Shown here piece by piece: positions 1 to 64,000 of a stretch of 64,000 bases of DNA. The stretch lies in contig NZ_OY781460.1 of assembly GCF_963676855.1 (NCBI RefSeq), forward strand, positions 1,287,501 through 1,351,500, in the 5' to 3' direction. Both the position numbers and the translations under genes were made by a program. The first letter of the stretch is position 1. Each line of letters begins with the position of its first letter. Below the pieces are notes generated by a model. That model ran no database searches. It saw only the letters and a program-made list of their open reading frames with translations, and was not told the origin of the DNA. The stretch is from an uncultured Anaeromusa sp. Its GTDB lineage: Bacteria; Bacillota; Negativicutes; Anaeromusales; Anaeromusaceae.

Positions 1-517
1 TGCCGCGCTCTTCATCAGTGAAGCCCGCATTTCGTCGATTGCTTTTGGGATTTTTAAGGTCGATGTCCTGATGAGCGACGTTAATGTCGCCGCACAAAAT
101 GACAGCTTTTTCGGTATCCAGCTTTGCCAGGTAGCGGCGGAAATCGTTTTCCCACTGCATGCGGTAATCCAAACGTGCCAATTCTCGTTGAGAGTTGGGC
201 GTATAGACGTTAACCAGAAAAAAATCCGGATACTCCAGCGTAAGCAGACGTCCTTCCTGATCGTGTTCTTCCAGGTTCATGCCCAAGCGTACGGAAAGCG
301 GCGTATGACGAGTAAATACGGCTGTGCCGGAATAGCCTTTTTTGACGGCGCTGTTCCAGTATTGCTCGTACCCTGGAAAGTCCAATTCCGCTTGGTGCTG
401 CTGCATTTTTGTTTCTTGCACGCAGAAAAAGTCAGCATCGCTTTGCTGAAAAAAGTCATTAAAGCCTTTGCCTAGGCAAGCGCGAAGACCGTTAACATTC
501 CAAGAAATAAATTTCAT
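1..517 (-). CDS. xthA: Exodeoxyribonuclease III, 3' end outside window
   Basis: Reverse-strand translation from an ATG at 517 starts MKFISWNVNGLRA and runs open to the window edge, giving about 172 of the usual ~250-260 residues. ExoIII/AP-endonuclease landmarks are visible: the Asn in WNVNG near residue 7, the metal-binding Glu in VQETK (residue 35), the VNVYTPNS segment and the CGDINVAH block. The family cuts DNA at abasic sites and degrades 3' ends in base-excision repair. It lies 10 bp downstream of the OsmC gene on the same strand, so the two are probably co-transcribed. A 134-residue ORF on the opposite strand here is only its shadow. Confidence 0.95.
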   Translation of the reverse strand, partial: MKFISWNVNGLRACLGKGFNDFFQQSDADFFCVQETKMQQHQAELDFPGYEQYWNSAVKKGYSGTAVFTRHTPLSVRLGMNLEEHDQEGRLLTLEYPDFFLVNVYTPNSQRELARLDYRMQWENDFRRYLAKLDTEKAVILCGDINVAHQDIDLKNPKSNRRNAGFTDEERG

Positions 518-527
518 GGCAGGCTCC

Positions 528-941
528 TTAGGCTTCGGTATAAACGAAGGTGATGGATTTTTTAAGCTCCGGATGCAGGCTGTTAAATACCGGGCATTCT
601 TTGGCAGTTAGCTCTAGAATTTTGCGTTCTTTCGGGCTGTATTGATTATGGGGCAGTGTTATGGTGGTGATTAATTCTACCACGCGGCGAGGATTGGTTC
701 CCATCACCTTCGTGGTTTCGATTTGAGTGCCTTCCACGGTAAAACCGTGCGTTTGCGCGGCGATGCCCATAATGGTTAAAACGCAGCAGCCGTAAGCGGT
801 GGCTAAGAGATCGGTAGGCGAAAAAGCTTCGCCTTTGCCGTGGTTGTCCACGGGGGCGTCAGTGAGAATTTTTGTACCGGATTGGAGATGAATTGATTCA
901 GTGCGTAGTCCGCCGAGATAGGTTGTTTTTACAGTTGCCAT
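528..941 (-). CDS. OsmC family peroxiredoxin-like protein
   Basis: The 137-residue product has the OsmC/YhfA fold pattern: an early beta-rich half, then FSPTDLLATAYGCC with the first redox Cys at residues 52-53, and AKECPVFNSLHP with the second Cys near residue 116. Family members reduce organic hydroperoxides with a Cys pair in the cytoplasm. The start is set by GAGGAGG upstream of the ATG at 941. The gene is divergent from the old yellow enzyme gene and sits just upstream of xthA, a plausible oxidative/electrophile stress grouping. The substrate cannot be told from sequence. Confidence 0.92.
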   Translation of the reverse strand: MATVKTTYLGGLRTESIHLQSGTKILTDAPVDNHGKGEAFSPTDLLATAYGCCVLTIMGIAAQTHGFTVEGTQIETTKVMGTNPRRVVELITTITLPHNQYSPKERKILELTAKECPVFNSLHPELKKSITFVYTEA

Positions 942-981
942 AGGTGAAAAAGCCTCCTCAAAATAAAAGTCTTATAAAAAG

Positions 982-1010
982 AGGTATTCTATCTGCAATG
1001 GAGAATACCT
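982..1010. promoter_or_regulatory. 9-bp inverted repeat between divergent osmC-like and OYE genes
   Basis: AGGTATTCT at 982-990 and its exact complement AGAATACCT at 1002-1010 lie in the divergent intergenic region, 11 bp apart. Related sequence (GAGTATTCC) follows near 1029. It could bind a regulator shared by the two genes, but no regulator gene is adjacent. Confidence 0.4.
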
Positions 1011-1074
1011 GCAAGAAAGGAAAGAATGAGTATTCCTTAAGTATGAATATTGGACTCGTTGAGGAGGGAAAACT

Positions 1075-2088
1075 ATGTTGTTCACACCGTATGCCATTGC
1101 AAATCTGAAACTGAAAAACCGCATCGTTATGCCGCCTATGTGCATGTATAAAGCCGCAGCTGACGGCAAAGTAACTGATTGGCATCTCCTGCACTACGCC
1201 AGTCGAGCGGCGGGGCAAGTAGGGCTGATTATTGTGGAAGCCACGGCAGTGGAAGGCAGGGGACGCATTTCCGCGCAAGACTTGGGCCTGTGGGAAGATG
1301 GACAGGTTGAGGGGATGAAAAAGCTGGTGGCTGCCGTACACGCTCAAGGAGGAAAAATTGGCGTGCAGCTGGCTCATGCAGGCCGCAAAAGTACGGTGCC
1401 GGACAGCGTGCCGGTAGCACCGTCTACAGTAAAGTTTGACGAAAGCTGCCAATCTCCGCAAGCGTTGACACTGGGAGAGATCGATGAAATTATCGCCGCT
1501 TTTGGCGCAGCTGCACGCCGGGCGATTCAAGTAGGTTTTGATCTCATTGAAGTTCATGGGGCACATGGCTATTTGATCAATGAATTTTTGTCGCCGCTAA
1601 CCAATTTTCGGACCGATGCGTATGGTGGAAGCGTGCTTAAACGGGCCAAGCTTCTCCGAGAAGTGCTGACAGAAGTTCGACGGGCTGTACCGGAGCATTA
1701 TCCGGTAACTGTACGGGTTTCTGCTGAGGAATACCATCCATTAGGGAATAACGCTGTCGTGGTCGCGGATATGCTGAACTTGGTGAAAGATCTAGGTATA
1801 GATTTAGTGAATGTCAGTTCCGGCGGCGTGGTGCCTATTCAGCCAAGAGCGTATGCGTCGTACCAAATTCCCTTGGCGTTGACCATTAAAGAGCAGACTT
1901 CTTTGCCGATATTAGCCGGAGGCCTGGTGACACAGGCGGCGCAGGCCCAGCAAATTTTAAAAGCCGGAGCAGATTTGGTTTATCTGGGACGAGCGCTGTT
2001 ACGGCAGCCTTATTGGGCGCTCCAAGCAGCCCATGAACTGCAGCAAGAAATTGAATGGCCGGAACCCTATGTGAGAGGGAAATTCTAG
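1075..2088 (+). CDS. NADH:flavin oxidoreductase, old yellow enzyme family (YqjM/NamA-like)
   Basis: A full-length 337-residue FMN-dependent TIM-barrel ene-reductase. Visible features: the N-terminal MPPMCMY segment with the Cys near residue 26 typical of the YqjM subgroup, QLAHAGRKS, and the active-site stretch GAHGYLINEFLSPLTNFR. These enzymes use NAD(P)H to reduce activated C=C bonds of electrophiles, and some reduce nitro compounds. The start follows GAGGAGGG by 7 nt. It is transcribed away from the OsmC gene and ends at a bidirectional terminator. Confidence 0.95.
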   Translation: MLFTPYAIANLKLKNRIVMPPMCMYKAAADGKVTDWHLLHYASRAAGQVGLIIVEATAVEGRGRISAQDLGLWEDGQVEGMKKLVAAVHAQGGKIGVQLAHAGRKSTVPDSVPVAPSTVKFDESCQSPQALTLGEIDEIIAAFGAAARRAIQVGFDLIEVHGAHGYLINEFLSPLTNFRTDAYGGSVLKRAKLLREVLTEVRRAVPEHYPVTVRVSAEEYHPLGNNAVVVADMLNLVKDLGIDLVNVSSGGVVPIQPRAYASYQIPLALTIKEQTSLPILAGGLVTQAAQAQQILKAGADLVYLGRALLRQPYWALQAAHELQQEIEWPEPYVRGKF

Positions 2089-2101
2089 AAAATCGAGTAA
2101 T

Positions 2102-2135
2102 AAAAACGACCATGCTAATCAGCATGGTCGTTTTT
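2102..2135. terminator. Bidirectional intrinsic terminator
   Basis: Fifteen-base arms (AAAAACGACCATGCT / AGCATGGTCGTTTTT) with an AATC loop between two convergent genes. Both sides carry A or T runs. The right arm overlaps the last codons and stop of the M20 peptidase gene, so the two transcripts share one hairpin. Confidence 0.9.
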
Positions 2136-3255
2136 TGTTGATTATAACATCCCAGGCGCTCATAGCCATAGCTTTGGCGCCGACAAGGGCGCGCTTTTGC
2201 GCTTGAACGGAACCGGCGGCTTGGGCGAACGCGGTTGTATGGGCTGCCAAGCCGGTACCGATGGAAAGCTCCGGGTGCAGCGTCGGGGCGACATGGCTGA
2301 CATTGCCTACGTCCGTGGAGCCGCTAGCGTCGTCGTCCGGCAGATGCCGGACTGGCTCGCCTAGAAGGTGCAGGTTTTCTTCAAAATAAGCGGCAAGCGC
2401 AGCATCCTGCTTTAATTCTTTGAATAGCGGTTCATAGTGTTCCAGCGTTACCGTTGTGCCGGTGCCTGCGGCTATGCCGGTCGCCAAAGCGCGGACGGCG
2501 GGAAGTACCTGCTGTTCCAAATAGTCGCTGGTAAGCGAGCGAACAGTGCATTTCATCTCTGCCAAAGCGGGGACGATGTTGGGCGCGGTACCGCCAGCGG
2601 TTATAATGCCGGCGATGAGGGCCTGCTCGCCGAAACGCAGACGCAGCCCCTGCAGGCCTTGGTAAAAAAGTATCAGCGCATCCAGGGCGTTGATGCCGCG
2701 CTCGCTGCGGCTGGCTACGTGAGCCTCGCGGCCATGAAAGCGTACGCATAAGGGGTGGGACGCCAAAGAAGTTCCCCCTAAAGTCGTTTCATCGCTGGGG
2801 TGGACGATGAAAACGGCGTCAAAAGAATCAAAGACGCCAGCGTTGGTCAAGGTAATTTTACCGCCCAGGGTTTCTTCCGCCGGACAGCCGATGAAATAGG
2901 TTTGTGCTTTGTCTGCCGTCAGGGCGGCGAAGGCGGCAGCCGCGCCAAAACTCATCGAAGCGATCAGATTGTGTCCGCAAGCGTGCCCAAGACCAGGCAA
3001 CGCGTCGTATTCGGCTAAAAAAGCGATTTTAGGACCTCTATCACCGCGTTTAGCCAGAAACGCTGTTGGGAGATCGGTGACGCCTTGGGTTATGTGAAAC
3101 CCTTGCACGCGGCTGGCATCGCTCAAAAGCCGCGCTGCGTTGTATTCTTCACCGCTTAGTTCCGGCCGTGCGTGCAAAGCCAGGCTGAGACGGGTCATTT
3201 CCGATTCCAGAGCATCTACTTCTTGGCAAAGACGGTTTTTTTCAGCAGTAATCAT
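2119..3255 (-). CDS. M20 family amidohydrolase/peptidase
   Basis: The 378-residue protein carries M20 zinc-site motifs: HARPELS near the N-terminus, LAEYDALPGLGHACGHN with metal ligands, and a catalytic Glu in PAEETLGGK; HVASRSERGINALDA belongs to the dimerisation domain. The family includes AbgB-like and N-acyl-amino-acid hydrolases and removes amino acids or aryl groups from amide-linked substrates. It overlaps the LD-carboxypeptidase gene by 14 bp and is therefore translationally coupled to it. The context suggests it finishes cleavage of small peptides, possibly murein-derived; the exact substrate is unknown. Confidence 0.9.
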   Translation of the reverse strand: MITAEKNRLCQEVDALESEMTRLSLALHARPELSGEEYNAARLLSDASRVQGFHITQGVTDLPTAFLAKRGDRGPKIAFLAEYDALPGLGHACGHNLIASMSFGAAAAFAALTADKAQTYFIGCPAEETLGGKITLTNAGVFDSFDAVFIVHPSDETTLGGTSLASHPLCVRFHGREAHVASRSERGINALDALILFYQGLQGLRLRFGEQALIAGIITAGGTAPNIVPALAEMKCTVRSLTSDYLEQQVLPAVRALATGIAAGTGTTVTLEHYEPLFKELKQDAALAAYFEENLHLLGEPVRHLPDDDASGSTDVGNVSHVAPTLHPELSIGTGLAAHTTAFAQAAGSVQAQKRALVGAKAMAMSAWDVIINKKRPC

Positions 3256-4207
3256 TAGCAGGGGCCTCCTCTAAAGCGGCTTCTGTTAGGGCTAGGCTAG
3301 CTTGCGGCGAAATCGTAGCCTGGACGCCCAAGGGCAATGTAAGTTTGTCAGGAGTATGCCCAAAAGAAACGTCGCAGAGAACAGGCTTGCCTAAAGAACC
3401 AAGACGTTCGCGCAGCACATCGGCGGTGCGCTGACCGAGCGGGTCTTCTTCGCTGTCGCAGCCACTGCAGACGCCCATGACAATGGCCGCCGCGGCCTGC
3501 AGCTTACCGGCAAGGTGCAGCTGCGTCAGCAGCCGGTCCAGACGGTAGGGCGCCTCGCCCACTTCTTCGAGGCAAAGAATGCGTCCGGTAGTGTCTAGCT
3601 CATACGGTGTGCCTAAGGTCGCCGCGATGAGGCTGAGATTGCCGCCGCACAGAGGGCCGGACGCTGCTCCAGGAACCAGAAAAAAAGGAACCGCCCCAGC
3701 AGGAGGCGCTGGTAGCTCTCCTAGCGGTTTGGTACTGGTGAGCGCTCGAAGCGAGTGCTCGCAGGTAAAAGCAGATCGTGGCTCTCGGCCAAAATCCGAA
3801 GCCGCCATCGGGCCGTGAAAGCTCACCAAGCCGCATTGCTGCTGCAAAAAGGTGTGCAGGGCGGTGATGTCGCTATAGCCCATAAACACCTTGGGATGGC
3901 GTTTGATCAGCTCGAAATCCAATTGCGGTAAAAGACGCATACTGCCGTAGCCGCCGCGTATGCAGAGAATGCCTGCAATGCTAGGATCGGCAAAAAAAGT
4001 ATGCAAATCGTCAATACGCAAGGCATCGGTACCGGCACAGATGCCCTCAGTATAAGCGGCGCTCTTGCCCAAACGGACCTGGAAACCCTGCGCTTGCAGC
4101 CAGTGTACACCTGCCTCTAATTCCTCTGCTTTTCCGGGACTGGCCGGCGCTAAAAGCCCAAGCGTATCACCTGGGCGCAACGGTTTTGGTTTGATTAGTG
4201 ATTTCAT
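3242..4207 (-). CDS. LD-carboxypeptidase (peptidase S66 family)
   Basis: The 321-residue protein shows the S66 catalytic set: nucleophile Ser in IRGGYGSMRLLP, Glu in CLEEVGEAPYRLDR, and His in SFGHTPDKLTLPLG. Family members (LdcA, MccF, YkfA) cut L,D-bonds, releasing the terminal D-Ala from murein tetrapeptides, in the cytoplasm; no signal peptide is seen. The start has GAAAGG 9 nt upstream. It forms an overlapping pair with the M20 peptidase and follows, on the same strand, the peptide transporter genes, as in Bacillus dpp-ykf clusters, supporting murein peptide recycling. Confidence 0.93.
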   Translation of the reverse strand: MKSLIKPKPLRPGDTLGLLAPASPGKAEELEAGVHWLQAQGFQVRLGKSAAYTEGICAGTDALRIDDLHTFFADPSIAGILCIRGGYGSMRLLPQLDFELIKRHPKVFMGYSDITALHTFLQQQCGLVSFHGPMAASDFGREPRSAFTCEHSLRALTSTKPLGELPAPPAGAVPFFLVPGAASGPLCGGNLSLIAATLGTPYELDTTGRILCLEEVGEAPYRLDRLLTQLHLAGKLQAAAAIVMGVCSGCDSEEDPLGQRTADVLRERLGSLGKPVLCDVSFGHTPDKLTLPLGVQATISPQASLALTEAALEEAPANDYC

Positions 4208-4291
4208 CGTTTTAAACCTTTCTATAGGTAAATGGTTATGGAAGATGGGGGATGATTTACACTATTCTAATTTGTGCCCCCAAGAAAGACG

Positions 4292-4490
4292 ATGATTTAA
4301 TGAGTGTTTCGCTCAAATGAAACGGTGCCGGATGCGCCTAAGGTCGGTTGGGCTAGGATTGCATGACAACCGACTTTCTTAATTCGGCAGGCGAGGAAGA
4401 AAACACAGGCATAGCGGCGCTCTGCCGAGGATTTCTGACGATGTATGACGGAAAAAAGAGCATTTTAGCGTGAGCTACGAATAAATTAGC
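4292..4490 (-). repeat. Dispersed structured repeat, copy A
   Basis: Read in the direction of the flanking genes (minus), this copy has the core GTCAGAAATCCTCGGCAG (4423-4440) followed by a small hairpin (GGCAGAGC-GCC-GCTATGCC) and TTTTCTTCCTCGCC. Outer arms near 4292-4320 and 4455-4490 are partly complementary. The arm at the right overlaps the stop codon of the binding-protein gene. Same family as the copies at 33.6, 47.5 and 51.4 kb. It fills most of the 278-bp gap between the two genes. Confidence 0.7.
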
Positions 4491-6078
4491 GGTTTTCTAA
4501 GTAAGCATTTTTAAAATCCGCTAGGCCCAGTACCGACCAGGCGACGCCTTGCAGGCGGGGGCTGGCTACATAGGGCTGTGTCGTGTAGTAAATAGGCAGG
4601 ATGACAGCGTCGTCAAGGAGGATCTGCTCCGCTTCATGCATGGCCGTCATGCGGCGCGCCGGGTCAAGGGAGCTTTGCGCTTCTTCGATTAAGGCGTTAT
4701 AGCGGGGGCTTTGGTACTTGGCGTCGTTTGTGGCGTCCTTGAAAACATCTAAAAAGGTCATGGGATCGGCGTAGTCGCCAATCCAAGAAGCGCGGGCGAT
4801 TTGGAACTCGCCGCGCGTGCGGGACGCCAGAAAGACTTTTGATTCCTGATTGGTCAAGGTGACGGCGATACCCAAGCTTTGCTTCCACATCTCTTGAGCG
4901 GCTTCGGCAATCGCCTTATGCATTTCACCGGTATTGAAAAGCAATGTGATCGGTGGCAGCGTGTCTCCGTAGCCTGCTTTTTGCAGCGCTTCTTTTGCGG
5001 CGGCTGCGTCTTCGCGGCTTAGGTCGCCGCCTTCTTGACGAAAATCAAGGCCTGTAGCCGGATTGGTGAGGCCCGGAGGTACCCAGGCGTAGGCTGGAAG
5101 CTTGCCTCCTTTGACTACGTGGGTAATCAGAGCTTGCCGTTGAAAGGACAGCGCGAAGGCGCGGCGCACTTCCAGGCGGTCAAAAGGCGGCGCTTGGGTG
5201 TTAAACACGTAATAATAGAGGCCCAGGTAGGGAGCGATGCGCAGGAGTCCTTCTTTTTGCAGGCGGTCATGCTCTACCACCGGCGGCTCGACCATCATAT
5301 CCGCTTGGCCGGTTTCCACCAGTGTCAGCCGGGTGGCTTGGGCGTCCACGATAGGCCAGTACATGCTATCCAGGCGGATGGAGGCGGCATCCCGGTAGTA
5401 GGAGTTTTTGACGAAGGATAAGCTGCCGTGGTGCACCCAGCCAGTCAGGCGAAAAGGGCCGTTGCCGATAAGCGTTTCCGCTTGGGACGACCAGCTTTCC
5501 GGCGCCTTTTCAATACTGGCGCGGTGAACGGGATAAAAAGCGTGGAACGAAGCCAAGCTGAGAAAATAAGCCGTAGGCTTTTCCAACGTGACTTCCAGCG
5601 TGCGCTCATCCAAAGCGCGGACGCCGACTTCTTCAGGGGACGCCTCTTTTTCATTGAAGGCTTGTCCGTTTTTCAGCGCGTATAGCATATAGGAATTTTC
5701 CGAAGCTGTTTCCGGGTCTAAAGCGCGTCGCCAAGAATAGACGAAATCGTGAGCGGTGAGCGCTTCGCCGTTGGACCAACGTGCGTCTGGACGCAGATGA
5801 AAGGTGTAACGCAGGCCGTCGGCGGAAATTTCCCACTGCGTCGCTACGCCAGGCAGGGGCCGGTCTTTGGCATCCAGACGGGTCAATCCCTCAAAAAGCT
5901 GCAGCTCGGCCAAGGATTCCGGGATAGCTGTGGATTTGGCCGGATCTAAGGTGGCAGGCTCGGCTTCCAATACATAACGCAGAGTATTTTCCGTTTGCTG
6001 TGGCTGACGACTGCAGCCGGATGCGGTTAGGACGATTAGCAGCAGAAGAATAGCAAAGTGGCGCAAGGAAATACGCAT
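4486..6078 (-). CDS. Oligopeptide/dipeptide ABC transporter substrate-binding lipoprotein
   Basis: A 530-residue SBP_bac_5 (OppA/DppA) protein. The N-terminus is a lipoprotein signal: a hydrophobic stretch ending in TASGC with the modified Cys near residue 22. The mature part starts LRYVLEAEPATLDPAKS, typical of family 5 binding proteins, and includes the RPDARWSNGEALTAHDFVYS block. It captures peptides outside the membrane for the DppB/DppC permeases. Its ATG overlaps the preceding stop (TAATG) and has GGAGG upstream. It is the last transporter gene of the operon. Given the neighbours, the ligand may be murein peptides, an inference only. Confidence 0.94.
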   Translation of the reverse strand: MRISLRHFAILLLLIVLTASGCSRQPQQTENTLRYVLEAEPATLDPAKSTAIPESLAELQLFEGLTRLDAKDRPLPGVATQWEISADGLRYTFHLRPDARWSNGEALTAHDFVYSWRRALDPETASENSYMLYALKNGQAFNEKEASPEEVGVRALDERTLEVTLEKPTAYFLSLASFHAFYPVHRASIEKAPESWSSQAETLIGNGPFRLTGWVHHGSLSFVKNSYYRDAASIRLDSMYWPIVDAQATRLTLVETGQADMMVEPPVVEHDRLQKEGLLRIAPYLGLYYYVFNTQAPPFDRLEVRRAFALSFQRQALITHVVKGGKLPAYAWVPPGLTNPATGLDFRQEGGDLSREDAAAAKEALQKAGYGDTLPPITLLFNTGEMHKAIAEAAQEMWKQSLGIAVTLTNQESKVFLASRTRGEFQIARASWIGDYADPMTFLDVFKDATNDAKYQSPRYNALIEEAQSSLDPARRMTAMHEAEQILLDDAVILPIYYTTQPYVASPRLQGVAWSVLGLADFKNAYLENR

Positions 6079-6866
6079 TAGTCATCCTCCTGCAGCAGGG
6101 CGTCGTAGACAGCGCGGCCCATATGGGCAATAAGCTGTAGCCCGTGGGCGTTGTTTTGCAGGCCATCGGCGAAAATGCAGACGATATATGGACCTGTAGG
6201 CAGGTATAAAATGCCGCCGTCATGCTCAACGCCGTCCAAGGTGCCGGTTTTATGGGCTAACGAAAGGCTCTCCGGCAGATAGAAGGGGATTTTATCGCGA
6301 ACTTGCTGGCTTTTAAGAATATTTAAAGCCAGTGCGGCGTACGAAGGCGGCAACTCTTGGCCGTCTAGGAGAAGCTGATACAACTTGGCCATGTTGGCGA
6401 CGCTGGTTTCATTTTGAAGTCCTGCTGCGGCAGCGGCAAAATCCATCATGCGGCGCTGCAGGCGGGTATGGGCAAGACCCAGGTCACTCATCGTTTGGTT
6501 TACCGCCGTCATGCCTATTCGTTCAATGAGGGTATTCGTGGCGGTGTTGTCGCTGAGGGAGATCATCAAAACGCACAAATCGCGGATGTTCAGCTGCAAA
6601 GACGGGTTCAGCTCTTTTAAAATGCCGGCGCCGCCGACACGGCAGGAAACGGAAGGAACCAGCGTTTCTTGCAGACACAATGTTCCTGTAGCCGCTTGGC
6701 GCAGAATCTCAAATAGGATGGGGACTTTGATCATGCTGGCCGAAGGATAGATGATATCCGGTCGAACTGAATATAATTCATTCCCGGAGCCGTCGGTAAC
6801 GATGGCGCTCCAGCGGCAAGGACAGCTTGCGGCAAGTTGTTCTAATTTTGTATGTAAGTGCTTCAT
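6078..6866 (-). CDS. Serine hydrolase, class A beta-lactamase fold
   Basis: A 262-residue protein with all three penicillin-recognising motifs: S-M-I-K at residues 44-47 (nucleophile Ser44), S-D-N at 105-107 and K-T-G at 206-208. No signal peptide is visible at the N-terminus (MKHLHTKLEQ), and AGGAGG 6 nt upstream supports this start. Without export it is unlikely to protect against beta-lactams; a D,D- or D-amino-acid peptidase/amidase acting on imported peptides is a better guess. It lies between dppC and the binding-protein gene in one operon. A missed upstream signal sequence is unlikely because dppC ends only 11 bp before the start. Confidence 0.85.
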   Translation of the reverse strand: MKHLHTKLEQLAASCPCRWSAIVTDGSGNELYSVRPDIIYPSASMIKVPILFEILRQAATGTLCLQETLVPSVSCRVGGAGILKELNPSLQLNIRDLCVLMISLSDNTATNTLIERIGMTAVNQTMSDLGLAHTRLQRRMMDFAAAAAGLQNETSVANMAKLYQLLLDGQELPPSYAALALNILKSQQVRDKIPFYLPESLSLAHKTGTLDGVEHDGGILYLPTGPYIVCIFADGLQNNAHGLQLIAHMGRAVYDALLQEDD

Positions 6867-6877
6867 AAAAAAGCCTC

Positions 6878-7747
6878 CTAACGTTTGCTGTGGGGATCCA
6901 AGGCGTCTCGCAACCCGTCGCCGAGAAAGTTGAAGGCCAGCATGGTAAGGCTGATGGCCAGCGATGGAAAGAGAAGTTGGTAAGGATAGGAACGGACACT
7001 TGTCAGCCCCTCAGACGCCAAGACGCCCCAACTAGCCATGGGAGCGGCAACGCCCAAGCCGATGAAGCTTAAAAAGGCTTCGGCAAAAATTGCTTCCGGG
7101 ATGCCTAGCGTCATCGTTACCAGGATGGGGCCGCTGCAGTTGGGCAGCAGATGACGGAAAAGAATGCGCCAGGGACTTAGTCCCAAGGAGCGGGCGGCCA
7201 AGACGAATTCCCGTTCTTTTAAAGTCAGAATCTGGCTGCGGACAATGCGTGCCATGCCCAGCCAGTAGGCAATGCCTAACGCCAGAAACAGATTGGTCAA
7301 TCCCGGCTTTAATAGAACCATCAGCAAAATTACGTAGAGCAGCATCGGGATGCCGTAAAGAATGTCCACTAAATGCATCATAATGCGGTCGGTGCGTCCA
7401 CCGAAGAAACCAGCGATGCCGCCGTAGGTAACACCAATCAAAAGGTTAATGACGCTGGCAGCGACGCCGATGGCTAAGGAAATGCGAGCGCCGTAAAGAA
7501 CACGGATAAAGAGATCTCTTCCTAGTGAGTCGGTACCGAACCAATGCGCGGCACTGGGGCCGGCGTTGGCTTCCCAGAGGTTTTGATCCGCATAGGAAAG
7601 AGAGGAAAGCATAGGGAAAAACAAGCAAATTAAAAAGAGAGCGCCAAGAAAATATAGTCCAGCCATAGCTGCCTTGTGGCGTTGGAGACGCTGCCAAGGT
7701 GAAACTGGCGGCGGTAAAAGATTTTGGGTGCATTCGGGCTGGTTCAT
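6878..7747 (-). CDS. dppC: Peptide ABC transporter permease DppC/OppC
   Basis: A 289-residue integral membrane protein with the N-terminal extension and first transmembrane helix typical of DppC, a periplasmic-loop motif HWFGTDSLGRDLFIRVLYG, and the EAA coupling loop around GIPEAIFAEAFLSFIGLG. It forms the membrane channel with DppB. The start overlaps the dppB stop (TGATG) and has AGGTGG upstream. No ATP-binding DppD/DppF gene is in the cluster, so the ATPases must come from another locus or be shared. Confidence 0.95.
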   Translation of the reverse strand: MNQPECTQNLLPPPVSPWQRLQRHKAAMAGLYFLGALFLICLFFPMLSSLSYADQNLWEANAGPSAAHWFGTDSLGRDLFIRVLYGARISLAIGVAASVINLLIGVTYGGIAGFFGGRTDRIMMHLVDILYGIPMLLYVILLMVLLKPGLTNLFLALGIAYWLGMARIVRSQILTLKEREFVLAARSLGLSPWRILFRHLLPNCSGPILVTMTLGIPEAIFAEAFLSFIGLGVAAPMASWGVLASEGLTSVRSYPYQLLFPSLAISLTMLAFNFLGDGLRDALDPHSKR

Positions 7748-8679
7748 CAGTTACCACCTTTCTCAAAGCGCTTAATTCGAGGATCCAGCAACGGATATAA
7801 AAGATCGACTACTAGATTAAAAGCAATGACAAGGACGCTGTAAAATACGGTTACCCCGAGAATGACCGTATAATCGCGGTTATAAATGCTGGTGATAAAA
7901 TGACGGCCTAAGCCGGGCAGGGCGAAGATGGTTTCCACCACAAAACTGCCCGTAAGAATGGAAGCCGCCATAGGTCCGAGGTAGGTCACTACCGGTAAGA
8001 GGGCGTTTTTTAAAGCGTGCCGGTAAACGGTGCCCCAAAGGCTCAATCCCTTAGCGCGGGCCGTACGGATGTAGTCCTGAGACAGCACCTCCAGCATGGA
8101 ACTGCGTGTCAGGCGGGCGATGAACGCCAATGGATAAGCGGCTAACGAAAGCGCCGGCAAAATGAGCGAGGCAGGACTTTCCCAGAGCGCAGCCGGCAGC
8201 CAGCCCAACTGTACCGCGAAAACCTGCACAAGCAAGGTGGCCAGCACAAAGGAGGGGACAGACATGCCGATAATCGCGACGGCCATCGCCCCGTGATCCT
8301 GCCAGTGGTTTTTGCGCAAAGCTCCCAGGCAGCCCAAGGGAATTCCCGCACCCAAAGCCAGCACCAGCGCGCTAGCGCCGAGCTGCAAAGACACCGGAAA
8401 GCTTTCGGCAATAATCTGGTTGACGCTGCGTCCTTCGTATTTAAAGGAAGGCCCTAAGTCCAGCTGCGCCAAATTCAGCAGGTAATCAGCATACTGTTTC
8501 CACAAAGGGTCTTGCAGATGGTAGTGCGCCTCCAAGTGCGCCAAAACCACCGGCGGCAGATTCTTTTCCCCGGTGAACGGCCCGCCCGGAATGGCGTGCA
8601 TCAGAAAAAATGTAAAAGTCACAATAGCCAGCAGCACTAAGCACGACCCCGCGCAGCGCTGCAATACGTCACGTAGCAA
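7747..8679 (-). CDS. dppB: Peptide ABC transporter permease DppB/OppB
   Basis: A 310-residue DppB-type permease: one N-terminal helix, a periplasmic domain (HYHLQDPLWKQYADYL), five further helices and the C-terminal signature around LVVDLLYPLLDPRI. Translation starts at TTG (8679), chosen because AGGAGGT lies 7 nt upstream. It is the first gene of the operon dppB-dppC-serine hydrolase-binding protein. The leader contains nested inverted repeats that can pair with the ribosome-binding site. Confidence 0.94.
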   Translation of the reverse strand: MLRDVLQRCAGSCLVLLAIVTFTFFLMHAIPGGPFTGEKNLPPVVLAHLEAHYHLQDPLWKQYADYLLNLAQLDLGPSFKYEGRSVNQIIAESFPVSLQLGASALVLALGAGIPLGCLGALRKNHWQDHGAMAVAIIGMSVPSFVLATLLVQVFAVQLGWLPAALWESPASLILPALSLAAYPLAFIARLTRSSMLEVLSQDYIRTARAKGLSLWGTVYRHALKNALLPVVTYLGPMAASILTGSFVVETIFALPGLGRHFITSIYNRDYTVILGVTVFYSVLVIAFNLVVDLLYPLLDPRIKRFEKGGN

Positions 8680-8688
8680 TAGGTAAAC

Positions 8689-8775
8689 CTCCTTTTTTAG
8701 GAGCTATTGTTTTATGTGCATCATCCAGCAAACAATCTCAATGTTTGCCGAAGCGTACCTAAAAGCACTGGCTCC
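8689..8775 (-). promoter_or_regulatory. Structured leader of dppB with possible RBS-sequestering switch
   Basis: In the minus direction the leader has an outer stem (8761-8775 with 8700-8713, GGAGCCAGTGCTTTT against AAAACAATAGCTCC) enclosing an inner hairpin (8742-8748 with 8728-8734, GCAAACA arms). The 3' arm of the outer stem contains CTCCT at 8699-8703, which is also complementary to the dppB Shine-Dalgarno AGGAG at 8689-8693 across a short A-rich loop. The two pairings exclude each other, as in a translational switch. No known riboswitch class is recognised. Confidence 0.4.
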
Positions 8776-8842
8776 TTGGAACGACAAAAACTATATTCGA
8801 AGAAACTTGGTTTGCTATTTTCCGCCTAATCCAGCCTAATGA

Positions 8843-8879
8843 CCGTCTTTACGAGGAGCGTAGCGACGCGGCAATCTTC
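8843..8879. repeat. Fragment resembling a widespread GAGGAGCG/GACGCGGCAATC repeat
   Basis: The stretch CGTCTTTACGAGGAGCG followed by TAGCGACGCGGCAATCTT resembles a repeat motif (CATTGCGAGGAGCGAAGCGACG...) that I recall from intergenic regions of many unrelated bacteria. Only one copy is seen here. It lies in the non-coding gap between dppB and the aminotransferase gene. Confidence 0.45.
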
Positions 8880-8910
8880 CTGTCGATATATTTTATTGTC
8901 GTACTCTTGT

Positions 8911-10113
8911 TCAAAGCTCTGCCCGGCGTCTCTCCAAAGCCTTACGGATACGCGATAACCCCTCGCGGATGGTATCTGGTGAAGTCGCATAAGAAAAACG
9001 CAGGTATTCCTCAGTCTCAAAGGCATGGCGCTGGCCGAAAGACGTGCGTGGCAGGACCGCTACATGGCCTTCATACAGCAAATACTGCTGCAGCTCTTTT
9101 GCGTTCTGGAAGCCGTAGATACGGCAGGCTTCGGTCACATTAGGAAACGCGTAAAACGCGCCGCCCGGAGCGCGGCAGCTAAAGCCGGGGATCGCGTTGA
9201 GACCTTCGACAATCAAATCGCGGCGCTCGCGCAGCTCTTGCACCATAGAAGCAACCGCTTCTTGGGGGCCGGTCAAAGCCGTAACAGCGGCATCTTGAAT
9301 GAACGTATTGGTGCAGGATTCGCAGTTAGTAACAAGGCGGCTTACGAGTTCCGCCAAGTCCTTGTTCATGACACCGTAGCCCAGACGCCAGCCTGTCATA
9401 GCATAGGTTTTTGAAAAACCGTCCAAGATGATGGTTCGTTCCTGCATGCCAGGCAGAGAAGCGATGCTGGCAAACTCTCCTTCATAAATTAGGCGGCTGT
9501 AGACTTCGTCGGAAAGCACCCAAAGGTCGTGGCGAATGGCCAACTCGGCGATGCGTTTTAAATCATCAGGCGGGATGAGGCCGCCTGTGGGATTTTGGGG
9601 ACTATTGAGGATGATCAATTTCGTCTTAGGCGTAATCAGCGTTTCCAGATGCGCTACATCCAGAGAAAAGCCTTTTTCTTCTAAAAGCGGCGCCGGTACG
9701 GGTACGCCGCCGACAAAGCGAATTACCGACTCATAAATGGGGAAACCGGGGTTGGGATAAATGACCTCATCTCCGGGATTGACCAAGGCGTGAATGCTGT
9801 AGTAAATAATCGGCTTGCCCCCAGGGGTGACTACCACGTTCTCCGGTGCTACCGAAAGCTGCCGCGTGCGACCGATGTAGTCGGCAATAGCCTGCCGCAA
9901 CGGCAAAATGCCTGCGGAGGGGCTGTAATGGGTATGGTTATGGCGGAGCGCCTGAACGCAGGCTTCCTTAATGTGCTCCGGCGTGTCAAAATCAGGCTCG
10001 CCAATGGCGAAGCTGATGATCTGTTTTCCTTGAGATTCCAATTTTTGGACTTCTTTTAGAACTTCAAAGGCATTCTCAATGCCCAGGCGATTAATCCGTT
10101 CTGCTGTTTTCAT
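8911..10113 (-). CDS. PLP-dependent class I/II aminotransferase
   Basis: About 400 residues of fold-type I aminotransferase, closest in look to the aspartate aminotransferase Ib group: SFAIGEPDFDTPEHI at the N-terminus, LNSPQNPTGG, the aspartate-containing VLSDEVYSRLIY, the PLP lysine in DGFSKTYAMTGWRLGYG and an Arg near RFSYATSP. It transfers amino groups between amino acids and 2-oxoglutarate-type acceptors. I place the start at 10113 because AGGAGG lies 6 nt upstream; an in-frame ATG at 10119 abuts the Shine-Dalgarno and is less likely. It is transcribed alone, divergent from the nitroreductase gene. Confidence 0.92.
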   Translation of the reverse strand: MKTAERINRLGIENAFEVLKEVQKLESQGKQIISFAIGEPDFDTPEHIKEACVQALRHNHTHYSPSAGILPLRQAIADYIGRTRQLSVAPENVVVTPGGKPIIYYSIHALVNPGDEVIYPNPGFPIYESVIRFVGGVPVPAPLLEEKGFSLDVAHLETLITPKTKLIILNSPQNPTGGLIPPDDLKRIAELAIRHDLWVLSDEVYSRLIYEGEFASIASLPGMQERTIILDGFSKTYAMTGWRLGYGVMNKDLAELVSRLVTNCESCTNTFIQDAAVTALTGPQEAVASMVQELRERRDLIVEGLNAIPGFSCRAPGGAFYAFPNVTEACRIYGFQNAKELQQYLLYEGHVAVLPRTSFGQRHAFETEEYLRFSYATSPDTIREGLSRIRKALERRRAEL

Positions 10114-10235
10114 GCGCATCCTCCTGGCAATGTAAAATCTGTAAAGTCGCTATGCCCTGTATTCCACGATGCGTCGGAGGATTCCTGCCCACAAAGCGGG
10201 TGAATTGTGCGTAAACAAACAATGGAAAATAATTA

Positions 10236-10264
10236 TTGATTAAGACAATCCCTAGTGCTATAGT
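10236..10264 (+). promoter_or_regulatory. Sigma-70-type promoter for the nitroreductase gene
   Basis: TTGATT at 10236-10241 and TATAGT at 10259-10264 with a 17-bp spacer, about 40 bp before the start codon. Confidence 0.6.
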
Positions 10265-10302
10265 ATGGTTAAAGATAAACATTGTTCAAGGAGGGATTCT
10301 GT

Positions 10303-10902
10303 ATGATTCGAGATTTTTGGCAAGCGGTGAAAGGAAGAAGAACTTATTATAGCCTGGCAAAAGAAAGCCCGATTGGTGAGGAACGGCTGCGCAGTATTAT
10401 CGAGAATGCTGTGCTCCATACGCCATCGGCATTTAACTCTCAAAGCGGTCGCGTTCTGGTTGTGACTGGAGCGCAGCAGAATGCACTTTGGGACATTGTC
10501 GAAGCGGCGCTGCGCAAGATTGTGCCGGCCGATGCCTTTGGACCTACGGAAGAAAAAATTACCGCTTTTCGCAAAGCCTACGGTTCGGTTCTCTTCTTTG
10601 AGGATCAGAACGTAGTGAAAGGGTTGCAGGAGAAATTTTCTTTGTATAAAGATAATTTTCCTGTCTGGTCGCAGCAGGCTTCCGGCATGCTACAGTTTGT
10701 TGTCTGGACGGCTCTTGAGGAAGTTGGCTTTGGGGCATCCCTGCAGCACTATGGCGCGTTGATTGAAGAAGAAGTGCGTCAGCGCTGGAGTCTTCCCGAA
10801 AGCTGGCAGCTTGTGGCGCAAATGCCTTTTGGCAAGCCAGAGGGCAAGCCGGGAGAAAAAGAATTTCAGCCCTTAGACGGAAGAGTCCGCTTCTCCAATT
10901 AG
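10303..10902 (+). CDS. Nitroreductase family protein (Frm2-like)
   Basis: A 199-residue flavoprotein with the Frm2/Hbn1-like nitroreductase start (WQAVKGRRTYYSL, FMN-phosphate-binding arginines), a middle segment NSQSGRVLVVTG, and a C-terminal MPFGKPEGKPGEKEF block. These enzymes use NAD(P)H to reduce nitro compounds or quinones. The start at ATG 10303 follows AAGGAGGG; an upstream in-frame TTG at 10282 has no ribosome-binding site. It stands alone with its own promoter and a downstream hairpin. Confidence 0.9.
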   Translation: MIRDFWQAVKGRRTYYSLAKESPIGEERLRSIIENAVLHTPSAFNSQSGRVLVVTGAQQNALWDIVEAALRKIVPADAFGPTEEKITAFRKAYGSVLFFEDQNVVKGLQEKFSLYKDNFPVWSQQASGMLQFVVWTALEEVGFGASLQHYGALIEEEVRQRWSLPESWQLVAQMPFGKPEGKPGEKEFQPLDGRVRFSN

Positions 10903-10927
10903 AGTATAGAGAGCTGCTGATTTACTT

Positions 10928-10975
10928 AAAATGGCCTTTTTCCCGTGGAACGTCTGGCGGGAAGAAGGCCATTTT
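10928..10975. terminator. Long hairpin after the nitroreductase gene
   Basis: AAAATGGCCTTTTTCCCG at 10928-10945 pairs with CGGGAAGAAGGCCATTTT at 10958-10975 across a 12-nt loop. Its A/T-rich base could end transcription in either direction, although no long T run follows. Confidence 0.6.
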
Positions 10976-11085
10976 GGCGTTAGCAGGAAAAACGTCGTTG
11001 TAAGGCGAAATAATTCTTGGTTTCCAAATTATAACTATTGCAAATTTCTGGACTAGTGATAATCAACGCTAAGGAGAGTGGGCAG

Positions 11086-12129
11086 ATGAATTGGTATTTA
11101 AGCCATGAAGGTCAGACGTTTGGTCCTTTCGATGAAGAGCAAGCGAAACAAGAAGCAAGAAGATATCCGCAGGGGATGGCCTGGAAGGAAGGCTTTACAG
11201 GCTGGGTGCCGATTGGTAGCTTGGCGGAACTGAACCAGGGGGGCGGCCCGCCGGATCCGGGCCAGGTAGCTCCGCCGCCGCCGCCGTCGTCAAGAGCGTT
11301 GGTGGCGGATGAAATCGACTATCAGATTATGGGCGCGGAAATGCAGTTCGTCGAAGTCGAGCTAGATCCGGGAGAAAGCGTTGTGGCTGAAGCCGGTGCG
11401 ATGATGTATAAAGATGCCTCCGTTGAAATGAACACCATTTTTGGCGATGGATCGTCGTCTTCCGGCGGCGGTTTCTTTGATAAGATTATCGGCGCAGGCA
11501 AGCGAGTCCTGACCGGTGAAAGCCTATTCATGACCGTCTTTACGCATCAAGGCTCCGGGAAAGCGAAAGCTGCCTTTGCCGCTCCGTATCCCGGCAATAT
11601 TATTCCTGTAAACTTGGCCGACATGGGCGGCACTCTCATTTGCCAAAAGGACAGCTTTTTGTGCGCCGCCAAAGGCGTTTCGATCGGCATTTATTTTCAG
11701 CGAAAAATCCTGACGGGTCTCTTCGGCGGCGAAGGCTTTGTTATGCAAAAACTTGATGGCGACGGCTTAGCGTTTCTGCACGCTGGCGGCACCATCGTCG
11801 AACGGCGCTTAGCGCCGGGAGAAGTGTTGCATGTAGATACTGGCTGCGTTGTGGCCTTTGAGCCCAGCGTCAATTTTGACATTCAGCAGGCTGGCGGTAT
11901 CAAGACGTCTCTCTTCGGCGGCGAAGGACTTTTCTTCGCCACTCTCCAAGGACCGGGCCGCATCTGGCTGCAGTCGTTGCCCTTCTCCCGTCTGGCGGGC
12001 CGTATGCTTGCCGCAGCGCCGTCGCAGGGCGGCAGCCGTGAAGAAGGCAGCGTTCTCGGCAAAACCGTTCTCGGCGCTGGCGTCTTAGGCGGTCTCGGCG
12101 GCCTCTTCGGCGGAGATGACGACGACTAA
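11086..12129 (+). CDS. AIM24/TIGR00266-family protein with N-terminal GYF_2 domain
   Basis: 347 residues. The first ~45 ([19 protein letters not shown], then [14 protein letters not shown]) form a GYF_2-like domain of the type found in bacterial membrane-associated proteins. After a Pro-rich linker (about residues 55-70) comes an AIM24 domain ([23 protein letters not shown] to the end), whose beta-helical fold has no assigned enzymatic role. The C-terminus is Gly-rich and ends in four Asp residues. ATG 11086 is preceded by AAGGAG; an upstream TTG at 11038 is not supported. It is monocistronic, with a strong terminator. Confidence 0.9.
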
Positions 12130-12153
12130 GAATAAGTAGTTGTATAAGAAAGC

Positions 12154-12190
12154 AGCCCCCGTTGGCGCAAATGCGCTGGCGGGGGCTTTT
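12154..12190 (+). terminator. Intrinsic terminator after the AIM24 gene
   Basis: GC-rich arms AGCCCCCGTTGGCGCA and TGCGCTGGCGGGGGCT around a short loop, followed by TTTT. Confidence 0.88.
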
Positions 12191-12566
12191 GTCGGTTTCG
12201 GGGGATTGAACAAGAGAACCGGCGACGGCGCTGGTTGCACCTGACGGTACGTGAAGTACCTAATGGCGGATGCGCCATGGATGGCGCGAAGCGTCCGGTC
12301 TCTACTGAAAACAGCCACGGATGGCATAGCAACCGACGTCTGTTGGCATTTTCAGGATTTGCAGGAGGGCTGGAGCAATAAGACGGTTGAGGAAAGAGTA
12401 GTAAGGTCCCCGCTGTTTCATTCTTGATTGCAAGAAAGCGTCATTGTGTATGACAAGAATTCGTATATTCTGGCGTCTTTTTGTATAATTTGGAAGAAAA
12501 AAGCAGGAGATTGCAGAAAAGCAAGAGAAGAAAATATGGGGCAAAAGATAGAACGGACGAGATTAG

Positions 12567-12616
12567 AAGCGGCAAGAAGCAAAAAGAACCATCCCTTTGC
12601 TTCTTGCCGCTTCTGG
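12567..12616. repeat. Near-perfect palindrome (REP-like)
   Basis: GAAGCGGCAAGAAGCAAA is followed, after a short centre containing GAACCATCCC, by its complement TTTGCTTCTTGCCGCTTC. It lies just outside the left inverted repeat that bounds the ATPase module. Such palindromes are typical of REP-type dispersed elements. Confidence 0.6.
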
Positions 12617-12624
12617 AATTATAG

Positions 12625-12652
12625 CAAAAGCTGACAAAAAAGGAACGTCCCC
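12625..12652. repeat. Left inverted repeat bounding the ATPase module
   Basis: The 28-bp sequence ending GGAACGTCCCC is the reverse complement of 15089-15116 with a single mismatch; the inner 21 bp are identical. Together they enclose the AT-rich ATPase gene. Confidence 0.8.
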
Positions 12653-12784
12653 GTTGTCTCCCGTTGTCTCATCTCAGCGAGACTTTATTTTGTGACTTGA
12701 TTTCCCCCAAAGAAGGGGCTGTGCGGAAACTAAGTTTCAAAACAACCCCTTTAGTTATATACAACAGGGTCTATATAAATTTTT

Positions 12785-14638
12785 TTATGCGTTCTCTTTT
12801 GGTTTTTCTATAATTCTTCGCTTGCTGACTTCCCATTTATTAACTTTCAAGCTATATGGTAAAACAACAACAGCAATTTTTTCTCCTACGGAGAGAAAGT
12901 TGTTTATATCTTCAATAAATTGATTTTCAATTTCACTTATATGCATTTGTGCTGGATAGAAATTGCCGAAATGCTCAAACTTCCCATGCGCGTAATGGGG
13001 TATAATTCTTTCGATTTCAAAAATAACTCTATCACCAATTTCTGGATTGCGGCGTCGGCTCAAGGAGTAATCTTGCTTTTTTCCTACAGATAATGCTCCT
13101 TGAAGAGCTTGATGAATCATAATTCTCCATTCAGCTGCTATAATTAACCGATCATCACCTTTGTGCTGCCATCTGTACATTTGGGATGCCGGAAAATAAT
13201 TACCAATAAAACCCAATCTGTAAAGATCATTTAGGACGGTAGGCAGTTTATGAGATATAATACTTTCGGAGAAATAAGTGCTGATTCTGTTTTTTAGCTC
13301 TATTACAGAAAAAACAGATTTAAATCCTGTAAATACATTAATAGTTTCTTCTATTTCTTCTGCTGTATATAAAGCTCTCATTTCTTCTTTGATCTCAATT
13401 AAGCTATCTATAGAGTACTGTTTGTGTAAGCTTGTAAAAACAGCTTGTGAGAAACATGAATTGCCACACTCAATGCTGTTTTGGGCCGAGGATATTAACC
13501 GAACAATATCTCTCGGCTTATGCCAACTATTATTGAGAATATAGTTTGATGGTTCTATATCATGGATATTTTCAGGAAACCATTGAGATATTATCTCTTT
13601 ATCCCCGATGGCTTTCCCGCTTTTAGCAGCCTCGCTTATAGCAATTCTCCGAAGTAAAACTTGAATGATTGGGTGGGTATATGAATTAGTATTATTATAA
13701 TTCCACTTTAGTGGTACTTCAAACCCCGAGGTAACTTTATTTAGTTCTTTGGGTATGATAAATCGAGAAATAGCATTTGCAATTTCCGTTCGGAAAGAAC
13801 ATATAACTTTAGTCGCGGTCATATCATTTGCTGAGAAAAGAGAGTTAAACCTTTTGACGGTAAATAGTAAATCTCTAATTAAGCACAGGTCTCTTTTAAA
13901 TATATTTATATCTCCATAGTATGCTTCTAATTCGTCAATGAAAATATGATAAGGTATATCTGTTCTTGTAACTTTAGAAAATGCATTTTCCGCATTATCG
14001 ATGAGCTCAATAAAAAAACAATAGTTATTTCCTTCGTTATTTTTACCTAAATTAACTTCTAGTTCGGGTGAAATCGTTATTCCTGATGGATCTTTTAAAG
14101 GTATTGATAATTTAATTTTATCTGGGATTATACTTTTTTTTATATTCGCGGGTCCTTTTATTTTTGATATTATCGTCGTGAATTCATTCCACGCATCATC
14201 ATCTACAAATAGACCATTATTAAATTTTTCGTTATCAGCGACAATGCGTTTGTATAATAGCCATCTCCATATGTATTCAAAATCAGAATTATCAACCAAT
14301 GTTTCTTTTTCGATAATAATAGAAGATATTTCTCTTTTTAAAAATTCATCCAGCCCATTTTTTTTCAAAGAAGAAAATTCTTCTTTGAAAAAAATAAATG
14401 AAGAGCATGCACTATGATCACATTCTCGGATCAAATTGTCCAAATAAAATAGTAAAGCTGTTTTTCCAGTTCCTTTATATCCTGAAATAAAGCAGGTATT
14501 ACCTGAGGTTAATGATGTTAAGTTGCAATTTTGTGGTACTATAAATGTTTTTATGAAACCAGGTAAACCGTCAAAATTTATTTCATCTTTTGCATCTGGT
14601 TTTCCGGCATAGATGTCTTTGATTGTAATATTTTCCAT
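12785..14638 (-). CDS. P-loop ATPase, Sll1717-like family, with possible C-terminal S1-like domain
   Basis: 617 residues. Walker A is GYKGTGKT at residues 53-60, and Walker B is HIFIDELEAY with Asp235-Glu236. The overall look matches proteins annotated as P-loop ATPase, Sll1717 family, of unknown function. The middle (about 410-530) is helical and wHTH-like (LPTVLNDLYRLGFIGNYF). Residues ~534-610 (GDRVIFEIERI, then QMHISEIENQFIEDI, then VGEKIAVVVL) resemble an S1/OB RNA-binding domain; that is my reading, not a search result. Base composition is far more AT-rich than the neighbours and 28-bp inverted repeats enclose it, so it is probably acquired. A defence or nucleic-acid-sensing role is conceivable but unproven. 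Confidence 0.8.
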   Translation of the reverse strand: MENITIKDIYAGKPDAKDEINFDGLPGFIKTFIVPQNCNLTSLTSGNTCFISGYKGTGKTALLFYLDNLIRECDHSACSSFIFFKEEFSSLKKNGLDEFLKREISSIIIEKETLVDNSDFEYIWRWLLYKRIVADNEKFNNGLFVDDDAWNEFTTIISKIKGPANIKKSIIPDKIKLSIPLKDPSGITISPELEVNLGKNNEGNNYCFFIELIDNAENAFSKVTRTDIPYHIFIDELEAYYGDINIFKRDLCLIRDLLFTVKRFNSLFSANDMTATKVICSFRTEIANAISRFIIPKELNKVTSGFEVPLKWNYNNTNSYTHPIIQVLLRRIAISEAAKSGKAIGDKEIISQWFPENIHDIEPSNYILNNSWHKPRDIVRLISSAQNSIECGNSCFSQAVFTSLHKQYSIDSLIEIKEEMRALYTAEEIEETINVFTGFKSVFSVIELKNRISTYFSESIISHKLPTVLNDLYRLGFIGNYFPASQMYRWQHKGDDRLIIAAEWRIMIHQALQGALSVGKKQDYSLSRRRNPEIGDRVIFEIERIIPHYAHGKFEHFGNFYPAQMHISEIENQFIEDINNFLSVGEKIAVVVLPYSLKVNKWEVSKRRIIEKPKENA

Positions 14639-14829
14639 GAAGCCATCCCTCTTAACTATAAATTAGTCTATCCTTAAACTTTTTACAGGCATTCTTATCT
14701 TGCGATATAAGTTTTGAATTACATGTTATTTTTATAAATTCTGGGAAAGGCAATAAAGTCCTTCAATTGCTAAACCATATTTGTGAAGATTTCATTAATG
14801 GAAAAAATTCAATGTTGATAACGAAGCAA

Positions 14830-14842
14830 AGGGGACGGTTCT
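14830..14842 (+). repeat. GGGGACGGTTC repeat copy
   Basis: GGGGACGGTTCTT, related to copies at 12642, 15089, 16361 and 16720. These GGGGACG-type motifs cluster only in this accessory region of the window and look like REP-type remnants. Confidence 0.55.
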
Positions 14843-15088
14843 TTTTGCTTCCTATATCGGACTGGACTCAGAGCAACGGTCTCTAGCTCATTTGTATAGT
14901 GGCTTAGGCAAGGCGGGAAGATCATAAACAATCTGTTTTTTGGAGCCTGCGGTAGAGTAGTACCGTTGACTTATGTCTGCATCTACTCGACTAATGTCTG
15001 ATAACGCGTTCCCCCAAGCATGGGGCCGAAACGAGAAATGTATTAAAACTTTTCTTAGTTGAAGTTAAATAAGCGTTGAGTGACATTT

Positions 15089-15116
15089 GGGGACGTTCCT
15101 TTTTTGTCAACTTTTG
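15089..15116. repeat. Right inverted repeat bounding the ATPase module
   Basis: Begins GGGGACGTTCCTTTTTTGTC and is complementary to 12625-12652 over 28 bp with one mismatch. Confidence 0.8.
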
Positions 15117-15156
15117 TGAAAAACATTGTTATAGTAGGCTATCCAGATAAGGGAGC

Positions 15157-15225
15157 TTGCTCATGCGGATTTTATGTTGTATAATATCCGCAATAATGCG
15201 GAGAATAATAACGATAATCTCCGCA
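15157..15225 (+). promoter_or_regulatory. Fic gene promoter overlapped by four operator half-sites
   Basis: Promoter TTGCTC (15157-15162), 17-bp spacer, TATAAT (15180-15185). Around it are two inverted repeats: TGCGGAT (15164-15170) with ATCCGCA (15186-15192), and TGCGGAGA (15197-15204) with TCTCCGCA (15218-15225). The first pair brackets the -10 box, and the second covers the likely start of transcription up to the gene. A repressor bound here would block RNA polymerase. The Fic protein's own C-terminal HTH is a candidate. Confidence 0.75.
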
Positions 15226-15250
15226 AATGGTAAAAGTTGAGGTGGACCTT

Positions 15251-16351
15251 ATGCGCTACATCCATCAATTAGAAAGTTGGCCTAATTTTCATTGGGATGC
15301 TGCGGAACTGCTGCCGTATTTGTCCGAATTTCGCTTTCTTCAAGGGCAGCTTAAAGGGACCATGCAAGCCATTGGCCTGTCCCAGTGCGAAGATGCCGTT
15401 TTACTCACGCTGACGCAGGATGTAATTAAATCCAGTGAAATTGAAGGTGAAAAGCTGGACAAAGAGCAGGTGCGTTCATCGTTAGCCAGGAAGCTGGGAA
15501 TGGACCGGCTGGGCCTTGTGCCTAGCGATAGAGATGTTGATGGTGTGGTAGAAATGATGTTGGATGCAACGCAGAACTACAAGACGCCGCTTACTCGAGA
15601 ACGTCTATTTGCATGGCATGCCGCGCTGTTTCCTGCCGGGTATAGCGGTATGACAAAAATAACGGTTGGGCATTGGCGCAGCGAAGAAGCAGGGCCTATG
15701 CAGGTGATTTCAGGAAGAATCGGCCAGGTCAAGGTGCATTTTGAAGCTCCGCCTGCCAAGAGAGTTCCTGCTGAAATGGAATGTTTTCTTGCCTGGTTCA
15801 ATTCGGAAGAAGCAATAGATCCGGTCATCAAAGCCGTAGTTGCTCATATATGGTTCGTAACTATCCATCCTTTTGAGGATGGCAATGGCCGTATTGCCAG
15901 GGCTTTAACTGATCTTCTCTTGGCGCGCTCGGAAAATAGCGAGCAGCGATTTTATAGCTTTTCTTCGCAGATCCAAAAAAATCGCGAAAAGTATTATACG
16001 GTTCTCGAGGACATTCAAAAAGGAGACCTTGCTATTACAGAAGGCTTGATTTGGTTTTTATCCGTCCTGCTTGAGGCTGTAAACAGCGCAGCGCAATTCA
16101 CAGACGACGTTCTTAAAAAGGCTCGGTTTTGGGAGTATCATAAGGATAAAGTGATTAACGAGCGGCAGCGTAAAATCCTAAACCTTCTTATGGACGGTTT
16201 TGAAGGAAAACTGACTTCATCCAAATGGGCTAAAATAACACATTGCTCTCAAGACACGGCTGCTCGCGACATAAACGATTTAATTCAAGCCGCTATTCTT
16301 AAAAAAGATGAAGGCGGCGGACGCAGCACAAGCTATTCATTGCAATTTTGA
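15251..16351 (+). CDS. Fic family AMP-transferase with N-terminal DUF4172 and C-terminal winged helix
   Basis: 366 residues from ATG 15251, preferred over in-frame ATG 15227 because GAGGTGG precedes it and family members begin with the M-Y-I-x-Q pattern seen here. Domains: DUF4172-like N-terminus (1-70) including the inhibitory motif S-S-E-I-E-G at 61-66 (class II, alpha-inh before Fic), Fic core with HPFEDGNGRIAR at 206-217 intact, and a C-terminal winged helix (about 300-366, INERQRKILNLLMDGFEG). Fic enzymes transfer AMP to Ser/Thr/Tyr of targets. The HTH plus the operator-like repeats over its promoter suggest autoregulation. It sits alone in a repeat-rich accessory region. Confidence 0.93.
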   Translation: MRYIHQLESWPNFHWDAAELLPYLSEFRFLQGQLKGTMQAIGLSQCEDAVLLTLTQDVIKSSEIEGEKLDKEQVRSSLARKLGMDRLGLVPSDRDVDGVVEMMLDATQNYKTPLTRERLFAWHAALFPAGYSGMTKITVGHWRSEEAGPMQVISGRIGQVKVHFEAPPAKRVPAEMECFLAWFNSEEAIDPVIKAVVAHIWFVTIHPFEDGNGRIARALTDLLLARSENSEQRFYSFSSQIQKNREKYYTVLEDIQKGDLAITEGLIWFLSVLLEAVNSAAQFTDDVLKKARFWEYHKDKVINERQRKILNLLMDGFEGKLTSSKWAKITHCSQDTAARDINDLIQAAILKKDEGGGRSTSYSLQF

Positions 16352-16355
16352 CTTA

Positions 16356-16372
16356 GGGGGGGCGGTTCTTCT
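16356..16372 (+). repeat. GGGGGCGGTTC repeat copy with GGTTC/GAACC arms
   Basis: GGGGGGGCGGTTCTTCTGAACC, centred just after the Fic stop, contains the palindrome GGTTCTTCTGAACC. It is related to GGGGACGATCCTCCTGAACC near 16720. Confidence 0.5.
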
Positions 16373-16512
16373 GAACCAGTTTTAGTGATTTTGGCAAGAC
16401 GGGAACCTCATAAACAAAAGGAAACTAGGAAGCGTCCTTTCTGTCCCAAATAAAAAAGAAAATGTAGGATGATTGTTTTGTTAATTATCGCGTTGCAGGT
16501 TCACAATAGTGG

Positions 16513-16518
16513 TATAAT
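16513..16518 (+). promoter_or_regulatory. -10 box for the small lysine-rich ORF
   Basis: TATAAT lies 37 bp before the start codon at 16555. A TTGCAG at 16493 is only 14 bp upstream, so the -35 assignment is uncertain. Confidence 0.4.
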
Positions 16519-16554
16519 GAACATAGGTGTCACAATAAAAGGGAGATGTTGATT

Positions 16555-16656
16555 ATGGGAGACAAGAGTCCGAAAAACAAGGAAAAAAAGAAGAAAAAAG
16601 CCGAAAAGGACAAAGCTGTTAAACAAACAGATACCTTGATCTCGTCAATAAAATAG
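16555..16656 (+). CDS. Small lysine-rich protein (33 aa)
   Basis: ATG at 16555 with GGGAG 9 nt upstream encodes 33 residues beginning MGDKSPKNKEKKKKK and ending LISSIK. About 14 of the first 24 residues are Lys. A consensus -10 box lies upstream and a perfect intrinsic terminator immediately downstream, so it is a complete transcription unit. Similar short MGDK(S/G)-Lys-rich ORFs are, to my recollection, scattered in other bacteria without assigned function. It could bind nucleic acid or ribosomes simply by charge; that is speculation. Confidence 0.65.
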   Translation: MGDKSPKNKEKKKKKAEKDKAVKQTDTLISSIK

Positions 16657-16661
16657 GTTGT

Positions 16662-16700
16662 AAAAAGCGCAACTTCTTAAGAAGCTGCGCTTTTTTCTTT
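16662..16700 (+). terminator. Intrinsic terminator of the small ORF
   Basis: AAAAAGCGCAACTTCTT (16662-16678) pairs with AAGAAGCTGCGCTTTTT and is followed by further T residues to 16700. Confidence 0.9.
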
Positions 16701-16717
16701 TTAGTGGAACTGCCTCA

Positions 16718-16738
16718 AGGGGACGATCCTCCTGAACC
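16718..16738 (+). repeat. GGGGACGATCC repeat copy
   Basis: AAGGGGACGATCCTCCTGAACC resembles the copy after the Fic stop codon at 16356-16372. It directly precedes the duplicated Fic fragment. Confidence 0.5.
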
Positions 16739-16758
16739 ATGGCTTTTGTCATTACAAC

Positions 16759-16842
16759 AAGGCTCAGTTTTGAGAGCATCATAAGGATATGGTGATTAAC
16801 GAGCGACAGCGTAAAATCCTAAACCTTCTTATGGACGGTTTT
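16759..16842 (+). pseudogene. Duplicated fragment of the Fic gene
   Basis: 84 bp that match 16118-16201 inside the Fic gene with about six mismatches (roughly 93% identity). The source encodes the beginning of the C-terminal winged helix. The copy has no start and breaks off into unrelated AT-rich sequence, so it is a remnant of a second Fic gene or of a local duplication. Confidence 0.85.
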
Positions 16843-17100
16843 TCCTCACTATTCTTTATTGGAGCAGTTTGAAAATTGTATATTATTGCAGGATTTAATT
16901 GCATTTAAATAGAATTTAATTTTAATAAATTGAAAATGAAGTCTGCTTTTCGATAGAAATAGCACAAGGTAGTGAAATGACGGCTCTAGACAGTGAAAAC
17001 TTCGTAAAAACGGTATTGCTTTGAGTGTTTAGAAGGCAGTAAGAGCCTGGTAGAGCCAGACTCTCGAGAAATGTATCTTTGAAAAAGAAGTGGAGCGTAA

Positions 17101-18663
17101 ATGCAAAACAATACCAGCATTCCTAGAAGAGTAGCGGTTCGATATTTGCAATGGATATTACCTGTTTTATTGATTTTATTTGTATGTTTGGCGGGCACAA
17201 TTTATTATTTGGACAGTCACAATCAAATGCGAATAAACCAGGATGTTAGCCATAAAATTCTCGATCAGGCGAATAAAACGCTCCAGACCTGGATTGATGA
17301 TCAACTGGTGGTTTTAGCAGTGCTTGCCGACGATGCACGGGTTATTGAGGCTTGCGCCCAACCTACGAATGTTGAGGCGGTGGCACGCGCTAATGACTTT
17401 TTGCATTCTTTTCATGAAAAGAATGGCTTTTATGAAAACATTGCGTTGTCGGCTAATTTGCGACCGGGCATTAGTTTTGAATTGATGGCTGTGAATGGCA
17501 GGAAGCATGTTATTCAACGAGGGGTGTTTTTTGCGGATTCGACTAGGGGCGATTCGATTGGGAAATCAAATGCGGAGCATCCCATGGCGAAGTCAATCTA
17601 TGATGAAGGCAAGCCCAATGTGATTACCCATGTATATCGCAGTTTGATCTATGGAAATCCTGCGTTTATCATTTCTTTACCGGTTCGGAAGGACGGAACC
17701 TTCGTGGGTGCTATACATGTGGCAATGCCCATGCGACACTTTACCGATAAATTTGTCAATGGCGTCAAAATGGGGCAAAGTGGTTATATGTTTATGGTAG
17801 ATGAGAAGGGCTTGCCCATTTCTCATCCTGAAAAAACCTTTATTCTTAGCGAGGAAATGGCAAGAAAGTATGAGCCGGTGCGAGCTCACATTATAAATGG
17901 CGAAGAGCATTTTGAACAATTTGTTGATGATGCCGATAAGACCTATCATGTTATGAAATTCGATTTTCATGGAATCAATCATGTTAGCGACTGGTATTTG
18001 ATTTTGGTGCAGGATACTAATGAGATCCTCGCTTCCTCCATTCGCTTTGTTTGGCTGACCAGCGTATTTTTAGTTATGGCCTTTTTGTTAGTCATCGCGG
18101 CTGTCTACTTGTCTACGGTAAAATTACTACATATTGGCTTTCGCGATGCTCAGACAGGTTTATATAATCGCAATTATTTAGAACATGAACTTCTGCGTTT
18201 GGCAACAGGCCGCTTCAATCCGATTGGCTTTATTTCCATTGACGTGGATGGACTCAAGTTGGTCAATGATACTTGCGGACATGATGCAGGGGATGTCTTA
18301 CTGACGGCCGTAGGGAGAATGATTAAAGAGTGTTTTAAGCACAATGATCTTGCTATACGCCTAGGGGGCGATGAGTTTGCTGTCGTCATGCAGATGACCG
18401 ATGTTGGCGTTGTTCAAGAAGCGTGCCGGCGGGTCCATGAAAGAATCGCAGCACACAATCAAGTAAATGGCGCTGTTCCTGTGAGCATTTCCATTGGTTG
18501 GGCGATCGGCCAGGCTACTGATGTTAATAGTACTAATGCAATCATCAAAGAAGCCGACACTTTGATGTATAAGGAAAAGGAAGAGAATCGCTTGAAATAT
18601 GCTGATCTTTTTGCGGAACGCCTAAGCCAATATGGCCAGAAACTTTTTCAAACGGATAAATAG
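17101..18663 (+). CDS. Membrane-bound diguanylate cyclase with dCache-type sensor domain
   Basis: 520 residues. A transmembrane helix at about 16-36 is followed by a large extracytoplasmic double-Cache-like region (about 40-310), a second helix (about 315-340) and a GGDEF domain (350-510). The catalytic motif RLGGDEF has GGDEF at 422-426, so cyclic-di-GMP synthesis is expected. The product-inhibition site, normally RxxD five residues before the motif, reads KHND here and may be weak. The ligand is unknown. GTG/ATG choice: ATG 17101 follows a weak AAGTGGAG. A small secreted-protein gene follows by ~50 bp and may be co-transcribed. Confidence 0.92.
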   Translation: MQNNTSIPRRVAVRYLQWILPVLLILFVCLAGTIYYLDSHNQMRINQDVSHKILDQANKTLQTWIDDQLVVLAVLADDARVIEACAQPTNVEAVARANDFLHSFHEKNGFYENIALSANLRPGISFELMAVNGRKHVIQRGVFFADSTRGDSIGKSNAEHPMAKSIYDEGKPNVITHVYRSLIYGNPAFIISLPVRKDGTFVGAIHVAMPMRHFTDKFVNGVKMGQSGYMFMVDEKGLPISHPEKTFILSEEMARKYEPVRAHIINGEEHFEQFVDDADKTYHVMKFDFHGINHVSDWYLILVQDTNEILASSIRFVWLTSVFLVMAFLLVIAAVYLSTVKLLHIGFRDAQTGLYNRNYLEHELLRLATGRFNPIGFISIDVDGLKLVNDTCGHDAGDVLLTAVGRMIKECFKHNDLAIRLGGDEFAVVMQMTDVGVVQEACRRVHERIAAHNQVNGAVPVSISIGWAIGQATDVNSTNAIIKEADTLMYKEKEENRLKYADLFAERLSQYGQKLFQTDK

Positions 18664-18712
18664 AGGAAAACCGTCTCTCTCGCCGAATTTACTCTTCTTG
18701 GGAGGGATGAAT

Positions 18713-19222
18713 ATGAAATTGTTATTTCGCGGCTTGCTATTGGGCTGCCTAGTTTGTTTGCTGGCGCTTCCGGCGCAAGCTGCGTCTAAAGACGATAAAA
18801 CAGTGAAGGTGGTCAAGGATCTCACGGTGGCGTTTGCAGTGCTGCCGGCGGAGGAAATTCAGGATAATACGCTGTTGGCGTCGGATTTGAATAAAGCGAT
18901 TTTAGCGGAGTTTGGTCTGCAGAAAAATGACGCCAACGCGGCTACTGTAGTGGAAGTAAAGAAAGTAACCGGGGAAGTCGTGAAGATGCCGGGGTTTTTA
19001 GCGGGGGAAGACGCCTGTCAGTATCATCTCAGCGCTACGGTGCTGATTCGGGATGCAAAAACAGGGATGCAGCAGAAAAAACTGCTTGACTGTCGGGCTA
19101 CCGTGCAGACCGACGCGGAAGCGTATAAGCTGGCGCTTTCTAAAGCGGCCAAGCAAGTGCGTCTCTATGTGCGCGGCGATGAAACCAAAGTCGCGACCAC
19201 AGCGAAAACAGCGTCCAAATAA
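18713..19222 (+). CDS. Secreted protein of unknown function
   Basis: 169 residues from ATG 18713, which has GGAGGG 6 nt upstream; an ATG at 18707 abuts that site. The N-terminus is a clear signal peptide (KLLFRGLLLGCLVCLLALP, then AQA-A cleavage near residue 23). The mature part is Lys/Ala-rich with no motif I recognise; KLLDCRATVQTD holds one Cys and EDACQYHLSATV another, which could form a disulfide. It follows the diguanylate cyclase closely and ends at a terminator. Some similarity in style to small periplasmic/outer-surface proteins is all that can be said. Confidence 0.75.
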   Translation: MKLLFRGLLLGCLVCLLALPAQAASKDDKTVKVVKDLTVAFAVLPAEEIQDNTLLASDLNKAILAEFGLQKNDANAATVVEVKKVTGEVVKMPGFLAGEDACQYHLSATVLIRDAKTGMQQKKLLDCRATVQTDAEAYKLALSKAAKQVRLYVRGDETKVATTAKTASK

Positions 19223-19246
19223 AGTTCATAAATGATATGTATTAAA

Positions 19247-19283
19247 AAAGTCCGTACCACAGATTGCTGTGATACGGACTTAC
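19247..19283. terminator. Intrinsic terminator between convergent genes
   Basis: AAGTCCGTACCACAG and CTGTGATACGGACTT around ATTG, with an A run on the left and T-rich sequence on the right; it can serve both the secreted-protein gene and the deacylase gene. Confidence 0.8.
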
Positions 19284-19319
19284 TTTATATCGGTCAGATT
19301 TTGTGATTCTCCTTCGTAC

Positions 19320-19337
19320 TCTCCCGCGACTCTTGTT
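19320..19337 (-). repeat. 18-bp repeat shared with 24150-24167
   Basis: The reverse complement reads AACAAGAGTCGCGGGAGA, identical to 24150-24167 on the plus strand. A diverged third copy begins near 33433 (AACAGGAGTCTCGCTGAGAA). Confidence 0.6.
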
Positions 19338-19346
19338 AAATCCTTC

Positions 19347-20714
19347 TTATATCTGGTAATCGTAAGCAGGGCACTGGCAGCGGATGCTGCGCCCGGCTTT
19401 ATTATCCCGGATAACACCATGGTCCAACGCCAAACGGCCGCTGACAATGACATAGTCAATACCGGTAGGCGGTGCGTCGGGAGTAAAAAAGGTGGCCTTA
19501 TCGCTGAGAGACTGGATATCGAAAACAACGATATCCGCGTCCATTCCTTCTTCAAGACGGCCTTTTTGCAAGAGTCCTAGGCTTTCCGCAGGGAGTAAGG
19601 TGGCTTTGCGGATGGCCTCCATGAGACTGAGGTCATAGCGGTCCGCTACCATCTTTTTAAAATACCGGGGGAAGCTGCCTGCGATTTGCGGATGTCCTTC
19701 GCCGGGGGCGTAAGCTCCGGTATCGGTAGAGGGCATGGCGGATGGATGCAGGAGTGCTTGGTAGATTTCCTCTTCGATACCTGTCAGTACCACGACGGAC
19801 GTAGTGGGAGCTTCAGCGCGCAGATGGTCATAAAGCTCCGGTGTCAAGCGTTGGCCGTGATGCGGGCCGGTAATGACAATGATGTCTTCCAGTTTCCACT
19901 CTTCGCGGGCGAGGGCTTCTTCATTGAAGAGGACGGTGCCAATATGAGTGGCCCATTCCGTGTACATGCCGCTGTCAAAGCGGATGTCCAGGCCATCCTG
20001 GATGGCTTTAGAAATGACGGTTAGCGCTTCTTTGATCATGCCGGTACCGTATTGATAGACAAGGTGGGAAATTTGCATACGCGCGCCGGTTTGGCGGGCG
20101 ATGGTAATGGCTTCTACCAGGGAATACAGATCGTTATTGCTGAGAAGCCGAGTATCAATGGAAATGATGCGACCAAAGCGAGCCGTTAGGCGGCTGAGGC
20201 GCAGCACTTCTTCCGCAGAGCTTCCGGGAACATAGGCAAGCCCCAGAGAGAGGCCGCAAGCGCCTGCTTCTAGTGCTTTGGTTGCCAGATGTTCCATTTC
20301 AAGGATCTGTTCGCTGGTGGCTGGCTGCAGTGGATCTTCGACGCCGACTGTGCGACGTAACGTAGAATGGCCGATGAATTCAGCTTGATGTAGTGGAAAG
20401 CCTGTTTCGTCCTGCGCGCGAAAGAATTGTTCCAAATCTAAGGGGCTCGCGCCGCAGTTGCCGCCGACGGTGGTTGTAATCCCTTGTTGCAGCGAAAGTT
20501 CTGCGCAGTAGGGGGCGGCGTCGATATGCCCATGCATATCAATGAAGCCGGGGCAGACAATATGGCCAGCGGCGTCTAGCTCTTGTTTCCCTTGGAAGGG
20601 TTCGCCACTGCGCAGAGCCGCAATGCGGCCGTCTTGAATGGCTAAATGGCCCTGCAGACGCAGTTGGCGTGCCGGGTCAAAGAGGATACCATTGTTAATA
20701 ACAAGATCATACAT
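19347..20714 (-). CDS. N-acyl-D-amino-acid deacylase / D-aminoacylase family amidohydrolase
   Basis: 455 residues of the amidohydrolase superfamily. The N-terminal metal motif CPGFIDMHGHID, the GNCGASP segment typical of D-aminoacylases and D-hydantoinase-like relatives, and C-terminal GAYAPGEGHPQIAG and LGLLQKGRLEEGMDADIVVFD are visible. Family members remove N-acyl groups from D-amino acids in the cytoplasm. The start is ATG 20714 with GGGAG upstream. It follows the YczE-like membrane protein gene by 28 bp, probably as an operon. Substrate specificity cannot be told. Confidence 0.88.
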   Translation of the reverse strand: MYDLVINNGILFDPARQLRLQGHLAIQDGRIAALRSGEPFQGKQELDAAGHIVCPGFIDMHGHIDAAPYCAELSLQQGITTTVGGNCGASPLDLEQFFRAQDETGFPLHQAEFIGHSTLRRTVGVEDPLQPATSEQILEMEHLATKALEAGACGLSLGLAYVPGSSAEEVLRLSRLTARFGRIISIDTRLLSNNDLYSLVEAITIARQTGARMQISHLVYQYGTGMIKEALTVISKAIQDGLDIRFDSGMYTEWATHIGTVLFNEEALAREEWKLEDIIVITGPHHGQRLTPELYDHLRAEAPTTSVVVLTGIEEEIYQALLHPSAMPSTDTGAYAPGEGHPQIAGSFPRYFKKMVADRYDLSLMEAIRKATLLPAESLGLLQKGRLEEGMDADIVVFDIQSLSDKATFFTPDAPPTGIDYVIVSGRLALDHGVIRDNKAGRSIRCQCPAYDYQI

Positions 20715-20742
20715 AATACGCTTGACTCCCGTTTGTTTTCAT

Positions 20743-21390
20743 TTATTCGTTGCTAGCTTTAGCCAGCGGTTTGACGGAACTTTTGAAAAAACTGAGATGC
20801 TGAATGTCTTCGGGGCGTTCGTTGCGAAGGCGGAAGGCCCATTGGATGGAAGGTCCCAAGGTCAAAGCAATAATAATGGTACCAAGACCAATCGGGCCGC
20901 CCAAGAAATAGCCGACGATAGCGACGCTGCTTTCTAGCAGGGTGCGGATGAGCCACACGGGTTGGCCGGTTTTCGCTACGGCTCCGACCATAAAACTGTC
21001 CCGAGGACCGGCGCCAAAGGCGGCGACTAGGTAGAAGTAGCTGGCCCAGCCGATGATCCAGATGCCCAAGACGAGCATGAAGAGCTGATAAGGAAGCGCC
21101 GTCGGCGAGGGCATGAAAGGCAGCCACATGAAAAAATCAATGTAGAAGCCGATGAAAATCATATTGGCGAGGCTGCCCCAGCCAGGCTTGACTCCTAAAA
21201 ACCAGCTCAGGGCGATTACCAGAGCGCCGCAACCTTGCGAAACTTGCCCTAGCGTCAGTGGCAGATAGTTGGTGAGGCCAAGGTGAAGTACGTCCCAGGG
21301 GGCTGTGCCGAGGTTGCTTTTTACAGTCAGCACAATCCCGAACCCGAACAGGCAGAGACCCCACATTAAAAAAGCGATACGCTTACCCAT
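20743..21390 (-). CDS. YczE/YitT-like integral membrane protein
   Basis: 215 residues with about five transmembrane helices. The N-terminal half has the pattern of the YczE/YyaS family: GLCLFGFGIVLTVKSNLGTAPWDVLH, then FIGFYIDFFMWL. The family has no established function and is sometimes discussed as a transporter. GGAGGAG precedes the ATG. It is probably the first gene of a two-gene operon with the deacylase, which could mean that it moves the deacylase substrate or product. Confidence 0.85.
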   Translation of the reverse strand: MGKRIAFLMWGLCLFGFGIVLTVKSNLGTAPWDVLHLGLTNYLPLTLGQVSQGCGALVIALSWFLGVKPGWGSLANMIFIGFYIDFFMWLPFMPSPTALPYQLFMLVLGIWIIGWASYFYLVAAFGAGPRDSFMVGAVAKTGQPVWLIRTLLESSVAIVGYFLGGPIGLGTIIIALTLGPSIQWAFRLRNERPEDIQHLSFFKSSVKPLAKASNE

Positions 21391-21579
21391 AGAATCTCCT
21401 CCGTGTGTTTTGTGATTCCTTCTATCATATCACAAGAATAAGGTTACATCACTTCTTTGTTGCGACGAATGTTAGACGGAAAAGTGTACTAAGTAAGCGA
21501 GAAGATTGGTTTTTTGAGGTGCTTATGGTAGGATAAAGAAACAGTAGTTGTCTACGTGAGCAAAGTAAGGAGAAAAAGC

Positions 21580-22776
21580 ATGAGTAAATCCTTTGAAGAG
21601 TTAGGTGTGCAGCCGGTTTTGGTCAAGGCGTTAGCCGCGCAGCAGCTGCAGATTCCGACGCAGATACAAGAAGAGATGATACCCCGGGTGTTGGCTGGAG
21701 AAAATGTAGCGGCGCGTTCTGCTACAGGAACCGGGAAAACACTGGCGTATTTGCTGCCTATTTTACAGCGCATTGATCCGGGGAAAAAAGAGATTCAGGC
21801 GGTGATTTTGGCGCCAACCTATGAGCTGGCTATGCAAATTTACCGTGTGCTGGGCGCATTGGCGAAGGAAGCTTCTTTGGATGTGACGGCGGCGTCTCTG
21901 ATTGGTGGCGCGGCGCTGACGCGGCAGATTGAGGCTTTGAAGAAAAAACCTCAAATTGTGGTTGGTTCGGCGGGACGCGTGCTTGAGCTGCTGCGTAAAC
22001 GCAAGCTGTCTTTGGCAGGCGTGCGTACGCTCGTGCTTGATGAAGTGGACCGGCTGTTGGACGAACAAAATGCGCCGACCGTGGAACTTGTGATCAAAGA
22101 GGTTCCGGCGCAGCGGCAGTTGCTGATGGTGTCGGCTACGTTACCAGCGCGGGCGCAAAAAGTGATTGAGCGTCTGGACAAAACGGTCAATTTGGTTGAA
22201 GCGGCAGCGGAAGTGAAGCTGCCGGAGCAATTGGTTCATTGCTATGTAAAAGTGGAGCATCGGGAAAAACTGGACGAACTGCGCAAGGTGTTGAATGCGC
22301 TGGATGTCAAGCGGGCGCTGCTTTTTGTAGAGCAACAGGGCCGGCTGGAAATGGTGTTGGAGAAATTGCAGCATCACGGCGTAAAGGTGGCGGGGCTGCG
22401 TAAGGATGCAGGCAAGCAGGAACGCAAGGAAGCCTTAGAGGCAATCAGCAAGGGGAAGATTTCCTTGCTGGTAGCAACGGACTTAGCAGCCAGAGGCTTG
22501 GATATTCCGGGAGTTACCCATGTGATTAATTTGGATTTCCCTGACGAGCCGCAGACGTATCTTCACCGAGCTGGGCGTACTGGTCGAGCCGGGCAAGAAG
22601 GCATGGTGATTTCCCTAGTGACGCCCGGGGAAGTGACCAGACTGGAACGGTGCCGACGTAGCTTGCAAGCGGATATGCAAGAGTACTTTCTCAATAAGGG
22701 GCGCTTTTTGAAACGACAGGCGCGGAAGCAAGAACCTGTAAAACGGAGTAAACCGGCAAAGCCTGAGAAAAAATAA
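21580..22776 (+). CDS. DEAD-box-family RNA helicase with DEVD motif
   Basis: 398 residues from ATG 21580 (TAAGGAG 7 nt upstream; the in-frame GTG at 21556 lacks a site). The two RecA domains show a Q-motif region (IPTQIQEEMIP), motif I ATGTGKT, Ia APTYELAMQ, Ib-like VGSAGRV, motif II DEVD in place of DEAD, motif III SAT and motif VI HRAGRTGRAGQ. The C-terminus is a short basic tail. Such helicases remodel RNA during cold response, ribosome assembly or decay. The DEVD and SAGR variants mark a diverged subgroup. It is monocistronic with a strong terminator. Confidence 0.93.
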   Translation: MSKSFEELGVQPVLVKALAAQQLQIPTQIQEEMIPRVLAGENVAARSATGTGKTLAYLLPILQRIDPGKKEIQAVILAPTYELAMQIYRVLGALAKEASLDVTAASLIGGAALTRQIEALKKKPQIVVGSAGRVLELLRKRKLSLAGVRTLVLDEVDRLLDEQNAPTVELVIKEVPAQRQLLMVSATLPARAQKVIERLDKTVNLVEAAAEVKLPEQLVHCYVKVEHREKLDELRKVLNALDVKRALLFVEQQGRLEMVLEKLQHHGVKVAGLRKDAGKQERKEALEAISKGKISLLVATDLAARGLDIPGVTHVINLDFPDEPQTYLHRAGRTGRAGQEGMVISLVTPGEVTRLERCRRSLQADMQEYFLNKGRFLKRQARKQEPVKRSKPAKPEKK

Positions 22777-22784
22777 AGTGATAA

Positions 22785-22823
22785 CCAAAAGACACCTGTG
22801 AGCAGCTCACAGGTGTCTTTTGG
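22785..22823. terminator. Intrinsic terminator after the helicase
   Basis: Perfect 18-base arms CCAAAAGACACCTGTGAG / CTCACAGGTGTCTTTTGG with a CAG loop. Confidence 0.88.
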
Positions 22824-22912
22824 CTTGTTGGGCGCTGTCGACTTTCAGTGGAAGCATTCGGCCGACAGCTTTCGATCAATAGGCAAAACTGCTTTGCTCT
22901 TACTCAGTGGTT

Positions 22913-23065
22913 TTAGGACATTTGGTATAACAAGGTGGAAGCGACGGCGAGCGCAAGAAAGAGTACGACGCTGAATACGCCCATGCTTAAAGCGATAAAG
23001 TTGCTGTCGGGCATATTGTCAAAAGGCATGTCTTTCGAAGAAATGGTTCCTACACGTTGAGTCAT
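22913..23065 (-). CDS. Small single-pass membrane protein (50 aa)
   Basis: ATG 23065 with AAGGAGGG upstream gives 50 residues starting MTQRVGTISSKDMPF and ending in one hydrophobic helix (FIALSMGVFSVVLFLALAVA). The long upstream extension of this frame overlaps the LysR gene and is not needed. It starts 13 bp after the LysR stop and is co-directional, so it may be co-transcribed with the regulator. I do not recognise a family. Confidence 0.7.
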   Translation of the reverse strand: MTQRVGTISSKDMPFDNMPDSNFIALSMGVFSVVLFLALAVASTLLYQMS

Positions 23066-23078
23066 AGCAAGTCCCTCC

Positions 23079-24008
23079 TTATGAATTATCATGATGTTCC
23101 GCCAGATTGAAAACCTGGTGTTGGATGCCGAAAATTTGGAAAGCATATTCAAGCCAGGCCCGTGTAGCCTGATGCAAGTTGGTATTTTTCCAGGCGAAAG
23201 CCAAGTGCCAGGGCTTGATTTCGCTGATCAAGGGTAGCGTTTTAATGTTGTCGTTATGAATTTTCAAGCAAACGCTGCGCGGCAAAAAGGCAATGCCCAG
23301 TTTGGAAGCGACGATATCGACCATGAAGTCCCATTGGGCGGTTTCACAGACAATTTTGGGTGTAAAGCCGTGAGCGCGGCAGGTGTCCATGATGTGGTCG
23401 CGCAAAGCGAAATCGTCCCGATAAAGAACGAAGGATTCTTCGCGCAGGCCGCCAATGTCGGCGGCTGGCCGTTGGGCTAAGGGATGCTCTTTGTGCACAA
23501 TAAGCTGCAATGGTTCTTGTAAAAAGGAGACTAGCTCCAGTTCCGCTTCCGCCTTGGTCGGCAGAACGACGATGCCTACGTCCAATTCGCCGTTATCAAT
23601 CTTGCGTTCCACCATGCGGGATCCGACTTCGATCAAACTTAGCTGAATCAGAGGGTGCAGCATCTTAAATTCCGCGACAATGCGGGGGAGGTTGTCCAGT
23701 GTTTGTACCAGCGGTGGAATGCCGATGCGCAAACGGCCCCGGGGCGTGCTGGTAAAGACGGACAGGTCGTCATGGATGCCGTGAAACGTATCCAGAATGA
23801 CTTTGGCCTTTTCAAAGAGGCGGACGCCGCCTTCTGTTAAACAGACGCCGCGCGGCGTGCGGTCAAACAGGGGCAGGCCCAATTCGCTTTCCAGATTTTT
23901 AATGAGCTTGCTGATGCTGGACTGGGAAACGAAGAGAGTCTCTGAAGCTTTGGTAAAGCTTTCTTGTCGCGCCACTTCTACAAAATAGGTCAAATGCAAA
24001 ATGTCCAA
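23079..24008 (-). CDS. LysR-family transcriptional regulator
   Basis: About 310 residues starting at TTG 24008 (MDILHLTYFVEVARQESF), the usual LysR beginning; GTG 24017 is an alternative, and upstream extensions have no homology. The HTH is FTKASETLFVSQSSISKLIKNLE (residues ~18-40), followed by the effector domain starting GRLRIGIPP. The sequence is close in look to CidR/YwbI/CynR-type regulators. No divergent target is adjacent: upstream lies a ~250-bp gap and the amtB terminator. It may control its own small membrane-protein partner. The inducer is unknown. Confidence 0.9.
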   Translation of the reverse strand: MDILHLTYFVEVARQESFTKASETLFVSQSSISKLIKNLESELGLPLFDRTPRGVCLTEGGVRLFEKAKVILDTFHGIHDDLSVFTSTPRGRLRIGIPPLVQTLDNLPRIVAEFKMLHPLIQLSLIEVGSRMVERKIDNGELDVGIVVLPTKAEAELELVSFLQEPLQLIVHKEHPLAQRPAADIGGLREESFVLYRDDFALRDHIMDTCRAHGFTPKIVCETAQWDFMVDIVASKLGIAFLPRSVCLKIHNDNIKTLPLISEIKPWHLAFAWKNTNLHQATRAWLEYAFQIFGIQHQVFNLAEHHDNS

Positions 24009-24149
24009 TGGGTTCACGCCTTTCGAAAGGTAGGATTTTTCTTCCCACTTGCATTGTACTGCACTTAGCGGTGGAAAGAAAATTCTTCTTGGGAATGAGC
24101 GGTATGCTGCAAAGAGATGGAGGGAGAAAAAAGAGGAGCGATGGGAGTG

Positions 24150-24167
24150 AACAAGAGTCGCGGGAGA
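24150..24167 (+). repeat. 18-bp repeat shared with 19320-19337
   Basis: AACAAGAGTCGCGGGAGA; the following bases (ACCGGAGGGCATGACTGAGG) align with a diverged copy at 33433-33475 (ACCGGAAGGCTCGCATGAGG). Located between LysR and amtB. Confidence 0.6.
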
Positions 24168-24216
24168 ACCGGAGGGCATGACTGAGGGCTACGGAGAACT
24201 AAATTTAAAGAAAAAT

Positions 24217-24246
24217 AAAACGGCCTGTGCATAGCGCAGGCCGTTT
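24217..24246 (-). terminator. Intrinsic terminator of amtB
   Basis: In the minus direction AAACGGCCTG and CAGGCCGTTTT surround CGCTATGCA and are followed by ATTTTT. Confidence 0.88.
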
Positions 24247-24274
24247 CGTATGTTTAATCCTCCTTTTTCCAATA

Positions 24275-25591
24275 TTAGACCGAACGGATTTCTTCTTCTT
24301 TGGCGGCGAGAGGAGCCGTGCGCAGGATGGGGTGGTGCAAGGGCTTTAAGGCGCCGTATTCTAGTTCGCTGTAAGCGGTGATGCCGTGTTCGCTGAGATC
24401 CAGACCTTCGTGTTCATCTTCAGCAGAAACGCGGATGCCGCAGATGGCTTTGATGGCGCTGAAAGCGGCATAGGTGGCGCCGAAGCCCCAGAGGGAAACG
24501 GCCAATACGCCTAGAAGCTGGATGAAAAGCAGATCCGTGCTGCCGCCGTAGAGGAGGCCGCCATTTTCGGAAAAAATGCCGACTGCAACGGTGCCAAAGG
24601 TGCCGCAGACGCCGTGTACGGCGATGGCGCCGACCGGGTCGTCTGCCCGCAAGGAGTCAAAGAAGGGAACGGCGGCAATAATGAGTACGCCAGCAATGGC
24701 GCCGATGACCATGGAACTGATGGGCTCTACATAGGCACAGCCGGCGGTGATGGCAACAAGGCCGCCCAGGGCGCCGTTGATAGCCATACTGGGATCGGCT
24801 TTGCCGTAACGGAAAAGCGTCAAAAGCGTAGCGGCCATGCCGCCGGCAGCTGCTGCCAGGTTGGTGTTGACGGCGATACGGGCAATATTGGTATCAAGAC
24901 CGGACAGTGTGCTGCCGGGATTGAAGCCGAACCAACCAAACCAGAGGATGAAGGCGCCTAGGGCTGCCAAGGGCAGGTTGTGGCCTGGCATGACATTGGC
25001 GCTGCCGTCTTTGTTGAAACGGCCAGTACGAGGTCCAAGCACCCAAACGGCAGCTAGAGCAGACCAACCACCTAAGGCATGAATGGCGGCGGAACCGGCA
25101 AAATCCAGCATGCCTAGTTGGTTCAGCCAGCCTTCGCTGCTCCAGACCCAGTGGCCAGCCAGGGGATAGATGAAAACAGTAGCTACAAAGGAGAAGACAA
25201 TATACGGAGCAAACTTCATGCGCTCTGCCACGGCGCCGGAAACAATGGTAGCCATGGCAATGGCGAAAGCGGCCTGAAAGAGCCAGAAGGCATAGACGGG
25301 GATTTTTAAATTCAAATGGGACAGGTCACCGCTGACCCAGAAGCCATTCGTACCAATCAAGCCGGCGGCATCGGCGCCATACATGAGAGCGAAACCGGCG
25401 GCGAAATATCCAAGCATGCCAGCAGCGCAGTCTACCAGCACTTTCATAATAATGTTAAGAGAGTTGCGGCTTTGAATAAAGCCCGCTTCAAGCATAGCGA
25501 AACCTGCTTCCATTAAAAAAACAAGGGCGGCGCAAAGAAGCACCCATACGGTATCTAAACCAACTGCCAGAGAATGTACTGAGATTTCCAT
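24275..25591 (-). CDS. amtB: Ammonium transporter AmtB
   Basis: 438 residues with eleven expected helices. Start ATG 25591 has AAGGAGG and gives MEISVHSLAVGLDTVWVLL; no cleavable signal is obvious. Family landmarks: GFAMLEAGFIQSRN, the AGHWVWSSEGWL block, HALGGWSALAA with the first pore His, and GAIAVHGVCGTFGT with the second. It conducts ammonium across the membrane and is blocked by GlnB/GlnK. The P-II gene lies upstream on the same strand, but a hairpin terminator sits between, so amtB is likely expressed by read-through or its own promoter. Confidence 0.97.
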   Translation of the reverse strand: MEISVHSLAVGLDTVWVLLCAALVFLMEAGFAMLEAGFIQSRNSLNIIMKVLVDCAAGMLGYFAAGFALMYGADAAGLIGTNGFWVSGDLSHLNLKIPVYAFWLFQAAFAIAMATIVSGAVAERMKFAPYIVFSFVATVFIYPLAGHWVWSSEGWLNQLGMLDFAGSAAIHALGGWSALAAVWVLGPRTGRFNKDGSANVMPGHNLPLAALGAFILWFGWFGFNPGSTLSGLDTNIARIAVNTNLAAAAGGMAATLLTLFRYGKADPSMAINGALGGLVAITAGCAYVEPISSMVIGAIAGVLIIAAVPFFDSLRADDPVGAIAVHGVCGTFGTVAVGIFSENGGLLYGGSTDLLFIQLLGVLAVSLWGFGATYAAFSAIKAICGIRVSAEDEHEGLDLSEHGITAYSELEYGALKPLHHPILRTAPLAAKEEEIRSV

Positions 25592-25621
25592 GTTTTGTCC
25601 TCCTTGATTAATGTATACAAT

Positions 25622-25687
25622 AAAAACAAAAAAACCAGTAACAAACACGAAGCTTCCTCAAGGGGAATTCTTCGTGTTTATTACTGG
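25622..25687 (-). terminator. Terminator/attenuator between glnB and amtB
   Basis: In the minus direction CCAGTAATAAACACGAAG pairs with CTTCGTGTTTGTTACTGG and is followed by TTTTTTTTG. It lies after glnB and 30-100 bp before amtB, so it may set the ratio of the two products. Confidence 0.82.
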
Positions 25688-25763
25688 CTACGTCGCCACT
25701 ATGTCGGCATGTAACAACTATATCATGAATAAAAAGCTTTGCCTAGGTGGTTTGTAAAAAAAA

Positions 25764-26129
25764 TCAAGAATGTACCGGTTCTTTGATAGCGTCCGGTCCT
25801 TCTTCTCCTGTGCGAATGCGGACGGCGTTGATGAGGGGGTGAATGAAGATTTTGCCGTCTCCAATTTCGCCGGTGCGAAGAACACGTTTAGCAGTTTCGA
25901 CTACGCGTTCGACAGGAACCTCGCAAACGACGGTTTCCACTTTGATTTTAGGCAGCAAATTAATGGCGTACTCATGACCACGGTATACTTCGGTATGGCC
26001 TTTGGTGGAGCCATAGCCAAAAACCTGGCTGACGGTCATGCCGGTAACGCCGATCGCGTTAAGAGCTTCTTTTAATTCATCAAGCTTATGAGGCCGGGTA
26101 ATGATTTCTACTTTGGTAATGGCATCCAT
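25764..26129 (-). CDS. glnB: P-II nitrogen regulatory protein
   Basis: 121 residues. The T-loop region is present as GSTKGHTEVYRGHEYAINLLPK with the Tyr-51 equivalent in HEYA, followed by the B-loop TGEIGDGKIF. P-II proteins bind ATP/ADP and 2-oxoglutarate and regulate AmtB and glutamine synthetase. GGAGGG precedes ATG 26129. Genomic linkage to amtB suggests the GlnK role. Whether the Tyr is uridylylated here cannot be told. Confidence 0.95.
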   Translation of the reverse strand: MDAITKVEIITRPHKLDELKEALNAIGVTGMTVSQVFGYGSTKGHTEVYRGHEYAINLLPKIKVETVVCEVPVERVVETAKRVLRTGEIGDGKIFIHPLINAVRIRTGEEGPDAIKEPVHS

Positions 26130-26304
26130 GTAAGTCCCTCCATTATTTTATGTTGCGTTTATCGTATTATATTTGAAATGAAATCTACGTGCGTCTTGGA
26201 AAAGTTAAAAGCGACTTATGATTTTTATAAAGCATGTACCTTCTTAGTGTAAACGATTTTGGGTGCGGAAGCAATTAGGAAACGTGCGGCAAAAGCAGGA
26301 AAGA

Positions 26305-26334
26305 CTGGCACGAAAGACGTTCTTCATGTACAAT
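26305..26334 (+). promoter_or_regulatory. Possible promoter of the amino-acid ABC operon
   Basis: CTGGCA (26305-26310) and TACAAT (26329-26334) with an 18-bp spacer, about 60 bp before the permease start. The same region also loosely resembles a sigma-54 site but lacks GC at -12. Confidence 0.4.
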
Positions 26335-26395
26335 GAGAAAGGCATCGGTTCTTTAGCGCGGTGCTGGAAGAAAACAATCAATGGGAGACGGTAGA

Positions 26396-27049
26396 ATGGA
26401 ATATATTTTGAATATCGTTGGACCGATGCTGGAAGGCACGGTTGTTACGCTGAAAATGTTTTTTGTCACAATTGTGCTTTCGCTGCCTTTAGGCTTGGGA
26501 CTGGCTTTGGGACGCATTTCCCGCTACGGCTGGTTGCAACGTTTTATAGGCATGTATATTTGGCTTTTTCGCGGCACGCCTTTGATGCTGCAGCTCTTGT
26601 TTGTCTATTTTGCGCTGCCGCTCATCCCTTATGTGGGCGTGAAGCTGTCAGATTTTTCGGCTGCCATGTTGGCGTTTGTGCTGAATTACGCGGCGTACTT
26701 TGCAGAGATTTTCAGAGCGGGCATTCAGTCCATTGAAAAGGGGCAGTACGAAGGCGCCAAGGTGTTGGGTATGAACTATGTGCAGACGATGCGCCGTATT
26801 GTTTTGCCGCAGGTTATTCGTCGTGTGTTGCCGCCGATTAGTAATGAGACCATCACTCTAGTTAAAGATACGTCTTTGATTTACGTATTGGCCATGGATG
26901 ACTTGCTGCGTACGGCGCGGGCGTTGGTGCAGCGAGATTTCAGTACGACGCCGTTTTTGGTGGCGGCTGTGTTTTATCTGGTTATGACCTTGGTACTTAC
27001 CTGGGGCTTCCAATGGCTGGAAAAACGCTATAATACCTACGAAGAATAG
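26396..27049 (+). CDS. Polar amino-acid ABC transporter permease
   Basis: 217 residues from ATG 26396 (GGGAG 8 nt upstream; ATG 26381 is an alternative). About five helices and the HisM/GlnP-type coupling loop EAGILSIEKGQYEGAKVLG-like sequence (here GIQSIEKGQYEGAKVLG) are seen, plus RIVLPQVIRRVLPPISNE. It forms the membrane channel for an amino acid with the ATPase encoded 12 bp downstream. No binding-protein gene is present in this operon. Confidence 0.93.
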   Translation: MEYILNIVGPMLEGTVVTLKMFFVTIVLSLPLGLGLALGRISRYGWLQRFIGMYIWLFRGTPLMLQLLFVYFALPLIPYVGVKLSDFSAAMLAFVLNYAAYFAEIFRAGIQSIEKGQYEGAKVLGMNYVQTMRRIVLPQVIRRVLPPISNETITLVKDTSLIYVLAMDDLLRTARALVQRDFSTTPFLVAAVFYLVMTLVLTWGFQWLEKRYNTYEE

Positions 27050-27061
27050 GCGGTGACAATA

Positions 27062-27820
27062 ATGAAAATGATTCGAGCTATTGATATACATAAGCAATTC
27101 TCCGGCGTAGAAGTGCTCAAGGGCATTTCGATGGAGGTAGAAAAAGGTGAGGTTGTCGCCATTATCGGACCGTCCGGCTCGGGGAAAAGTACGTTTTTAC
27201 GTTGTCTCAACCGCTTGGAGCAGATCGACAGCGGCTTGATTGAAATTGAAGGAGAGCAGCTGGCTGGTCCAGGACCTGCTGGCGCTTGTCAATACGCAGA
27301 TGAAGGCCGGGCCAGACAGATATGCAGCAAAATGGGCATGGTATTCCAACACTTTAATTTATTTCCTCATTTAACGGTGCTGCAGAACCTGATGGAAGCG
27401 CCGCTGACGGTAAAGGGCATGAAGCGCGAAGCAATCCTGCCGTTAGCAGAAGAACTATTGAACAAAGTAGGCCTGCTGGTAAAAAAAGATAGCTATCCTT
27501 CCAGTTTGTCCGGTGGACAAAAGCAGCGTGTAGCCATCTCGCGGGCTTTGGCGATGCAGCCGGATATTATGCTTTTCGACGAACCTACTTCGGCGCTTGA
27601 TCCGGAACTGACCGGGGAAGTGTTGAAGGCCATGCGGCAGCTGGCGGAAGAGCGTATGACCATGGTGGTAGTTACCCACGAAATGGGTTTTGCGAGGGAA
27701 GTAGCCAACCGGGTCATTTTTATGGACCAAGGGGAAATCGTGGAAGAAGGCTTGCCTGAGCAGATTTTCCGTGCGCCGCAGCAACAGCGGACGCGGGAGT
27801 TTTTGGATAAGATACTGTAG
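27062..27820 (+). CDS. Amino-acid ABC transporter ATP-binding protein
   Basis: About 252 residues of the GlnQ/HisP type: Walker [11 protein letters not shown]-loop [12 protein letters not shown], signature [11 protein letters not shown], Walker [14 protein letters not shown] and the His-switch VTHEMGFA. It powers the adjacent permease. GGCGGTG lies before ATG 27062; GTG 27053 is less likely. Coupled to the permease gene (12 bp apart) and followed 23 bp later by an IclR-type regulator. Confidence 0.95.
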
Positions 27821-27843
27821 GTTTGTCAGCGAGGAGGTGCGCC

Positions 27844-28617
27844 ATGGCCGGTGAAAAAGAGGGGATTTCTTCAGTGGACCGGGCGTTGGAACTGCTGCTT
27901 GTGTTGCAGGATTACGGTCAAGAGATGGGAGTAACGCAAATCGCCGTGGCAATGGGCTTGCACAAAAGCACCGTGCATCGCACATTGGCGACGCTTGAGC
28001 AAAAAGGCTTTGTGCAGCAGAACGTGCAAACCGGGCGGTATTGGCTGGGTTTGAAGCTGTATTCTATTGCCATGACCATGCGAGAAAAGTTGCCTATCAA
28101 CCGTATTGCCAGACCGTATGCGCAAGAACTTGCAGATGCCTTTAGCGAAGGGGTGCATTTAGCGGTGCTGGATCGCAGCAGCGAAGAGTATCCTCGGCAG
28201 ATTGTTATTGATAAAATTGAGAGTCAAAAAATTCTCAGTTTGACCCCGCCTGTTGGCTCGACGACGCCGGCGCATTGTTCGGCATTAGGGAAATGTCTTT
28301 TGGCGTATGCGGGAGAAGAGTTTTTGAATCGTTTTCTGGAGCAGCCTTTACCAGCTTTTACCGAAAAAACGATTACGTCTTGGGCTGTGTTGCAGCAAGA
28401 ATTAGCGGAGATTCGTCGTAGTGGTTTTGGTACAGATAAGGACGAGCTGGAATGGGGACTTACTTGCATTGCCGCTCCTGTTTTGGGAGCTTCCGGGGAA
28501 ATTGTCGCGGCCATTAGTCTTTCCGGGCCGTCGGCGCGTATCCAGGGTGAGCAAAAAGCGCAGATCATCGCAGGTGTCCGTCGGGCTGCAGCAGCCATTT
28601 CGCAAGCGGTGCGATAA
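27844..28617 (+). CDS. IclR-family transcriptional regulator
   Basis: 257 residues from ATG 27844 (GAGGAGGT 5 nt upstream). The N-terminal winged helix (VDRALELLLVLQDYGQEMGVTQIA, then MGLHKSTVHRTLATLE) is followed by an effector domain with the TPPVGSTTPAHCSALGKCLLAY segment and GLTCIAAPVLGASGEIVAAISLSG. It probably belongs to the amino-acid transporter operon and may also act on the butyrate-kinase/VOR operon that follows. The ligand is unknown. Confidence 0.92.
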   Translation: MAGEKEGISSVDRALELLLVLQDYGQEMGVTQIAVAMGLHKSTVHRTLATLEQKGFVQQNVQTGRYWLGLKLYSIAMTMREKLPINRIARPYAQELADAFSEGVHLAVLDRSSEEYPRQIVIDKIESQKILSLTPPVGSTTPAHCSALGKCLLAYAGEEFLNRFLEQPLPAFTEKTITSWAVLQQELAEIRRSGFGTDKDELEWGLTCIAAPVLGASGEIVAAISLSGPSARIQGEQKAQIIAGVRRAAAAISQAVR

Positions 28618-28622
28618 TACTA

Positions 28623-28659
28623 GGAGCTGTTGCTTTGCTCACATTAAAGCAGCAGCTCC
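28623..28659 (+). terminator. Hairpin after the IclR gene
   Basis: GGAGCTGTTGCTTT and AAAGCAGCAGCTCC around GCTCACATT, 5 bp after the IclR stop. There is no strong T run, so termination may be partial. Confidence 0.55.
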
Positions 28660-28692
28660 ATATTTATAGAATAAAAAACGTATGTTGGGGTA

Positions 28693-28721
28693 TTGAGATT
28701 GAGCGTTGTCTTTGCTACAAT
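28693..28721 (+). promoter_or_regulatory. Sigma-70-type promoter of the buk-ptb-vor operon
   Basis: TTGAGA (28693-28698), 17-bp spacer, TACAAT (28716-28721); about 120 bp of leader before buk. Confidence 0.65.
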
Positions 28722-28842
28722 ATAAGCAAGTTAATTCTGAAAATAATAAAGCAAGTCGTTTAGAAAAGCCGTTCTTTCGAGAACGCTTTCTTTTCACGAC
28801 GAAAAAGGAACAGCGTTCCGATAGAGGGAACAAGGAGGGCGT

Positions 28843-29907
28843 ATGGAGCATATTTTAGCAATTAATCCAGGGGCGACATCTACTAAAATTGCCTTATTTC
28901 AAGGAGCGATGCTTTGCTTCAAAGAAACCGTAGAGCACAAAGAGGAAGATCTGGCGCATTTTGCGACGGTGTTTTCACAGCATGGGTATCGGTTGAAGCT
29001 GATCGTGGACATCTTGGAACAAAACGGCTTTTCTTTAGAGCAACTGCAGGCGGTAGTGGCTCGCGGCGGGCTGCTTAAGCCTCTTTTGGGTGGAACCTAT
29101 GCAGTCAACGAAGCGATGCTGGCTGATTTGCAGCAGGCGCAGCGAGGCGAACACGCTTCCAATCTTGGCGCGGCCATGGCGCAGGATTTGGCGAAGAAAC
29201 TTGGCATACCGGCGTATATTGTTGATCCGGTTTCTGTGGACGAGTTAGAGCCGGTGGCTCGTATTTCCGGGTTGGCGGAGCTGCCGCGGGTGAGCCTGTC
29301 GCATGCTTTGAACAGCAAGGCTGTAGGGCGGAAAGTGGCTTCTCTTTTAGGGAAGGAATATCAAGAGGTTCGTCTGATTGTGGCGCACTTGGGCACGGGA
29401 GTTTCCGTGTCAGCGCAGCGTTATGGACGAACGATTGATGTGAACAATGCGATGGATGAAGGTCCTTTTTCACCAGATCGCTGCGGTACGCTGCCAGCAA
29501 ATCAACTGGTGCGCCTGTGCTATAGCGGGCGCTATAACGAAGCAGAAATGCGTGCGAAGGTGACCAATCAAGGCGGTATGTATTCTTATCTGGGAACGAA
29601 GGATGTACGCGAGGCGCAGAAAATGGCGGCTGCCGGTGAGGCGCAAGCCAAGTTGGTTCTGGAAGCCATGCCCTATCAGGTGGCTAAGGATATTGGTGCT
29701 ATGGCCGCTGTTCTGGAGGGCCAGGTGGACGCCATTGCCCTTACCGGCGGTATCGCTTATGCGGAAGCGCTTGTGGCGGACATCCGCCGACGAGTGGAAT
29801 TTATTGCGCCGGTGTATGTAGTGCCTGGAGAGGAAGAACTGGAGTCCCTGGCGTTGGGGGCTTTGCGGGTACTGCGCGGGGAAGAAGAAGCGCGGTGTTA
29901 CGAATAA
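28843..29907 (+). CDS. buk: Butyrate (branched-chain fatty acid) kinase
   Basis: 354 residues of the acetate/butyrate kinase fold: N-terminal phosphate motif ILAINPGATSTKIALF, the ARGGLLKPL block, SLSHALNSKAV, VAHLGTGVSVSAQ and LTGGIAYAE. It makes ATP from butyryl- or branched acyl-phosphate and ADP. AAGGAGGG precedes the ATG. Linkage to ptb and VOR genes suggests isobutyryl-, isovaleryl- or 2-methylbutyryl-phosphate as substrate. Confidence 0.95.
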   Translation: MEHILAINPGATSTKIALFQGAMLCFKETVEHKEEDLAHFATVFSQHGYRLKLIVDILEQNGFSLEQLQAVVARGGLLKPLLGGTYAVNEAMLADLQQAQRGEHASNLGAAMAQDLAKKLGIPAYIVDPVSVDELEPVARISGLAELPRVSLSHALNSKAVGRKVASLLGKEYQEVRLIVAHLGTGVSVSAQRYGRTIDVNNAMDEGPFSPDRCGTLPANQLVRLCYSGRYNEAEMRAKVTNQGGMYSYLGTKDVREAQKMAAAGEAQAKLVLEAMPYQVAKDIGAMAAVLEGQVDAIALTGGIAYAEALVADIRRRVEFIAPVYVVPGEEELESLALGALRVLRGEEEARCYE

Positions 29908-29932
29908 GGTTGGATGCTAAGGAGGAAAAACT

Positions 29933-30838
29933 ATGCTTGAAAACTTTGCTCATGCCTTAGCGGAAGCTAAAAAATCCGGAGCTCGGACGATAGTCGTGGC
30001 GGTGGCACAGGATAAAGACGTGCTGTTGGCGTTGAAGCTGGCTCAGGATGCAGGTATTGCTGAGGCTCTTTTAGTAGGAGATGCTGCGAAAATTAGACCT
30101 TTGTTGCAGGAGGTGGGCTTGGCTGCGGATACAAGGATTGTAGATGAAAAGGATCCGGCGCAGGCGGCGTTAAAAGCGGTGTCCTTGGTACGGCAAGGCC
30201 AGGCACAGGTTGTGATGAAAGGCATGCTTAACACCAGCGATTTTCTCAAAGCGGTGCTTCATCCGGAGCAGGGGCTGCGCAGCGGCAGCTTGCTCAGTCA
30301 TTTAGCTGTTTTCGAAGTGCCCGGAGAAAATCGTCTTTTGTACCATACCGATGGAGGTATGAACATTGCACCGGATCTGGAGACGAAAAAAGGAATTTTG
30401 AAAAACGCCTTGGCGGCGCTGCAGGCGCTGGGTTTAGCGGAACCAAAAGTAGCGGTTCTGACCGCTAATGAGCAGGTACATCCGAAGATGCAAGCTACCG
30501 TAGATGCGCAAGCCTTGGTGGCAGCGGCTGCGGCGGGAGAATTTCCACCGTGCGTCATTGAAGGGCCCATCGCGCTGGATGTGGCTCTCAATCCAGAGGC
30601 GGCTCAGCATAAGGGGATTGTTAGCCGTATTTCCGGTCAAGTGGATTTATTCTTGATGCCTAATATTGAGACAGGCAATGTGTTGGGAAAATCACTTTTG
30701 TATTATGCCGGCGCGCATATGGCGGGCTTAGTGCTGGGCGCTACCCACCCTATTGTGCTGACGTCCCGGGCGGAAACGCCGGAAGGGAAGCTGCATTCGA
30801 TTTGTTTGGCCTGTTTGGCTGCGAGAAGGGGGAATTGA
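29933..30838 (+). CDS. ptb: Phosphate butyryltransferase
   Basis: 301 residues of the Pta/Ptb family: KSGARTIVVAVAQDKDVL, LVGDAAKI, VMKGMLNTSDFLKAVL and the C-terminal YYAGAHMAGLVLGATHPIVLTSRA. It swaps CoA for phosphate on butyryl or branched acyl-CoA, upstream of Buk. It sits 25 bp after buk, with GGAGG before ATG, and 2 bp before vorD, so the whole set is one transcript. Confidence 0.95.
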   Translation: MLENFAHALAEAKKSGARTIVVAVAQDKDVLLALKLAQDAGIAEALLVGDAAKIRPLLQEVGLAADTRIVDEKDPAQAALKAVSLVRQGQAQVVMKGMLNTSDFLKAVLHPEQGLRSGSLLSHLAVFEVPGENRLLYHTDGGMNIAPDLETKKGILKNALAALQALGLAEPKVAVLTANEQVHPKMQATVDAQALVAAAAAGEFPPCVIEGPIALDVALNPEAAQHKGIVSRISGQVDLFLMPNIETGNVLGKSLLYYAGAHMAGLVLGATHPIVLTSRAETPEGKLHSICLACLAARRGN

Positions 30839-30840
30839 GG

Positions 30841-31044
30841 ATGGCGAAAATTGTTGTATTGCCGGAGTATTGCAAAAGCTGCGGTTTGTGTATGGATGTA
30901 TGTCCTAAACAGGTTTTGGCGCCGGGAACCAAGACCAACGCCAAAGGGTATTTTCCGGTCGAGCCTGCTAAGCAGGAGGCCTGCATCGGCTGCGGCTTAT
31001 GCGCTACAATGTGTCCTGATATTGCAATTGAGATTTATCGGTAG
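30841..31044 (+). CDS. vorD: 2-oxoacid:ferredoxin oxidoreductase delta subunit (two 4Fe-4S clusters)
   Basis: 67 residues from ATG 30841, which lies 2 bp after the ptb stop and follows AAGGGGGA. It has two ferredoxin motifs: CKSCGLCMDVCP (N-terminal) and CIGCGLCATMCP (C-terminal). It carries electrons from the TPP subunit to ferredoxin. A longer frame starting at 30802 overlaps ptb and is not supported. Confidence 0.93.
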   Translation: MAKIVVLPEYCKSCGLCMDVCPKQVLAPGTKTNAKGYFPVEPAKQEACIGCGLCATMCPDIAIEIYR

Positions 31045-31056
31045 GAGGCGGCAAGC

Positions 31057-32127
31057 ATGGAAAAAAGATTAATCAAAGGTAATGAGGCCATAGCCGAAGC
31101 AGCTATTCGTTCGGGATGTAAGCTGTTTTTTGGATATCCGATTACGCCGTCAACGGAAATTGTGGAATATCTATCTAAACATTTGCCGGAAGCGGGCGGT
31201 TTGGTACTGCAGGGAGAAGACGAAGTGGCGTCCATTAATATGTGCTATGGCGCGGCCGCTACGGGAACGCGAGTTATGACGGCATCCTCCAGTCCCGGCT
31301 TCAGTTTGAAGCAGGAAGGCCTTTCCTATCTGGCGGCGACGGAGCTGCCGGTGGTTGTGGTTAATATTAACCGCGCCGGTCCTGGTTTAGGCGGCTTGGG
31401 ACCTTCTCAGGCTGATTATTTCCAGTGCACTAAAGGAGGCGGCCATGGCGACTATCGTTTGATTGTGCTGGCGCCGTCCAAAGGGCAGGAAATGTATGAT
31501 TTGACGATGGAGGCCTTTGATTTGGCTGATACGTACCGCACGCCGGTTTTGGTCCTGGGTGACGGCTTCTTAGGGCAGATGATGGAGCCTGTGGATTGCC
31601 ATCCTTATCAGCCCAAAGAGCTGCCGGCCAAGGATTGGGCGGTTGGCGGCTGCCGGGGCCGAGAAAAGCGTAAGCTTGTCAGCTATAGTTTGACGAATGA
31701 AGCGGGAGAGGCGAATTGTCTGCGTTGGCAGGAGAAATTTGCCGCTATTGCAGCAAAAGAGCAGCGCTGGGAAGCTTTTTGCACGGAAGATGCGGAATAT
31801 CTGATTGTGGGTTATGGTACGTGTGGACGTATTGCCAAAAGCGTCGTGCTGGCGGCGCGGCAGCAAGGCGTGAAGCTGGGCCTTATCCGGCCGATTACGC
31901 TTTGGCCGTTTCCGCAGCAAGCTTTTGATGGTCTCGCCGGTAAGATCAAAGGAATTATGACGCTGGAACTCAATGCCGGGCAGATGATCGAAGATGTGAA
32001 GCTGGCGGTTTCCTGCGCTATGCCTGTAGAGTTGTACAACCGCCAAGGCGGCATGCTGCCTTCGGAAAATGAAGTGCTGCAGCATTTTATGCGCACCTTT
32101 GTGCCGAAACTTCGGAAGGAGGCCTAG
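31057..32127 (+). CDS. vorB: 2-oxoacid:ferredoxin oxidoreductase alpha subunit
   Basis: 356 residues with the pyrimidine-binding domain start (KGNEAIAEAAIRSGCKLFFGYPITPSTEI), GEDEVASINMCYGAAATG and the TASSSPGFSLKQEGL loop typical of VOR/KOR alpha chains. Together with the TPP, gamma and ferredoxin subunits it oxidises a 2-oxo acid to acyl-CoA, reducing ferredoxin. Gene order and the buk-ptb context favour branched-chain 2-oxo acids (VOR) over 2-oxoglutarate, an inference. Confidence 0.93.
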   Translation: MEKRLIKGNEAIAEAAIRSGCKLFFGYPITPSTEIVEYLSKHLPEAGGLVLQGEDEVASINMCYGAAATGTRVMTASSSPGFSLKQEGLSYLAATELPVVVVNINRAGPGLGGLGPSQADYFQCTKGGGHGDYRLIVLAPSKGQEMYDLTMEAFDLADTYRTPVLVLGDGFLGQMMEPVDCHPYQPKELPAKDWAVGGCRGREKRKLVSYSLTNEAGEANCLRWQEKFAAIAAKEQRWEAFCTEDAEYLIVGYGTCGRIAKSVVLAARQQGVKLGLIRPITLWPFPQQAFDGLAGKIKGIMTLELNAGQMIEDVKLAVSCAMPVELYNRQGGMLPSENEVLQHFMRTFVPKLRKEA

Positions 32128-32131
32128 AGAT

Positions 32132-32884
32132 ATGGAGAGAGTATTTGGCAGACCTCAGGGCTTGACGGAGCTGCCCTTTCATTATTGCCCCGGCTGTACG
32201 CACGGCATCATTCATCGTCTGATTGGCGAAGTGTTGGAAGAACTGGATATTGTCGGCGATACCATCGGCGTAGCGCCGGTGGGCTGTGCGGGTTTTTCGC
32301 TAGATTTTTTTAGCTGCGATTTTGTTGGCGCTGCTCATGGGCGGGCGCAGGCGGTGGCTACTGGTATTAAGCGTTCCAAGCCGGAGCAGATGGTCTTTAC
32401 GTACCAAGGAGACGGGGATATTGCGGCTATCGGCACGAGCCATGCCATTCATGTAGCGGCGCGAGGAGAAAAAATCACCTCGATTATGGTGAATAATGCC
32501 GTTTTTGGCATGACCGGCGGCCAGATGGCGCCGACGACGTTAGATGGACAAATTACAACTACAAGTCCCAGGGGGCGCGATGCCTCTGTTGTGGGTGAGC
32601 CGATTGATTTGCCGAAAGTAATGGCAGCCCTTTCGGGAGCCGCCTATGTAGCAGCGGTGTCTGTAGATTCGCCGCAAAATATTCGTAAAGCGAAAGAGGC
32701 GATTCGCCGGGCTTTCAAGGTGCAGCAGGCTGGTCTTGGATTCGCGTTTGTCAGCATTCTGTCTACTTGTCCGACCAACTGGGGCTTGTCGCCGAAAGAC
32801 AGCCTAGAGTGGTTGCAGCGAAACATGCTGCCAGTGTATGAAATGGGCGAACTGAAAATGGCCAAGGGGGTGGCGGAACTATGA
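32132..32884 (+). CDS. vorA: 2-oxoacid:ferredoxin oxidoreductase TPP-binding subunit
   Basis: 250 residues from ATG 32132 (GGAGG upstream; the longer frame from 32069 overlaps vorB). TPP features: PFHYCPGCTHGIIHRL, the GDGDIAAIGTSHAIHVAARG Mg-TPP block, and NAVFGMTGGQMAPTT. It binds thiamine diphosphate and decarboxylates the 2-oxo acid. Ends with an ATGA overlap onto the gamma subunit. Confidence 0.94.
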   Translation: MERVFGRPQGLTELPFHYCPGCTHGIIHRLIGEVLEELDIVGDTIGVAPVGCAGFSLDFFSCDFVGAAHGRAQAVATGIKRSKPEQMVFTYQGDGDIAAIGTSHAIHVAARGEKITSIMVNNAVFGMTGGQMAPTTLDGQITTTSPRGRDASVVGEPIDLPKVMAALSGAAYVAAVSVDSPQNIRKAKEAIRRAFKVQQAGLGFAFVSILSTCPTNWGLSPKDSLEWLQRNMLPVYEMGELKMAKGVAEL

Positions 32885-33420
32885 TGGACAAAATTTTACT
32901 GGCCGGTTTTGGGGGCCAGGGTGTTATGTTTGTCGGCAAGATTCTGGCATATGCGGGTATGCTGGACGAGCAGGAGATCTGCTGGATCCCTTCGTATGGC
33001 CCGGAAATGCGCGGCGGTACGGCTAACTGTTCGGTCATTGTTTCTTCAGATGAGATTCATTCGCCAGTGATTGAGCAAGCCGATGCGGGCATTGTTCTTA
33101 ACCAGCCTTCCTATGAAGCGTTTTTAGGGCGTATCCGTCCCGGAGGCGCGTTGGTGGTCAATTCATCCATTATCGATACTTCCGGCAAACGTAGAGATGA
33201 TATCGAACTAATTGAGGTGCCTGCGACCGATTTAGCTCACGATCTGGGGCGGCCGGCGCTGGCGAACATGGTCTGTCTGGGAGCGCTACTGTCTCGGCTG
33301 CAGCTAGTGGATGAAGCGTCAGTGTCTAAAGCGGTCCAGGCTGTGGTAGGCAAGAAAAAGCCAGAGATGTTTGACCTTAACATGAAAGCGGTCCAACAAG
33401 GTCTTGCTGGCGTACATTGA
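32881..33420 (+). CDS. vorC: 2-oxoacid:ferredoxin oxidoreductase gamma subunit
   Basis: 179 residues of the POR/KOR gamma domain: LLAGFGGQGVMFVGKILAYAGM, SYGPEMRGGTANCSVIVS and GRPALANMVCLGALL. It holds the CoA-binding region of the complex. Start overlaps the previous stop (ATGATG with TGA). It is the last gene of buk-ptb-vorDBAC; no terminator is seen right after it. Confidence 0.94.
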   Translation: MMDKILLAGFGGQGVMFVGKILAYAGMLDEQEICWIPSYGPEMRGGTANCSVIVSSDEIHSPVIEQADAGIVLNQPSYEAFLGRIRPGGALVVNSSIIDTSGKRRDDIELIEVPATDLAHDLGRPALANMVCLGALLSRLQLVDEASVSKAVQAVVGKKKPEMFDLNMKAVQQGLAGVH

Positions 33421-33712
33421 GAAATAGAAACGAACAGGAGTCTCGCTGAGAACCGGAAGGCTCGCATGAGGATTGCGGGATGCGAAGTTTTAACGAAAAA
33501 GAGCAGGACATGCGAGAAGCGGAAACGGAAATTCGGATAGGGAGCCAATGATTTAATGAATGCTCCGGCAGGGCGAGATGGTTTTTTGCCAGGCGAGGAA
33601 GAAAATGCAGGAATAGCAGCGTTCTGCCGAGGCTTTCTGACAAAGTCGGGTGGAAAAAAATCCGTTCTGCCGGAGTGATGAATAAATCATTGGCTCCTAA
33701 AAAAGGAATAAA
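33421..33712. other. Non-coding stretch with two repeat families
   Basis: After vorC: a diverged copy of the AACAAGAGTCGCGGGAGA family at 33433-33475, then structured repeat copy B (33541-33697), then the terminator. No gene is seen. Confidence 0.6.
33541..33697 (-). repeat. Dispersed structured repeat, copy B
   Basis: The best-bounded copy, 157 bp. The left arm 33541-33571 (GGAGCCAATGATTTA... CTCCGGCAG) pairs with the right arm 33667-33697 (CTGCCGGAG ... TAAATCATTGGCTCC) at about 24 of 31 positions. In minus orientation the core reads TTTGTCAGAAAGCCTCGGCAG (33623-33643) and then TTTTCTTCCTCGCCTGGC. The core matches copies A, C and D; the arms do not. Confidence 0.75.
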
Positions 33713-33742
33713 AAAAAGCTCCTGCATAAGCAGGAGCTTTTT
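33713..33742. terminator. Bidirectional intrinsic terminator
   Basis: AAAAAGCTCCTG and CAGGAGCTTTTT around CATAAG, with A8 on the left and T5 on the right. It ends the zinc-ribbon gene (minus) and can stop read-through from the vor operon (plus). Confidence 0.9.
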
Positions 33743-33750
33743 GATTGCTC

Positions 33751-34053
33751 TTAGTAGCGGGGGTTGTTTTTCTGGAAGCAGTCGCGGCAATAAACCGGAC
33801 GGTCATTGCTCGGACGGAAAGGAACTTGGGTTTCTACGCCACAAGACGCGCAAGTTACGTCGAACATTTCGCGCTGTTGACGAGCACCGCCGCCGAAACC
33901 ACCACGGTTGTTCTGCTGTTTGCGAGCAGCGCGGCATTCGGGGCAACGGCCTGGCTCATTGGTGAACCCTTTTTGAGCATAAAATTCTTGCTCGGATGCG
34001 GTGAATACGAACTCTACGCCGCAATCGCGGCAAGTCAGGTTTTTGTCTTCCAT
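33751..34053 (-). CDS. Small zinc-ribbon protein
   Basis: 100 residues from ATG 34053 (GAGGAGGT 9 nt upstream). Three CxxC pairs are seen: CRDC near residue 8, CPEC near 36, CASC and CRDC in the C-terminal half, separated by a Gly/Gln/Asn-rich linker (NNRGGFGGGARQQRE). The N-terminal half FVFTASEQEFYAQKGF-NEPGRC matches the probable zinc-ribbon (zf-trcl) type proteins common in Bacillota. Likely binds zinc; the function is unknown. It is monocistronic. Confidence 0.88.
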   Translation of the reverse strand: MEDKNLTCRDCGVEFVFTASEQEFYAQKGFTNEPGRCPECRAARKQQNNRGGFGGGARQQREMFDVTCASCGVETQVPFRPSNDRPVYCRDCFQKNNPRY

Positions 34054-34257
34054 TTGTGAAGACCTCCTCAAATCAATTACCCTAATAGTTAGCAAATCAA
34101 TCATTAAGCTTCTCGATTTGAAAGAGGCCATGACGTTTTAACGATCTATTAGTGGGCTACTTAAATATACTATGAGGGAGGAAAAATGTAAAGAATATTT
34201 TTGAAAGAAATGAGGATAATTTTTGATCCTTGCGAAGCAGGTTTGCTTTAAATGCGT

Positions 34258-35055
34258 TTAAGGCAGTATTTCCGGGGCCTTTTCGGTATGACCCAAAATT
34301 TTAGATAAGAGAGCGGTGCGTTCTAATAAGGGCGCGACAATGTTGTTTTCAATGTGCTCGCGTGAAAAACGGGTCGATAAGCCGGAGATACTAATGGCGG
34401 CTACTGCGGTTCCGTTTTGGTCGAAAATCGGCGCGCCGACACAGCGTCCGTCTAGTTCGCTCTCGCGGTCGTCCAGGGCGTAGCCACAGCGACGCACTTG
34501 AGCCATTTCTTGCAAATAGGACTCTGGCGTAGTTAAAGTGTAAGCCGTGCGTCGTTCCATATCGTGCGTTTCCAAAATCTCTTTGATTTTTACATCGGGA
34601 TAATGGATGAGCAGTGCTTTACCTAGGGCGGTGCAGTGCACAGAATTGGTCGAGCCTAGCTTGGCTACCAGGCGCAGGGCGTGAGGGCTTTCTACGGTGT
34701 CGATATACAACACTCGTTGTTGATCCAAAATGGCGAGATGCACTGTTTCTTTACTTAGTTCGTTCAGATATTCCAAATGTTTGCGGGCTAGCCGCTTGAT
34801 TTCAAAGTCGCGCTCCGCCCAGCGACTGAGCGTGAGAAATTGCGTGCCCAGGCGGTAGTGACCGTTGCTGTCGCAGGAGACGTATTTGCGGTCTTCCAGA
34901 TTACGCAGCAGCCGGTACACGGTGGGTTTGGGCAGCTCTGTTTTTTCCGTTAGTTGTCGCAAGGTAATCGGCGTAGGATGGTTGCCCACGGTTTCTAATA
35001 TTGTCAAAGCGCGGTGCAGAGATTGCACGGATAAGCTTCCGCCGCTTGTTGCCAT
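34258..35055 (-). CDS. IclR-family regulator (KdgR-type)
   Basis: 265 residues with an N-terminal winged helix (LHRALTILETVGNHPTPITLRQL, then LPKPTVYRLLRNLED) and an effector domain (SVHCTALGKALL, GRCVGAPIFDQNGTAVAAISISG). Divergent from kduI, so it probably represses the ketodeoxygluconate genes, as KdgR does in enterobacteria. GAGGTG precedes ATG 35055, and that region is covered by the palindrome TTTCACCTCGTGAAA, suggesting autoregulation. Confidence 0.92.
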   Translation of the reverse strand: MATSGGSLSVQSLHRALTILETVGNHPTPITLRQLTEKTELPKPTVYRLLRNLEDRKYVSCDSNGHYRLGTQFLTLSRWAERDFEIKRLARKHLEYLNELSKETVHLAILDQQRVLYIDTVESPHALRLVAKLGSTNSVHCTALGKALLIHYPDVKIKEILETHDMERRTAYTLTTPESYLQEMAQVRRCGYALDDRESELDGRCVGAPIFDQNGTAVAAISISGLSTRFSREHIENNIVAPLLERTALLSKILGHTEKAPEILP

Positions 35056-35059
35056 AGTG

Positions 35060-35074
35060 TTTCACCTCGTGAAA
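35060..35074. promoter_or_regulatory. Palindromic operator over the IclR ribosome-binding site
   Basis: TTTCAC-CTC-GTGAAA is a perfect 6-bp-arm palindrome overlapping the Shine-Dalgarno of the IclR gene. KdgR-type operators also consist of TTTCA/TGAAA half-sites. Confidence 0.5.
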
Positions 35075-35254
35075 TTATCATTCTATAGTTCACATGCTAA
35101 AACAAATTTGCTAAAAAAGCAAATCGTAAAAAATGGCGCATAGACGCGGAAAAGCAAGGCTGATAATGGGGGCGGGTACGCATAAGGTTATACAAGTATA
35201 GTGGAACAACCGTCTCACTATGTGAAAAATAATTGATAAATAGACAAAATATTA

Positions 35255-35314
35255 TTGTCAGAGCATTTTTTGAGCAGTATAATGACCTTGAAAAATGATA
35301 CTATAATTCGTATC
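35255..35314 (+). promoter_or_regulatory. kduI promoter with downstream inverted repeat
   Basis: TTGTCA (35255-35260), 17-bp spacer, TATAAT (35278-35283). Downstream, GATAC (35297-35301) and GTATC (35310-35314) form an inverted repeat over the likely transcript start, placed for repression. Confidence 0.65.
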
Positions 35315-35340
35315 GTGAGACAAAAAGGAGGAAATAGAGA

Positions 35341-36168
35341 ATGGAAGTACGTTATAGCGGGCATCCAGAGGATGTGAAACGGTACACAACGGAAGAATTG
35401 CGGCAAGAGTTCCTGATTCAAGAGTTGTTTCAGGTTAATGTCTGCAAGATGGTCTACAGTCATGTGGATCGTATGATTACCGGCGGTGTTATTCCTGTGG
35501 CTCCTCAGAAATTGGAAGCAGGGAAAGGCTTAGGCGTGGATTATTTCCTGGAGCGTCGTGAATTGGGCGTTATTAACATTGGTGGTGCGGGCAAGGTGAC
35601 GGTAGACGGTACAGAGTATGCTTTGCAGTTTACGGATGGCCTGTATGTAGGCATGGGCGCTAAGGATGTAATTTTTACCAGCGACGATGCGAAAAATCCT
35701 GCTAAATTCTACTTCACCAGCAGTCCGGCGCATAAAACGTATCCGACTGTCAAAATCGAGCGTAAAGACATTGTGCCGAATCATTTGGGCAGCTTGACGA
35801 ACTCGAATGATCGTAACATCTACAAATACATTCATCCTCAAGGAGTGCAAAGTTGCCAGTTGGTTATGGGCATGACCGCTTTGGAGCCGGGCAGTATGTG
35901 GAACAGCATGCCTTGTCACACCCATGAACGGCGTATGGAAGTGTATCTGTACTTTAAGGTGCCGGAAGATGCCGTGGTTTTCCACTTCATGGGAGAGCCT
36001 ACGGAAACACGCCATGTAGTGATGCATAATGAAGAAGCGATTATTTCGCCGAGCTGGTCCATCCACTCTGGCGTCGCCACCCATAATTACACCTTCATTT
36101 GGGCCATGGCTGGAGAAAACCAGACTTTTGATGACATGGACGGCGTAGCCATGCAAGACATCCGCTAA
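35341..36168 (+). CDS. kduI: 5-dehydro-4-deoxy-D-glucuronate isomerase
   Basis: 275 residues, full length for KduI, a cupin-fold zinc enzyme: YSGHPEDVKRYTTEELR start, HVDRMITGG, PCHTHERRMEVYLYF with metal ligands and SWSIHSGVATHNYTFIW. It isomerises the product of unsaturated uronic acids (from pectin or glycosaminoglycans) to DKII for KduD. AAGGAGG precedes the ATG. First gene of kduI-kduD. Confidence 0.97.
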   Translation: MEVRYSGHPEDVKRYTTEELRQEFLIQELFQVNVCKMVYSHVDRMITGGVIPVAPQKLEAGKGLGVDYFLERRELGVINIGGAGKVTVDGTEYALQFTDGLYVGMGAKDVIFTSDDAKNPAKFYFTSSPAHKTYPTVKIERKDIVPNHLGSLTNSNDRNIYKYIHPQGVQSCQLVMGMTALEPGSMWNSMPCHTHERRMEVYLYFKVPEDAVVFHFMGEPTETRHVVMHNEEAIISPSWSIHSGVATHNYTFIWAMAGENQTFDDMDGVAMQDIR

Positions 36169-36191
36169 GGAATTGAAGAGGAGAGAAAAGA

Positions 36192-36947
36192 ATGAGCATG
36201 TTTGATTTACAGGGAAAAGTAGCTATTGTTACCGGTGCGGTAACCGGTTTGGGACAGGGAATGGCCGTAGGTTTGGCACAGGCTGGTGCGGATATTGTCA
36301 GCGTAGGCATTGGCGATCACAGTGAAACCGAAAGCAAGGTAAAAGCGTTAGGCCGTCGTTTCTTAGGGATTGACGCTAACTTGATGAGCATTGAGCCGAT
36401 TCAGGGCGTAGTGGATAAAGTGGTGGAAACTTTTGGTAAAGTCGATATTTTGGTGAACAATGCCGGTATTATCCGCCGCGCAGACGCTGTGGATTTCACC
36501 GAAAAAGATTGGGACGACGTCATGAACATCAATATCAAGACCGTCTTCTTTTTCTCTCAGGCTGTAGCAAAACAGATGATTAAACAAGGTCATGGCGGAA
36601 AGATCATCAGCGTCGCTTCGATGCTTTCTTTCCAAGGCGGCATCCGCGTTCCGTCCTATACTGCCAGCAAAAGCGGCGTAATGGGCGTAACTCGCTTGAT
36701 GGCCAACGAATGGGCCAAGCACAATATCAACGTGAACGCCATTGCTCCTGGTTACATGGCTACGGCTAACACCACGGCGCTGCGGGCTGACGAAGCGCGC
36801 AATGCGGAAATCGTCGGACGTATTCCGGCAGGACGTTGGGGCACGCCGGAAGATCTTGCTGGCCCGGTGGTATTCCTGGCTTCAGAAGCATCGGACTATG
36901 TAAGCGGCTATACCGTAGCGGTTGACGGTGGCTGGCTGGCACGGTAA
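36192..36947 (+). CDS. kduD: 2-dehydro-3-deoxy-D-gluconate 5-dehydrogenase
   Basis: 251-residue short-chain dehydrogenase: TGxxxGLGQG nucleotide motif (VTGAVTGLGQGMA), NNAG, catalytic Ser in SVASMLSFQGG and YTASKSG (Tyr-xxx-Lys). KduD reduces DKII to 2-keto-3-deoxygluconate. It lies 23 bp after kduI and ends at a terminator. Confidence 0.95.
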   Translation: MSMFDLQGKVAIVTGAVTGLGQGMAVGLAQAGADIVSVGIGDHSETESKVKALGRRFLGIDANLMSIEPIQGVVDKVVETFGKVDILVNNAGIIRRADAVDFTEKDWDDVMNINIKTVFFFSQAVAKQMIKQGHGGKIISVASMLSFQGGIRVPSYTASKSGVMGVTRLMANEWAKHNINVNAIAPGYMATANTTALRADEARNAEIVGRIPAGRWGTPEDLAGPVVFLASEASDYVSGYTVAVDGGWLAR

Positions 36948-36956
36948 AACCTAAGT

Positions 36957-36982
36957 AAAAAAGCCGCGTAAGCGGCTTTTTT
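36957..36982 (+). terminator. Intrinsic terminator after kduD
   Basis: AAAAAAGCCGC-GTAA-GCGGCTTTTTT, immediately after the kduD stop. Confidence 0.9.
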
Positions 36983-37069
36983 ACTGCCTGCGGAATGTTC
37001 GTACTGCTTCATATTTATTTTGGCGAGAGTTGTGAATGATCAATGGCTTTTTATAAAGGGGGAGAGTAC

Positions 37070-37825
37070 ATGCAAAGAAAACTAGTTGTTAACTTACTGG
37101 TTTATGCCGGCTTGGTCAAAGAAGGAGTTAAACAGGCCGAGCTGCTGCCGCGTGTTGCCAGCGCGCAGGCCCAGGTTGCTGAAGTGCGCCGCGAGTGGAT
37201 TCTGAATCTGCCGGAAGAGCTGCCTGCGTTGGCTCAAGGGGCTAAAGAAAATGGGCTGGAATTGTTTTATTCGATTCCGTTGCCGCTTTTTGCAGTGGGA
37301 CGCCTAGACGAAGCACTATTGCGCAACGTTTACGCTGAAGCGCGGCAGATGGGAGCGACACGGATCAAGTTTGCCGTAGGCAATTTTGCGGCGGCAGCGG
37401 CAGAGGAACTGCCCAAATTAGCCGTTTTGGCTAAGGAAAACAAAGATATTTTGCTGACCATAGAGGGAGACCAGTCGGAAGCCAATGGCCGTCTCGAAGT
37501 GCTCCTGGGACTGTTGGAAGCCTGCCGAGATTGCGACGCCCCTGTCTATGCGACCTATGACGTAGGAAATTTTGTCTGGGTGGGCCAGGAACCGCTGTAT
37601 AATGCAGTTAAGCTGGCGCCGTTTGTTCGCTATATTCATCTGAAAGATGTGGCGATGACGTCGGCGGGACCTCAGGTACGAGAACTGGATGCCGGCAGCA
37701 TTGACTGGAGAAGCGCTTTAGAATTGTTGCCGCAAGACGTACCGGTAGCGTTGGAATTCCCTTGTGAGGAGCCTGTCGATGAGAGGATAGCGGCTATGCT
37801 CAAAAAAGTGAAAAATTTATCATAA
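37070..37825 (+). CDS. Sugar phosphate isomerase/epimerase, TIM-barrel (AP endonuclease 2 fold)
   Basis: 251 residues from ATG 37070 (AAGGGGGAG 5 nt upstream). Xylose-isomerase-like TIM-barrel features: ELFYSIPLPLF, TIEGDQ, ATYDVGNFVWVGQEP and YIHLKDVAM with metal-ligand positions, ALEFPCEEP at the end. It probably isomerises or epimerises a sugar acid of this pathway. The exact reaction cannot be assigned. Separated from kduD by a terminator and from kdgT by a 210-bp operator region. Confidence 0.8.
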   Translation: MQRKLVVNLLVYAGLVKEGVKQAELLPRVASAQAQVAEVRREWILNLPEELPALAQGAKENGLELFYSIPLPLFAVGRLDEALLRNVYAEARQMGATRIKFAVGNFAAAAAEELPKLAVLAKENKDILLTIEGDQSEANGRLEVLLGLLEACRDCDAPVYATYDVGNFVWVGQEPLYNAVKLAPFVRYIHLKDVAMTSAGPQVRELDAGSIDWRSALELLPQDVPVALEFPCEEPVDERIAAMLKKVKNLS

Positions 37826-37876
37826 AACTATTAGACAAATTTGAATTTATCGATTAAAATAGGGATATAAATTTAA

Positions 37877-37888
37877 GAAACCGGTTTC
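37877..37888. promoter_or_regulatory. LacI-type palindromic operator upstream of kdgT
   Basis: GAAACCGGTTTC is a perfect 12-bp palindrome with the central CG typical of LacI-family sites. The LacI-type regulator encoded at 40.2 kb is the obvious candidate. Confidence 0.65.
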
Positions 37889-37966
37889 GTAGGTGCGTTT
37901 ATTTTAGTAGAAAGGAGTATTTAAAGACCAAAGCAGCAATCGTTTTTATTTTTTTACCTTGCAAAC

Positions 37967-37992
37967 CGGTACACTAAAACGGTACACTAAAG
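37967..37992 (+). repeat. Tandem 13-bp direct repeat before kdgT
   Basis: CGGTACACTAAAA then CGGTACACTAAAG, directly adjoining, about 45 bp before the start. The first follows GCAAACC, so that AAACCGGT recalls the upstream operator half-site. Confidence 0.55.
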
Positions 37993-38037
37993 AGGTCCTT
38001 TTTGGCAGAGAGATGAGTTAAGAAAGGATGAAATCTT

Positions 38038-39021
38038 ATGAAAATCAAACAAGCGGTTGATCGAATTCCTGGTGGACTGATGTTGGTACCTTTGTTCTTG
38101 GGGGCGTTATGCCATACGTTCTTTCCGGGAGCCGGAAAGTATTTTGGTTCTTTTACCAATGGCTTGATTACCGGTACGGTGCCGATTTTGGCAGTTTGGT
38201 TCTTTTGCATGGGTGCGGGCATTGACGTGCGAGCCACCGGTACGGTGCTACGCAAATCGGGTACCTTGGTTTTGACGAAAATTGCTGTCGCTTGGGTTGT
38301 GGCGATGATTGCAGTGAACATGCTGCCGGTAGAAGGCATTACGAAAGGCTTTTTTGCTGGGCTTTCTACACTGGCGCTGGTAGCGGCCATGGATATGACC
38401 AACGGCGGTTTGTATGCGGCGCTGATGAAACAGTACGGCAGCGACGATGAAGCGGGCGCTTTCGTGTTGATGTCCATTGAATCGGGTCCGCTGGTTTCGA
38501 TGATTATTCTGGGCAGTTCAGGCGCAGCTAGCTTTGAGCCGCAGTTGTTTGTTGGCGCAGTATTGCCATTCTTAGTCGGCTTTATCTTGGGGAATTTAGA
38601 TACGGAACTGCGTGAATTCTTTGGTCAGGCAACGCAGACGATGATTCCTTTCTTTGCCTTTGCCTTGGGCAACACGATTGACCTCTTTGTTATTGGCAAA
38701 ACCGGCTTCTTGGGCCTAGGTCTTGGCGTAGTAGTTATTATTATTACTGGTATTCCACTTATCTTGGCAGATAAATTTATCGGTGGCGGCAACGGCACAG
38801 CCGGCATTGCTGCATCCAGCACCGCTGGGGCGGCCGTGTCTAATCCTGTGATTATCGCTACGATGAAGCCGGAATTTGCGGCAATAGCTCCGGCTGCAAC
38901 GGCGTTGGTGGCAACTTCGGTTATTGTCACCTCTGTGCTGGTGCCGATGTTGACGGCGTGGTGGAGCAAGCGTTCTGCTTCTGGCAGTGAAGGTAACGGC
39001 TCTTTAGCTAAAGGAGCTTAG
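38038..39021 (+). CDS. kdgT: 2-keto-3-deoxygluconate permease
   Basis: 327-residue KdgT-type symporter with about ten helices: [24 protein letters not shown] start, the [20 protein letters not shown] segment and [22 protein letters not shown] near the end. It imports KDG with protons. First gene of kdgT-kdgK, preceded by the LacI-type operator and tandem repeats. RBS AGAAAGGATG-type upstream. Confidence 0.95.
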
Positions 39022-39055
39022 ATAAGAGCGGATTCCGGGGTATGGGGGTAAAACA

Positions 39056-40027
39056 ATGAGCAATATTTTGACCGTTGGCGAGGCTATGGCCTTGTTTGTA
39101 TCAGAAAAAACAGGGTCTTTGGATGTGGCGGAACGGTTCAGCCGTTTTGTTGCTGGGGCGGAAGTCAATTTTTCCATTGGCATGACGCGCTTGGGGCATA
39201 CGGTAACATACTTGAGTCAGGCAGGGGAAGATCCGTTTGGTCGCGGCATCGTGCATTTTTTGAAGGACAACGGTGTAGACACCAGTTTGATCCGACTGCT
39301 TCCTGGCGAATTTACCGGTATGCAGTGGAAAGAAAAAGTGACTGCAGGTGATCCAGAAGTTTACTCCCTGCGGAGAGGTTCGGCCGCCTCTAAAATGGAT
39401 GCGTCCTTAGTACAGACTGTGCAGTGGGCAAAATACAACCACATGCATTTAACCGGCATTCCGCCAGCGTTGTCCGCAGGCTGTCGTGAATTGCTTGGCG
39501 CTCTTTTACAAGAGGGTAAGAAACAAGGCGTTTCCATTTCGTATGATCCGAATTTGCGCCCAGGACTGTGGCCGGATAAGGCGGAAATGGTGAGGGTCAT
39601 CAACGAACTGTCCTTCCAGGCGGATATCGTTTTCCCAGGCATTTCCGAAGCGCGGCAATTGACTGGTCAGGAAACGCCTGAAGCCATGGCGGCGTTTTAT
39701 CATCGCCAAGGAGTGCCGAAGGTGGTCATTAAATTGGGCACCAAAGGAGCGTATGCTAGCTTTGACGGGGAAGCGGCGTTTTATATGCCGGCCTTTCCGG
39801 TGGCAAAGGTGGTGGATACGGTCGGCGCTGGAGACGGCTTTGCTGTCGGTGTTGTCAGCGGCCTGCTGGAAGGTCTTGCTCCGCAGGAAGCAGTACGGCG
39901 CGGCGCGGCCATTGGCGCTTTGGCGGTCATGTCGCCTGGCGATAATGACGGCTTGCCGGATAAAGATGGATTAGCTTCTTACATGGAGCAAGCATCTCGG
40001 CAGTTTGCGGCGGCTACCGGCGACTGA
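39056..40027 (+). CDS. kdgK: 2-dehydro-3-deoxygluconokinase
   Basis: 323-residue PfkB-family kinase: GEAMALFVSEK start, GAEVNFSIGMTRLGHTVTYL, and the PfkB C-terminal signature VVDTVGAGDGFAVGV with the catalytic Asp. It phosphorylates KDG to KDPG. Downstream of kdgT by 34 bp in the same operon; ends at the 40032-40066 terminator. Confidence 0.95.
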   Translation: MSNILTVGEAMALFVSEKTGSLDVAERFSRFVAGAEVNFSIGMTRLGHTVTYLSQAGEDPFGRGIVHFLKDNGVDTSLIRLLPGEFTGMQWKEKVTAGDPEVYSLRRGSAASKMDASLVQTVQWAKYNHMHLTGIPPALSAGCRELLGALLQEGKKQGVSISYDPNLRPGLWPDKAEMVRVINELSFQADIVFPGISEARQLTGQETPEAMAAFYHRQGVPKVVIKLGTKGAYASFDGEAAFYMPAFPVAKVVDTVGAGDGFAVGVVSGLLEGLAPQEAVRRGAAIGALAVMSPGDNDGLPDKDGLASYMEQASRQFAAATGD

Positions 40028-40031
40028 AGAG

Positions 40032-40066
40032 AAGGGGACTCCCGGCGGGGCGTCTCCTTTTTCTTT
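40032..40066 (+). terminator. Intrinsic terminator after kdgK
   Basis: AAGGGGACTCCC-GGCG-GGGCGTCTCCTTTTT with further T residues. Confidence 0.85.
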
Positions 40067-40171
40067 CCTATTATATAGGCTAAACGAATCATGGCTCTCT
40101 AGACAGTCCCTAAACACATGCGGTAAAATGAAAAAATATAGTATTATGTAATAGCTGAATTTTACTAAAGG

Positions 40172-40188
40172 ACTGCTGTTGCAGCAGT
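40172..40188. promoter_or_regulatory. Palindrome upstream of the LacI gene
   Basis: ACTGCTG-TTG-CAGCAGT lies 25 bp before the start codon of the LacI-type regulator. It may be an autoregulatory site or an RNA hairpin near the ribosome-binding site. Confidence 0.4.
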
Positions 40189-40213
40189 TTCCTAAAGATG
40201 GGTTGAGGGAGTC

Positions 40214-41257
40214 ATGATGGAGAAAGAAAAAGCAAACGACAAGGTGCGCGCGAATGTGACCATTGCGGATGTAGCGCTGCGAGCCGGTTGTTCCAAAACA
40301 ACTATATCAAGGTACTTGAACGGCAAGTTTGAGTTTATGTCGGCGGAATCGAAGGATCGCATTGCGGCGGTGATTGAAGAAATGAATTATCGTCCGAACA
40401 ATTTGGCGCGCAGTCTTAAATCTAGCCGCAGTCGCTTGATTGGCGTAATCATGGCGGATATTAGCAATCCTTTTTCTTCTATTTTAGTTAAGGGCATTGG
40501 CGATGCCTGCGCAGCGGCGGGTTATCATGTGATGATTGCGAACATGGATAATGATCCGGCGCGGGAAAAGGAATATATTTTGTCCATGCTGGATCAGCAG
40601 GTGGATGGCTTGATTTTAAACACTACTTGCAGCAATAACGAATTTTTACAGGAAATGGCGGATCGTCGCGTGCCGATGGTTTTAGTGGATCGGGCGATTG
40701 AACCGGTTATTTTTGATGTTGTTAAGACCAACGATTTTCAGGCTACCTTAGATTTATTGGCGTATGTAACAGAGCATGGCTTTAGCAAAGTGGGCTTTTT
40801 CTCGCAGCCGGTGGGCAATATCGGTCCGCGTTTAATCCGGCGCAAGGCATATCGCCAAATGTGCGACGGGATCTGGAAACAAGCCCCGCAGGAATATGCC
40901 GTGGAAATTGCACAGCCGCAAGCGGTCAAGGAGCAGGTGCTTGATTTTCTGCAGCGTAATGGAGAAGAGAAAAAGTTTATTTTTACCGCTAATGGCGTGG
41001 CTATGCTTAGTTTGTTGCACGCGATAAACGAGTTGGGACTGCGTATTCCGCAAGATGTCGGTATAGGAGGCTTTGACGACTGGTCTTGGGCCAGCTTGGT
41101 GGGGCCGGGCATTACGACGATTGCACAGCCCTCGTATGATGTAGGCGTGAAGAGTGTGGAACGGTTGCTTGGTCGCATCCAGCGCGGCAGCAAGGTGAAA
41201 CCGAAAATTTTTGAATTACCAAACAAGCTGATTTTGAGGGGCTCTTCACAGTTGTAG
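40214..41257 (+). CDS. LacI-family transcriptional regulator of KDG genes
   Basis: 347 residues: N-terminal HTH and hinge (VTIADVALRAGCSKTTISRYLNG, then NYRPNNLARSLKS) and a periplasmic-binding-like effector domain (RLIGVIMADISNPF, GIGGFDDWSWASLVGPGITTI). It probably senses KDG or KDPG and binds GAAACCGGTTTC-like sites. GAGGGAG precedes ATG 40214. Its gene lies between kdgK and eda. Confidence 0.93.
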   Translation: MMEKEKANDKVRANVTIADVALRAGCSKTTISRYLNGKFEFMSAESKDRIAAVIEEMNYRPNNLARSLKSSRSRLIGVIMADISNPFSSILVKGIGDACAAAGYHVMIANMDNDPAREKEYILSMLDQQVDGLILNTTCSNNEFLQEMADRRVPMVLVDRAIEPVIFDVVKTNDFQATLDLLAYVTEHGFSKVGFFSQPVGNIGPRLIRRKAYRQMCDGIWKQAPQEYAVEIAQPQAVKEQVLDFLQRNGEEKKFIFTANGVAMLSLLHAINELGLRIPQDVGIGGFDDWSWASLVGPGITTIAQPSYDVGVKSVERLLGRIQRGSKVKPKIFELPNKLILRGSSQL

Positions 41258-41330
41258 CAGCCTCCTTTCCTTTTAGCTTAGAAAACGATATACGGAATCG
41301 GTAGATGAATTGAAATGAGGTAGAATAGAT

Positions 41331-41972
41331 ATGAAAAAAGAAGAAGTGCTGCGTAGAGTAACCGAAGGCGGGTTGGTAGCAGTTGTACGGGCGGCTAGCG
41401 GCGAAGAAGCTAAGCGCATTACCGATGCCTGTATTGCCGGCGGGGTTGTAGGGATTGAAATTACCTTTACCGTTCCCGGGGCGCATCATGTGCTGGAAGA
41501 ATTGGCGAAAGTCTATGGCAACGGAGAAGTGGTGTTGGGCGTGGGCAGCGTTCTGGATCCGGAAACGGCTCGCATCGCTATTCTCAGCGGCGCCCAGTAC
41601 GTGGTAACGCCGAGTCTAAATGCGGAAACTGTACGGTTGTGCAACCGCTATCGCGTGCCGGTTATGCCTGGCGTGTCTACCTTGAAGGATGTTGTAAGCG
41701 CTTTGGAACTGGGCGCCGATATTATCAAGGTCTTTCCGGGCGAACTTTTTGGACCCAAGATTATCAAAGCTTTCCACGGGCCGGTGCCGCAGGCTCAACT
41801 GATGCCTACGGGTGGTGTGTCAGTGGAGAACGTTGGCGAATGGATTCAAGCCGGAGCGGTTGCGGTTGGTGCCGGCGGCAGCTTGACTGGCGGCGCAAAA
41901 ACCGGCGATTATGCCGCCATTACGGCGACAGCTAAAAAATTCCTGGCGGCCATCCGCGAAGCGCGGGGCTAA
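41331..41972 (+). CDS. eda: 2-dehydro-3-deoxy-6-phosphogluconate aldolase
   Basis: 213-residue class I aldolase: VAVVRAASGEEA, Glu in GIEITFTVPGA, VGSVLDPETARIAI, Schiff-base Lys in DIIKVFPGELFG and LMPTGGVSVENV. It splits KDPG into pyruvate and glyceraldehyde-3-phosphate, completing the pathway. Ends at a hairpin terminator. Confidence 0.95.
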   Translation: MKKEEVLRRVTEGGLVAVVRAASGEEAKRITDACIAGGVVGIEITFTVPGAHHVLEELAKVYGNGEVVLGVGSVLDPETARIAILSGAQYVVTPSLNAETVRLCNRYRVPVMPGVSTLKDVVSALELGADIIKVFPGELFGPKIIKAFHGPVPQAQLMPTGGVSVENVGEWIQAGAVAVGAGGSLTGGAKTGDYAAITATAKKFLAAIREARG

Positions 41973-41982
41973 AAGCATATAG

Positions 41983-42016
41983 AAGAGGCGGTGAGCGAAA
42001 GCTTGCCGTCTTTTTA
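41983..42016 (+). terminator. Intrinsic terminator after eda
   Basis: AAGAGGCGGTGAGC-GAAA-GCTTGCCGTCTTTTT; some G-T pairs in the stem. Confidence 0.75.
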
Positions 42017-42097
42017 TGCGCTTGAGCGTGTTGACGACGGAACGTCGGGAACAAAAAACCACCCGTTAAACGGGTGGAGATAAAAAGTTAAACAAAA

Positions 42098-42165
42098 AGA
42101 AATTCACCAGCTGCTATACTGATGAGTGTTCAAGCCATCAGAAAGAAGAAAGCAGGTGAATTTCT
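42098..42165 (+). promoter_or_regulatory. IS200 leader stem that hides the tnpA ribosome-binding site
   Basis: AGAAATTCACC (42098-42108) is exactly complementary to GGTGAATTTCT (42155-42165), which holds the AGGTGA ribosome-binding site and abuts the ATG. IS200 elements are known to repress TnpA translation this way. Confidence 0.75.
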
Positions 42166-42615
42166 ATGGACAAAAGCTTAGCACACACAAAATGGATGTG
42201 CAAGTATCACGTAGTATTTACGCCCAAGTATAGGAGAAAAATCATCTATAACCAACTAAAAGTAGATATCAGAGATAACTTAAAGGCGTTGTGCAAATAT
42301 AAGGGTGTAGAAATCTTGGAGGGGCACATGATGCCCGACCATATCCATCTTCTGCTATCAATACCACCAAAGTATAGTGTGTCGTATATAATGGGTTATC
42401 TAAAAGGAAAGAGTGCATTAATGATATTCGATCAACATGCGAATCTGAAATACAAATTTGGGAATCGACATTTCTGGTCAATTGGATATTATGTGAGTAC
42501 AGTTGGCCTTAATGAAGCCACAATAAAAAAGTATATAAGAGAACAAGAGAAAGTAGATCAAATGATGGATAAAATTAGTGTGAAAGAGTTGGAGGACCCC
42601 TTCAGGGGTAACTAG
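42166..42615 (+). CDS. tnpA: IS200/IS605 family transposase TnpA
   Basis: 149-residue Y1 HUH transposase, full length: KWMCKYHVVFTPKYRRKIIY start, the HUH metal motif in MMPDHIHLLLSI, and the catalytic Tyr in the ATIKKYIREQE helix. It cuts and joins single-stranded DNA at the hairpin ends. All motifs are intact, so the element may be active. Confidence 0.95.
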   Translation: MDKSLAHTKWMCKYHVVFTPKYRRKIIYNQLKVDIRDNLKALCKYKGVEILEGHMMPDHIHLLLSIPPKYSVSYIMGYLKGKSALMIFDQHANLKYKFGNRHFWSIGYYVSTVGLNEATIKKYIREQEKVDQMMDKISVKELEDPFRGN

Positions 42616-42653
42616 TACCAAGTGCAAAGATGGCTTGAACGAAGTGAAAAGCA

Positions 42654-42694
42654 GCACTTTTAGGTGCCGCTAGTAATCAGCCCTTATAGGGCTG
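42654..42694 (+). other. Hairpins in the IS right end
   Basis: GCAC-TTTTAG-GTGC (42654-42667) and CAGCCC-TTATA-GGGCTG (42678-42694) follow tnpA. In addition GATGGCTTGAA at 42629-42639 is the exact complement of TTCAAGCCATC at 42129-42139 in the leader, a possible long-range pairing. Confidence 0.55.
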
Positions 42695-42852
42695 GTGCAT
42701 GCCGCCCGTTTAACGGGCGGTCATGACTCTTTCTGGCTTTTTTCTGCTGCTCTCTGCTGCGTACTTCTTCTTGAATTTAGCAGGTATTAGTTGGGAAAAA
42801 GCGAAATTACGCACTGAGAGAAACAGAGCGGTTTTCTAAGGGGGCTAGGTTT

Positions 42853-45411
42853 ATGCGAGATGCCTGGAACGAAGTGGAAGGATACGGTTTGACAGCATTA
42901 GAGGCGGCGAAGCGTTTGACGGCAGAGGGCGCCAATGAGTTGCCAGCGGAGCGGGAGCGGACTTTGGGAGCGATAGCTTTTGAAGTGGTTAAACAGCCCA
43001 TGTTCTTAATGCTCTTGGGCGGCGGCTTGATTTACTTGTGTCTGGGCGATTCGCGTGAAGCCATGCTGCTGTTGGGCTTTGTGGCACTGGTGATGGGGAT
43101 CACGCTGCATCAGGAGCGGCGGACGGAACAGGCTTTGGGGCGGTTGCGTGATCTTTCAAGTCCACGGGCGCTGGTGCTGCGCGATGGTCAGGCTGTGCGT
43201 ATTGCCGGGCGGGAAGTGGTGCGCGGCGATGTGGTGCTTTTGACCGAAGGTGACCGCGTGCCGGCTGACGGCAAGCTGTTGGCGGCGACACATTTATTAG
43301 TGGATGAAAGTTTGCTTACCGGAGAAGCCGTGCCGGTGGATAAACAGCCTTGGACTGTGGCGGACGGGGCTCCTTGCGCGGGCGGAGAGCAGCGGTCTTG
43401 CGCTTATGCAGGCACCCTGGTTATTCAGGGGCGAGGCGCGCTGGAGATTTTGGCGACAGGAGGACGCTCTGAGATGGGGCGTATTGGCCAGTCCTTACAA
43501 GAAGTGGCGGTGTCTAAAACACCGTTGGAGCTAGAAGTGTCGCGCCTTGTAGTGGTGTTGAGCTTTGTTGGGATTTTTCTGTGTTTGGTGATGGTGCTGG
43601 CCTTTGGCTTCTTTTGGGATGAATGGCTGCGGGGTATTTTAGCTGGCATTACCTTGGCCATGGCGATGCTGCCGGAGGAATTTCCGGTAGTGATGACTGT
43701 ATTTCTGGCTTTTGGCGCTTGGCGCATGTCTAAACGGCAGGTCCTGGCTAGAAGGATGGCTGCGATCGAAACGCTGGGTTCGGCCACCGTACTTTGCGTG
43801 GATAAGACTGGGACGTTGACGCAAAACCGCATGTCTGTGCAAGCTGTGTATGCGGCAGGAGATGTGCACGTGCTGCCGGATGAAACAGAGCCGCTTCCGG
43901 AAGCTGTACATGAGGCCGTGGAATACGGTGTTTTAGCAAGCCGGCGGGATCCGGTGGACCCAATGGAATTGGCGTTTCGCCGCTTAGGAGAGAAGTGGCT
44001 GCCGGCGACAGAGCATTGGCACGAAAACTGGGAACTTAGCAGAGAGTATCCGCTGACGGCGGAGTTCTTAGCGGTGACTCAAGTTTGGCTAGATGATGCC
44101 GAAAAGCAGGTGGTGGCGTGTAAGGGCGCTCCCGAAGCGGTGCTGGCGGCATGCTCGCTGGCGGAAGACGAACGCCAAGAAATTATGGCGGCGGCGGAGC
44201 GCATGGCGGCTGGCGGCATGCGTCTGTTGGCGGTGGCGAAGGCTATTTGGCCGGAGCAAGAACTGCCGGAGTTGGCTAAAAACTTTCCTTTGACTTTTGT
44301 AGGGCTGGTCGGCTTGCACGATCCTCTCCGTCCAGGCGTCCCGGAGGCGGTGGCACAATGTCGGCAGGCTGGCGTGCGGGTCATTATGATGACTGGCGAT
44401 TATGCGGGAACTGCCAGAAACATTGCTTTGCAGGCAGGGCTGGCGGAGAACCCGGAGGTGCTTAACGGTGCGCAAGTGGCTGCTATGGACGAGGCGGAGT
44501 TGGCGGCGGCGGTGCGGCGGACGCAAGTCTTTGCGCGTTTGGTCCCCGAGCAAAAGCTGCGCTTGGTTCGGGCGCTACAGGCTAGCGGTGAAGTGGTGGC
44601 GATGACTGGTGACGGCGTGAATGACGCGCCGGCGTTAAAGGCCGCGCATATCGGCGTGGCCATGGGCGGCCGAGGGACGGATGTGGCGAGGGAGGCGGCC
44701 TCGTTAGTACTGCTGGATGATAATTTTACGTCTATTGTTGGCGCGGTGGCTATGGGACGGCGCATCTTTGATAATCTGTGCAAAGCCATGATTTATATTT
44801 TGGCCATTCATGTGCCGATTGCCGGTTTGTCCTTGGCGCCGCTGTTTTTAGAGGGAACTTCGGTGCTTTTTCCGGCTCATGTAGCTTTTTTGGAGATGAT
44901 TATTGATCCGGCTTGTGCCATTGTTTTTGAAGCGGAAGCGTCAGAGGACAATGTAATGCAGCGGCCGCCGCGGGCGGCGGAGGCTTCTTTGCTTAACCGA
45001 GATATGCTGGGCCGCGGACTGCTGCAGGGGGCGGGGGTGCTGCTTGCATTGTTAGGGCTTTTTCAGGTCGTTTTGTGGTTGGGGCGCGATGTAGGGGAGG
45101 CCCGAACGCTGACGTTTATAGCGTTGGTGTTTTGCAATCTAGCTCTGATTTTCAGCAATCGTTCTTTGCAGGGAAGGCTGCTGGAAACACATGGACGTAA
45201 TGACACGTTGGGCTGGATGGTGGGTGGCACGCTGTTGGTGTTAGCGCTGGTGCTTTTCACGCCGGCTCTGCAGGAAATGTTCCGCTTTGTGCCGGTGCAT
45301 GCCAGTGATTTGCTGCTTTGTCTAGCGGCTGGCGTGATTAGCGTTGGTTTTGCCGGTCTGTTGCGCCGCTGGTGGAGCTGGAGGCAGAGCGGGACTGAGC
45401 GGAAGGGGTAA
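42853..45411 (+). CDS. Cation-transporting P-type ATPase (P2 type)
   Basis: 852 residues. Actuator motif LLTGEAVPV, M4 LPEEFPVV (cation site), phosphorylation site CVDKTGTLT with Asp317, and hinge MTGDGVNDAPALKAAHIGVAMGG are all intact. Length and PEEFP suggest a calcium/manganese-type P2A-like pump that is slightly shorter than SERCA-type bacterial homologues. It exports cations using ATP. The GGGGGCT upstream is a weak ribosome-binding site. It sits alone downstream of the IS200 element. Ion specificity is inferred. Confidence 0.93.
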   Translation: MRDAWNEVEGYGLTALEAAKRLTAEGANELPAERERTLGAIAFEVVKQPMFLMLLGGGLIYLCLGDSREAMLLLGFVALVMGITLHQERRTEQALGRLRDLSSPRALVLRDGQAVRIAGREVVRGDVVLLTEGDRVPADGKLLAATHLLVDESLLTGEAVPVDKQPWTVADGAPCAGGEQRSCAYAGTLVIQGRGALEILATGGRSEMGRIGQSLQEVAVSKTPLELEVSRLVVVLSFVGIFLCLVMVLAFGFFWDEWLRGILAGITLAMAMLPEEFPVVMTVFLAFGAWRMSKRQVLARRMAAIETLGSATVLCVDKTGTLTQNRMSVQAVYAAGDVHVLPDETEPLPEAVHEAVEYGVLASRRDPVDPMELAFRRLGEKWLPATEHWHENWELSREYPLTAEFLAVTQVWLDDAEKQVVACKGAPEAVLAACSLAEDERQEIMAAAERMAAGGMRLLAVAKAIWPEQELPELAKNFPLTFVGLVGLHDPLRPGVPEAVAQCRQAGVRVIMMTGDYAGTARNIALQAGLAENPEVLNGAQVAAMDEAELAAAVRRTQVFARLVPEQKLRLVRALQASGEVVAMTGDGVNDAPALKAAHIGVAMGGRGTDVAREAASLVLLDDNFTSIVGAVAMGRRIFDNLCKAMIYILAIHVPIAGLSLAPLFLEGTSVLFPAHVAFLEMIIDPACAIVFEAEASEDNVMQRPPRAAEASLLNRDMLGRGLLQGAGVLLALLGLFQVVLWLGRDVGEARTLTFIALVFCNLALIFSNRSLQGRLLETHGRNDTLGWMVGGTLLVLALVLFTPALQEMFRFVPVHASDLLLCLAAGVISVGFAGLLRRWWSWRQSGTERKG

Positions 45412-45497
45412 AATTTGGAGAAATAAGGCAGGTCTTTGCAAGGCGAAAGCGAATAGAAAAAATTATTGTAGATAGCAGAAAGAGCAGGAGGGACGGC

Positions 45498-46982
45498 ATG
45501 CTGGAGAAATTGGATTTGAGCAAAAAAATAGCCAAAGACGTCTATAACGAAAAAATGGCCGAATTGCGCTTGCGTCTAGGGGAACTGCAGCGGCAGGCCA
45601 AGGACCAAGAACTGCCTGTAGTGATTGTTTTTGAAGGCTGGAGCGCTTCCGGAAAGGGACGCTTGATTAATGAATTGCTCCAGGCGTTGGATCCGCGTGG
45701 TTTCAGCGTCTTTGCGATGGATGAACCAACGATGGAAGAAAAAGCGCGGCCTTTTTTGCGTCGTTATTGGGTGCGCCTCCCAGCGGACGGACGTATTGCT
45801 ATTTTTGACCGTTCTTGGTATAGGGCGGTTTTGACAGATCGGGTGGTGGATGAGGGTAACCGTCATCATTGGCAGCAGGGGTATCAGCAGATCAATTCTT
45901 TTGAAAAGCAGATTGCCGACCATGGCACGTTGGTGCTTAAATTTTTTCTTCATATTAGTAAGGATGAGCAGAAAAAACGTTTTAAAAATATGGGCAAAAA
46001 CAACGCCAATCTCTGGCGGCTCCACGAATCAGATCATTGGCAGCATGCTCATTATGATGAGTTGGGCGTAGCTATTGAGGAAATGCTGGAGAAAACCGAC
46101 TTTTCCTATGCTCCATGGACCTTGGTAGAGGCGGAAGATCAGCGTTTTGCGGCGTTGAAAATATATAATCAAGTAGTAGGAGCTTTGGAGGCGGCGCTGC
46201 AAAAGCCGCGGCGACAGGCTGTTGTTTTGGAGTTGACCGAGCGTGTAGACGCTACGGTGATGCATGATTTGGATACTTCCATTTTAGATAAGGCGGATTT
46301 GACGCTGCAGGTGTCGACGGCAGAATATAAGAAGCGGACCAATGCCTTGCAAGAAGAGCTGCGTATGCTGCAATATTCGTTATTTGCCAAGCATGTGCCG
46401 ACGGTGATAGTTTTTGAAGGCTGGGATGCTGCTGGCAAAGGGGGCTGCATTCGGAGGTTGACGCAAAAATTGGACCCACGCGGTTATGGCGTGGTTCCCA
46501 TTGGTGCACCGAATGATCTGGAGCGGCGGCATCATTACCTGTGGCGTTTTTGGCGGGAGTTTCCTCGGGCGGGAGAAATCGCCATTTTTGACCGTTCTTG
46601 GTACGGGCGAGTTTTAGTAGAACGTGTAGAAGGTTTTTGTCAGCAGGAAGAATGGAAGCGCGCCTATCATGAAATCAACGAAATGGAAGAGCAATTGGCG
46701 TTGGCGGGCGGCGTATTGATTAAGTTTTGGCTGCATGTTGACCAAGATGAGCAACTGCGGCGCTTTCAAGAGCGCCAAGATAATGCCTACAAGCAATGGA
46801 AGATTACACCGGAGGATTGGCGCAACCGGGATAAGTGGCAGGCTTACCGCCAGGCAGTGGATGAAATGTTGTTTCGCACCAGTACGGTCAAGGCGCCTTG
46901 GACGTTGGTGGAAGCCAATTCCAAAAATTATGCGCGTCTGAAAGTCCTGGAAACGGTAGTGGCAGCCTTGCGGAATCGCTAA
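45498..46982 (+). CDS. pap: Polyphosphate:AMP phosphotransferase (two fused PPK2 domains)
   Basis: 494 residues with two PPK2 kinase domains. Walker A copies: FEGWSASGKGRLI (near residue 46) and FEGWDAAGKGGCIR (near 311); each is followed by an FDRSWY motif (IAIFDRSWYRAV and IAIFDRSWYGRV). This is the PAP architecture, which makes ADP from AMP and polyphosphate. The catalytic copy is usually the C-terminal one. GGAGGG precedes the ATG. Single gene between the P-type ATPase and a small protein gene. Confidence 0.93.
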   Translation: MLEKLDLSKKIAKDVYNEKMAELRLRLGELQRQAKDQELPVVIVFEGWSASGKGRLINELLQALDPRGFSVFAMDEPTMEEKARPFLRRYWVRLPADGRIAIFDRSWYRAVLTDRVVDEGNRHHWQQGYQQINSFEKQIADHGTLVLKFFLHISKDEQKKRFKNMGKNNANLWRLHESDHWQHAHYDELGVAIEEMLEKTDFSYAPWTLVEAEDQRFAALKIYNQVVGALEAALQKPRRQAVVLELTERVDATVMHDLDTSILDKADLTLQVSTAEYKKRTNALQEELRMLQYSLFAKHVPTVIVFEGWDAAGKGGCIRRLTQKLDPRGYGVVPIGAPNDLERRHHYLWRFWREFPRAGEIAIFDRSWYGRVLVERVEGFCQQEEWKRAYHEINEMEEQLALAGGVLIKFWLHVDQDEQLRRFQERQDNAYKQWKITPEDWRNRDKWQAYRQAVDEMLFRTSTVKAPWTLVEANSKNYARLKVLETVVAALRNR

Positions 46983-47190
46983 GGAACAAGATTAATGACG
47001 ATTTTATTTTTGCAAATTCCTAGAAGTTAGAAAAGGCTTGTGCGACAGCGCGCTACAGAGCGGTATGCTCTCCGGTGAAGCTATTTTCATGAGGACTTGA
47101 AATTCTGACGTTGTCGCCAGCAGAGCGCAGCTGGAGGCTCTTCCTTTTTGCATGTCTTCCCTGTATGATGATGCATTGAGGAGGGTGAGT

Positions 47191-47457
47191 ATGAACGACG
47201 AGTTAAGACGATTACTGGCGTTGTGCCATCGCTATGTTGAGGGCGAAATGGAGATGGAAGCTTTTGCGGAAGACTTTGATTTGTATTTGACAGAGCATGA
47301 AGGCGAGCTTCTTCTACACGAAAGCGCCTATGATTTGCTGGATGAGATTCGTGATTCTTTGCTGTATATCCAACCGGACGATGCTGGCTTTGCAGCAGAA
47401 GAAAATGACTTGAAAGAGCGGATTCGAGCGGGCATGGAACAGCTGGATCGCTTCTAA
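47191..47457 (+). CDS. Small acidic protein of unknown function
   Basis: 88 residues from ATG 47191 (GAGGAGGG upstream; a longer frame from 47152 has no site). Mostly helical, strongly acidic, starting MNDELRRLLALCHRYVEGE and containing FAEDFDLYLTEHEGEL. The spacing of hydrophobic and acidic residues loosely recalls colicin-immunity-type small proteins, but no match can be claimed. It is followed by repeat copy C. Confidence 0.7.
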   Translation: MNDELRRLLALCHRYVEGEMEMEAFAEDFDLYLTEHEGELLLHESAYDLLDEIRDSLLYIQPDDAGFAAEENDLKERIRAGMEQLDRF

Positions 47458-47640
47458 CATTCATTAGAAGAGCTGCTAAGTTATTCGCATCTCACGTCAA
47501 ATCGATTCTTTTTGTGTCAGACTTTGTCAGAAAGCCTCGGCAGAGCGCCGCTATGCCTGCGTTTTCTTTCGCGTCTGACGCAAAAATTTCTCGCTTTGCC
47601 GGAGCGCTCATTAACTCAGCAGCTCCTTTGGTATTTAAGA
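47458..47640. other. Non-coding stretch occupied by repeat copy C
   Basis: Between the small acidic protein gene and the terminator upstream of the DUF2157-like gene; almost completely filled by the structured repeat. The following 47681-47867 is a leader without a recognised gene. Confidence 0.6.
47469..47626 (+). repeat. Dispersed structured repeat, copy C
   Basis: Arms AGAGCTGCTAAGTTATT (from 47469) and the complement of GGAGCTGCTGAGTTAAT (ending 47626) enclose the core GTCAGAAAGCCTCGGCAG (47526-47543), hairpin GGCAGAGC-GCC-GCTATGCC and CTTTCGCGTCTGAC (47567-47579). GTCAGA at the start of the core pairs exactly with TCTGAC at its end. Confidence 0.75.
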
Positions 47641-47644
47641 TTTG

Positions 47645-47680
47645 AAAAAGTCCGTATCCTTAAGGGGTGCGGACTTTTTT
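47645..47680 (+). terminator. Intrinsic terminator
   Basis: AAAAAGTCCGTATCC-TTAA-GGGGTGCGGACTTTTTT, downstream of repeat C and ~190 bp before the next gene. Confidence 0.82.
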
Positions 47681-47867
47681 GCAGCTGATAATGGTAGACG
47701 CCAATATTTTTGATATTAAAATCCATATGCTTTCTCTGTTTACTCTGGCCTTGTCTCTGTTCCTCTGTGTTACGTTCCTATCTTTCGTTGGCTTGTTCAA
47801 AAATCCGTATTTTCGCAGGAATGTAGCCTTATTGTGGCGAAGTAATTTCAATTGGAGGTGTAGCAGT

Positions 47868-48923
47868 GTGCGGATTGAAAAAAAAGATATAGATGCTGCT
47901 GTGCGCAGCGGCATTTTAAATAAAGTTCAGGCGGAAGAATTGTGGCAGCTATGGCTGGAACAGAAAGAGGATGAGCCTCGTTTAAGCCTGTCTCATTTGG
48001 CGTATTATTTAGGTGTGTTGTTGGTCATGGGTGCTATGGGCTGGTTTTTGACCAAGGCGTGGCTGGAACTAAGCGGGCTGGTGCTTTTATGCACAGCTAT
48101 TTTATATGGTTTTGTTTTTCTTGTGGGCGGTCTATTGCTGCGGGGACGCCGGGGCGGTCGGCTGCCGGGCGGTCTGGCTGTGACGACAGCGGTGTGCATG
48201 ACTCCTTTGGCGGTATATGGATTTTTGAAATATACCGGCTATTGGGAGGCACAGCTGACGTTGATGGCTGCCGGTGGTTTTTACAGCCTGGTGCCGCAGC
48301 ACCGTCTTTGGATGGAAGGGGCGACCGCTGTATTGGCTTTATTGGTGGCCAGGGTGGTTCCTTTTCCTTTTTTACTGGCGCCTTTCGTTGTCGCCTTATG
48401 GATGATGGTGCAGGATTTGGTGCCTCTGTGGCATTGGTTTGCGCCATGGATTTCCGATGCTTGGGCTAATGCCTGGCTGGGGGGGCTGCTCTTTATATTG
48501 GCCGTAGAGGTGGATCGGGGACGCTGGCGCCGCAACGGCCCGGACATGGCTTGCTGGCTGTATTTGGCGAGCGGAGTCTCTTTGGCTGCCGGCTTGTACG
48601 TTCTAAGTTGGTGGGGGCTGGCTGGCTGGCCGCGTTGGACGACGCTGGTAGCGGCAAGCGTATTTTTACTGTTAGCGCCTCTTTTCCAACGTTCTATCTT
48701 TGTGGTGACAGGTGCCGTGGGCTATCTAGGGTATCTGGGCTATCTGGCGTATGAAGTGTTTGCCGATTCGTTGTACTTTCCGCTGGTGTTGAGTGCGTTG
48801 GGCGTGCTGTGCGTAGGGGCTGGCTGGCTATATCAACGCAAGGCGTCTCGCTGGCGAGCGCGGCTGCTGGGCAGCTTGCCCGAATGGCTGTGCAAGCGTT
48901 TGCCGCCGTCGGCAGAAGAGTGA
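47868..48923 (+). CDS. Polytopic membrane protein, DUF2157-like
   Basis: 351 residues starting at GTG 47868, chosen because GGAGGTG lies 7 nt upstream; the longer frame from 47667 is not supported. A ~60-residue soluble N-terminus (VRIEKKDIDAAVRSGILNK) is followed by about ten hydrophobic helices. The arrangement recalls DUF2157 membrane proteins of unknown function. It is the first gene of a run of five co-directional genes leading to the GspS-like and DUF350 proteins. Confidence 0.75.
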   Translation: MRIEKKDIDAAVRSGILNKVQAEELWQLWLEQKEDEPRLSLSHLAYYLGVLLVMGAMGWFLTKAWLELSGLVLLCTAILYGFVFLVGGLLLRGRRGGRLPGGLAVTTAVCMTPLAVYGFLKYTGYWEAQLTLMAAGGFYSLVPQHRLWMEGATAVLALLVARVVPFPFLLAPFVVALWMMVQDLVPLWHWFAPWISDAWANAWLGGLLFILAVEVDRGRWRRNGPDMACWLYLASGVSLAAGLYVLSWWGLAGWPRWTTLVAASVFLLLAPLFQRSIFVVTGAVGYLGYLGYLAYEVFADSLYFPLVLSALGVLCVGAGWLYQRKASRWRARLLGSLPEWLCKRLPPSAEE

Positions 48924-48942
48924 GGTTGGAAAGGGAGAAAGT

Positions 48943-49395
48943 ATGGCGCGTTTAGAATATCGTTTGTTGGACGAAGAAAAAGACTACCCGGTGCTGTATA
49001 CGTATGAAGGCCTTTCCCAAGGGGAAGTGACAGCCCGGTTTATTTGTGATCGCTTTGTCAAAGAAGGCAAGGCCTATGAGCGAACTTCTTGTGCGCTGGA
49101 GCCGGATGGTTTTGTAATTTACATTCAGCCGGCTGCTAACGGGCGAGTGCTGTGGTCGGCGGTGGAGAAAAAGACGGCCGGCTTGCCTTTGGAGATTGCG
49201 GCTTGCGGCAGTGGCTTGCTTTCGGCGCAGCGGCAGTTGGTGTTGTCGTTTTTAACGTATGAAGAAATCCATTTGCAACTGCTGGCGGACTATCGGATGC
49301 ATCAAGGCGAAGAGTGGCTGAAGGTGTCGGCGGAGTTGGATGAAGATCGTAGCGTGTACGTATATTATATGGAGAAGGTAAAGGAGGGCGCATGA
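48943..49395 (+). CDS. Conserved-looking protein of unknown function
   Basis: 150 residues, soluble, alternating beta and helix (RLEYRLLDEEKDYPVLYTYE; SVYVYYMEKVKEGA end). No motif is recognised. It starts 19 bp after the membrane protein gene, with GGGAG upstream, and its stop overlaps the lipoprotein start (ATGA). Position matches the accessory genes found next to GspS-like/DUF350 pairs in other bacteria, but homology to those is not shown. Confidence 0.75.
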   Translation: MARLEYRLLDEEKDYPVLYTYEGLSQGEVTARFICDRFVKEGKAYERTSCALEPDGFVIYIQPAANGRVLWSAVEKKTAGLPLEIAACGSGLLSAQRQLVLSFLTYEEIHLQLLADYRMHQGEEWLKVSAELDEDRSVYVYYMEKVKEGA

Positions 49396-49700
49396 ATAAA
49401 CGTCATTGGGTAGTCGGGCTTTTTATCGCGGCTTCTTTGGCGGCAGGAGGTTGTTCGTCGTCGACGCAGCAGGCAAAAGAGGTGCCGGGAGATGACGATG
49501 AATTGGTGGAAGCCGGAACGACTCGGGGGGAACAGCGGCAAGGAGGCGTAACGTCGGCGCCGTATATTTATGGAGGCTCGCGCTATTTTGGATCCGGTGG
49601 CGGAAGCGGCGGAGTTTCCGGCGATGGTGCGGCAACTTCCGGCATTTCTCAAGGCAAGGGCGGCTTGGGCAGCCAGAGCGCCTCATCCGGAGGCGGCTGA
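49392..49700 (+). CDS. Small Gly/Ser-rich lipoprotein
   Basis: 102 residues. Signal with lipobox LAAGGC (Cys near residue 21), then a charged segment and a long Gly/Ser-rich tail ending SSGGG. Overlaps both neighbours (ATGA start; its stop adjoins the GspS start). A lipoprotein next to GspS-like and DUF350 genes also occurs in the E. coli yjf cluster (YjfM), so a similar role at the envelope is possible. Confidence 0.8.
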   Translation: MNKRHWVVGLFIAASLAAGGCSSSTQQAKEVPGDDDELVEAGTTRGEQRQGGVTSAPYIYGGSRYFGSGGGSGGVSGDGAATSGISQGKGGLGSQSASSGGG

Positions 49701-50923
49701 TGGAGGGGTATGCGGTCCGGCGCGAGCGCTGGTATGGATCGTTACAGGCTTTGTTTCCATGGGAGACTATTGCTGGAACTGAATATGCCTTAGCCTCCTG
49801 GACACCTGTCTTTCCACAACAATGTCAAGAACTGCAGGAGGCGGCGGAAGGCTTGGCCGCCTTATGGCATAAAGTGGCGCTGGTTGTTTCGCGCGGGGAC
49901 AGTCGGCTGTTGCGCTGGCTGGGGTTGCCTGCCGGTACGCGCGAGGCGATACGAGAAGCGCTGCAACTGCCTTGGTTGACGGCCTTGGGACGATTTGACT
50001 TTGTCTGGACTGAGGCAGGGTGGAAAGTGCTGGAATATAACTGCGATACCCCTAGCGGCGTGGTGGAAGCCTTGGCGGTGAACGGAAAGATTTGCGCTTG
50101 CGAAGGGCTAAAAAATCCGAATGAAGCCGGCGAAGCGCACTTGCGGAAGGCCCTTGCCGAGTCTCTACAAATAGGGCGTCACGCTGGTTTGACCGGTGCG
50201 GCTGCGTTCAGCGCATTGGGGAGTCACAGCGAAGACGCCGGTACGATGAAATATTGGCAATCGCTGGCGGCAGAAGGTGTGTTTGTGCCGCTGGAAGAAC
50301 TGCGGTATGAACGGGAGTCTTTGACTTCAGCCACTTCAGAGCGGATTGGCTGCTGGTTTCGTCTTCATCCATGGGAGATCATGGTGCGGGAATGCGCTGC
50401 TGATGGGTTTCCGACAGGGAAGCGCGTATTGGAGCTGGCGGCTTCCAAAAAACTCTTGGCGGTGAATCCGCCGCTGGCTTTGGTTGGTCAGTCCAAGGCG
50501 CTGCAGGCCCTTATTTGGCAGTTGTACGAGGCGGGGGAATTTTTGACACAACGGGAGCGGCAATTGGTGCGAACGTATATGCTGCCGACCTACCGGCAGA
50601 ATGTGTTTCTGGGGAGGTCTTCTTATGTGCGGAAACCTCTTTGGGGGCGAGAAGGCGGTGGCGTGACGCTGCATGCGGCAGACGGGAGCTTGCTGGTGGG
50701 GAGTCGTGGTAATTGGCATGGCGCTGCTGTTTATCAGCAAGCAGTGGAACTAGAGCGCATGCAGGTTATGACACGGAACGGATTGCAGGAAGGGCGGCGC
50801 CTTTGGGGCGTCTTTGTGGCTGGAGGCTCTTTTGCTGGGGTGTTGGTGCGCCTTGGTGAGGCCATTACTGACGACAGAGCGTGGATGACGCCAGTGTATT
50901 TGAGCAAGGAGGGAAGCGAATGA
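49700..50923 (+). CDS. Glutathionylspermidine synthase-like ATP-grasp enzyme
   Basis: 407 residues. Family features: GRFDFVWTEAGWKVLEYNCDTPSGVVEA in the N-terminal half, an ATP-grasp core including LLAVNPPLALVGQSKALQALI, FLGRSSYVRKPLWGREGGGV with nucleotide-phosphate contacts. In GspS the reaction joins a peptide acid to a polyamine. For the YjfC/YgiC subgroup, which lacks the amidase domain as here, the substrate is not known. It overlaps the lipoprotein gene start and the DUF350 start. Confidence 0.9.
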   Translation: MEGYAVRRERWYGSLQALFPWETIAGTEYALASWTPVFPQQCQELQEAAEGLAALWHKVALVVSRGDSRLLRWLGLPAGTREAIREALQLPWLTALGRFDFVWTEAGWKVLEYNCDTPSGVVEALAVNGKICACEGLKNPNEAGEAHLRKALAESLQIGRHAGLTGAAAFSALGSHSEDAGTMKYWQSLAAEGVFVPLEELRYERESLTSATSERIGCWFRLHPWEIMVRECAADGFPTGKRVLELAASKKLLAVNPPLALVGQSKALQALIWQLYEAGEFLTQRERQLVRTYMLPTYRQNVFLGRSSYVRKPLWGREGGGVTLHAADGSLLVGSRGNWHGAAVYQQAVELERMQVMTRNGLQEGRRLWGVFVAGGSFAGVLVRLGEAITDDRAWMTPVYLSKEGSE

Positions 50924-51366
50924 TGATGCTAACTATGCAAGGACAGTGGCCTCATGTTGTGAACTTTCTACTATATCTTTTGGTGGCGCTGCCTCTTTTA
51001 GGGATCGGCGTATGGCTTTTTGCCAGGCTGACTCCTTATAAAGAAGGCGAACTGTTGCATAACGGAGCGCAGGACGGGATGGCCGGACGTGCGGCGGAAG
51101 CGGCGGCGCATGATTTAGGAGGCAAGCTTCTGGGGCTGACGTTGGTTTTGGCTTCCGCTATTTTTCATTCCGTGCATATTTGGGATTTGCTCTTTTGGGG
51201 CGCTGTGGGTATTGTCAGCCAGGTGCTTGTGGCCAATCTTTTTGAAAGAATCACTCCGTACCAGGTAGCGCAGGAGATTCCCAAAGGGAATGTGGCTGTG
51301 GGAATTTTTTCAGCCCGCCTCAGCGTGGCGGCGGGGCTGCTGTTGGCAGCGTTGATCAGCTATTGA
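50920..51366 (+). CDS. DUF350 membrane protein
   Basis: 148 residues from ATG 50920, which overlaps the GspS stop and follows AAGGAGGG. Four helices in two repeats with the DUF350 pattern LLYLLVALPLLGIGVWLF and ELLHNGAQDGMAGRAAEAAAHDLGGKLLGL. The function is unknown, but it typically pairs with GspS-like ATP-grasp genes. Last gene of the operon; followed within a few bases by repeat copy D. Confidence 0.9.
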   Translation: MMMLTMQGQWPHVVNFLLYLLVALPLLGIGVWLFARLTPYKEGELLHNGAQDGMAGRAAEAAAHDLGGKLLGLTLVLASAIFHSVHIWDLLFWGAVGIVSQVLVANLFERITPYQVAQEIPKGNVAVGIFSARLSVAAGLLLAALISY

Positions 51367-51534
51367 GCGAGGTACTGATGCTTGGCTCACATACTTCGTC
51401 AGAATGGTCTTTTTTGCGGCAGCCCTTTGTCAGAAAGCCTCGGCAGAGCACCGCTCTGCTTGCGTTTTCTTTCGCGTTTGACGGAAAAAATCTTCATCCT
51501 GGCGAAGCGCTCGCTCAAGTATCATCTCCTCGAA
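51367..51534 (+). repeat. Dispersed structured repeat, copy D
   Basis: Starts right after the DUF350 stop. The left arm (GCGAGGTACTGATGCTTGG) and the right arm (complement of CGAGGAGATGATACTTGAG, ending 51532) are imperfectly paired; the core GTCAGAAAGCCTCGGCAG is at 51429-51446, the hairpin is GCAGAGC-ACC-GCTCTGC, and CTTTCGCGTTTGAC follows. The inner hairpin here is perfect where copies A and C have a mismatch. Confidence 0.75.
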
Positions 51535-51584
51535 ATTTGATTGGTAGATGAGTTGTTTTAAATAGAAGTTGGAGGATGGATAAT

Positions 51585-51890
51585 ATGGGAAGCAAAATTC
51601 AAAAAAACCGCAGTGATTCGGATATGTTTCAAGGGTATGTAGAGGAACGCTCTTTTGAGCACCAATGGTTGGGCGAGTCTACGCCGCAGCCGCGGCCGAC
51701 GGTAGGGCGCAAAGGAGGCAAAAACGCGGAAAGTGAATCGTTTTTGCCTGTAAAGGCGCGGGAAGAGCTGGAAAAGGCGTTGGTGGCCATTAAGCTAGAA
51801 TTATATAAAGAAGGCGTGCAAGAGTACCATTTGCAAGTGAAGCGAGCTGGTAACAGCGTTACTTTGACGGTGGCCCCAGGCAAGGGCTAA
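51585..51890 (+). CDS. Small protein of unknown function
   Basis: 101 residues from ATG 51585 (TTGGAGG 9 nt upstream; ATG 51576 touches the Shine-Dalgarno). Polar N-terminus, Pro/Gly-rich linker, C-terminal helix and beta hairpin ([18 protein letters not shown]). No family recognised. Eleven bp before the sigma-54 regulator, so probably co-transcribed with it. Confidence 0.65.
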
Positions 51891-51901
51891 CGGAGGATTT
51901 C

Positions 51902-53953
51902 ATGGCATACGAGCAGCGGATTGTTTTTCGACATCCCAAAGGACTTCATACCCGGGTGGCGGCTATGGTGGTGCAGCGCTTTCAGGAACTTAGGCAACGC
52001 TATGGTAGTGAGATTACTTTGCGCAAGGAAACAGGCAAAGTAGTGCCGGCTAATAATTTAATGCTGCTAGTGGGCCTGAAGGTGCGCGCCGGTGATGTCC
52101 TTTGGGTTGGAGCCGATGGTTCTGGGGCGCGCGAAGCGACTCAAGAGATGGGCGCATTTTTAGAAGGAGATTTCTCCTTGGCGGCGGCGCCTGCCTGGCA
52201 AGGCATGGATGCGGTACTGCAAGAGAACGCTTTTACGGCGGAGCAGATTTTTTACAGCATCGCCAGCGGTTTGATGGTGACGGACCAGGATGACCGCATT
52301 ACCGTATTTAACCCGGCTGCAGCACGCATTATGGGTGTGGCAGCGTCGGAAGTCATAGGCCGCAAGGTATATGAAGCCATTCCTGGTTCACGGTTGCATA
52401 TTGTCAACCAAACCGGCCAGGCAGAGTTGGGACAGCGCCAGCGTACAGGAGCTTCTGTAACGATTACCAATCGGACGCCGCTTATGATTGACGGCAAGGT
52501 TTGCGGTGCTGTGGCTGTTTTTGAGGATATTTCGATCTTAGAGCGCGTTTCCGGGGAATTGCAAGCGGTTAAAGAACTGAAAGAGCGTCTGCAGCTGATC
52601 TTAGAATCAGTTCAGGATGGCATTTGCGTCTTTGATAAGGAAGGCGTGATTACCTATGTCAATGACGCGTATGTGGCGATGTGCGGTGAAAGCCGTGAAG
52701 AACTTTTGGGACAGTGTGTAGGGGGGATTTCTCCCGGCGGTGGACGCAGTTTGATGCTGACAAGCGGCCAAGCGGTGTTGGGAAGCATCAGCCGCAAACG
52801 CAGCGGCGTGACGTTGATTTCGAATATTAATCCGATTTTTGTGGACGGCAGATTGACTGGCGGGCTGTCGGTCAGTAAGAATACGACGGAACTGCAATTG
52901 CTGGCGGACAAGCTGAACCAGGCGAATGCGCGGGCGGACTATTTGGAAGAAGAACTGCTCCGTACGAAGAGGCCTCATACGGCTTTTCGGAATTTCATTG
53001 GCCGCAGCGGTAAGGTGAGGGACTGTCTGGCGATGGCCTCAAAGGCGGCAGCGGCGCAGGCTACGGTGCTTATTCGCGGCGAAAGCGGCACTGGAAAGGA
53101 ACTGGTTGCCGAAGGTATTCATTATGCCAGCCCGCGAGCCCGAGGGCCGTTTATACGAGTTAACTGCGGCGCCATTCCCTCGGCTCTTTTAGAAAGTGAG
53201 CTTTTTGGACACGAGAAAGGCGCTTTTACTGGGGCCGTGAGGCGGAAATTGGGGCGGTTTGAACTGGCGGACGGCGGCAGTTTGTTTTTGGATGAAATTG
53301 GCGAAATGGACAAGACCATGCAAGTAAAGTTACTGCGGGCGTTGCAGCAGCGGGAGATTGAGCGAGTCGGCGGCGAAGAGACGGTGCGCGTGGACGTGAG
53401 AATTATTGCCGCAACGCATCGGGACCTTGAGGCTATGATGGCGGCCGGTGAATTTCGAGAGGATCTGTACTATCGCTTGAATGTAGTACCAGTGCTGTTG
53501 CCTCCATTACGAGAACGTAAAGAAGATATCCCGCTCTTGGCGGAGCACTTTTTAGAAAAGGTTTCCCAGCGCGAAGGATATTCCTGCCAAGGCTTTCAGA
53601 GAGAAGCTATTAAAGCGTTTCAAGAGTACAATTGGCCTGGTAATGTGCGGGAATTAGAGAATGTAGTAGAACGTATGGTGACGTTGACCGAAGGGGTTCA
53701 GTTGGGCTTGGAGGATTTACCGCTCTATTTGCGCCAGGAGATGGACGTGGCACCGGTTTTGCCGGCTTTGCGCCAGGAAAAGTCGCTGTTGCCCTGGGCG
53801 GAGTATGAAAAAAATATTATCGCTTTAGCGTTGGAACGCTGCGGCAGTTATAATGCCGCAGGCAAGGCGTTAGGGTTGACGCATAAAACCATAGCGGCGA
53901 AGGCTCGCAAGTATGGCTTGGAAAAACAGACATCTTGGGTAAAAACGGACTAG
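51902..53953 (+). CDS. Sigma-54 enhancer-binding protein with N-terminal HPr-like domain and PAS domains
   Basis: 683 residues. Residues 1-90 resemble HPr: [17 protein letters not shown] aligns with the HPr active-site region with His16 and Arg18 kept, and [18 protein letters not shown] aligns with the Ser46 helix region, although Ser is absent. Then two PAS-like domains (about 105-215, 222-340), an AAA+ domain with [14 protein letters not shown] at 440-445 and a C-terminal Fis-type HTH ([22 protein letters not shown]). It activates sigma-54 RNA polymerase. It lies right upstream of the dhaKLM-HPr-EI operon with its -24/-12 promoter, so the HPr-like domain may report PTS phosphorylation. That link is inferred. 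Confidence 0.9.
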
Positions 53954-53954
53954 T

Positions 53955-54002
53955 TGTTCTTTTTTACCAACAAAAAACGAGATGTCTGTTCTTTTTTACC
54001 AA
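53955..54002 (+). promoter_or_regulatory. Paired 16-bp upstream activating sites
   Basis: TGTTCTTTTTTACCAA occurs exactly twice, at 53955-53970 and 53987-54002. The 32-bp interval is about three helical turns, so both lie on one DNA face. A near-complementary half-site (GGTAAAAACGGAC) ends the regulator gene. Located 40-90 bp upstream of the sigma-54 promoter, as expected for enhancer sites. Confidence 0.7.
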
Positions 54003-54042
54003 GAAGTAAAGGGAAAGGAGGCTTGATGGCAGCAAAAACGAG

Positions 54043-54059
54043 TTGGCATGGGTTTTGCT
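54043..54059 (+). promoter_or_regulatory. Sigma-54 promoter of the dha-PTS operon
   Basis: TTGGCATGGGTTTTGCT has GG at 54045-54046 and GC at 54057-54058, ten bases apart, matching TGGCAC-N5-TTGC closely. It lies about 56 bp before dhaK. Confidence 0.9.
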
Positions 54060-54114
54060 ATTATACTCTACGGAAACGGCAAGCCGGTCAGACCGGCGGA
54101 AGGGAGAATTAAGG

Positions 54115-55113
54115 ATGAAAAAAGTCATTAATGTACCCGAGCAAGTTGTAGAGGAAATGCTTCAGGGGGTTGTCTCGGCACATCCTCAATATGTGCGTCG
54201 TGTAGAGGGCTTTGACATTATCGTGCGCGCCCAGGCTCCTGTAAAGGGTAAGGTGGCCTTGGTCAGCGGCGGCGGCAGCGGCCATGAGCCGTCTCATGGC
54301 GGTTTTGTCGGTAAAGGCATGCTGGATGGAGCCGTAGCTGGAGCGGTGTTTACATCTCCAACCCCTGATCAAGTATATGAAGCGGTGAAAGCGGTAGACG
54401 GCGGTAAAGGAGTCCTGCTGGTTATTAAAAACTATACCGGCGATATCATGAATTTCGAAATGGCTGCGGAAATGGCGGATGCTGACGGCATAAAAGTGGA
54501 AAAAGTGGTTGTCAACGATGACGTAGCTGTAGAAAACAGCACTTGGACTACCGGGCGTCGCGGCATTGCCGGAACAGTGTTTGTGCATAAAATTGCCGGT
54601 GCCAAGGCGGAAACAGGCGCTTCCTTGGAGGAAGTCAAAACCGTAGCGGAAAAGGTTGTTGCCAATGTGCGCTCCATGGGGATGGCGCTGGCGCCTTGCA
54701 CCGTGCCGGCGGCAGGCAAGCCTAGCTTTGTTTTGGGCGAAGACGAAATGGAAATCGGCATGGGTATTCACGGCGAACCGGGTACGCATCGCGAAACCGT
54801 GAAAAAGGCGGATGAAATTGCGGCGCATTTGCTCGATAAAATTTTTGCCGATATTGCTTTGGCTGCAGGAGACGAAGTGGCTGTGCTGGTTAACGGCCTG
54901 GGCGCTACGCCGTTGATGGAGCTGTACATTGTGAACCGTAAGGTGGCGGAAACGTTGGCTGCTAAAGGGATCAAAACTACCAAGACCTTTGTGGGCAACT
55001 ACATGACTTCCCTGGAAATGGCCGGATTCTCCATTACTTTGTTGAAATTGGATGCGGAACTAAAAGCGTTACTGTTGGCCCCGGCGGATACGCCGGCTTT
55101 GGTACAGTTTTAA
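54115..55113 (+). CDS. dhaK: Dihydroxyacetone kinase subunit K
   Basis: 332 residues from ATG 54115; the longer frame reaching into the sigma-54 promoter is not translated. Substrate-binding features: SGGGSGHEPSHGGFVGKGML, and His219 in GMGIHGEPG, which forms a hemiaminal with dihydroxyacetone. With DhaL and DhaM it phosphorylates dihydroxyacetone using PEP via the PTS. First gene of the sigma-54 operon. Confidence 0.96.
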   Translation: MKKVINVPEQVVEEMLQGVVSAHPQYVRRVEGFDIIVRAQAPVKGKVALVSGGGSGHEPSHGGFVGKGMLDGAVAGAVFTSPTPDQVYEAVKAVDGGKGVLLVIKNYTGDIMNFEMAAEMADADGIKVEKVVVNDDVAVENSTWTTGRRGIAGTVFVHKIAGAKAETGASLEEVKTVAEKVVANVRSMGMALAPCTVPAAGKPSFVLGEDEMEIGMGIHGEPGTHRETVKKADEIAAHLLDKIFADIALAAGDEVAVLVNGLGATPLMELYIVNRKVAETLAAKGIKTTKTFVGNYMTSLEMAGFSITLLKLDAELKALLLAPADTPALVQF

Positions 55114-55227
55114 AAGTTCTATGTAACCACTTGGTGCGAAACCGCTGGTTTCCTGGCGGTAGAGAAAAGGGTGCTGGCAGCGGGTGAGAGCACCCGCTGC
55201 TTTTCTTCAAACGGACGATGGGAGGAA

Positions 55228-55860
55228 ACGAGAATGAATACGAAAACAACAGAACTCATCAATGCGGTGGGAGCTATGGTAATAGAGGAAAAACAATTTT
55301 TGACGGACTTGGATGCGGCTATTGGTGATGGTGATCATGGCATTAATATGGCCCGTGGCTTTGAGGCGGTTAAAACGAAACTGGCCGGAGCGCCTGAAGG
55401 CGATGTCGGCGCGGCGCTGAAACTGGTGGGCATGACCTTGATTTCTACGGTGGGCGGCGCAGCAGGGCCGTTATATGGTACGGCGTTTTTGAGGGCGGCC
55501 GGCGCGGCGCAAGGAAAAGAGCTGGTCGACGAAGAAACGGCGCAGAAAATGCTGGAAGCGGCAGTCGGCGGGATTAAAGAACGCGGCAAGGCAACGCGAG
55601 GGGAAAAGACCATTCTAGATGCTCTGGAGCCTGCAACGGAGGCGTTTACACAGGCCAGAGAAGATGGCAAGACCATGCTGGAATGTTTGGAAGCGGCCCA
55701 AACCGCTGCGGCGGCTGGGGTTGAGTACACTAAAACCATTATTGCTACTAAGGGGCGCGCCAGCTATCTGGGCGAACGCAGCATCGGTCATCAAGATCCC
55801 GGCGCTACTTCGACAACCTTGATGCTGCAGACTTTGTACCGGCAATTGGCCGAGAAATAG
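55228..55860 (+). CDS. dhaL: Dihydroxyacetone kinase subunit L (ADP-binding)
   Basis: About 210 residues. I place the start at ATG 55234 or close by (GGGAGGAAACGAGA precedes MNTKTTELINAVG), so the coding region begins within a few bases of the given start. Features: DAAIGDGDHGINMARG with Asp Mg ligands, LISTVGGAAGPLYGTAFL, and GRASYLGERSIGHQDPGATS. It carries a bound ADP that is rephosphorylated by DhaM. About 110 bp after dhaK. Confidence 0.93.
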   Translation, partial: TRMNTKTTELINAVGAMVIEEKQFLTDLDAAIGDGDHGINMARGFEAVKTKLAGAPEGDVGAALKLVGMTLISTVGGAAGPLYGTAFLRAAGAAQGKELVDEETAQKMLEAAVGGIKERGKATRGEKTILDALEPATEAFTQAREDGKTMLECLEAAQTAAAAGVEYTKTIIATKGRASYLGERSIGHQDPGATSTTLMLQTLYRQLAEK

Positions 55861-55870
55861 GAGGGATAGC

Positions 55871-56263
55871 ATGGTAGGCATTGTAATCGTATCCCATAGC
55901 GCCAAAGTAGCGGAGGGAATTTGTGAAATGGCAGCGCAGATGGCGCGAGCGGAACAGAAGATTTTGGCCGCTGGCGGCACGGCGGACGGCGGTATTGGCA
56001 CTGATGCGACGATGGTAGCGGAGCGCATTGCGCAGGCGGATGTGGGGGAAGGTGTGGTGATTTTAGCCGACCTGGGAAGTGCGGTACTCAGCGCGGAAAC
56101 GGCGCTAGAATTTTTGGATGAAAAATTGCGCAAGCGCGTACAGATAGCAGATGCGCCGATTTTAGAAGGCGCTATCAGCGCGGCGGTTGAAGCATCTTTG
56201 GGGAGTTCGTTGGCTTCGGTGGTGGCAACCGCAGAAGGCGCCAGGGAATTGCATAAGTTATAG
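55871..56263 (+). CDS. dhaM: PTS-dependent dihydroxyacetone kinase phosphotransferase DhaM
   Basis: 130 residues, just the EIIA-mannose-type domain: IVSHSAKVAEG with His9, MAAQMARAEQKILAAGG, ILADLGSAVLSAE. It takes phosphate from HPr and passes it to DhaL-ADP. E. coli DhaM adds HPr and EI-like domains in one chain; here they are separate neighbouring genes. 10 bp after dhaL. Confidence 0.95.
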   Translation: MVGIVIVSHSAKVAEGICEMAAQMARAEQKILAAGGTADGGIGTDATMVAERIAQADVGEGVVILADLGSAVLSAETALEFLDEKLRKRVQIADAPILEGAISAAVEASLGSSLASVVATAEGARELHKL

Positions 56264-56284
56264 GAATAGAAGGGGAGAATTCAT

Positions 56285-56548
56285 ATGGAAGCAATTGTTC
56301 AGATTACAAATCCCACAGGCTTGCATGCTAGGCCGGCGGCGCAGTTTGTGCAGCAGGCGGCCAAATTTAAAAGCAAAGTTATCATAGAAGGCAATGGTAA
56401 AAGCGCCGACGCTAAGAGCATTTTGGGCGTTATGTCGCTAGGTGTGACCAAGAATGCGGAGTTGAAGATTTCCGCGACTGGCGAAGACGAAGCCGCTTGC
56501 GTACAAGCACTAGTGGAGCTGGTGGAACGTCGTTTCGGAGAGGAGTAA
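56285..56548 (+). CDS. ptsH: Phosphocarrier protein HPr
   Basis: 87 residues. Active site TGLHARPAA with His14 and Arg16; the regulatory Ser region KSILGVMSLG with Ser45 is also intact. It carries phosphate from Enzyme I to DhaM. AAGGGGAG precedes the ATG. Its presence in the dha operon implies a dedicated or additional phosphate relay. Confidence 0.95.
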   Translation: MEAIVQITNPTGLHARPAAQFVQQAAKFKSKVIIEGNGKSADAKSILGVMSLGVTKNAELKISATGEDEAACVQALVELVERRFGEE

Positions 56549-56552
56549 GAAG

Positions 56553-58268
56553 ATGGAAAAGCTGCAAGGGCTAGCTGTGGTGCCTGGCAGCGCCATGGGG
56601 CCGCTTTTGGTGTTGCGAGATGAACTGGCGGCGGCATTAAAGACGTATGCGCCAGCGGCAACAGAGGAAGAACTAAAAAAACTAGAGTCAGCAACGGCGA
56701 TAGCGGCGATGCAACTGGAAGAGGCGGCTGGCCGCTGCAGAGAAGCCGGCCAAAACGAGCAGGCAGGAATTTTAGAGGCGCATCAATTGATGGCCCAGGA
56801 TGCGGCCTTGCTGACAGCGATGCAAGAGGCGGTCAGTGGTGGCGCTCCGGCGGCGGCGCTAGAGGCCAGCGAACAGTATGCGGCCATGTTTGAGGCCATG
56901 GATGACGCCTATTTGCGGGAGCGTGCAGCCGATGTGCGCGATGTCGGCAAACGTATCGCCAGGGTTTTGCTGGGGTTACAGGAGATTAAGCCTGCAGAGG
57001 GCGGTGCTGTATTAGCGGCGGAGGATTTAGAGCCGTCATATTTGGCAGCATTGCCAGCCGGAGCGGTAAAAGCGGTTTTGCTGGGACAGGGCAGCACGAC
57101 GTCTCATGCGGTGATTATTGCTAAAGCCCGGGGAATTCCGGCTATTGTGGGCTTAAATGAAGTGTTGCCCCGTTTGGTTAGCGGTCAGGAAGTCTTTGTG
57201 GATGCGGGGCGCGGGGAGATCTGGGTGGAGCCGGATGCGAAAACATGCGAACAGGCTTTGGCGCAGATTCAACGGGAAGCAGAGCAGCTCGAACGCGATT
57301 TGTCGCTGGCGGGTGAAGCGGCAGTGACGGCGGACGGTCTGAAAATGATCTTGGCGGCTAATATCGGTTCGCCTCAAGATATGGAGAACTCTGTACGGTA
57401 TGGTGCGGAAGGGGTTGGCCTTTTTCGTACGGAATTTCTTTTTATGGGCCATGAGCAGGCGCCGGACGAAGAAGAACAGTATCAGGCGTATAAAGCGGCC
57501 ATTGAAGGCTGCCAAGGGGCGCTGTGCGTCATTCGGACGATGGACATTGGCGGCGATAAGCCCTTGCATTATTTGCAAGTTCCCAAAGAAGATAATCCGT
57601 TCTTGGGCTGGCGGGCCATTCGAATCAGTCTGGAGCGGGAGGATCTGTTCTTACCGCAGTTAAAAGCCATCCTGCGAGCGGCGGTACATGGCAAGGCTGC
57701 TATTATGCTGCCCATGGTGAGTCAGGTAGAGGAGATTCGTCAAGCTCGGTTGGCCTTGCAGCGCGCTTGCGAAGTGCTGCAAAAGGAAGGGAAATCCTTT
57801 GTAGCAGATATACCGCTGGGTATCATGGTGGAGACGCCAGCGGCGGCAGCTATGGCACCGTTATTGGCGCAGGAATGTGATTTTTTCAGTATCGGTACAA
57901 ACGATCTGGTGCAATACACGTTGGCGGTAGATCGGGGCAATCCTAAAATCAGCAATCTTTACAGTCATTTTCATCCAGCGGTACTGCGCTTGATTCAGCA
58001 GACGGCGCAAGCGGCGCACGAGGCCGGCATTTGGGTCGGTATGTGTGGTGAAATGGCTGGCGATCCTCTGGCGACGCCGTTATTGGTGGCCATGGGTTTT
58101 GACGAGCTCAGTATGAGCGCTCCGGCGCTGCCTCGCGTGAAGGAACGGGTTCGCTCTTTGTCTCGGCAAGAAGCGGACGATTTATTGGAGCAGGCTTTGC
58201 ACCTGAAAGAAAGCGTTGCGATTCGTGAACTCCTACGTCGAAATATGGAACAAGAATCAAAAGGCTAA
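56553..58268 (+). CDS. ptsI: PTS Enzyme I (phosphoenolpyruvate-protein phosphotransferase)
   Basis: 571 residues, full length. Active-site His185 in GSTTSHAVIIAKARGIPAIVG, then the PEP-binding barrel with GVGLFRTEFLFM, RTMDIGGDKPLHYL, LPMVS and the C-terminal GMCGEMAGDP. It autophosphorylates from PEP and passes phosphate to HPr. 4 bp after ptsH; the operon ends at the terminator 58336-58364. Confidence 0.96.
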   Translation: MEKLQGLAVVPGSAMGPLLVLRDELAAALKTYAPAATEEELKKLESATAIAAMQLEEAAGRCREAGQNEQAGILEAHQLMAQDAALLTAMQEAVSGGAPAAALEASEQYAAMFEAMDDAYLRERAADVRDVGKRIARVLLGLQEIKPAEGGAVLAAEDLEPSYLAALPAGAVKAVLLGQGSTTSHAVIIAKARGIPAIVGLNEVLPRLVSGQEVFVDAGRGEIWVEPDAKTCEQALAQIQREAEQLERDLSLAGEAAVTADGLKMILAANIGSPQDMENSVRYGAEGVGLFRTEFLFMGHEQAPDEEEQYQAYKAAIEGCQGALCVIRTMDIGGDKPLHYLQVPKEDNPFLGWRAIRISLEREDLFLPQLKAILRAAVHGKAAIMLPMVSQVEEIRQARLALQRACEVLQKEGKSFVADIPLGIMVETPAAAAMAPLLAQECDFFSIGTNDLVQYTLAVDRGNPKISNLYSHFHPAVLRLIQQTAQAAHEAGIWVGMCGEMAGDPLATPLLVAMGFDELSMSAPALPRVKERVRSLSRQEADDLLEQALHLKESVAIRELLRRNMEQESKG

Positions 58269-58335
58269 GTATTGAAAAGACGTTGCAAAGACGTTATAAT
58301 TAGAGCAGTATTTTAGATAAGATAACGGCAGTGTG

Positions 58336-58364
58336 GCCGCCTTGAGTAATCAAGGCGGCTTTTT
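58336..58364 (+). terminator. Intrinsic terminator of the dha-PTS operon
   Basis: GCCGCCTTGA-GTAA-TCAAGGCGGC followed by TTTTT, between ptsI and the second regulator gene. Confidence 0.9.
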
Positions 58365-58386
58365 GTCTTTGCAGGGAGGGTGCGAG

Positions 58387-59790
58387 ATGGAAGAGTTTCG
58401 TGAGGGAGCTTTGGAAATAACCGAATTGCAAGAGCGTCTTGCCTGTATGGAGGCTCGTTTGAATGCGGTGCTGGCCGCCGTAGATGAAGCCGTCTGTATT
58501 GTGGACGAACGTGACTGCGTTGTGGCTTGGAATCGCTATGCCACAGACTTGTACGGGATCTCTTCTGAGGAGATTGTCGGTAAGCATATTGGTATGTTTT
58601 TTTCTAATCTGCTTTTGACCCAGGTGGTGCAGGAACGCAAAGAAGTCCGTGGGCGCTATCACACTCCCTGCCCGGACAAGCATGTACTCATTAACGCCAT
58701 GCCGGTGCATTTGGCGGAACGGAATGTCGGAGGTGTTTGCGCTGAGCGTGATATTACCGAAGTAGTTCAACTGAATGAAAAACTTTTTCGCACCAGCGAA
58801 GAGATGGTAGCGCTGCAGCAACGCATTGAAGGCCGGGCGGTAGATTCCTTTGCCTCGATTTATGGGCATAGTCAAGGCATTCAAGAAGCCATAGCCATGG
58901 GACGGCGCGTAGCGACCTCGCCAGCACCGGTGCTTATTCGAGGAGAAAGCGGCTGCGGCAAGGAACTCTTTGCCCGGGCACTGCATCAGGCAAGCGGACG
59001 CAGCGGCGCTTTTGTGGCTATCAATTGCGGTGCCATTCCGGAAGGCCTTTTTGAGAGTGAACTTTTTGGCTACCAAGGCGGCGCTTTTACCGGCGCGGAT
59101 CGCAAAGGGAAGGCTGGCTTGCTTGAAGAAGCTCATGAAGGTACGCTGCTTTTGGATGAAATTGGCGATATGCCAAAGGAAGCGCAGGTCAAGCTGCTGC
59201 GGGCGCTGCAGGAGAAGAGCTTTTATCGTGTAGGCGGCTCGAACCCTGTACGTGTAGATGTGCGTATTGTGGCGGCGACCCATCGGGATCTGGAAGAAAT
59301 GGTGGAGAGTAAGGAATTTCGCGAGGATTTATACTACCGTCTAAATGTTGTCACCTTGTGGCTGCCACCGCTGCGGGAGCGCCGCGATGATATTCCAGAA
59401 TTGGTGCATAAGGGATTGCAGCACTTTGGTGCGGTATATGGCAAGCTGATTACCAAGGTAGCCCCAGATGCGATGGTCATGCTGCTCGATCATGCTTGGC
59501 CAGGTAATGTGCGGGAATTGTTCAATGTCCTGGAGCGCATCGTAGTGCTGGCGGAAGGAGATGTGCTGGAAAGCCGCCATCTGCCGCAGGAGTGGATGCA
59601 GCACCGCCCCTTGCCGCCCATGCTTGCCAAGGGGAATTTCAACTTGGCTGATGCCTCGAATCAATGGGAAAAAGAAGTCATTCGCCGCGTGCTGAAGGAA
59701 AACCACTACAACAAAGCGGCTGCTGCCAAAAAACTTGGTATTCCCAGGACGACTCTTTATTATAAGCTGCGTCAATTAGAACTGGATTGA
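58387..59790 (+). CDS. Sigma-54 enhancer-binding protein with PAS domain
   Basis: 467 residues from ATG 58387 (GGAGGG 6 nt upstream; a longer frame from 58333 overlaps the terminator). A helical start, one PAS domain (about 22-130), AAA+ domain with GESGCGKE, GAFTGA in GYQGGAFTGADRKG, GNVRELFNVLERIV, and a C-terminal Fis-type HTH (NKAAAAKKLGIPRTTLYYKLRQL). It lies directly upstream of a sigma-54 promoter and the Fe-S/flavin oxidase operon, which it presumably activates in response to the amino-acid substrate. Confidence 0.93.
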   Translation: MEEFREGALEITELQERLACMEARLNAVLAAVDEAVCIVDERDCVVAWNRYATDLYGISSEEIVGKHIGMFFSNLLLTQVVQERKEVRGRYHTPCPDKHVLINAMPVHLAERNVGGVCAERDITEVVQLNEKLFRTSEEMVALQQRIEGRAVDSFASIYGHSQGIQEAIAMGRRVATSPAPVLIRGESGCGKELFARALHQASGRSGAFVAINCGAIPEGLFESELFGYQGGAFTGADRKGKAGLLEEAHEGTLLLDEIGDMPKEAQVKLLRALQEKSFYRVGGSNPVRVDVRIVAATHRDLEEMVESKEFREDLYYRLNVVTLWLPPLRERRDDIPELVHKGLQHFGAVYGKLITKVAPDAMVMLLDHAWPGNVRELFNVLERIVVLAEGDVLESRHLPQEWMQHRPLPPMLAKGNFNLADASNQWEKEVIRRVLKENHYNKAAAAKKLGIPRTTLYYKLRQLELD

Positions 59791-59807
59791 CGATAGACCG
59801 ACAAAAA

Positions 59808-59873
59808 CGTCTAAAAATAGACGGAATGTACGCAAAGACGCGTCTGGAAACAGCGCGTCTTTTTGCGTCTAAG
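59808..59873 (+). promoter_or_regulatory. Palindromic upstream activating sites for the oxidase operon
   Basis: CGTCTAAAAATAGACG (59808-59823), AGACGCGTCT (59836-59845) and GCGCGTCT...TTGCGTCT (59853-59870) share GTCT/AGAC half-sites. ACGCAAAGACGCG also pairs with CGCGTCTTTTTGCGT. They lie between the regulator stop and the sigma-54 promoter, the usual enhancer position. Confidence 0.7.
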
Positions 59874-59910
59874 TCTTATAAACACTAGCTCTTTCAACAT
59901 CTCGTTCGTT

Positions 59911-59927
59911 TTGGCATGGACTTTGCT
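59911..59927 (+). promoter_or_regulatory. Sigma-54 promoter of the oxidase operon
   Basis: TTGGCATGGACTTTGCT has GG at 59913-59914 and GC at 59925-59926, ten bases apart. About 30 bp before the first gene. Confidence 0.9.
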
Positions 59928-59955
59928 ATATAAAAGGCAGGAGGTGTTGGGAAGC

Positions 59956-60261
59956 ATGAGAATTACAGAACATCCGATTTTAGAGTTCCCTCAAGAGGGA
60001 CTGGTTGAATTTTCTTTTGACGGTCAGACCTTAAACGGCAGGGCCGGAGAACCCATTGCCGCCGCTTTGCATGCGGCAGGTGTACGGGCGTTGCGCCACA
60101 GCCACCGCCACAATCGGCCGCGCGGCCTGTTTTGCGCTATAGGAAATTGCTCGTCTTGTTTGATGACGGTTGACGGCGTACCCAATGTTCGGGTTTGCGT
60201 GGAGCCTTTACAGGCTGGCATGCAGGTAGAAACCCAGAAAGGAAATGGGTACTTGAAATGA
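59956..60261 (+). CDS. (2Fe-2S)-binding subunit of an amino-acid oxidase (HcnA-like)
   Basis: 101 residues from ATG 59956 (AGGAGGTG upstream; the longer frame from 59863 spans the promoter). One plant-type 2Fe-2S ligand set: CAIGNCSSC plus a further Cys in VRVC. The family includes HcnA, the OoxA-type small subunit and sarcosine-oxidase alpha N-terminus. It accepts electrons from the flavin subunits. First gene of the operon; the stop overlaps the next start (ATGA). Confidence 0.9.
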   Translation: MRITEHPILEFPQEGLVEFSFDGQTLNGRAGEPIAAALHAAGVRALRHSHRHNRPRGLFCAIGNCSSCLMTVDGVPNVRVCVEPLQAGMQVETQKGNGYLK

Positions 60262-61352
60262 TAAAAACATGTGACATTTTAATTATCGGCGCCGGCCCTG
60301 CTGGTTTAGTCGCCGCTAAGGAGGCTGCCGCGGCGGGGGCGCAAGTACTGCTTTTGGAGCGTTCAGCTCACTTGGGCGGTCAGCTGATCAAGCAGACTCA
60401 CAAATTTTTTGGGTCCAAGGAAGAGTTTGCCGGTGAACGAGGCGTAGCTATTGCAGAGCGCTTGCTGGCGGAAGTGGCGGAACAGCCAGGAATTGAAGTG
60501 TGGTGCGGGGGTACGGCGCTGGGCATTTACCAAGAAGATGGTATTGTAACGGCTGAATACAAGGGCGTTTTTCATAAGATTAAAGCGAAACGCTTGATCG
60601 TAGCAACCGGCGCAGCAGAAAAAACGCTGCCTTTTCCCAATTCAGACTTGCCTGGTATTTATGGAGCGGGTGCGGTACAGACGCTGATGAATGTGCACGG
60701 CGTACTGCCGGGTAAACGGGTAATCATGCTTGGGGCTGGCAATATTGGCGTTATTGTAGCCTACCAACTTTTACAGGCGGGCGTAGAGGTAGCGGCCATT
60801 GTCGAAGGCGCTCCAACCATAGGCAGTTATTGGGTGCATGCGTCGAAAGTTAGACGCTGCGGCGTTCCCATTTACACCTCTCATACGGTGGTGGCGGCGC
60901 ATGGCAAAGAAAGCTTGGAAGCGGTTACCATTGGCAAGTTAGATGATAAATGGCAGTTAGTGCCGGGGAGCGAGCAAACTTTGGAAGCAGACGGACTGTG
61001 TTTGTCGGTAGGTCTGTCACCGCTTACAGAACTCCTTTGGCAGGCTGGCTGCGATATGACCTTTGTGAAAGAACTGGGCGGTTATGTGCCGTGGCGGGAT
61101 GCCAATTTGATGACGTCGAGAAAAGAAATCTTTGTAGCTGGCGATGTAGCGGGAGTGGAAGAAGCTTCGGCCGCCATGGTAGAAGGTAAAATTGCCGGTT
61201 TGTATGCAGCGTTTTCATTAGGGATGCATTTACCGAGTTTTCAACAGCAGTATCAGCAGGCGAAAGGTCAATTAGCTGCCTTGCGTTCCGGTCCGACGAG
61301 CCTCAAAGTATGCAAGGGCTTGTGCAAAGTAACCTTTGAGGAGGCGATGTAA
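60258..61352 (+). CDS. NAD(P)/FAD-dependent oxidoreductase subunit (HcnB/OoxA-like)
   Basis: 364 residues from ATG 60258. Two dinucleotide motifs: ILIIGAGPAGLVAAKEAA (FAD) and RVIMLGAGNIGVIVAYQLL. It lacks the extra domain seen in sarcosine oxidase alpha and ends KGLCKVTFEEAM. It probably passes electrons between the DAO-type subunit and the Fe-S subunits. Coupled with its neighbours by overlaps. Confidence 0.9.
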   Translation: MIKTCDILIIGAGPAGLVAAKEAAAAGAQVLLLERSAHLGGQLIKQTHKFFGSKEEFAGERGVAIAERLLAEVAEQPGIEVWCGGTALGIYQEDGIVTAEYKGVFHKIKAKRLIVATGAAEKTLPFPNSDLPGIYGAGAVQTLMNVHGVLPGKRVIMLGAGNIGVIVAYQLLQAGVEVAAIVEGAPTIGSYWVHASKVRRCGVPIYTSHTVVAAHGKESLEAVTIGKLDDKWQLVPGSEQTLEADGLCLSVGLSPLTELLWQAGCDMTFVKELGGYVPWRDANLMTSRKEIFVAGDVAGVEEASAAMVEGKIAGLYAAFSLGMHLPSFQQQYQQAKGQLAALRSGPTSLKVCKGLCKVTFEEAM

Positions 61353-61353
61353 G

Positions 61354-61842
61354 ATGCTGGCAACAACTGGAATTCCGGATAAAGAGCAGATTGCAGCAGT
61401 GCTTCCTAGTGAAGCAAGAAAAAAAGAAGGTTCTGTAGCCATTATCGAGTGCTACCAGGAGATTCCCTGCAATCCCTGCGCCGATGCTTGTCCGCGCGGT
61501 GCCATTACGGTAGCTCCCATTCATGAACGGCCCAAATTAGATGAAGCGAAATGCAACGGCTGCGGCATCTGCTTAACCCATTGTCCTGGGCTGGCTATTG
61601 TTGTGACAGATTATCAATATAGTGAGACTGAAGCCTTATTGAAACTGCCTTATGAGTTTTCACCATTGCCCCAGGAGGGAGAGATTCTTGCTGGTTGCAA
61701 TCGCGAGGGAGAACCAATAGTCGATGTGAAAGTGCTCCGCGTGCAACGCAGCGCCAATAAGACCCATGTGCTGTGGCTGGCTGTGGCAAAAGCGCAGGTG
61801 GACGCCGTTCGTTTTGTTCGCCGGAAGGAGGCAAAATCATGA
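61354..61842 (+). CDS. 4Fe-4S electron-transfer protein
   Basis: 162 residues from ATG 61354 (GAGGAGG upstream). Two ferredoxin-type motifs: CNPCADACP, preceded by a nearby CYQEIP, and CNGCGICLTHCP. The C-terminal part (LAGCNREGEPIVDVKVLRVQ) is not recognised. Likely relays electrons out of the oxidase complex. Overlaps the next gene by ATGA. Confidence 0.88.
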   Translation: MLATTGIPDKEQIAAVLPSEARKKEGSVAIIECYQEIPCNPCADACPRGAITVAPIHERPKLDEAKCNGCGICLTHCPGLAIVVTDYQYSETEALLKLPYEFSPLPQEGEILAGCNREGEPIVDVKVLRVQRSANKTHVLWLAVAKAQVDAVRFVRRKEAKS

Positions 61843-62117
61843 AAGACGAGACTATAATTTGTCGGTGTGAAGACATTTCCTTAGGAGAAATCCGCGAACG
61901 CATTGCCAAGGGAGATCATTCGCTGGAAGAAGTGAAGCGTGCTTGTCGTTGCGGGATGGGACCCTGTCAAGGCCGGACCTGCATGCCGTTGATTGCCCAG
62001 GAAATTGCAACGGCAACAGGCCGGAAAGTTGAAGAAGTTGCACTGCCCACCTTCCGGCCGCCGACAGCGCCGATTTCGTTGGGTGTGCTGGCAGGAGGGG
62101 CAGAGGATGAAAAGTAA
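61839..62117 (+). CDS. BFD-type (2Fe-2S)-binding protein
   Basis: 92 residues from ATG 61839. BFD-like Cys pattern: ICRCEDISLGEIRER near the start, then CRCGMGPCQGRTC. In relatives this domain is fused to the amino-acid dehydrogenase subunit; here it is a separate chain. It overlaps both the upstream stop and the downstream start. Confidence 0.88.
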   Translation: MKDETIICRCEDISLGEIRERIAKGDHSLEEVKRACRCGMGPCQGRTCMPLIAQEIATATGRKVEEVALPTFRPPTAPISLGVLAGGAEDEK

Positions 62118-63255
62118 AGCAGATGTAGTGGTCATCGGCGGCGGCGTTGTAGGCTGCTCCATAGCCTATAATTTGGCCCGCTTGGGTGCCGGCAAAGTAA
62201 TTCTTCTTGAAAAAGGATATCTCGCTAGTGGCGCTACCGGCCGTTGTGGAGCCGGGGTGCGCATGCAGTGGGGCACTGAGACCAACTGCCTTTTGTCCAG
62301 GGAAAGTGTCAGGATGTTTTCTCATCTGCCAGAGTATTTGGGAGTAGACGTCGATATTGAGTTTGAACAGGGCGGCTATTTACTATTGGCGTATACCAAG
62401 AAAATGGAAGATCAGTTCCGGAAAAACTTGCAGCTTCAAAAGCAACTGGGAATTGAAGCCTCTTGGGTGACACCGGAAGAATCGAAAGAAATTGTGCCGA
62501 TGTTGAACACTGAAGGCATGCTGGGGGCGACCTTCTGTGCCGAAGATGGTCATTGCAACCCGTTTCGCGTTACCGAAGCTTATGCAGCGGCAGCGCGCAA
62601 GCAAGGCGTAGAAATCCGCACCTTTTGCGAAGTGACGGATATTGTCACTGAAGGATCTAAGATTGTAGCCGTGCGTACGGCGCAGGGCGATATTTTAACC
62701 GATACGGTTGTCAATGCCGCTGGCGGGCATGCTAAATGGGTGGGCAGGATGGCTGGCGTTGAACTGCCTATCTTCCCAGAGCGCCATGAAATTCTGGTAA
62801 CCGAGCCGGTGGAGGCCGTCATGGAACCCATGGTTATGAGCTTCTATCACAACTTGTATTGCCAGCAGAGCCCTCATGGCAGCTTTATTATGGGTATTGG
62901 ACATCCGGACGAACCGGAAACTTTGAATATGACTTCCAGCTGGCATTTCTTAGAGGCCATGGCGCAGCGCGTCACCAAACTATTGCCTCCGCTAGCCGGC
63001 TTGAAGGTTGTGCGCCAATGGGCGGGTGTGTACGATATGTGTCCGGATCGGACGCCTATTTTAGGCAGCGCTCCTTGTCAGCCCCGTTTCTTCACGGCAG
63101 CCGGTTTCAGCGGCCATGGCTTTATGATTTCTCCTATTACCGGCGAATTAATGGCACAGCTAGTGCTGGGACAGCAGACTACGCTGCCAGTAGACGTGTT
63201 CCGAGCGGAACGCTTTGAAGAAGGCGAATTATTTGTCGAACCGTCGGTGGTATAA
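62107..63255 (+). CDS. FAD-dependent amino-acid dehydrogenase, DAO fold (HcnC/OoxB/proline dehydrogenase beta-like)
   Basis: 382 residues from ATG 62107 (AGGAGG upstream). FAD motif VVVIGGGVVGCSIAYNLARLG, GASGATGRCGAGVR-type contact (LASGATGRCGAG), and the C-terminal AGFSGHGFMISPITGELMAQL. This is the substrate-oxidising subunit. The family covers glycine, sarcosine, opine and L-proline dehydrogenases. The next gene is a P5C-dehydrogenase, so L-proline, giving pyrroline-5-carboxylate, is most likely. Confidence 0.9.
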   Translation: MKSKADVVVIGGGVVGCSIAYNLARLGAGKVILLEKGYLASGATGRCGAGVRMQWGTETNCLLSRESVRMFSHLPEYLGVDVDIEFEQGGYLLLAYTKKMEDQFRKNLQLQKQLGIEASWVTPEESKEIVPMLNTEGMLGATFCAEDGHCNPFRVTEAYAAAARKQGVEIRTFCEVTDIVTEGSKIVAVRTAQGDILTDTVVNAAGGHAKWVGRMAGVELPIFPERHEILVTEPVEAVMEPMVMSFYHNLYCQQSPHGSFIMGIGHPDEPETLNMTSSWHFLEAMAQRVTKLLPPLAGLKVVRQWAGVYDMCPDRTPILGSAPCQPRFFTAAGFSGHGFMISPITGELMAQLVLGQQTTLPVDVFRAERFEEGELFVEPSVV

Positions 63256-63292
63256 AGAAAGCACAACTATAAATAGAAAAGAGGCTTAGAAG

Positions 63293-64000
63293 ATGATTGA
63301 ATACAAAAATGAAGCGTTTACCGATTTTAGCCAAGAAAGCAATCGACAGCAAATGGAGGCGGCTTTGGCCAAAGTTGCTGCGGAAAAAGGCGCCTATTAT
63401 CCTTTGATTATTGATGGTATGGAAGTTAATACCGAAGCTCGGATTACTTCGTTGAATCCGTCTTTGACCAGCGAGGTAGTGGGAACCGTGGCCCGGGCGA
63501 ATACAGACTTGGCGGAAAAAGCCGTGCAAGTAGCGGCAAGAACCTTTGAAAGCTGGAAACAAGTAGCGCCGCAGGTGCGGGCGTCTCTTTTGTTCAAAGC
63601 GGCAGCCATTTTGCGGCGTCGTAAATTCGAATTTTCCGCTTGGTTGACGGAAGAAGCGGGTAAAACTTGGCCGGAAGCCGATGCAGATACGGCAGAAGCC
63701 ATTGATTTTATGGAATATTATGCACGCCAGATGCTGCATTATGCCAAAGGCATGTCTGTATACCCTTATCCGGGAGAAACTAACGAATGTGTGTATATCC
63801 CTCTTGGCGTTGGCGTGGTTATTCCGCCATGGAATTTCCCCTTGGCTATTTTGGCGGGTATGACCGCTGCGGCGACGGTAGCCGGCAATACGGTCATTGT
63901 TAAGCCAGCTAGTGCTACGCCGGTAGTGGCTGCTAAATTGATGGAAGTTTGGGCGGAAGCTGGATTCCCGGAGGGGGTTATCAATTATCTTCCCGGTAGC
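63293..64000 (+). CDS. L-glutamate-gamma-semialdehyde (P5C) dehydrogenase, 3' truncated by window end
   Basis: ATG 63293 opens a frame of 236 codons that is still open at the window end. It shows the start of an aldehyde dehydrogenase of the RocA/PutA type: NPSLTSEVVGTVARAN, FKAAAILRRRK, and PLGVGVVIPPWNFPLAIL, then GNTVIVKPAS. The catalytic Glu and Cys lie beyond the window. It oxidises glutamate semialdehyde to glutamate with NAD+. It is the sixth gene of the sigma-54 operon and identifies the likely pathway. Confidence 0.92.
   Translation, partial: MIEYKNEAFTDFSQESNRQQMEAALAKVAAEKGAYYPLIIDGMEVNTEARITSLNPSLTSEVVGTVARANTDLAEKAVQVAARTFESWKQVAPQVRASLLFKAAAILRRRKFEFSAWLTEEAGKTWPEADADTAEAIDFMEYYARQMLHYAKGMSVYPYPGETNECVYIPLGVGVVIPPWNFPLAILAGMTAAATVAGNTVIVKPASATPVVAAKLMEVWAEAGFPEGVINYLPGS

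Follow-up and report, generated by a model that had tools for sequence, protein, structure and literature searches.

The window, meaning the whole stretch of 64,000 nucleotides analyzed here, covers positions 1,287,501 to 1,351,500 of a genome of 3,533,605 bases (G000; G and L numbers are our own handles for genomes and loci). It carries four copies of a dispersed repeat, A to D (Table 1), and a Y1 transposase gene of the IS200-like type, of which G000 has three copies with equal scores. All four repeat copies were recovered where the original prediction had placed them; the bounds of A and B were kept, and those of C and D were revised. In the orientation of the core, the left end of copy A is 33697; a terminator-like hairpin, recognized by eye at about 33710-33742, lies about 12 nt away. 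The left end of copy B lies 11 nt past the TAA stop codon (47455-47457) of the gene upstream and that of copy C 4 nt past a TGA stop codon (51364-51366) of its upstream gene. Genes were called with a simple codon-usage script instead of a standard gene finder; it misses small genes, apparently including one beside copy A.

Table 1. Repeat copies, their parts and the Y1 transposase gene in the window (positions count from the first letter of the window; WC, Watson-Crick pairs).
Feature	Position	Strand	Basis or remark
Copy A, full-length element, 157 bp	33541-33697	-	fold, covariance model R1, arm pairing
Copy A, end arms	33683-33697 and 33541-33555		15/15 WC
Copy B, full-length element, 158 bp	47469-47626	+	end arms 13/15 WC
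Copy C, full-length element, 159 bp	51371-51529	+	end arms 10/15 WC
Copy D, element with extra module	4285-4496 (approximate)	-	outer arms 4482-4496 and 4285-4299, 11/15 WC
Copy D, H3/H4 core	4379-4456	-	covariance model R1
Copy D, module of about 60 nt (GTCGGTTGTCATGCAATCC...)	4315-4375 (approximate)	-	bounds by eye
IS200-like Y1 transposase gene	42190-42546	+

RNA folds of copies A, B and C were better than those of dinucleotide shuffles (z = -6.7, -6.2 and -3.3, with 0, 0 and 1 of 200 shuffles folding as well). Copy D had no such advantage (z = -0.25, 78 of 200 shuffles as good), because the insert of about 60 nt sits inside the element, and we did not see the mismatch-free inner hairpin that had been described for this copy. 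The module is missing from the orthologous element of G002. It was found at the same internal point in six elements of G000 (the one in the window and L019, L020, L021, L023 and L028). As a separate dispersed family it was rejected, since six of the eight matches to its 16-mer (up to two mismatches; the reversed pattern gave one match) lay inside elements. When the 15-nt end arms of the four copies were cross-paired, each left arm fitted its own right arm best in every row, in line with the original prediction. That the arms differ completely between copies did not hold; all of them have diverged from a single terminal consensus, GGAGCC.CTGATTTA / TAAATCAGCGGCTCC.

A family of nested hairpin elements

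A common core had been proposed for the four copies, and its pattern, with up to two mismatches allowed, gave 40 matches in the 3.53-Mb genome and none for the reversed-pattern control. From 22 full copies we made an alignment (A1), an explicit structure and a covariance model (R1; 158 positions, 56 pairs). With 150 candidates scored, R1 gave at least 82 matches in G000 at E <= 0.01, many of them one locus seen on both strands. Our catalogue comprises 56 loci, a lower bound; R1 supplied 55 and the pattern search alone one more, a partial 69-nt match at 1,621,276 being left out; the predicted number of four is true of the window, and the genome total is far larger. The consensus of 128 copies from three species starts as GGAGCCGCTGATTTA-TTCACAT-CTCACGCCAAAACGG...TTTTT-CCGTCAGAC...GTCAGAAAGCCTCGGCAGAGCGCCGCTATGCCTGCGTTTTCTTTC... 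and runs on to the right end as ...GTCTGACG-AAAAA...TTTGGCGGAG-CGCTCAT-TAAATCAGCGGCTCC. The element, about 158 bp long, consists of four nested helices, with H1 at the ends and H4 at the apex. Less than 200 bp in length, bounded by terminal inverted repeats and dispersed in many copies, it has the general features of a MITE. Reduced forms occur as well: a 102-bp copy of G000 has an internal deletion and has kept its outer arms, its orthologue in G001 being full-length, and at three loci of G001 (906673, 1236143 and 1334969) the outer arms alone are left. In three module-bearing copies of G002 (L261, L259 and L265) the right arm of H4 is a near-perfect complement of the left arm; the orthologues of two of them (122583 and 45296) have an ordinary H4 arm.

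Counting G000, 13 of 40 genomes had R1 matches, with 74 candidates scored in each and both strands counted. There were at least about 60 in each of the four genomes of the window's genus, at least 68 in G012, at least 74 in G029, which belongs to another family, and 0 to 5 elsewhere; a deeper search of G029 (150 candidates scored) gave at least 135. Several G003 matches have the same coordinates as matches in the MAG Negativicutes bacterium INTA.CYC.032, with which G003 is very probably identical. A sample of 250 Negativicutes genomes from 91 genera was searched with a core-only model (R2; 80 positions, 24 pairs, built from 22 cores of several genomes), which had matches at E <= 1e-4 in 71 of the genomes and 28 of the genera. 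With 18 candidates scored per genome for R2, these and the other copy numbers are minimum values in which a locus may appear on both strands. The ends around the core are of at least two kinds, those in G007, G020, G021, G055 and G065 being GGG.GTGTCT-like. Copy B, the sole copy searched against plasmids and phages, had no match there. A 71-bit element match lies at 2283-2427 of a Lachnospiraceae-labelled contig of a Butyrivibrio MAG (L034, JAILJR010000031.1), reflecting either transfer or mis-binning.

Arms pair with their own partners and covary

The preference of each arm for its own partner extends over the family. In G000, H1 arms of the same copy formed Watson-Crick pairs at a fraction of 0.813, against 0.608 after swapping between copies (sd 0.014, 300 shuffles). 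The corresponding values were 0.809 against 0.610 in G001, 0.774 against 0.552 in G002 and 0.922 against 0.856 in the relative G029 (30 copies). Short, interrupted or module-bearing copies were omitted, which left 41 of 56, 46 of 52 and 41 of 49 copies in G000, G001 and G002, respectively. The arms of H2 and H3 likewise paired better with their own partners than with swapped ones.

For the core, we compared 79 matches from 69 chosen loci across the class (57 distinct rows). Here, 20 of the 24 pairs showed changes on both sides, and the covariation score was 0.455 as opposed to 0.155 in shuffled and at most 0.119 in slid controls. Majority identity was 0.79-0.89 in the internal loops (TGCGTC, TCCTT, TTGA and CCTGC), 0.72 in H3, 0.64 in H4a, 0.80 in H4b and 0.96 in T5/A5, six opposite-strand rows of alignment A3 being excluded from these identities and from the mismatch counts of the core.

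The mismatches that remain do not favor G.U over A.C. In H1-H3 of 79 orthologous-site representatives we counted 172 G.T and 216 A.C cells, 52 of the G.T cells sitting in one fixed column. Both kinds were reduced to about half of the expectation from swapped arms (G.T 0.053 against 0.101, A.C 0.067 against 0.112). The ratio of G.T to A.C was independent of the strand of the gene at the left (222/247 with a + gene, 56/71 with a - gene). The core alignment (51 distinct sense rows) held 25 G.T and 50 A.C, though a model-fitted alignment should favor G.U. The family-wide covariation is strong but looks like a DNA-level signal, since G.T is not favored over A.C and transcription context has no effect. 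The surplus of A.C corresponds to G.T on the complementary strand and is only a hint that this strand may be the folded one, since many cells are common by descent.

A search of the window against Rfam gave no match at gathering score. The window and six other loci together returned two sub-threshold hits only at E <= 0.1, to STnc350 and to the T-box. The STnc350 hit (33678-33746) overlaps the edge of copy A and reached 33.7 bits where the gathering score is 60. The T-box leader-like match (L345, 43-240) lies outside the element and scored 88.7 bits, with a gathering score of 93.

Ends, target duplications and the proposed link to IS5

Flanks were read for 45 copies of active relatives, namely 30 of the 135 G029 matches, 14 copies of G247 and G181 and one of G148. 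YTAR stood directly at the left end in 32 and directly at the right end in 34 of these. The flanking 4-mers were identical in 25 of the 45; four of them were non-palindromic (TTAG, TAAA, CTTG and TTCA), compared with one non-palindromic inverted case. In G029, 12 of the 30 copies read had CTAG on both flanks. The 14 copies of G247 and G181 are 160 bp long with at most two base differences, and nine of them lie between TTAA and TTAA. The accessible text on IS5 gives a target duplication of 4 bp, YTAR (PMC10359306). In the window's genus, an exact YTAR was found at the left end in 6 and at the right end in 10 of 76 cases, and within 7 nt of the left end in 27 (background 0.07 per window scanned). 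Target duplications are largely eroded here. None of eight loci compared showed a precise empty site; they held three outer-arm remnants, one left-end remnant and otherwise replaced DNA.

G148 carries a truncated, stop-interrupted IS5_4 gene (NF033581, 161.7 bits, cut-off 140) that is preceded by GGAATCGCTGATAAATTC. For this gene, IS5 homology stops at 1818 of L388, 40 nt before a MITE of the family (1859-2017, starting with GGAAGCACTGATAAATTC and flanked by TTCA on both sides). Behind a second IS5_4 fragment (162.2 bits) stand GGAAACGCTGATAA and TTAA. The likeness of these IS5_4 elements to the MITEs is limited to the ends, about 15-22 nt (GGAA.C.CTGAT...), and because it is confined to the ends, the G148 sequences look like IS ends rather than MITE remnants. 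Both genes are incomplete or degraded, and the IS5 link rests on these two genes of one genome. We found no intact IS5 transposase with matching ends. G000-G002, G012 and G029 together have 22 DDE_Tnp_1 genes and G003 has none; both ends were present at none of the 22, the sole end match being a single one with five mismatches about 600 nt from the gene (L310). By eye only, L290 and L292 resemble IS1182 and L291 resembles IS4. Ends and duplications are the sole ground on which we infer membership in the IS5 group.

Changes after insertion

By matching flanks we obtained 97 orthologous pairs from G000, G001 and G002, some of them on the basis of one flank. The best 85 of the 97 yielded 67 pairs with both elements at full length, of which 42 had an identity of at least 0.85, 22 lay at 0.60-0.85 and three fell outside. 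At the paired positions of H1-H3, the 42 similar pairs showed 225 one-sided and 13 double changes (11 expected if independent), seven of them compensatory; pooled shifted controls had 31 double changes with one compensatory. The new one-sided mismatches comprised 68 G.T and 67 A.C. Change rates were 0.083 and 0.092 in H1, 0.066-0.087 in H2, 0.048-0.116 in H3 and 0.065-0.066 in the loops beside H1, and were lower in T5/A5 (0.014 and 0.019) and the core (0.041-0.056). Arms are thus no better protected than loops, and the core is somewhat protected. Compensation at a given site is detectable but slight, and the matched arms must mostly have been present already at insertion. The few compensatory and many one-sided changes suggest that the hairpin was selected mainly during the mobile phase of the copies.

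Identity within the 42 pairs was 0.934 for the element, 0.921 for the left and 0.827 for the right 80 nt, with 0.718 for unrelated flanks under the same aligner. The element exceeded the right flank in identity in 37 of the 42 pairs and the left flank in 16, an excess that is no clean proof of constraint, as the pairs were chosen for an element identity of at least 0.85. The less similar group (22 pairs, 0.60-0.85) had 209 double changes, 141 of them compensatory compared with 6-13 in shifted controls, which is the expectation if the members of a pair are distinct whole elements, each with matched arms. Unlike elements at one place were seen in 17 of the 67 pairs (10 loci; identity 0.58-0.66, the mean of random same-genome copies being 0.655). 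Judged by eye, 12 of the 17 sit at the same gene edge or terminator, and five have a piece of an older element between them. At a few intergenic regions the element has opposite orientation in two species.

Position relative to genes and replication

At orthologous sites of G000-G002, a gene edge lay no more than 30 nt from the left end in 71 of 94 cases and from the right end in 4 of 88. A stop codon was abutted by the left end at 53 of the 94 sites and by the right end at one. Where the left neighbor reads leftward (21 rows listed), its start codon was 16-27 nt away in 19, in most with a Shine-Dalgarno-like stretch between, as seen by eye. Active relatives are symmetric at gene edges (G029 10 of 29 at either end; G247/G181 5 of 14 at the left and 3 of 13 at the right). 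Since YTAR contains TAA and TAG, stop codons would be natural tolerated targets. The left-only polarity cannot be given by the palindromic YTAR target. Generic flank erosion was rejected as a cause of stop-codon abutment, since it leaves this polarity unaccounted for; selective retention, oriented insertion and left-sided deletion are candidate causes.

With respect to replication, dnaA lies at 641,771, where the GC skew of sampled stretches switches sign. The origin-proximal half holds 50 of the 56 G000 copies (p 1e-9), and 42 of the 56 are co-directional with the fork (p 0.0002), for which gene direction may be the source.

Interpretation

We consider it quite probable that the repeat is an IS5-type, non-autonomous MITE family of about 158 bp with a structured core, present in many Negativicutes. 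The MITE named in the original prediction is supported by YTAR-type duplications in active relatives, ends common to IS5-family elements and many copies. The outer inverted repeats (H1) would be IS5-type ends in several subfamilies, inserting at YTAR with 4-bp duplications, as seen in the active relatives and presumed for the window's genus. They would enclose a nested hairpin that is conserved, T5-H3-loop-H4-loop-apex-A5. The folded state of this part, probably a DNA hairpin or a cruciform, may have been under selection during mobilization, because the stems covary while the internal loops (TGCGTC/TCCTT and TTGA/CCTGC) keep their letters. The copies of the window's genus appear to be old; they would have been inserted with matched arms, have stayed in place at orthologous sites of several species and have later accumulated one-sided changes and internal deletions. 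The compensatory change that had been predicted is real for the family as a whole and slight at a given site once a copy is in place; likewise, the structure is maintained in the mobile lineage and only weakly at a site after insertion. Frequent placement right after stop codons is partly expected if YTAR-type stops (such as CTAA and TTAG) are tolerated. Copies in this position would give the mRNA 3' end a long hairpin, with a putative effect on termination or stability.

The copies look like passengers mobilized by the enzyme of another transposon, not like an RNA gene. In the lineages with YTAR duplications, the mobilizer was most likely of the IS5 type, and we infer from covariation with conserved loops that the spread depended on DNA structure. 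One mobilizer cannot serve all copies, since the core sits within quite different ends in the five genomes with GGG.GTGTCT-like termini. A point against the IS5-type MITE is that DDE transposition gives no obvious reason for the pairing of H2-H4. A wider account, possible though doubtful in our view, would have a class-wide mobile DNA that spreads via a folded single strand. Its core hairpin, in which the stems covary freely and the internal loops keep their letters, would be read as a DNA structure by a putative protein during mobilization and would have become coupled to different IS ends in different lineages; in the window's genus, copies would be placed with one end against gene edges, where lineages hold quite different copies.

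That a mutational process such as template switching or quasipalindrome correction, and not selection, keeps the arms complementary appears unlikely to us. It would agree with the equal removal of G.T and A.C mismatches and with the near-perfect H4 palindromes of the three module-bearing G002 copies, two of which have an orthologue with ordinary arms. It would also agree with the many compensatory double changes in the 22 less similar pairs, most of which look like different elements at one place. Correction should, however, remove the internal loops, whose letters are in fact better conserved than those of most stems, and the 42 similar pairs show seven compensatory changes against 225 one-sided ones.

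A structured RNA, either a 3'-UTR element or a small RNA, that is kept at each site by selection on the transcript is quite unlikely. Strong core covariation, folds that beat shuffles in three of the four window copies, the many left ends abutting stop codons, the element identity above that of the right flank (in pairs chosen for identity) and the slower change of T5/A5 and core than of H1 after insertion would all suit such an RNA. Against it, no Rfam family was matched at threshold, G.U did not exceed A.C on the core strand in standing or in new mismatches, transcription context left their ratio unaffected and most arms changed no more slowly than the adjoining loops. Neither the non-coding RNA offered by the original prediction nor identity to a known Rfam family is borne out by these data.

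We regard as very improbable a REP/RAYT-like element that is mobilized, in the form of single-stranded hairpins, by a Y1 tyrosine transposase and bears a CGTC-like tag in its core. CGTC- and GTAG-tagged palindromes are a known class in the accessible text of PMC3733652. Y1 genes were present in 9 of 10 genomes searched, and the copies prefer one replication orientation. But at 17 of 20 loci fetched no strong element match lay beside the Y1 gene, element ends were found at none of nine RAYT-like loci, and a RAYT-like gene of G029 had a weak relative (34 bits) about 1 kb away. Moreover, active relatives show 4-bp target duplications, which Y1 insertion is not expected to leave. The same accessible text reports no dedicated transposase for CGTC repeats (PMC3733652). 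Intrastrand triplex repeats (PMC4666352) were rejected, as other subfamilies of our element do not preserve the A/T-rich inner stem and the available passages of that source do not include these bacteria.

If the IS5-type MITE is correct, the family would be a structure-constrained miniature transposon present in 28 of the 91 genera sampled from a single class, with no Rfam match, and a clear case of covariation marking DNA rather than RNA. It would then call for caution in RNA discovery by covariation alone, as the score of the element is that of a textbook structured RNA. The polarity of left ends and the different elements at orthologous places would raise a testable question on targeting or retention.

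Comparison with known systems

The element works like other bacterial MITEs. In the literature searched, mostly without subscription papers, we found no account of the repeat, and matches to end and core strings were unrelated by title; the family is apparently undescribed. Like IS5-type MITEs, it has YTAR-like duplications of 4 bp, and its ends, about 20 nt in length, are common to the two degraded IS5_4 elements. It differs in a structured core of about 80 nt that spans at least two unrelated end types, and in that no intact matching IS was found. Correia, ERIC and QMITE2 are likewise short MITEs of intergenic regions, with stable stem-loops in their transcripts; QMITE2 resides mainly in 3' UTRs. 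These we compared by description only; covariation and left-end polarity are not mentioned in the accessible part of that source (PMC10969869).

REPs measure 20-40 bp according to the accessible text of PMC3733652, and those within 15 nt of a stop codon are reported to stall ribosomes in that of PMC5082802. Our element resembles REPs and BIMEs as a palindrome close behind stop codons. REPs are often linked to RAYTs, whereas the element has about 158 bp and target duplications in active relatives. The bcr1 repeat of the Bacillus cereus group, about 155 bp long, combines traits of a mobile element with a predicted conserved structure; it belongs to another bacterial group, and the likeness is one of description. 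The attC sites of integrons are imperfect palindromes behind stop codons in which structure is kept, sequence varies and unpaired bases are conserved. By description our element is similar to these, occurring as dispersed single copies rather than in arrays.
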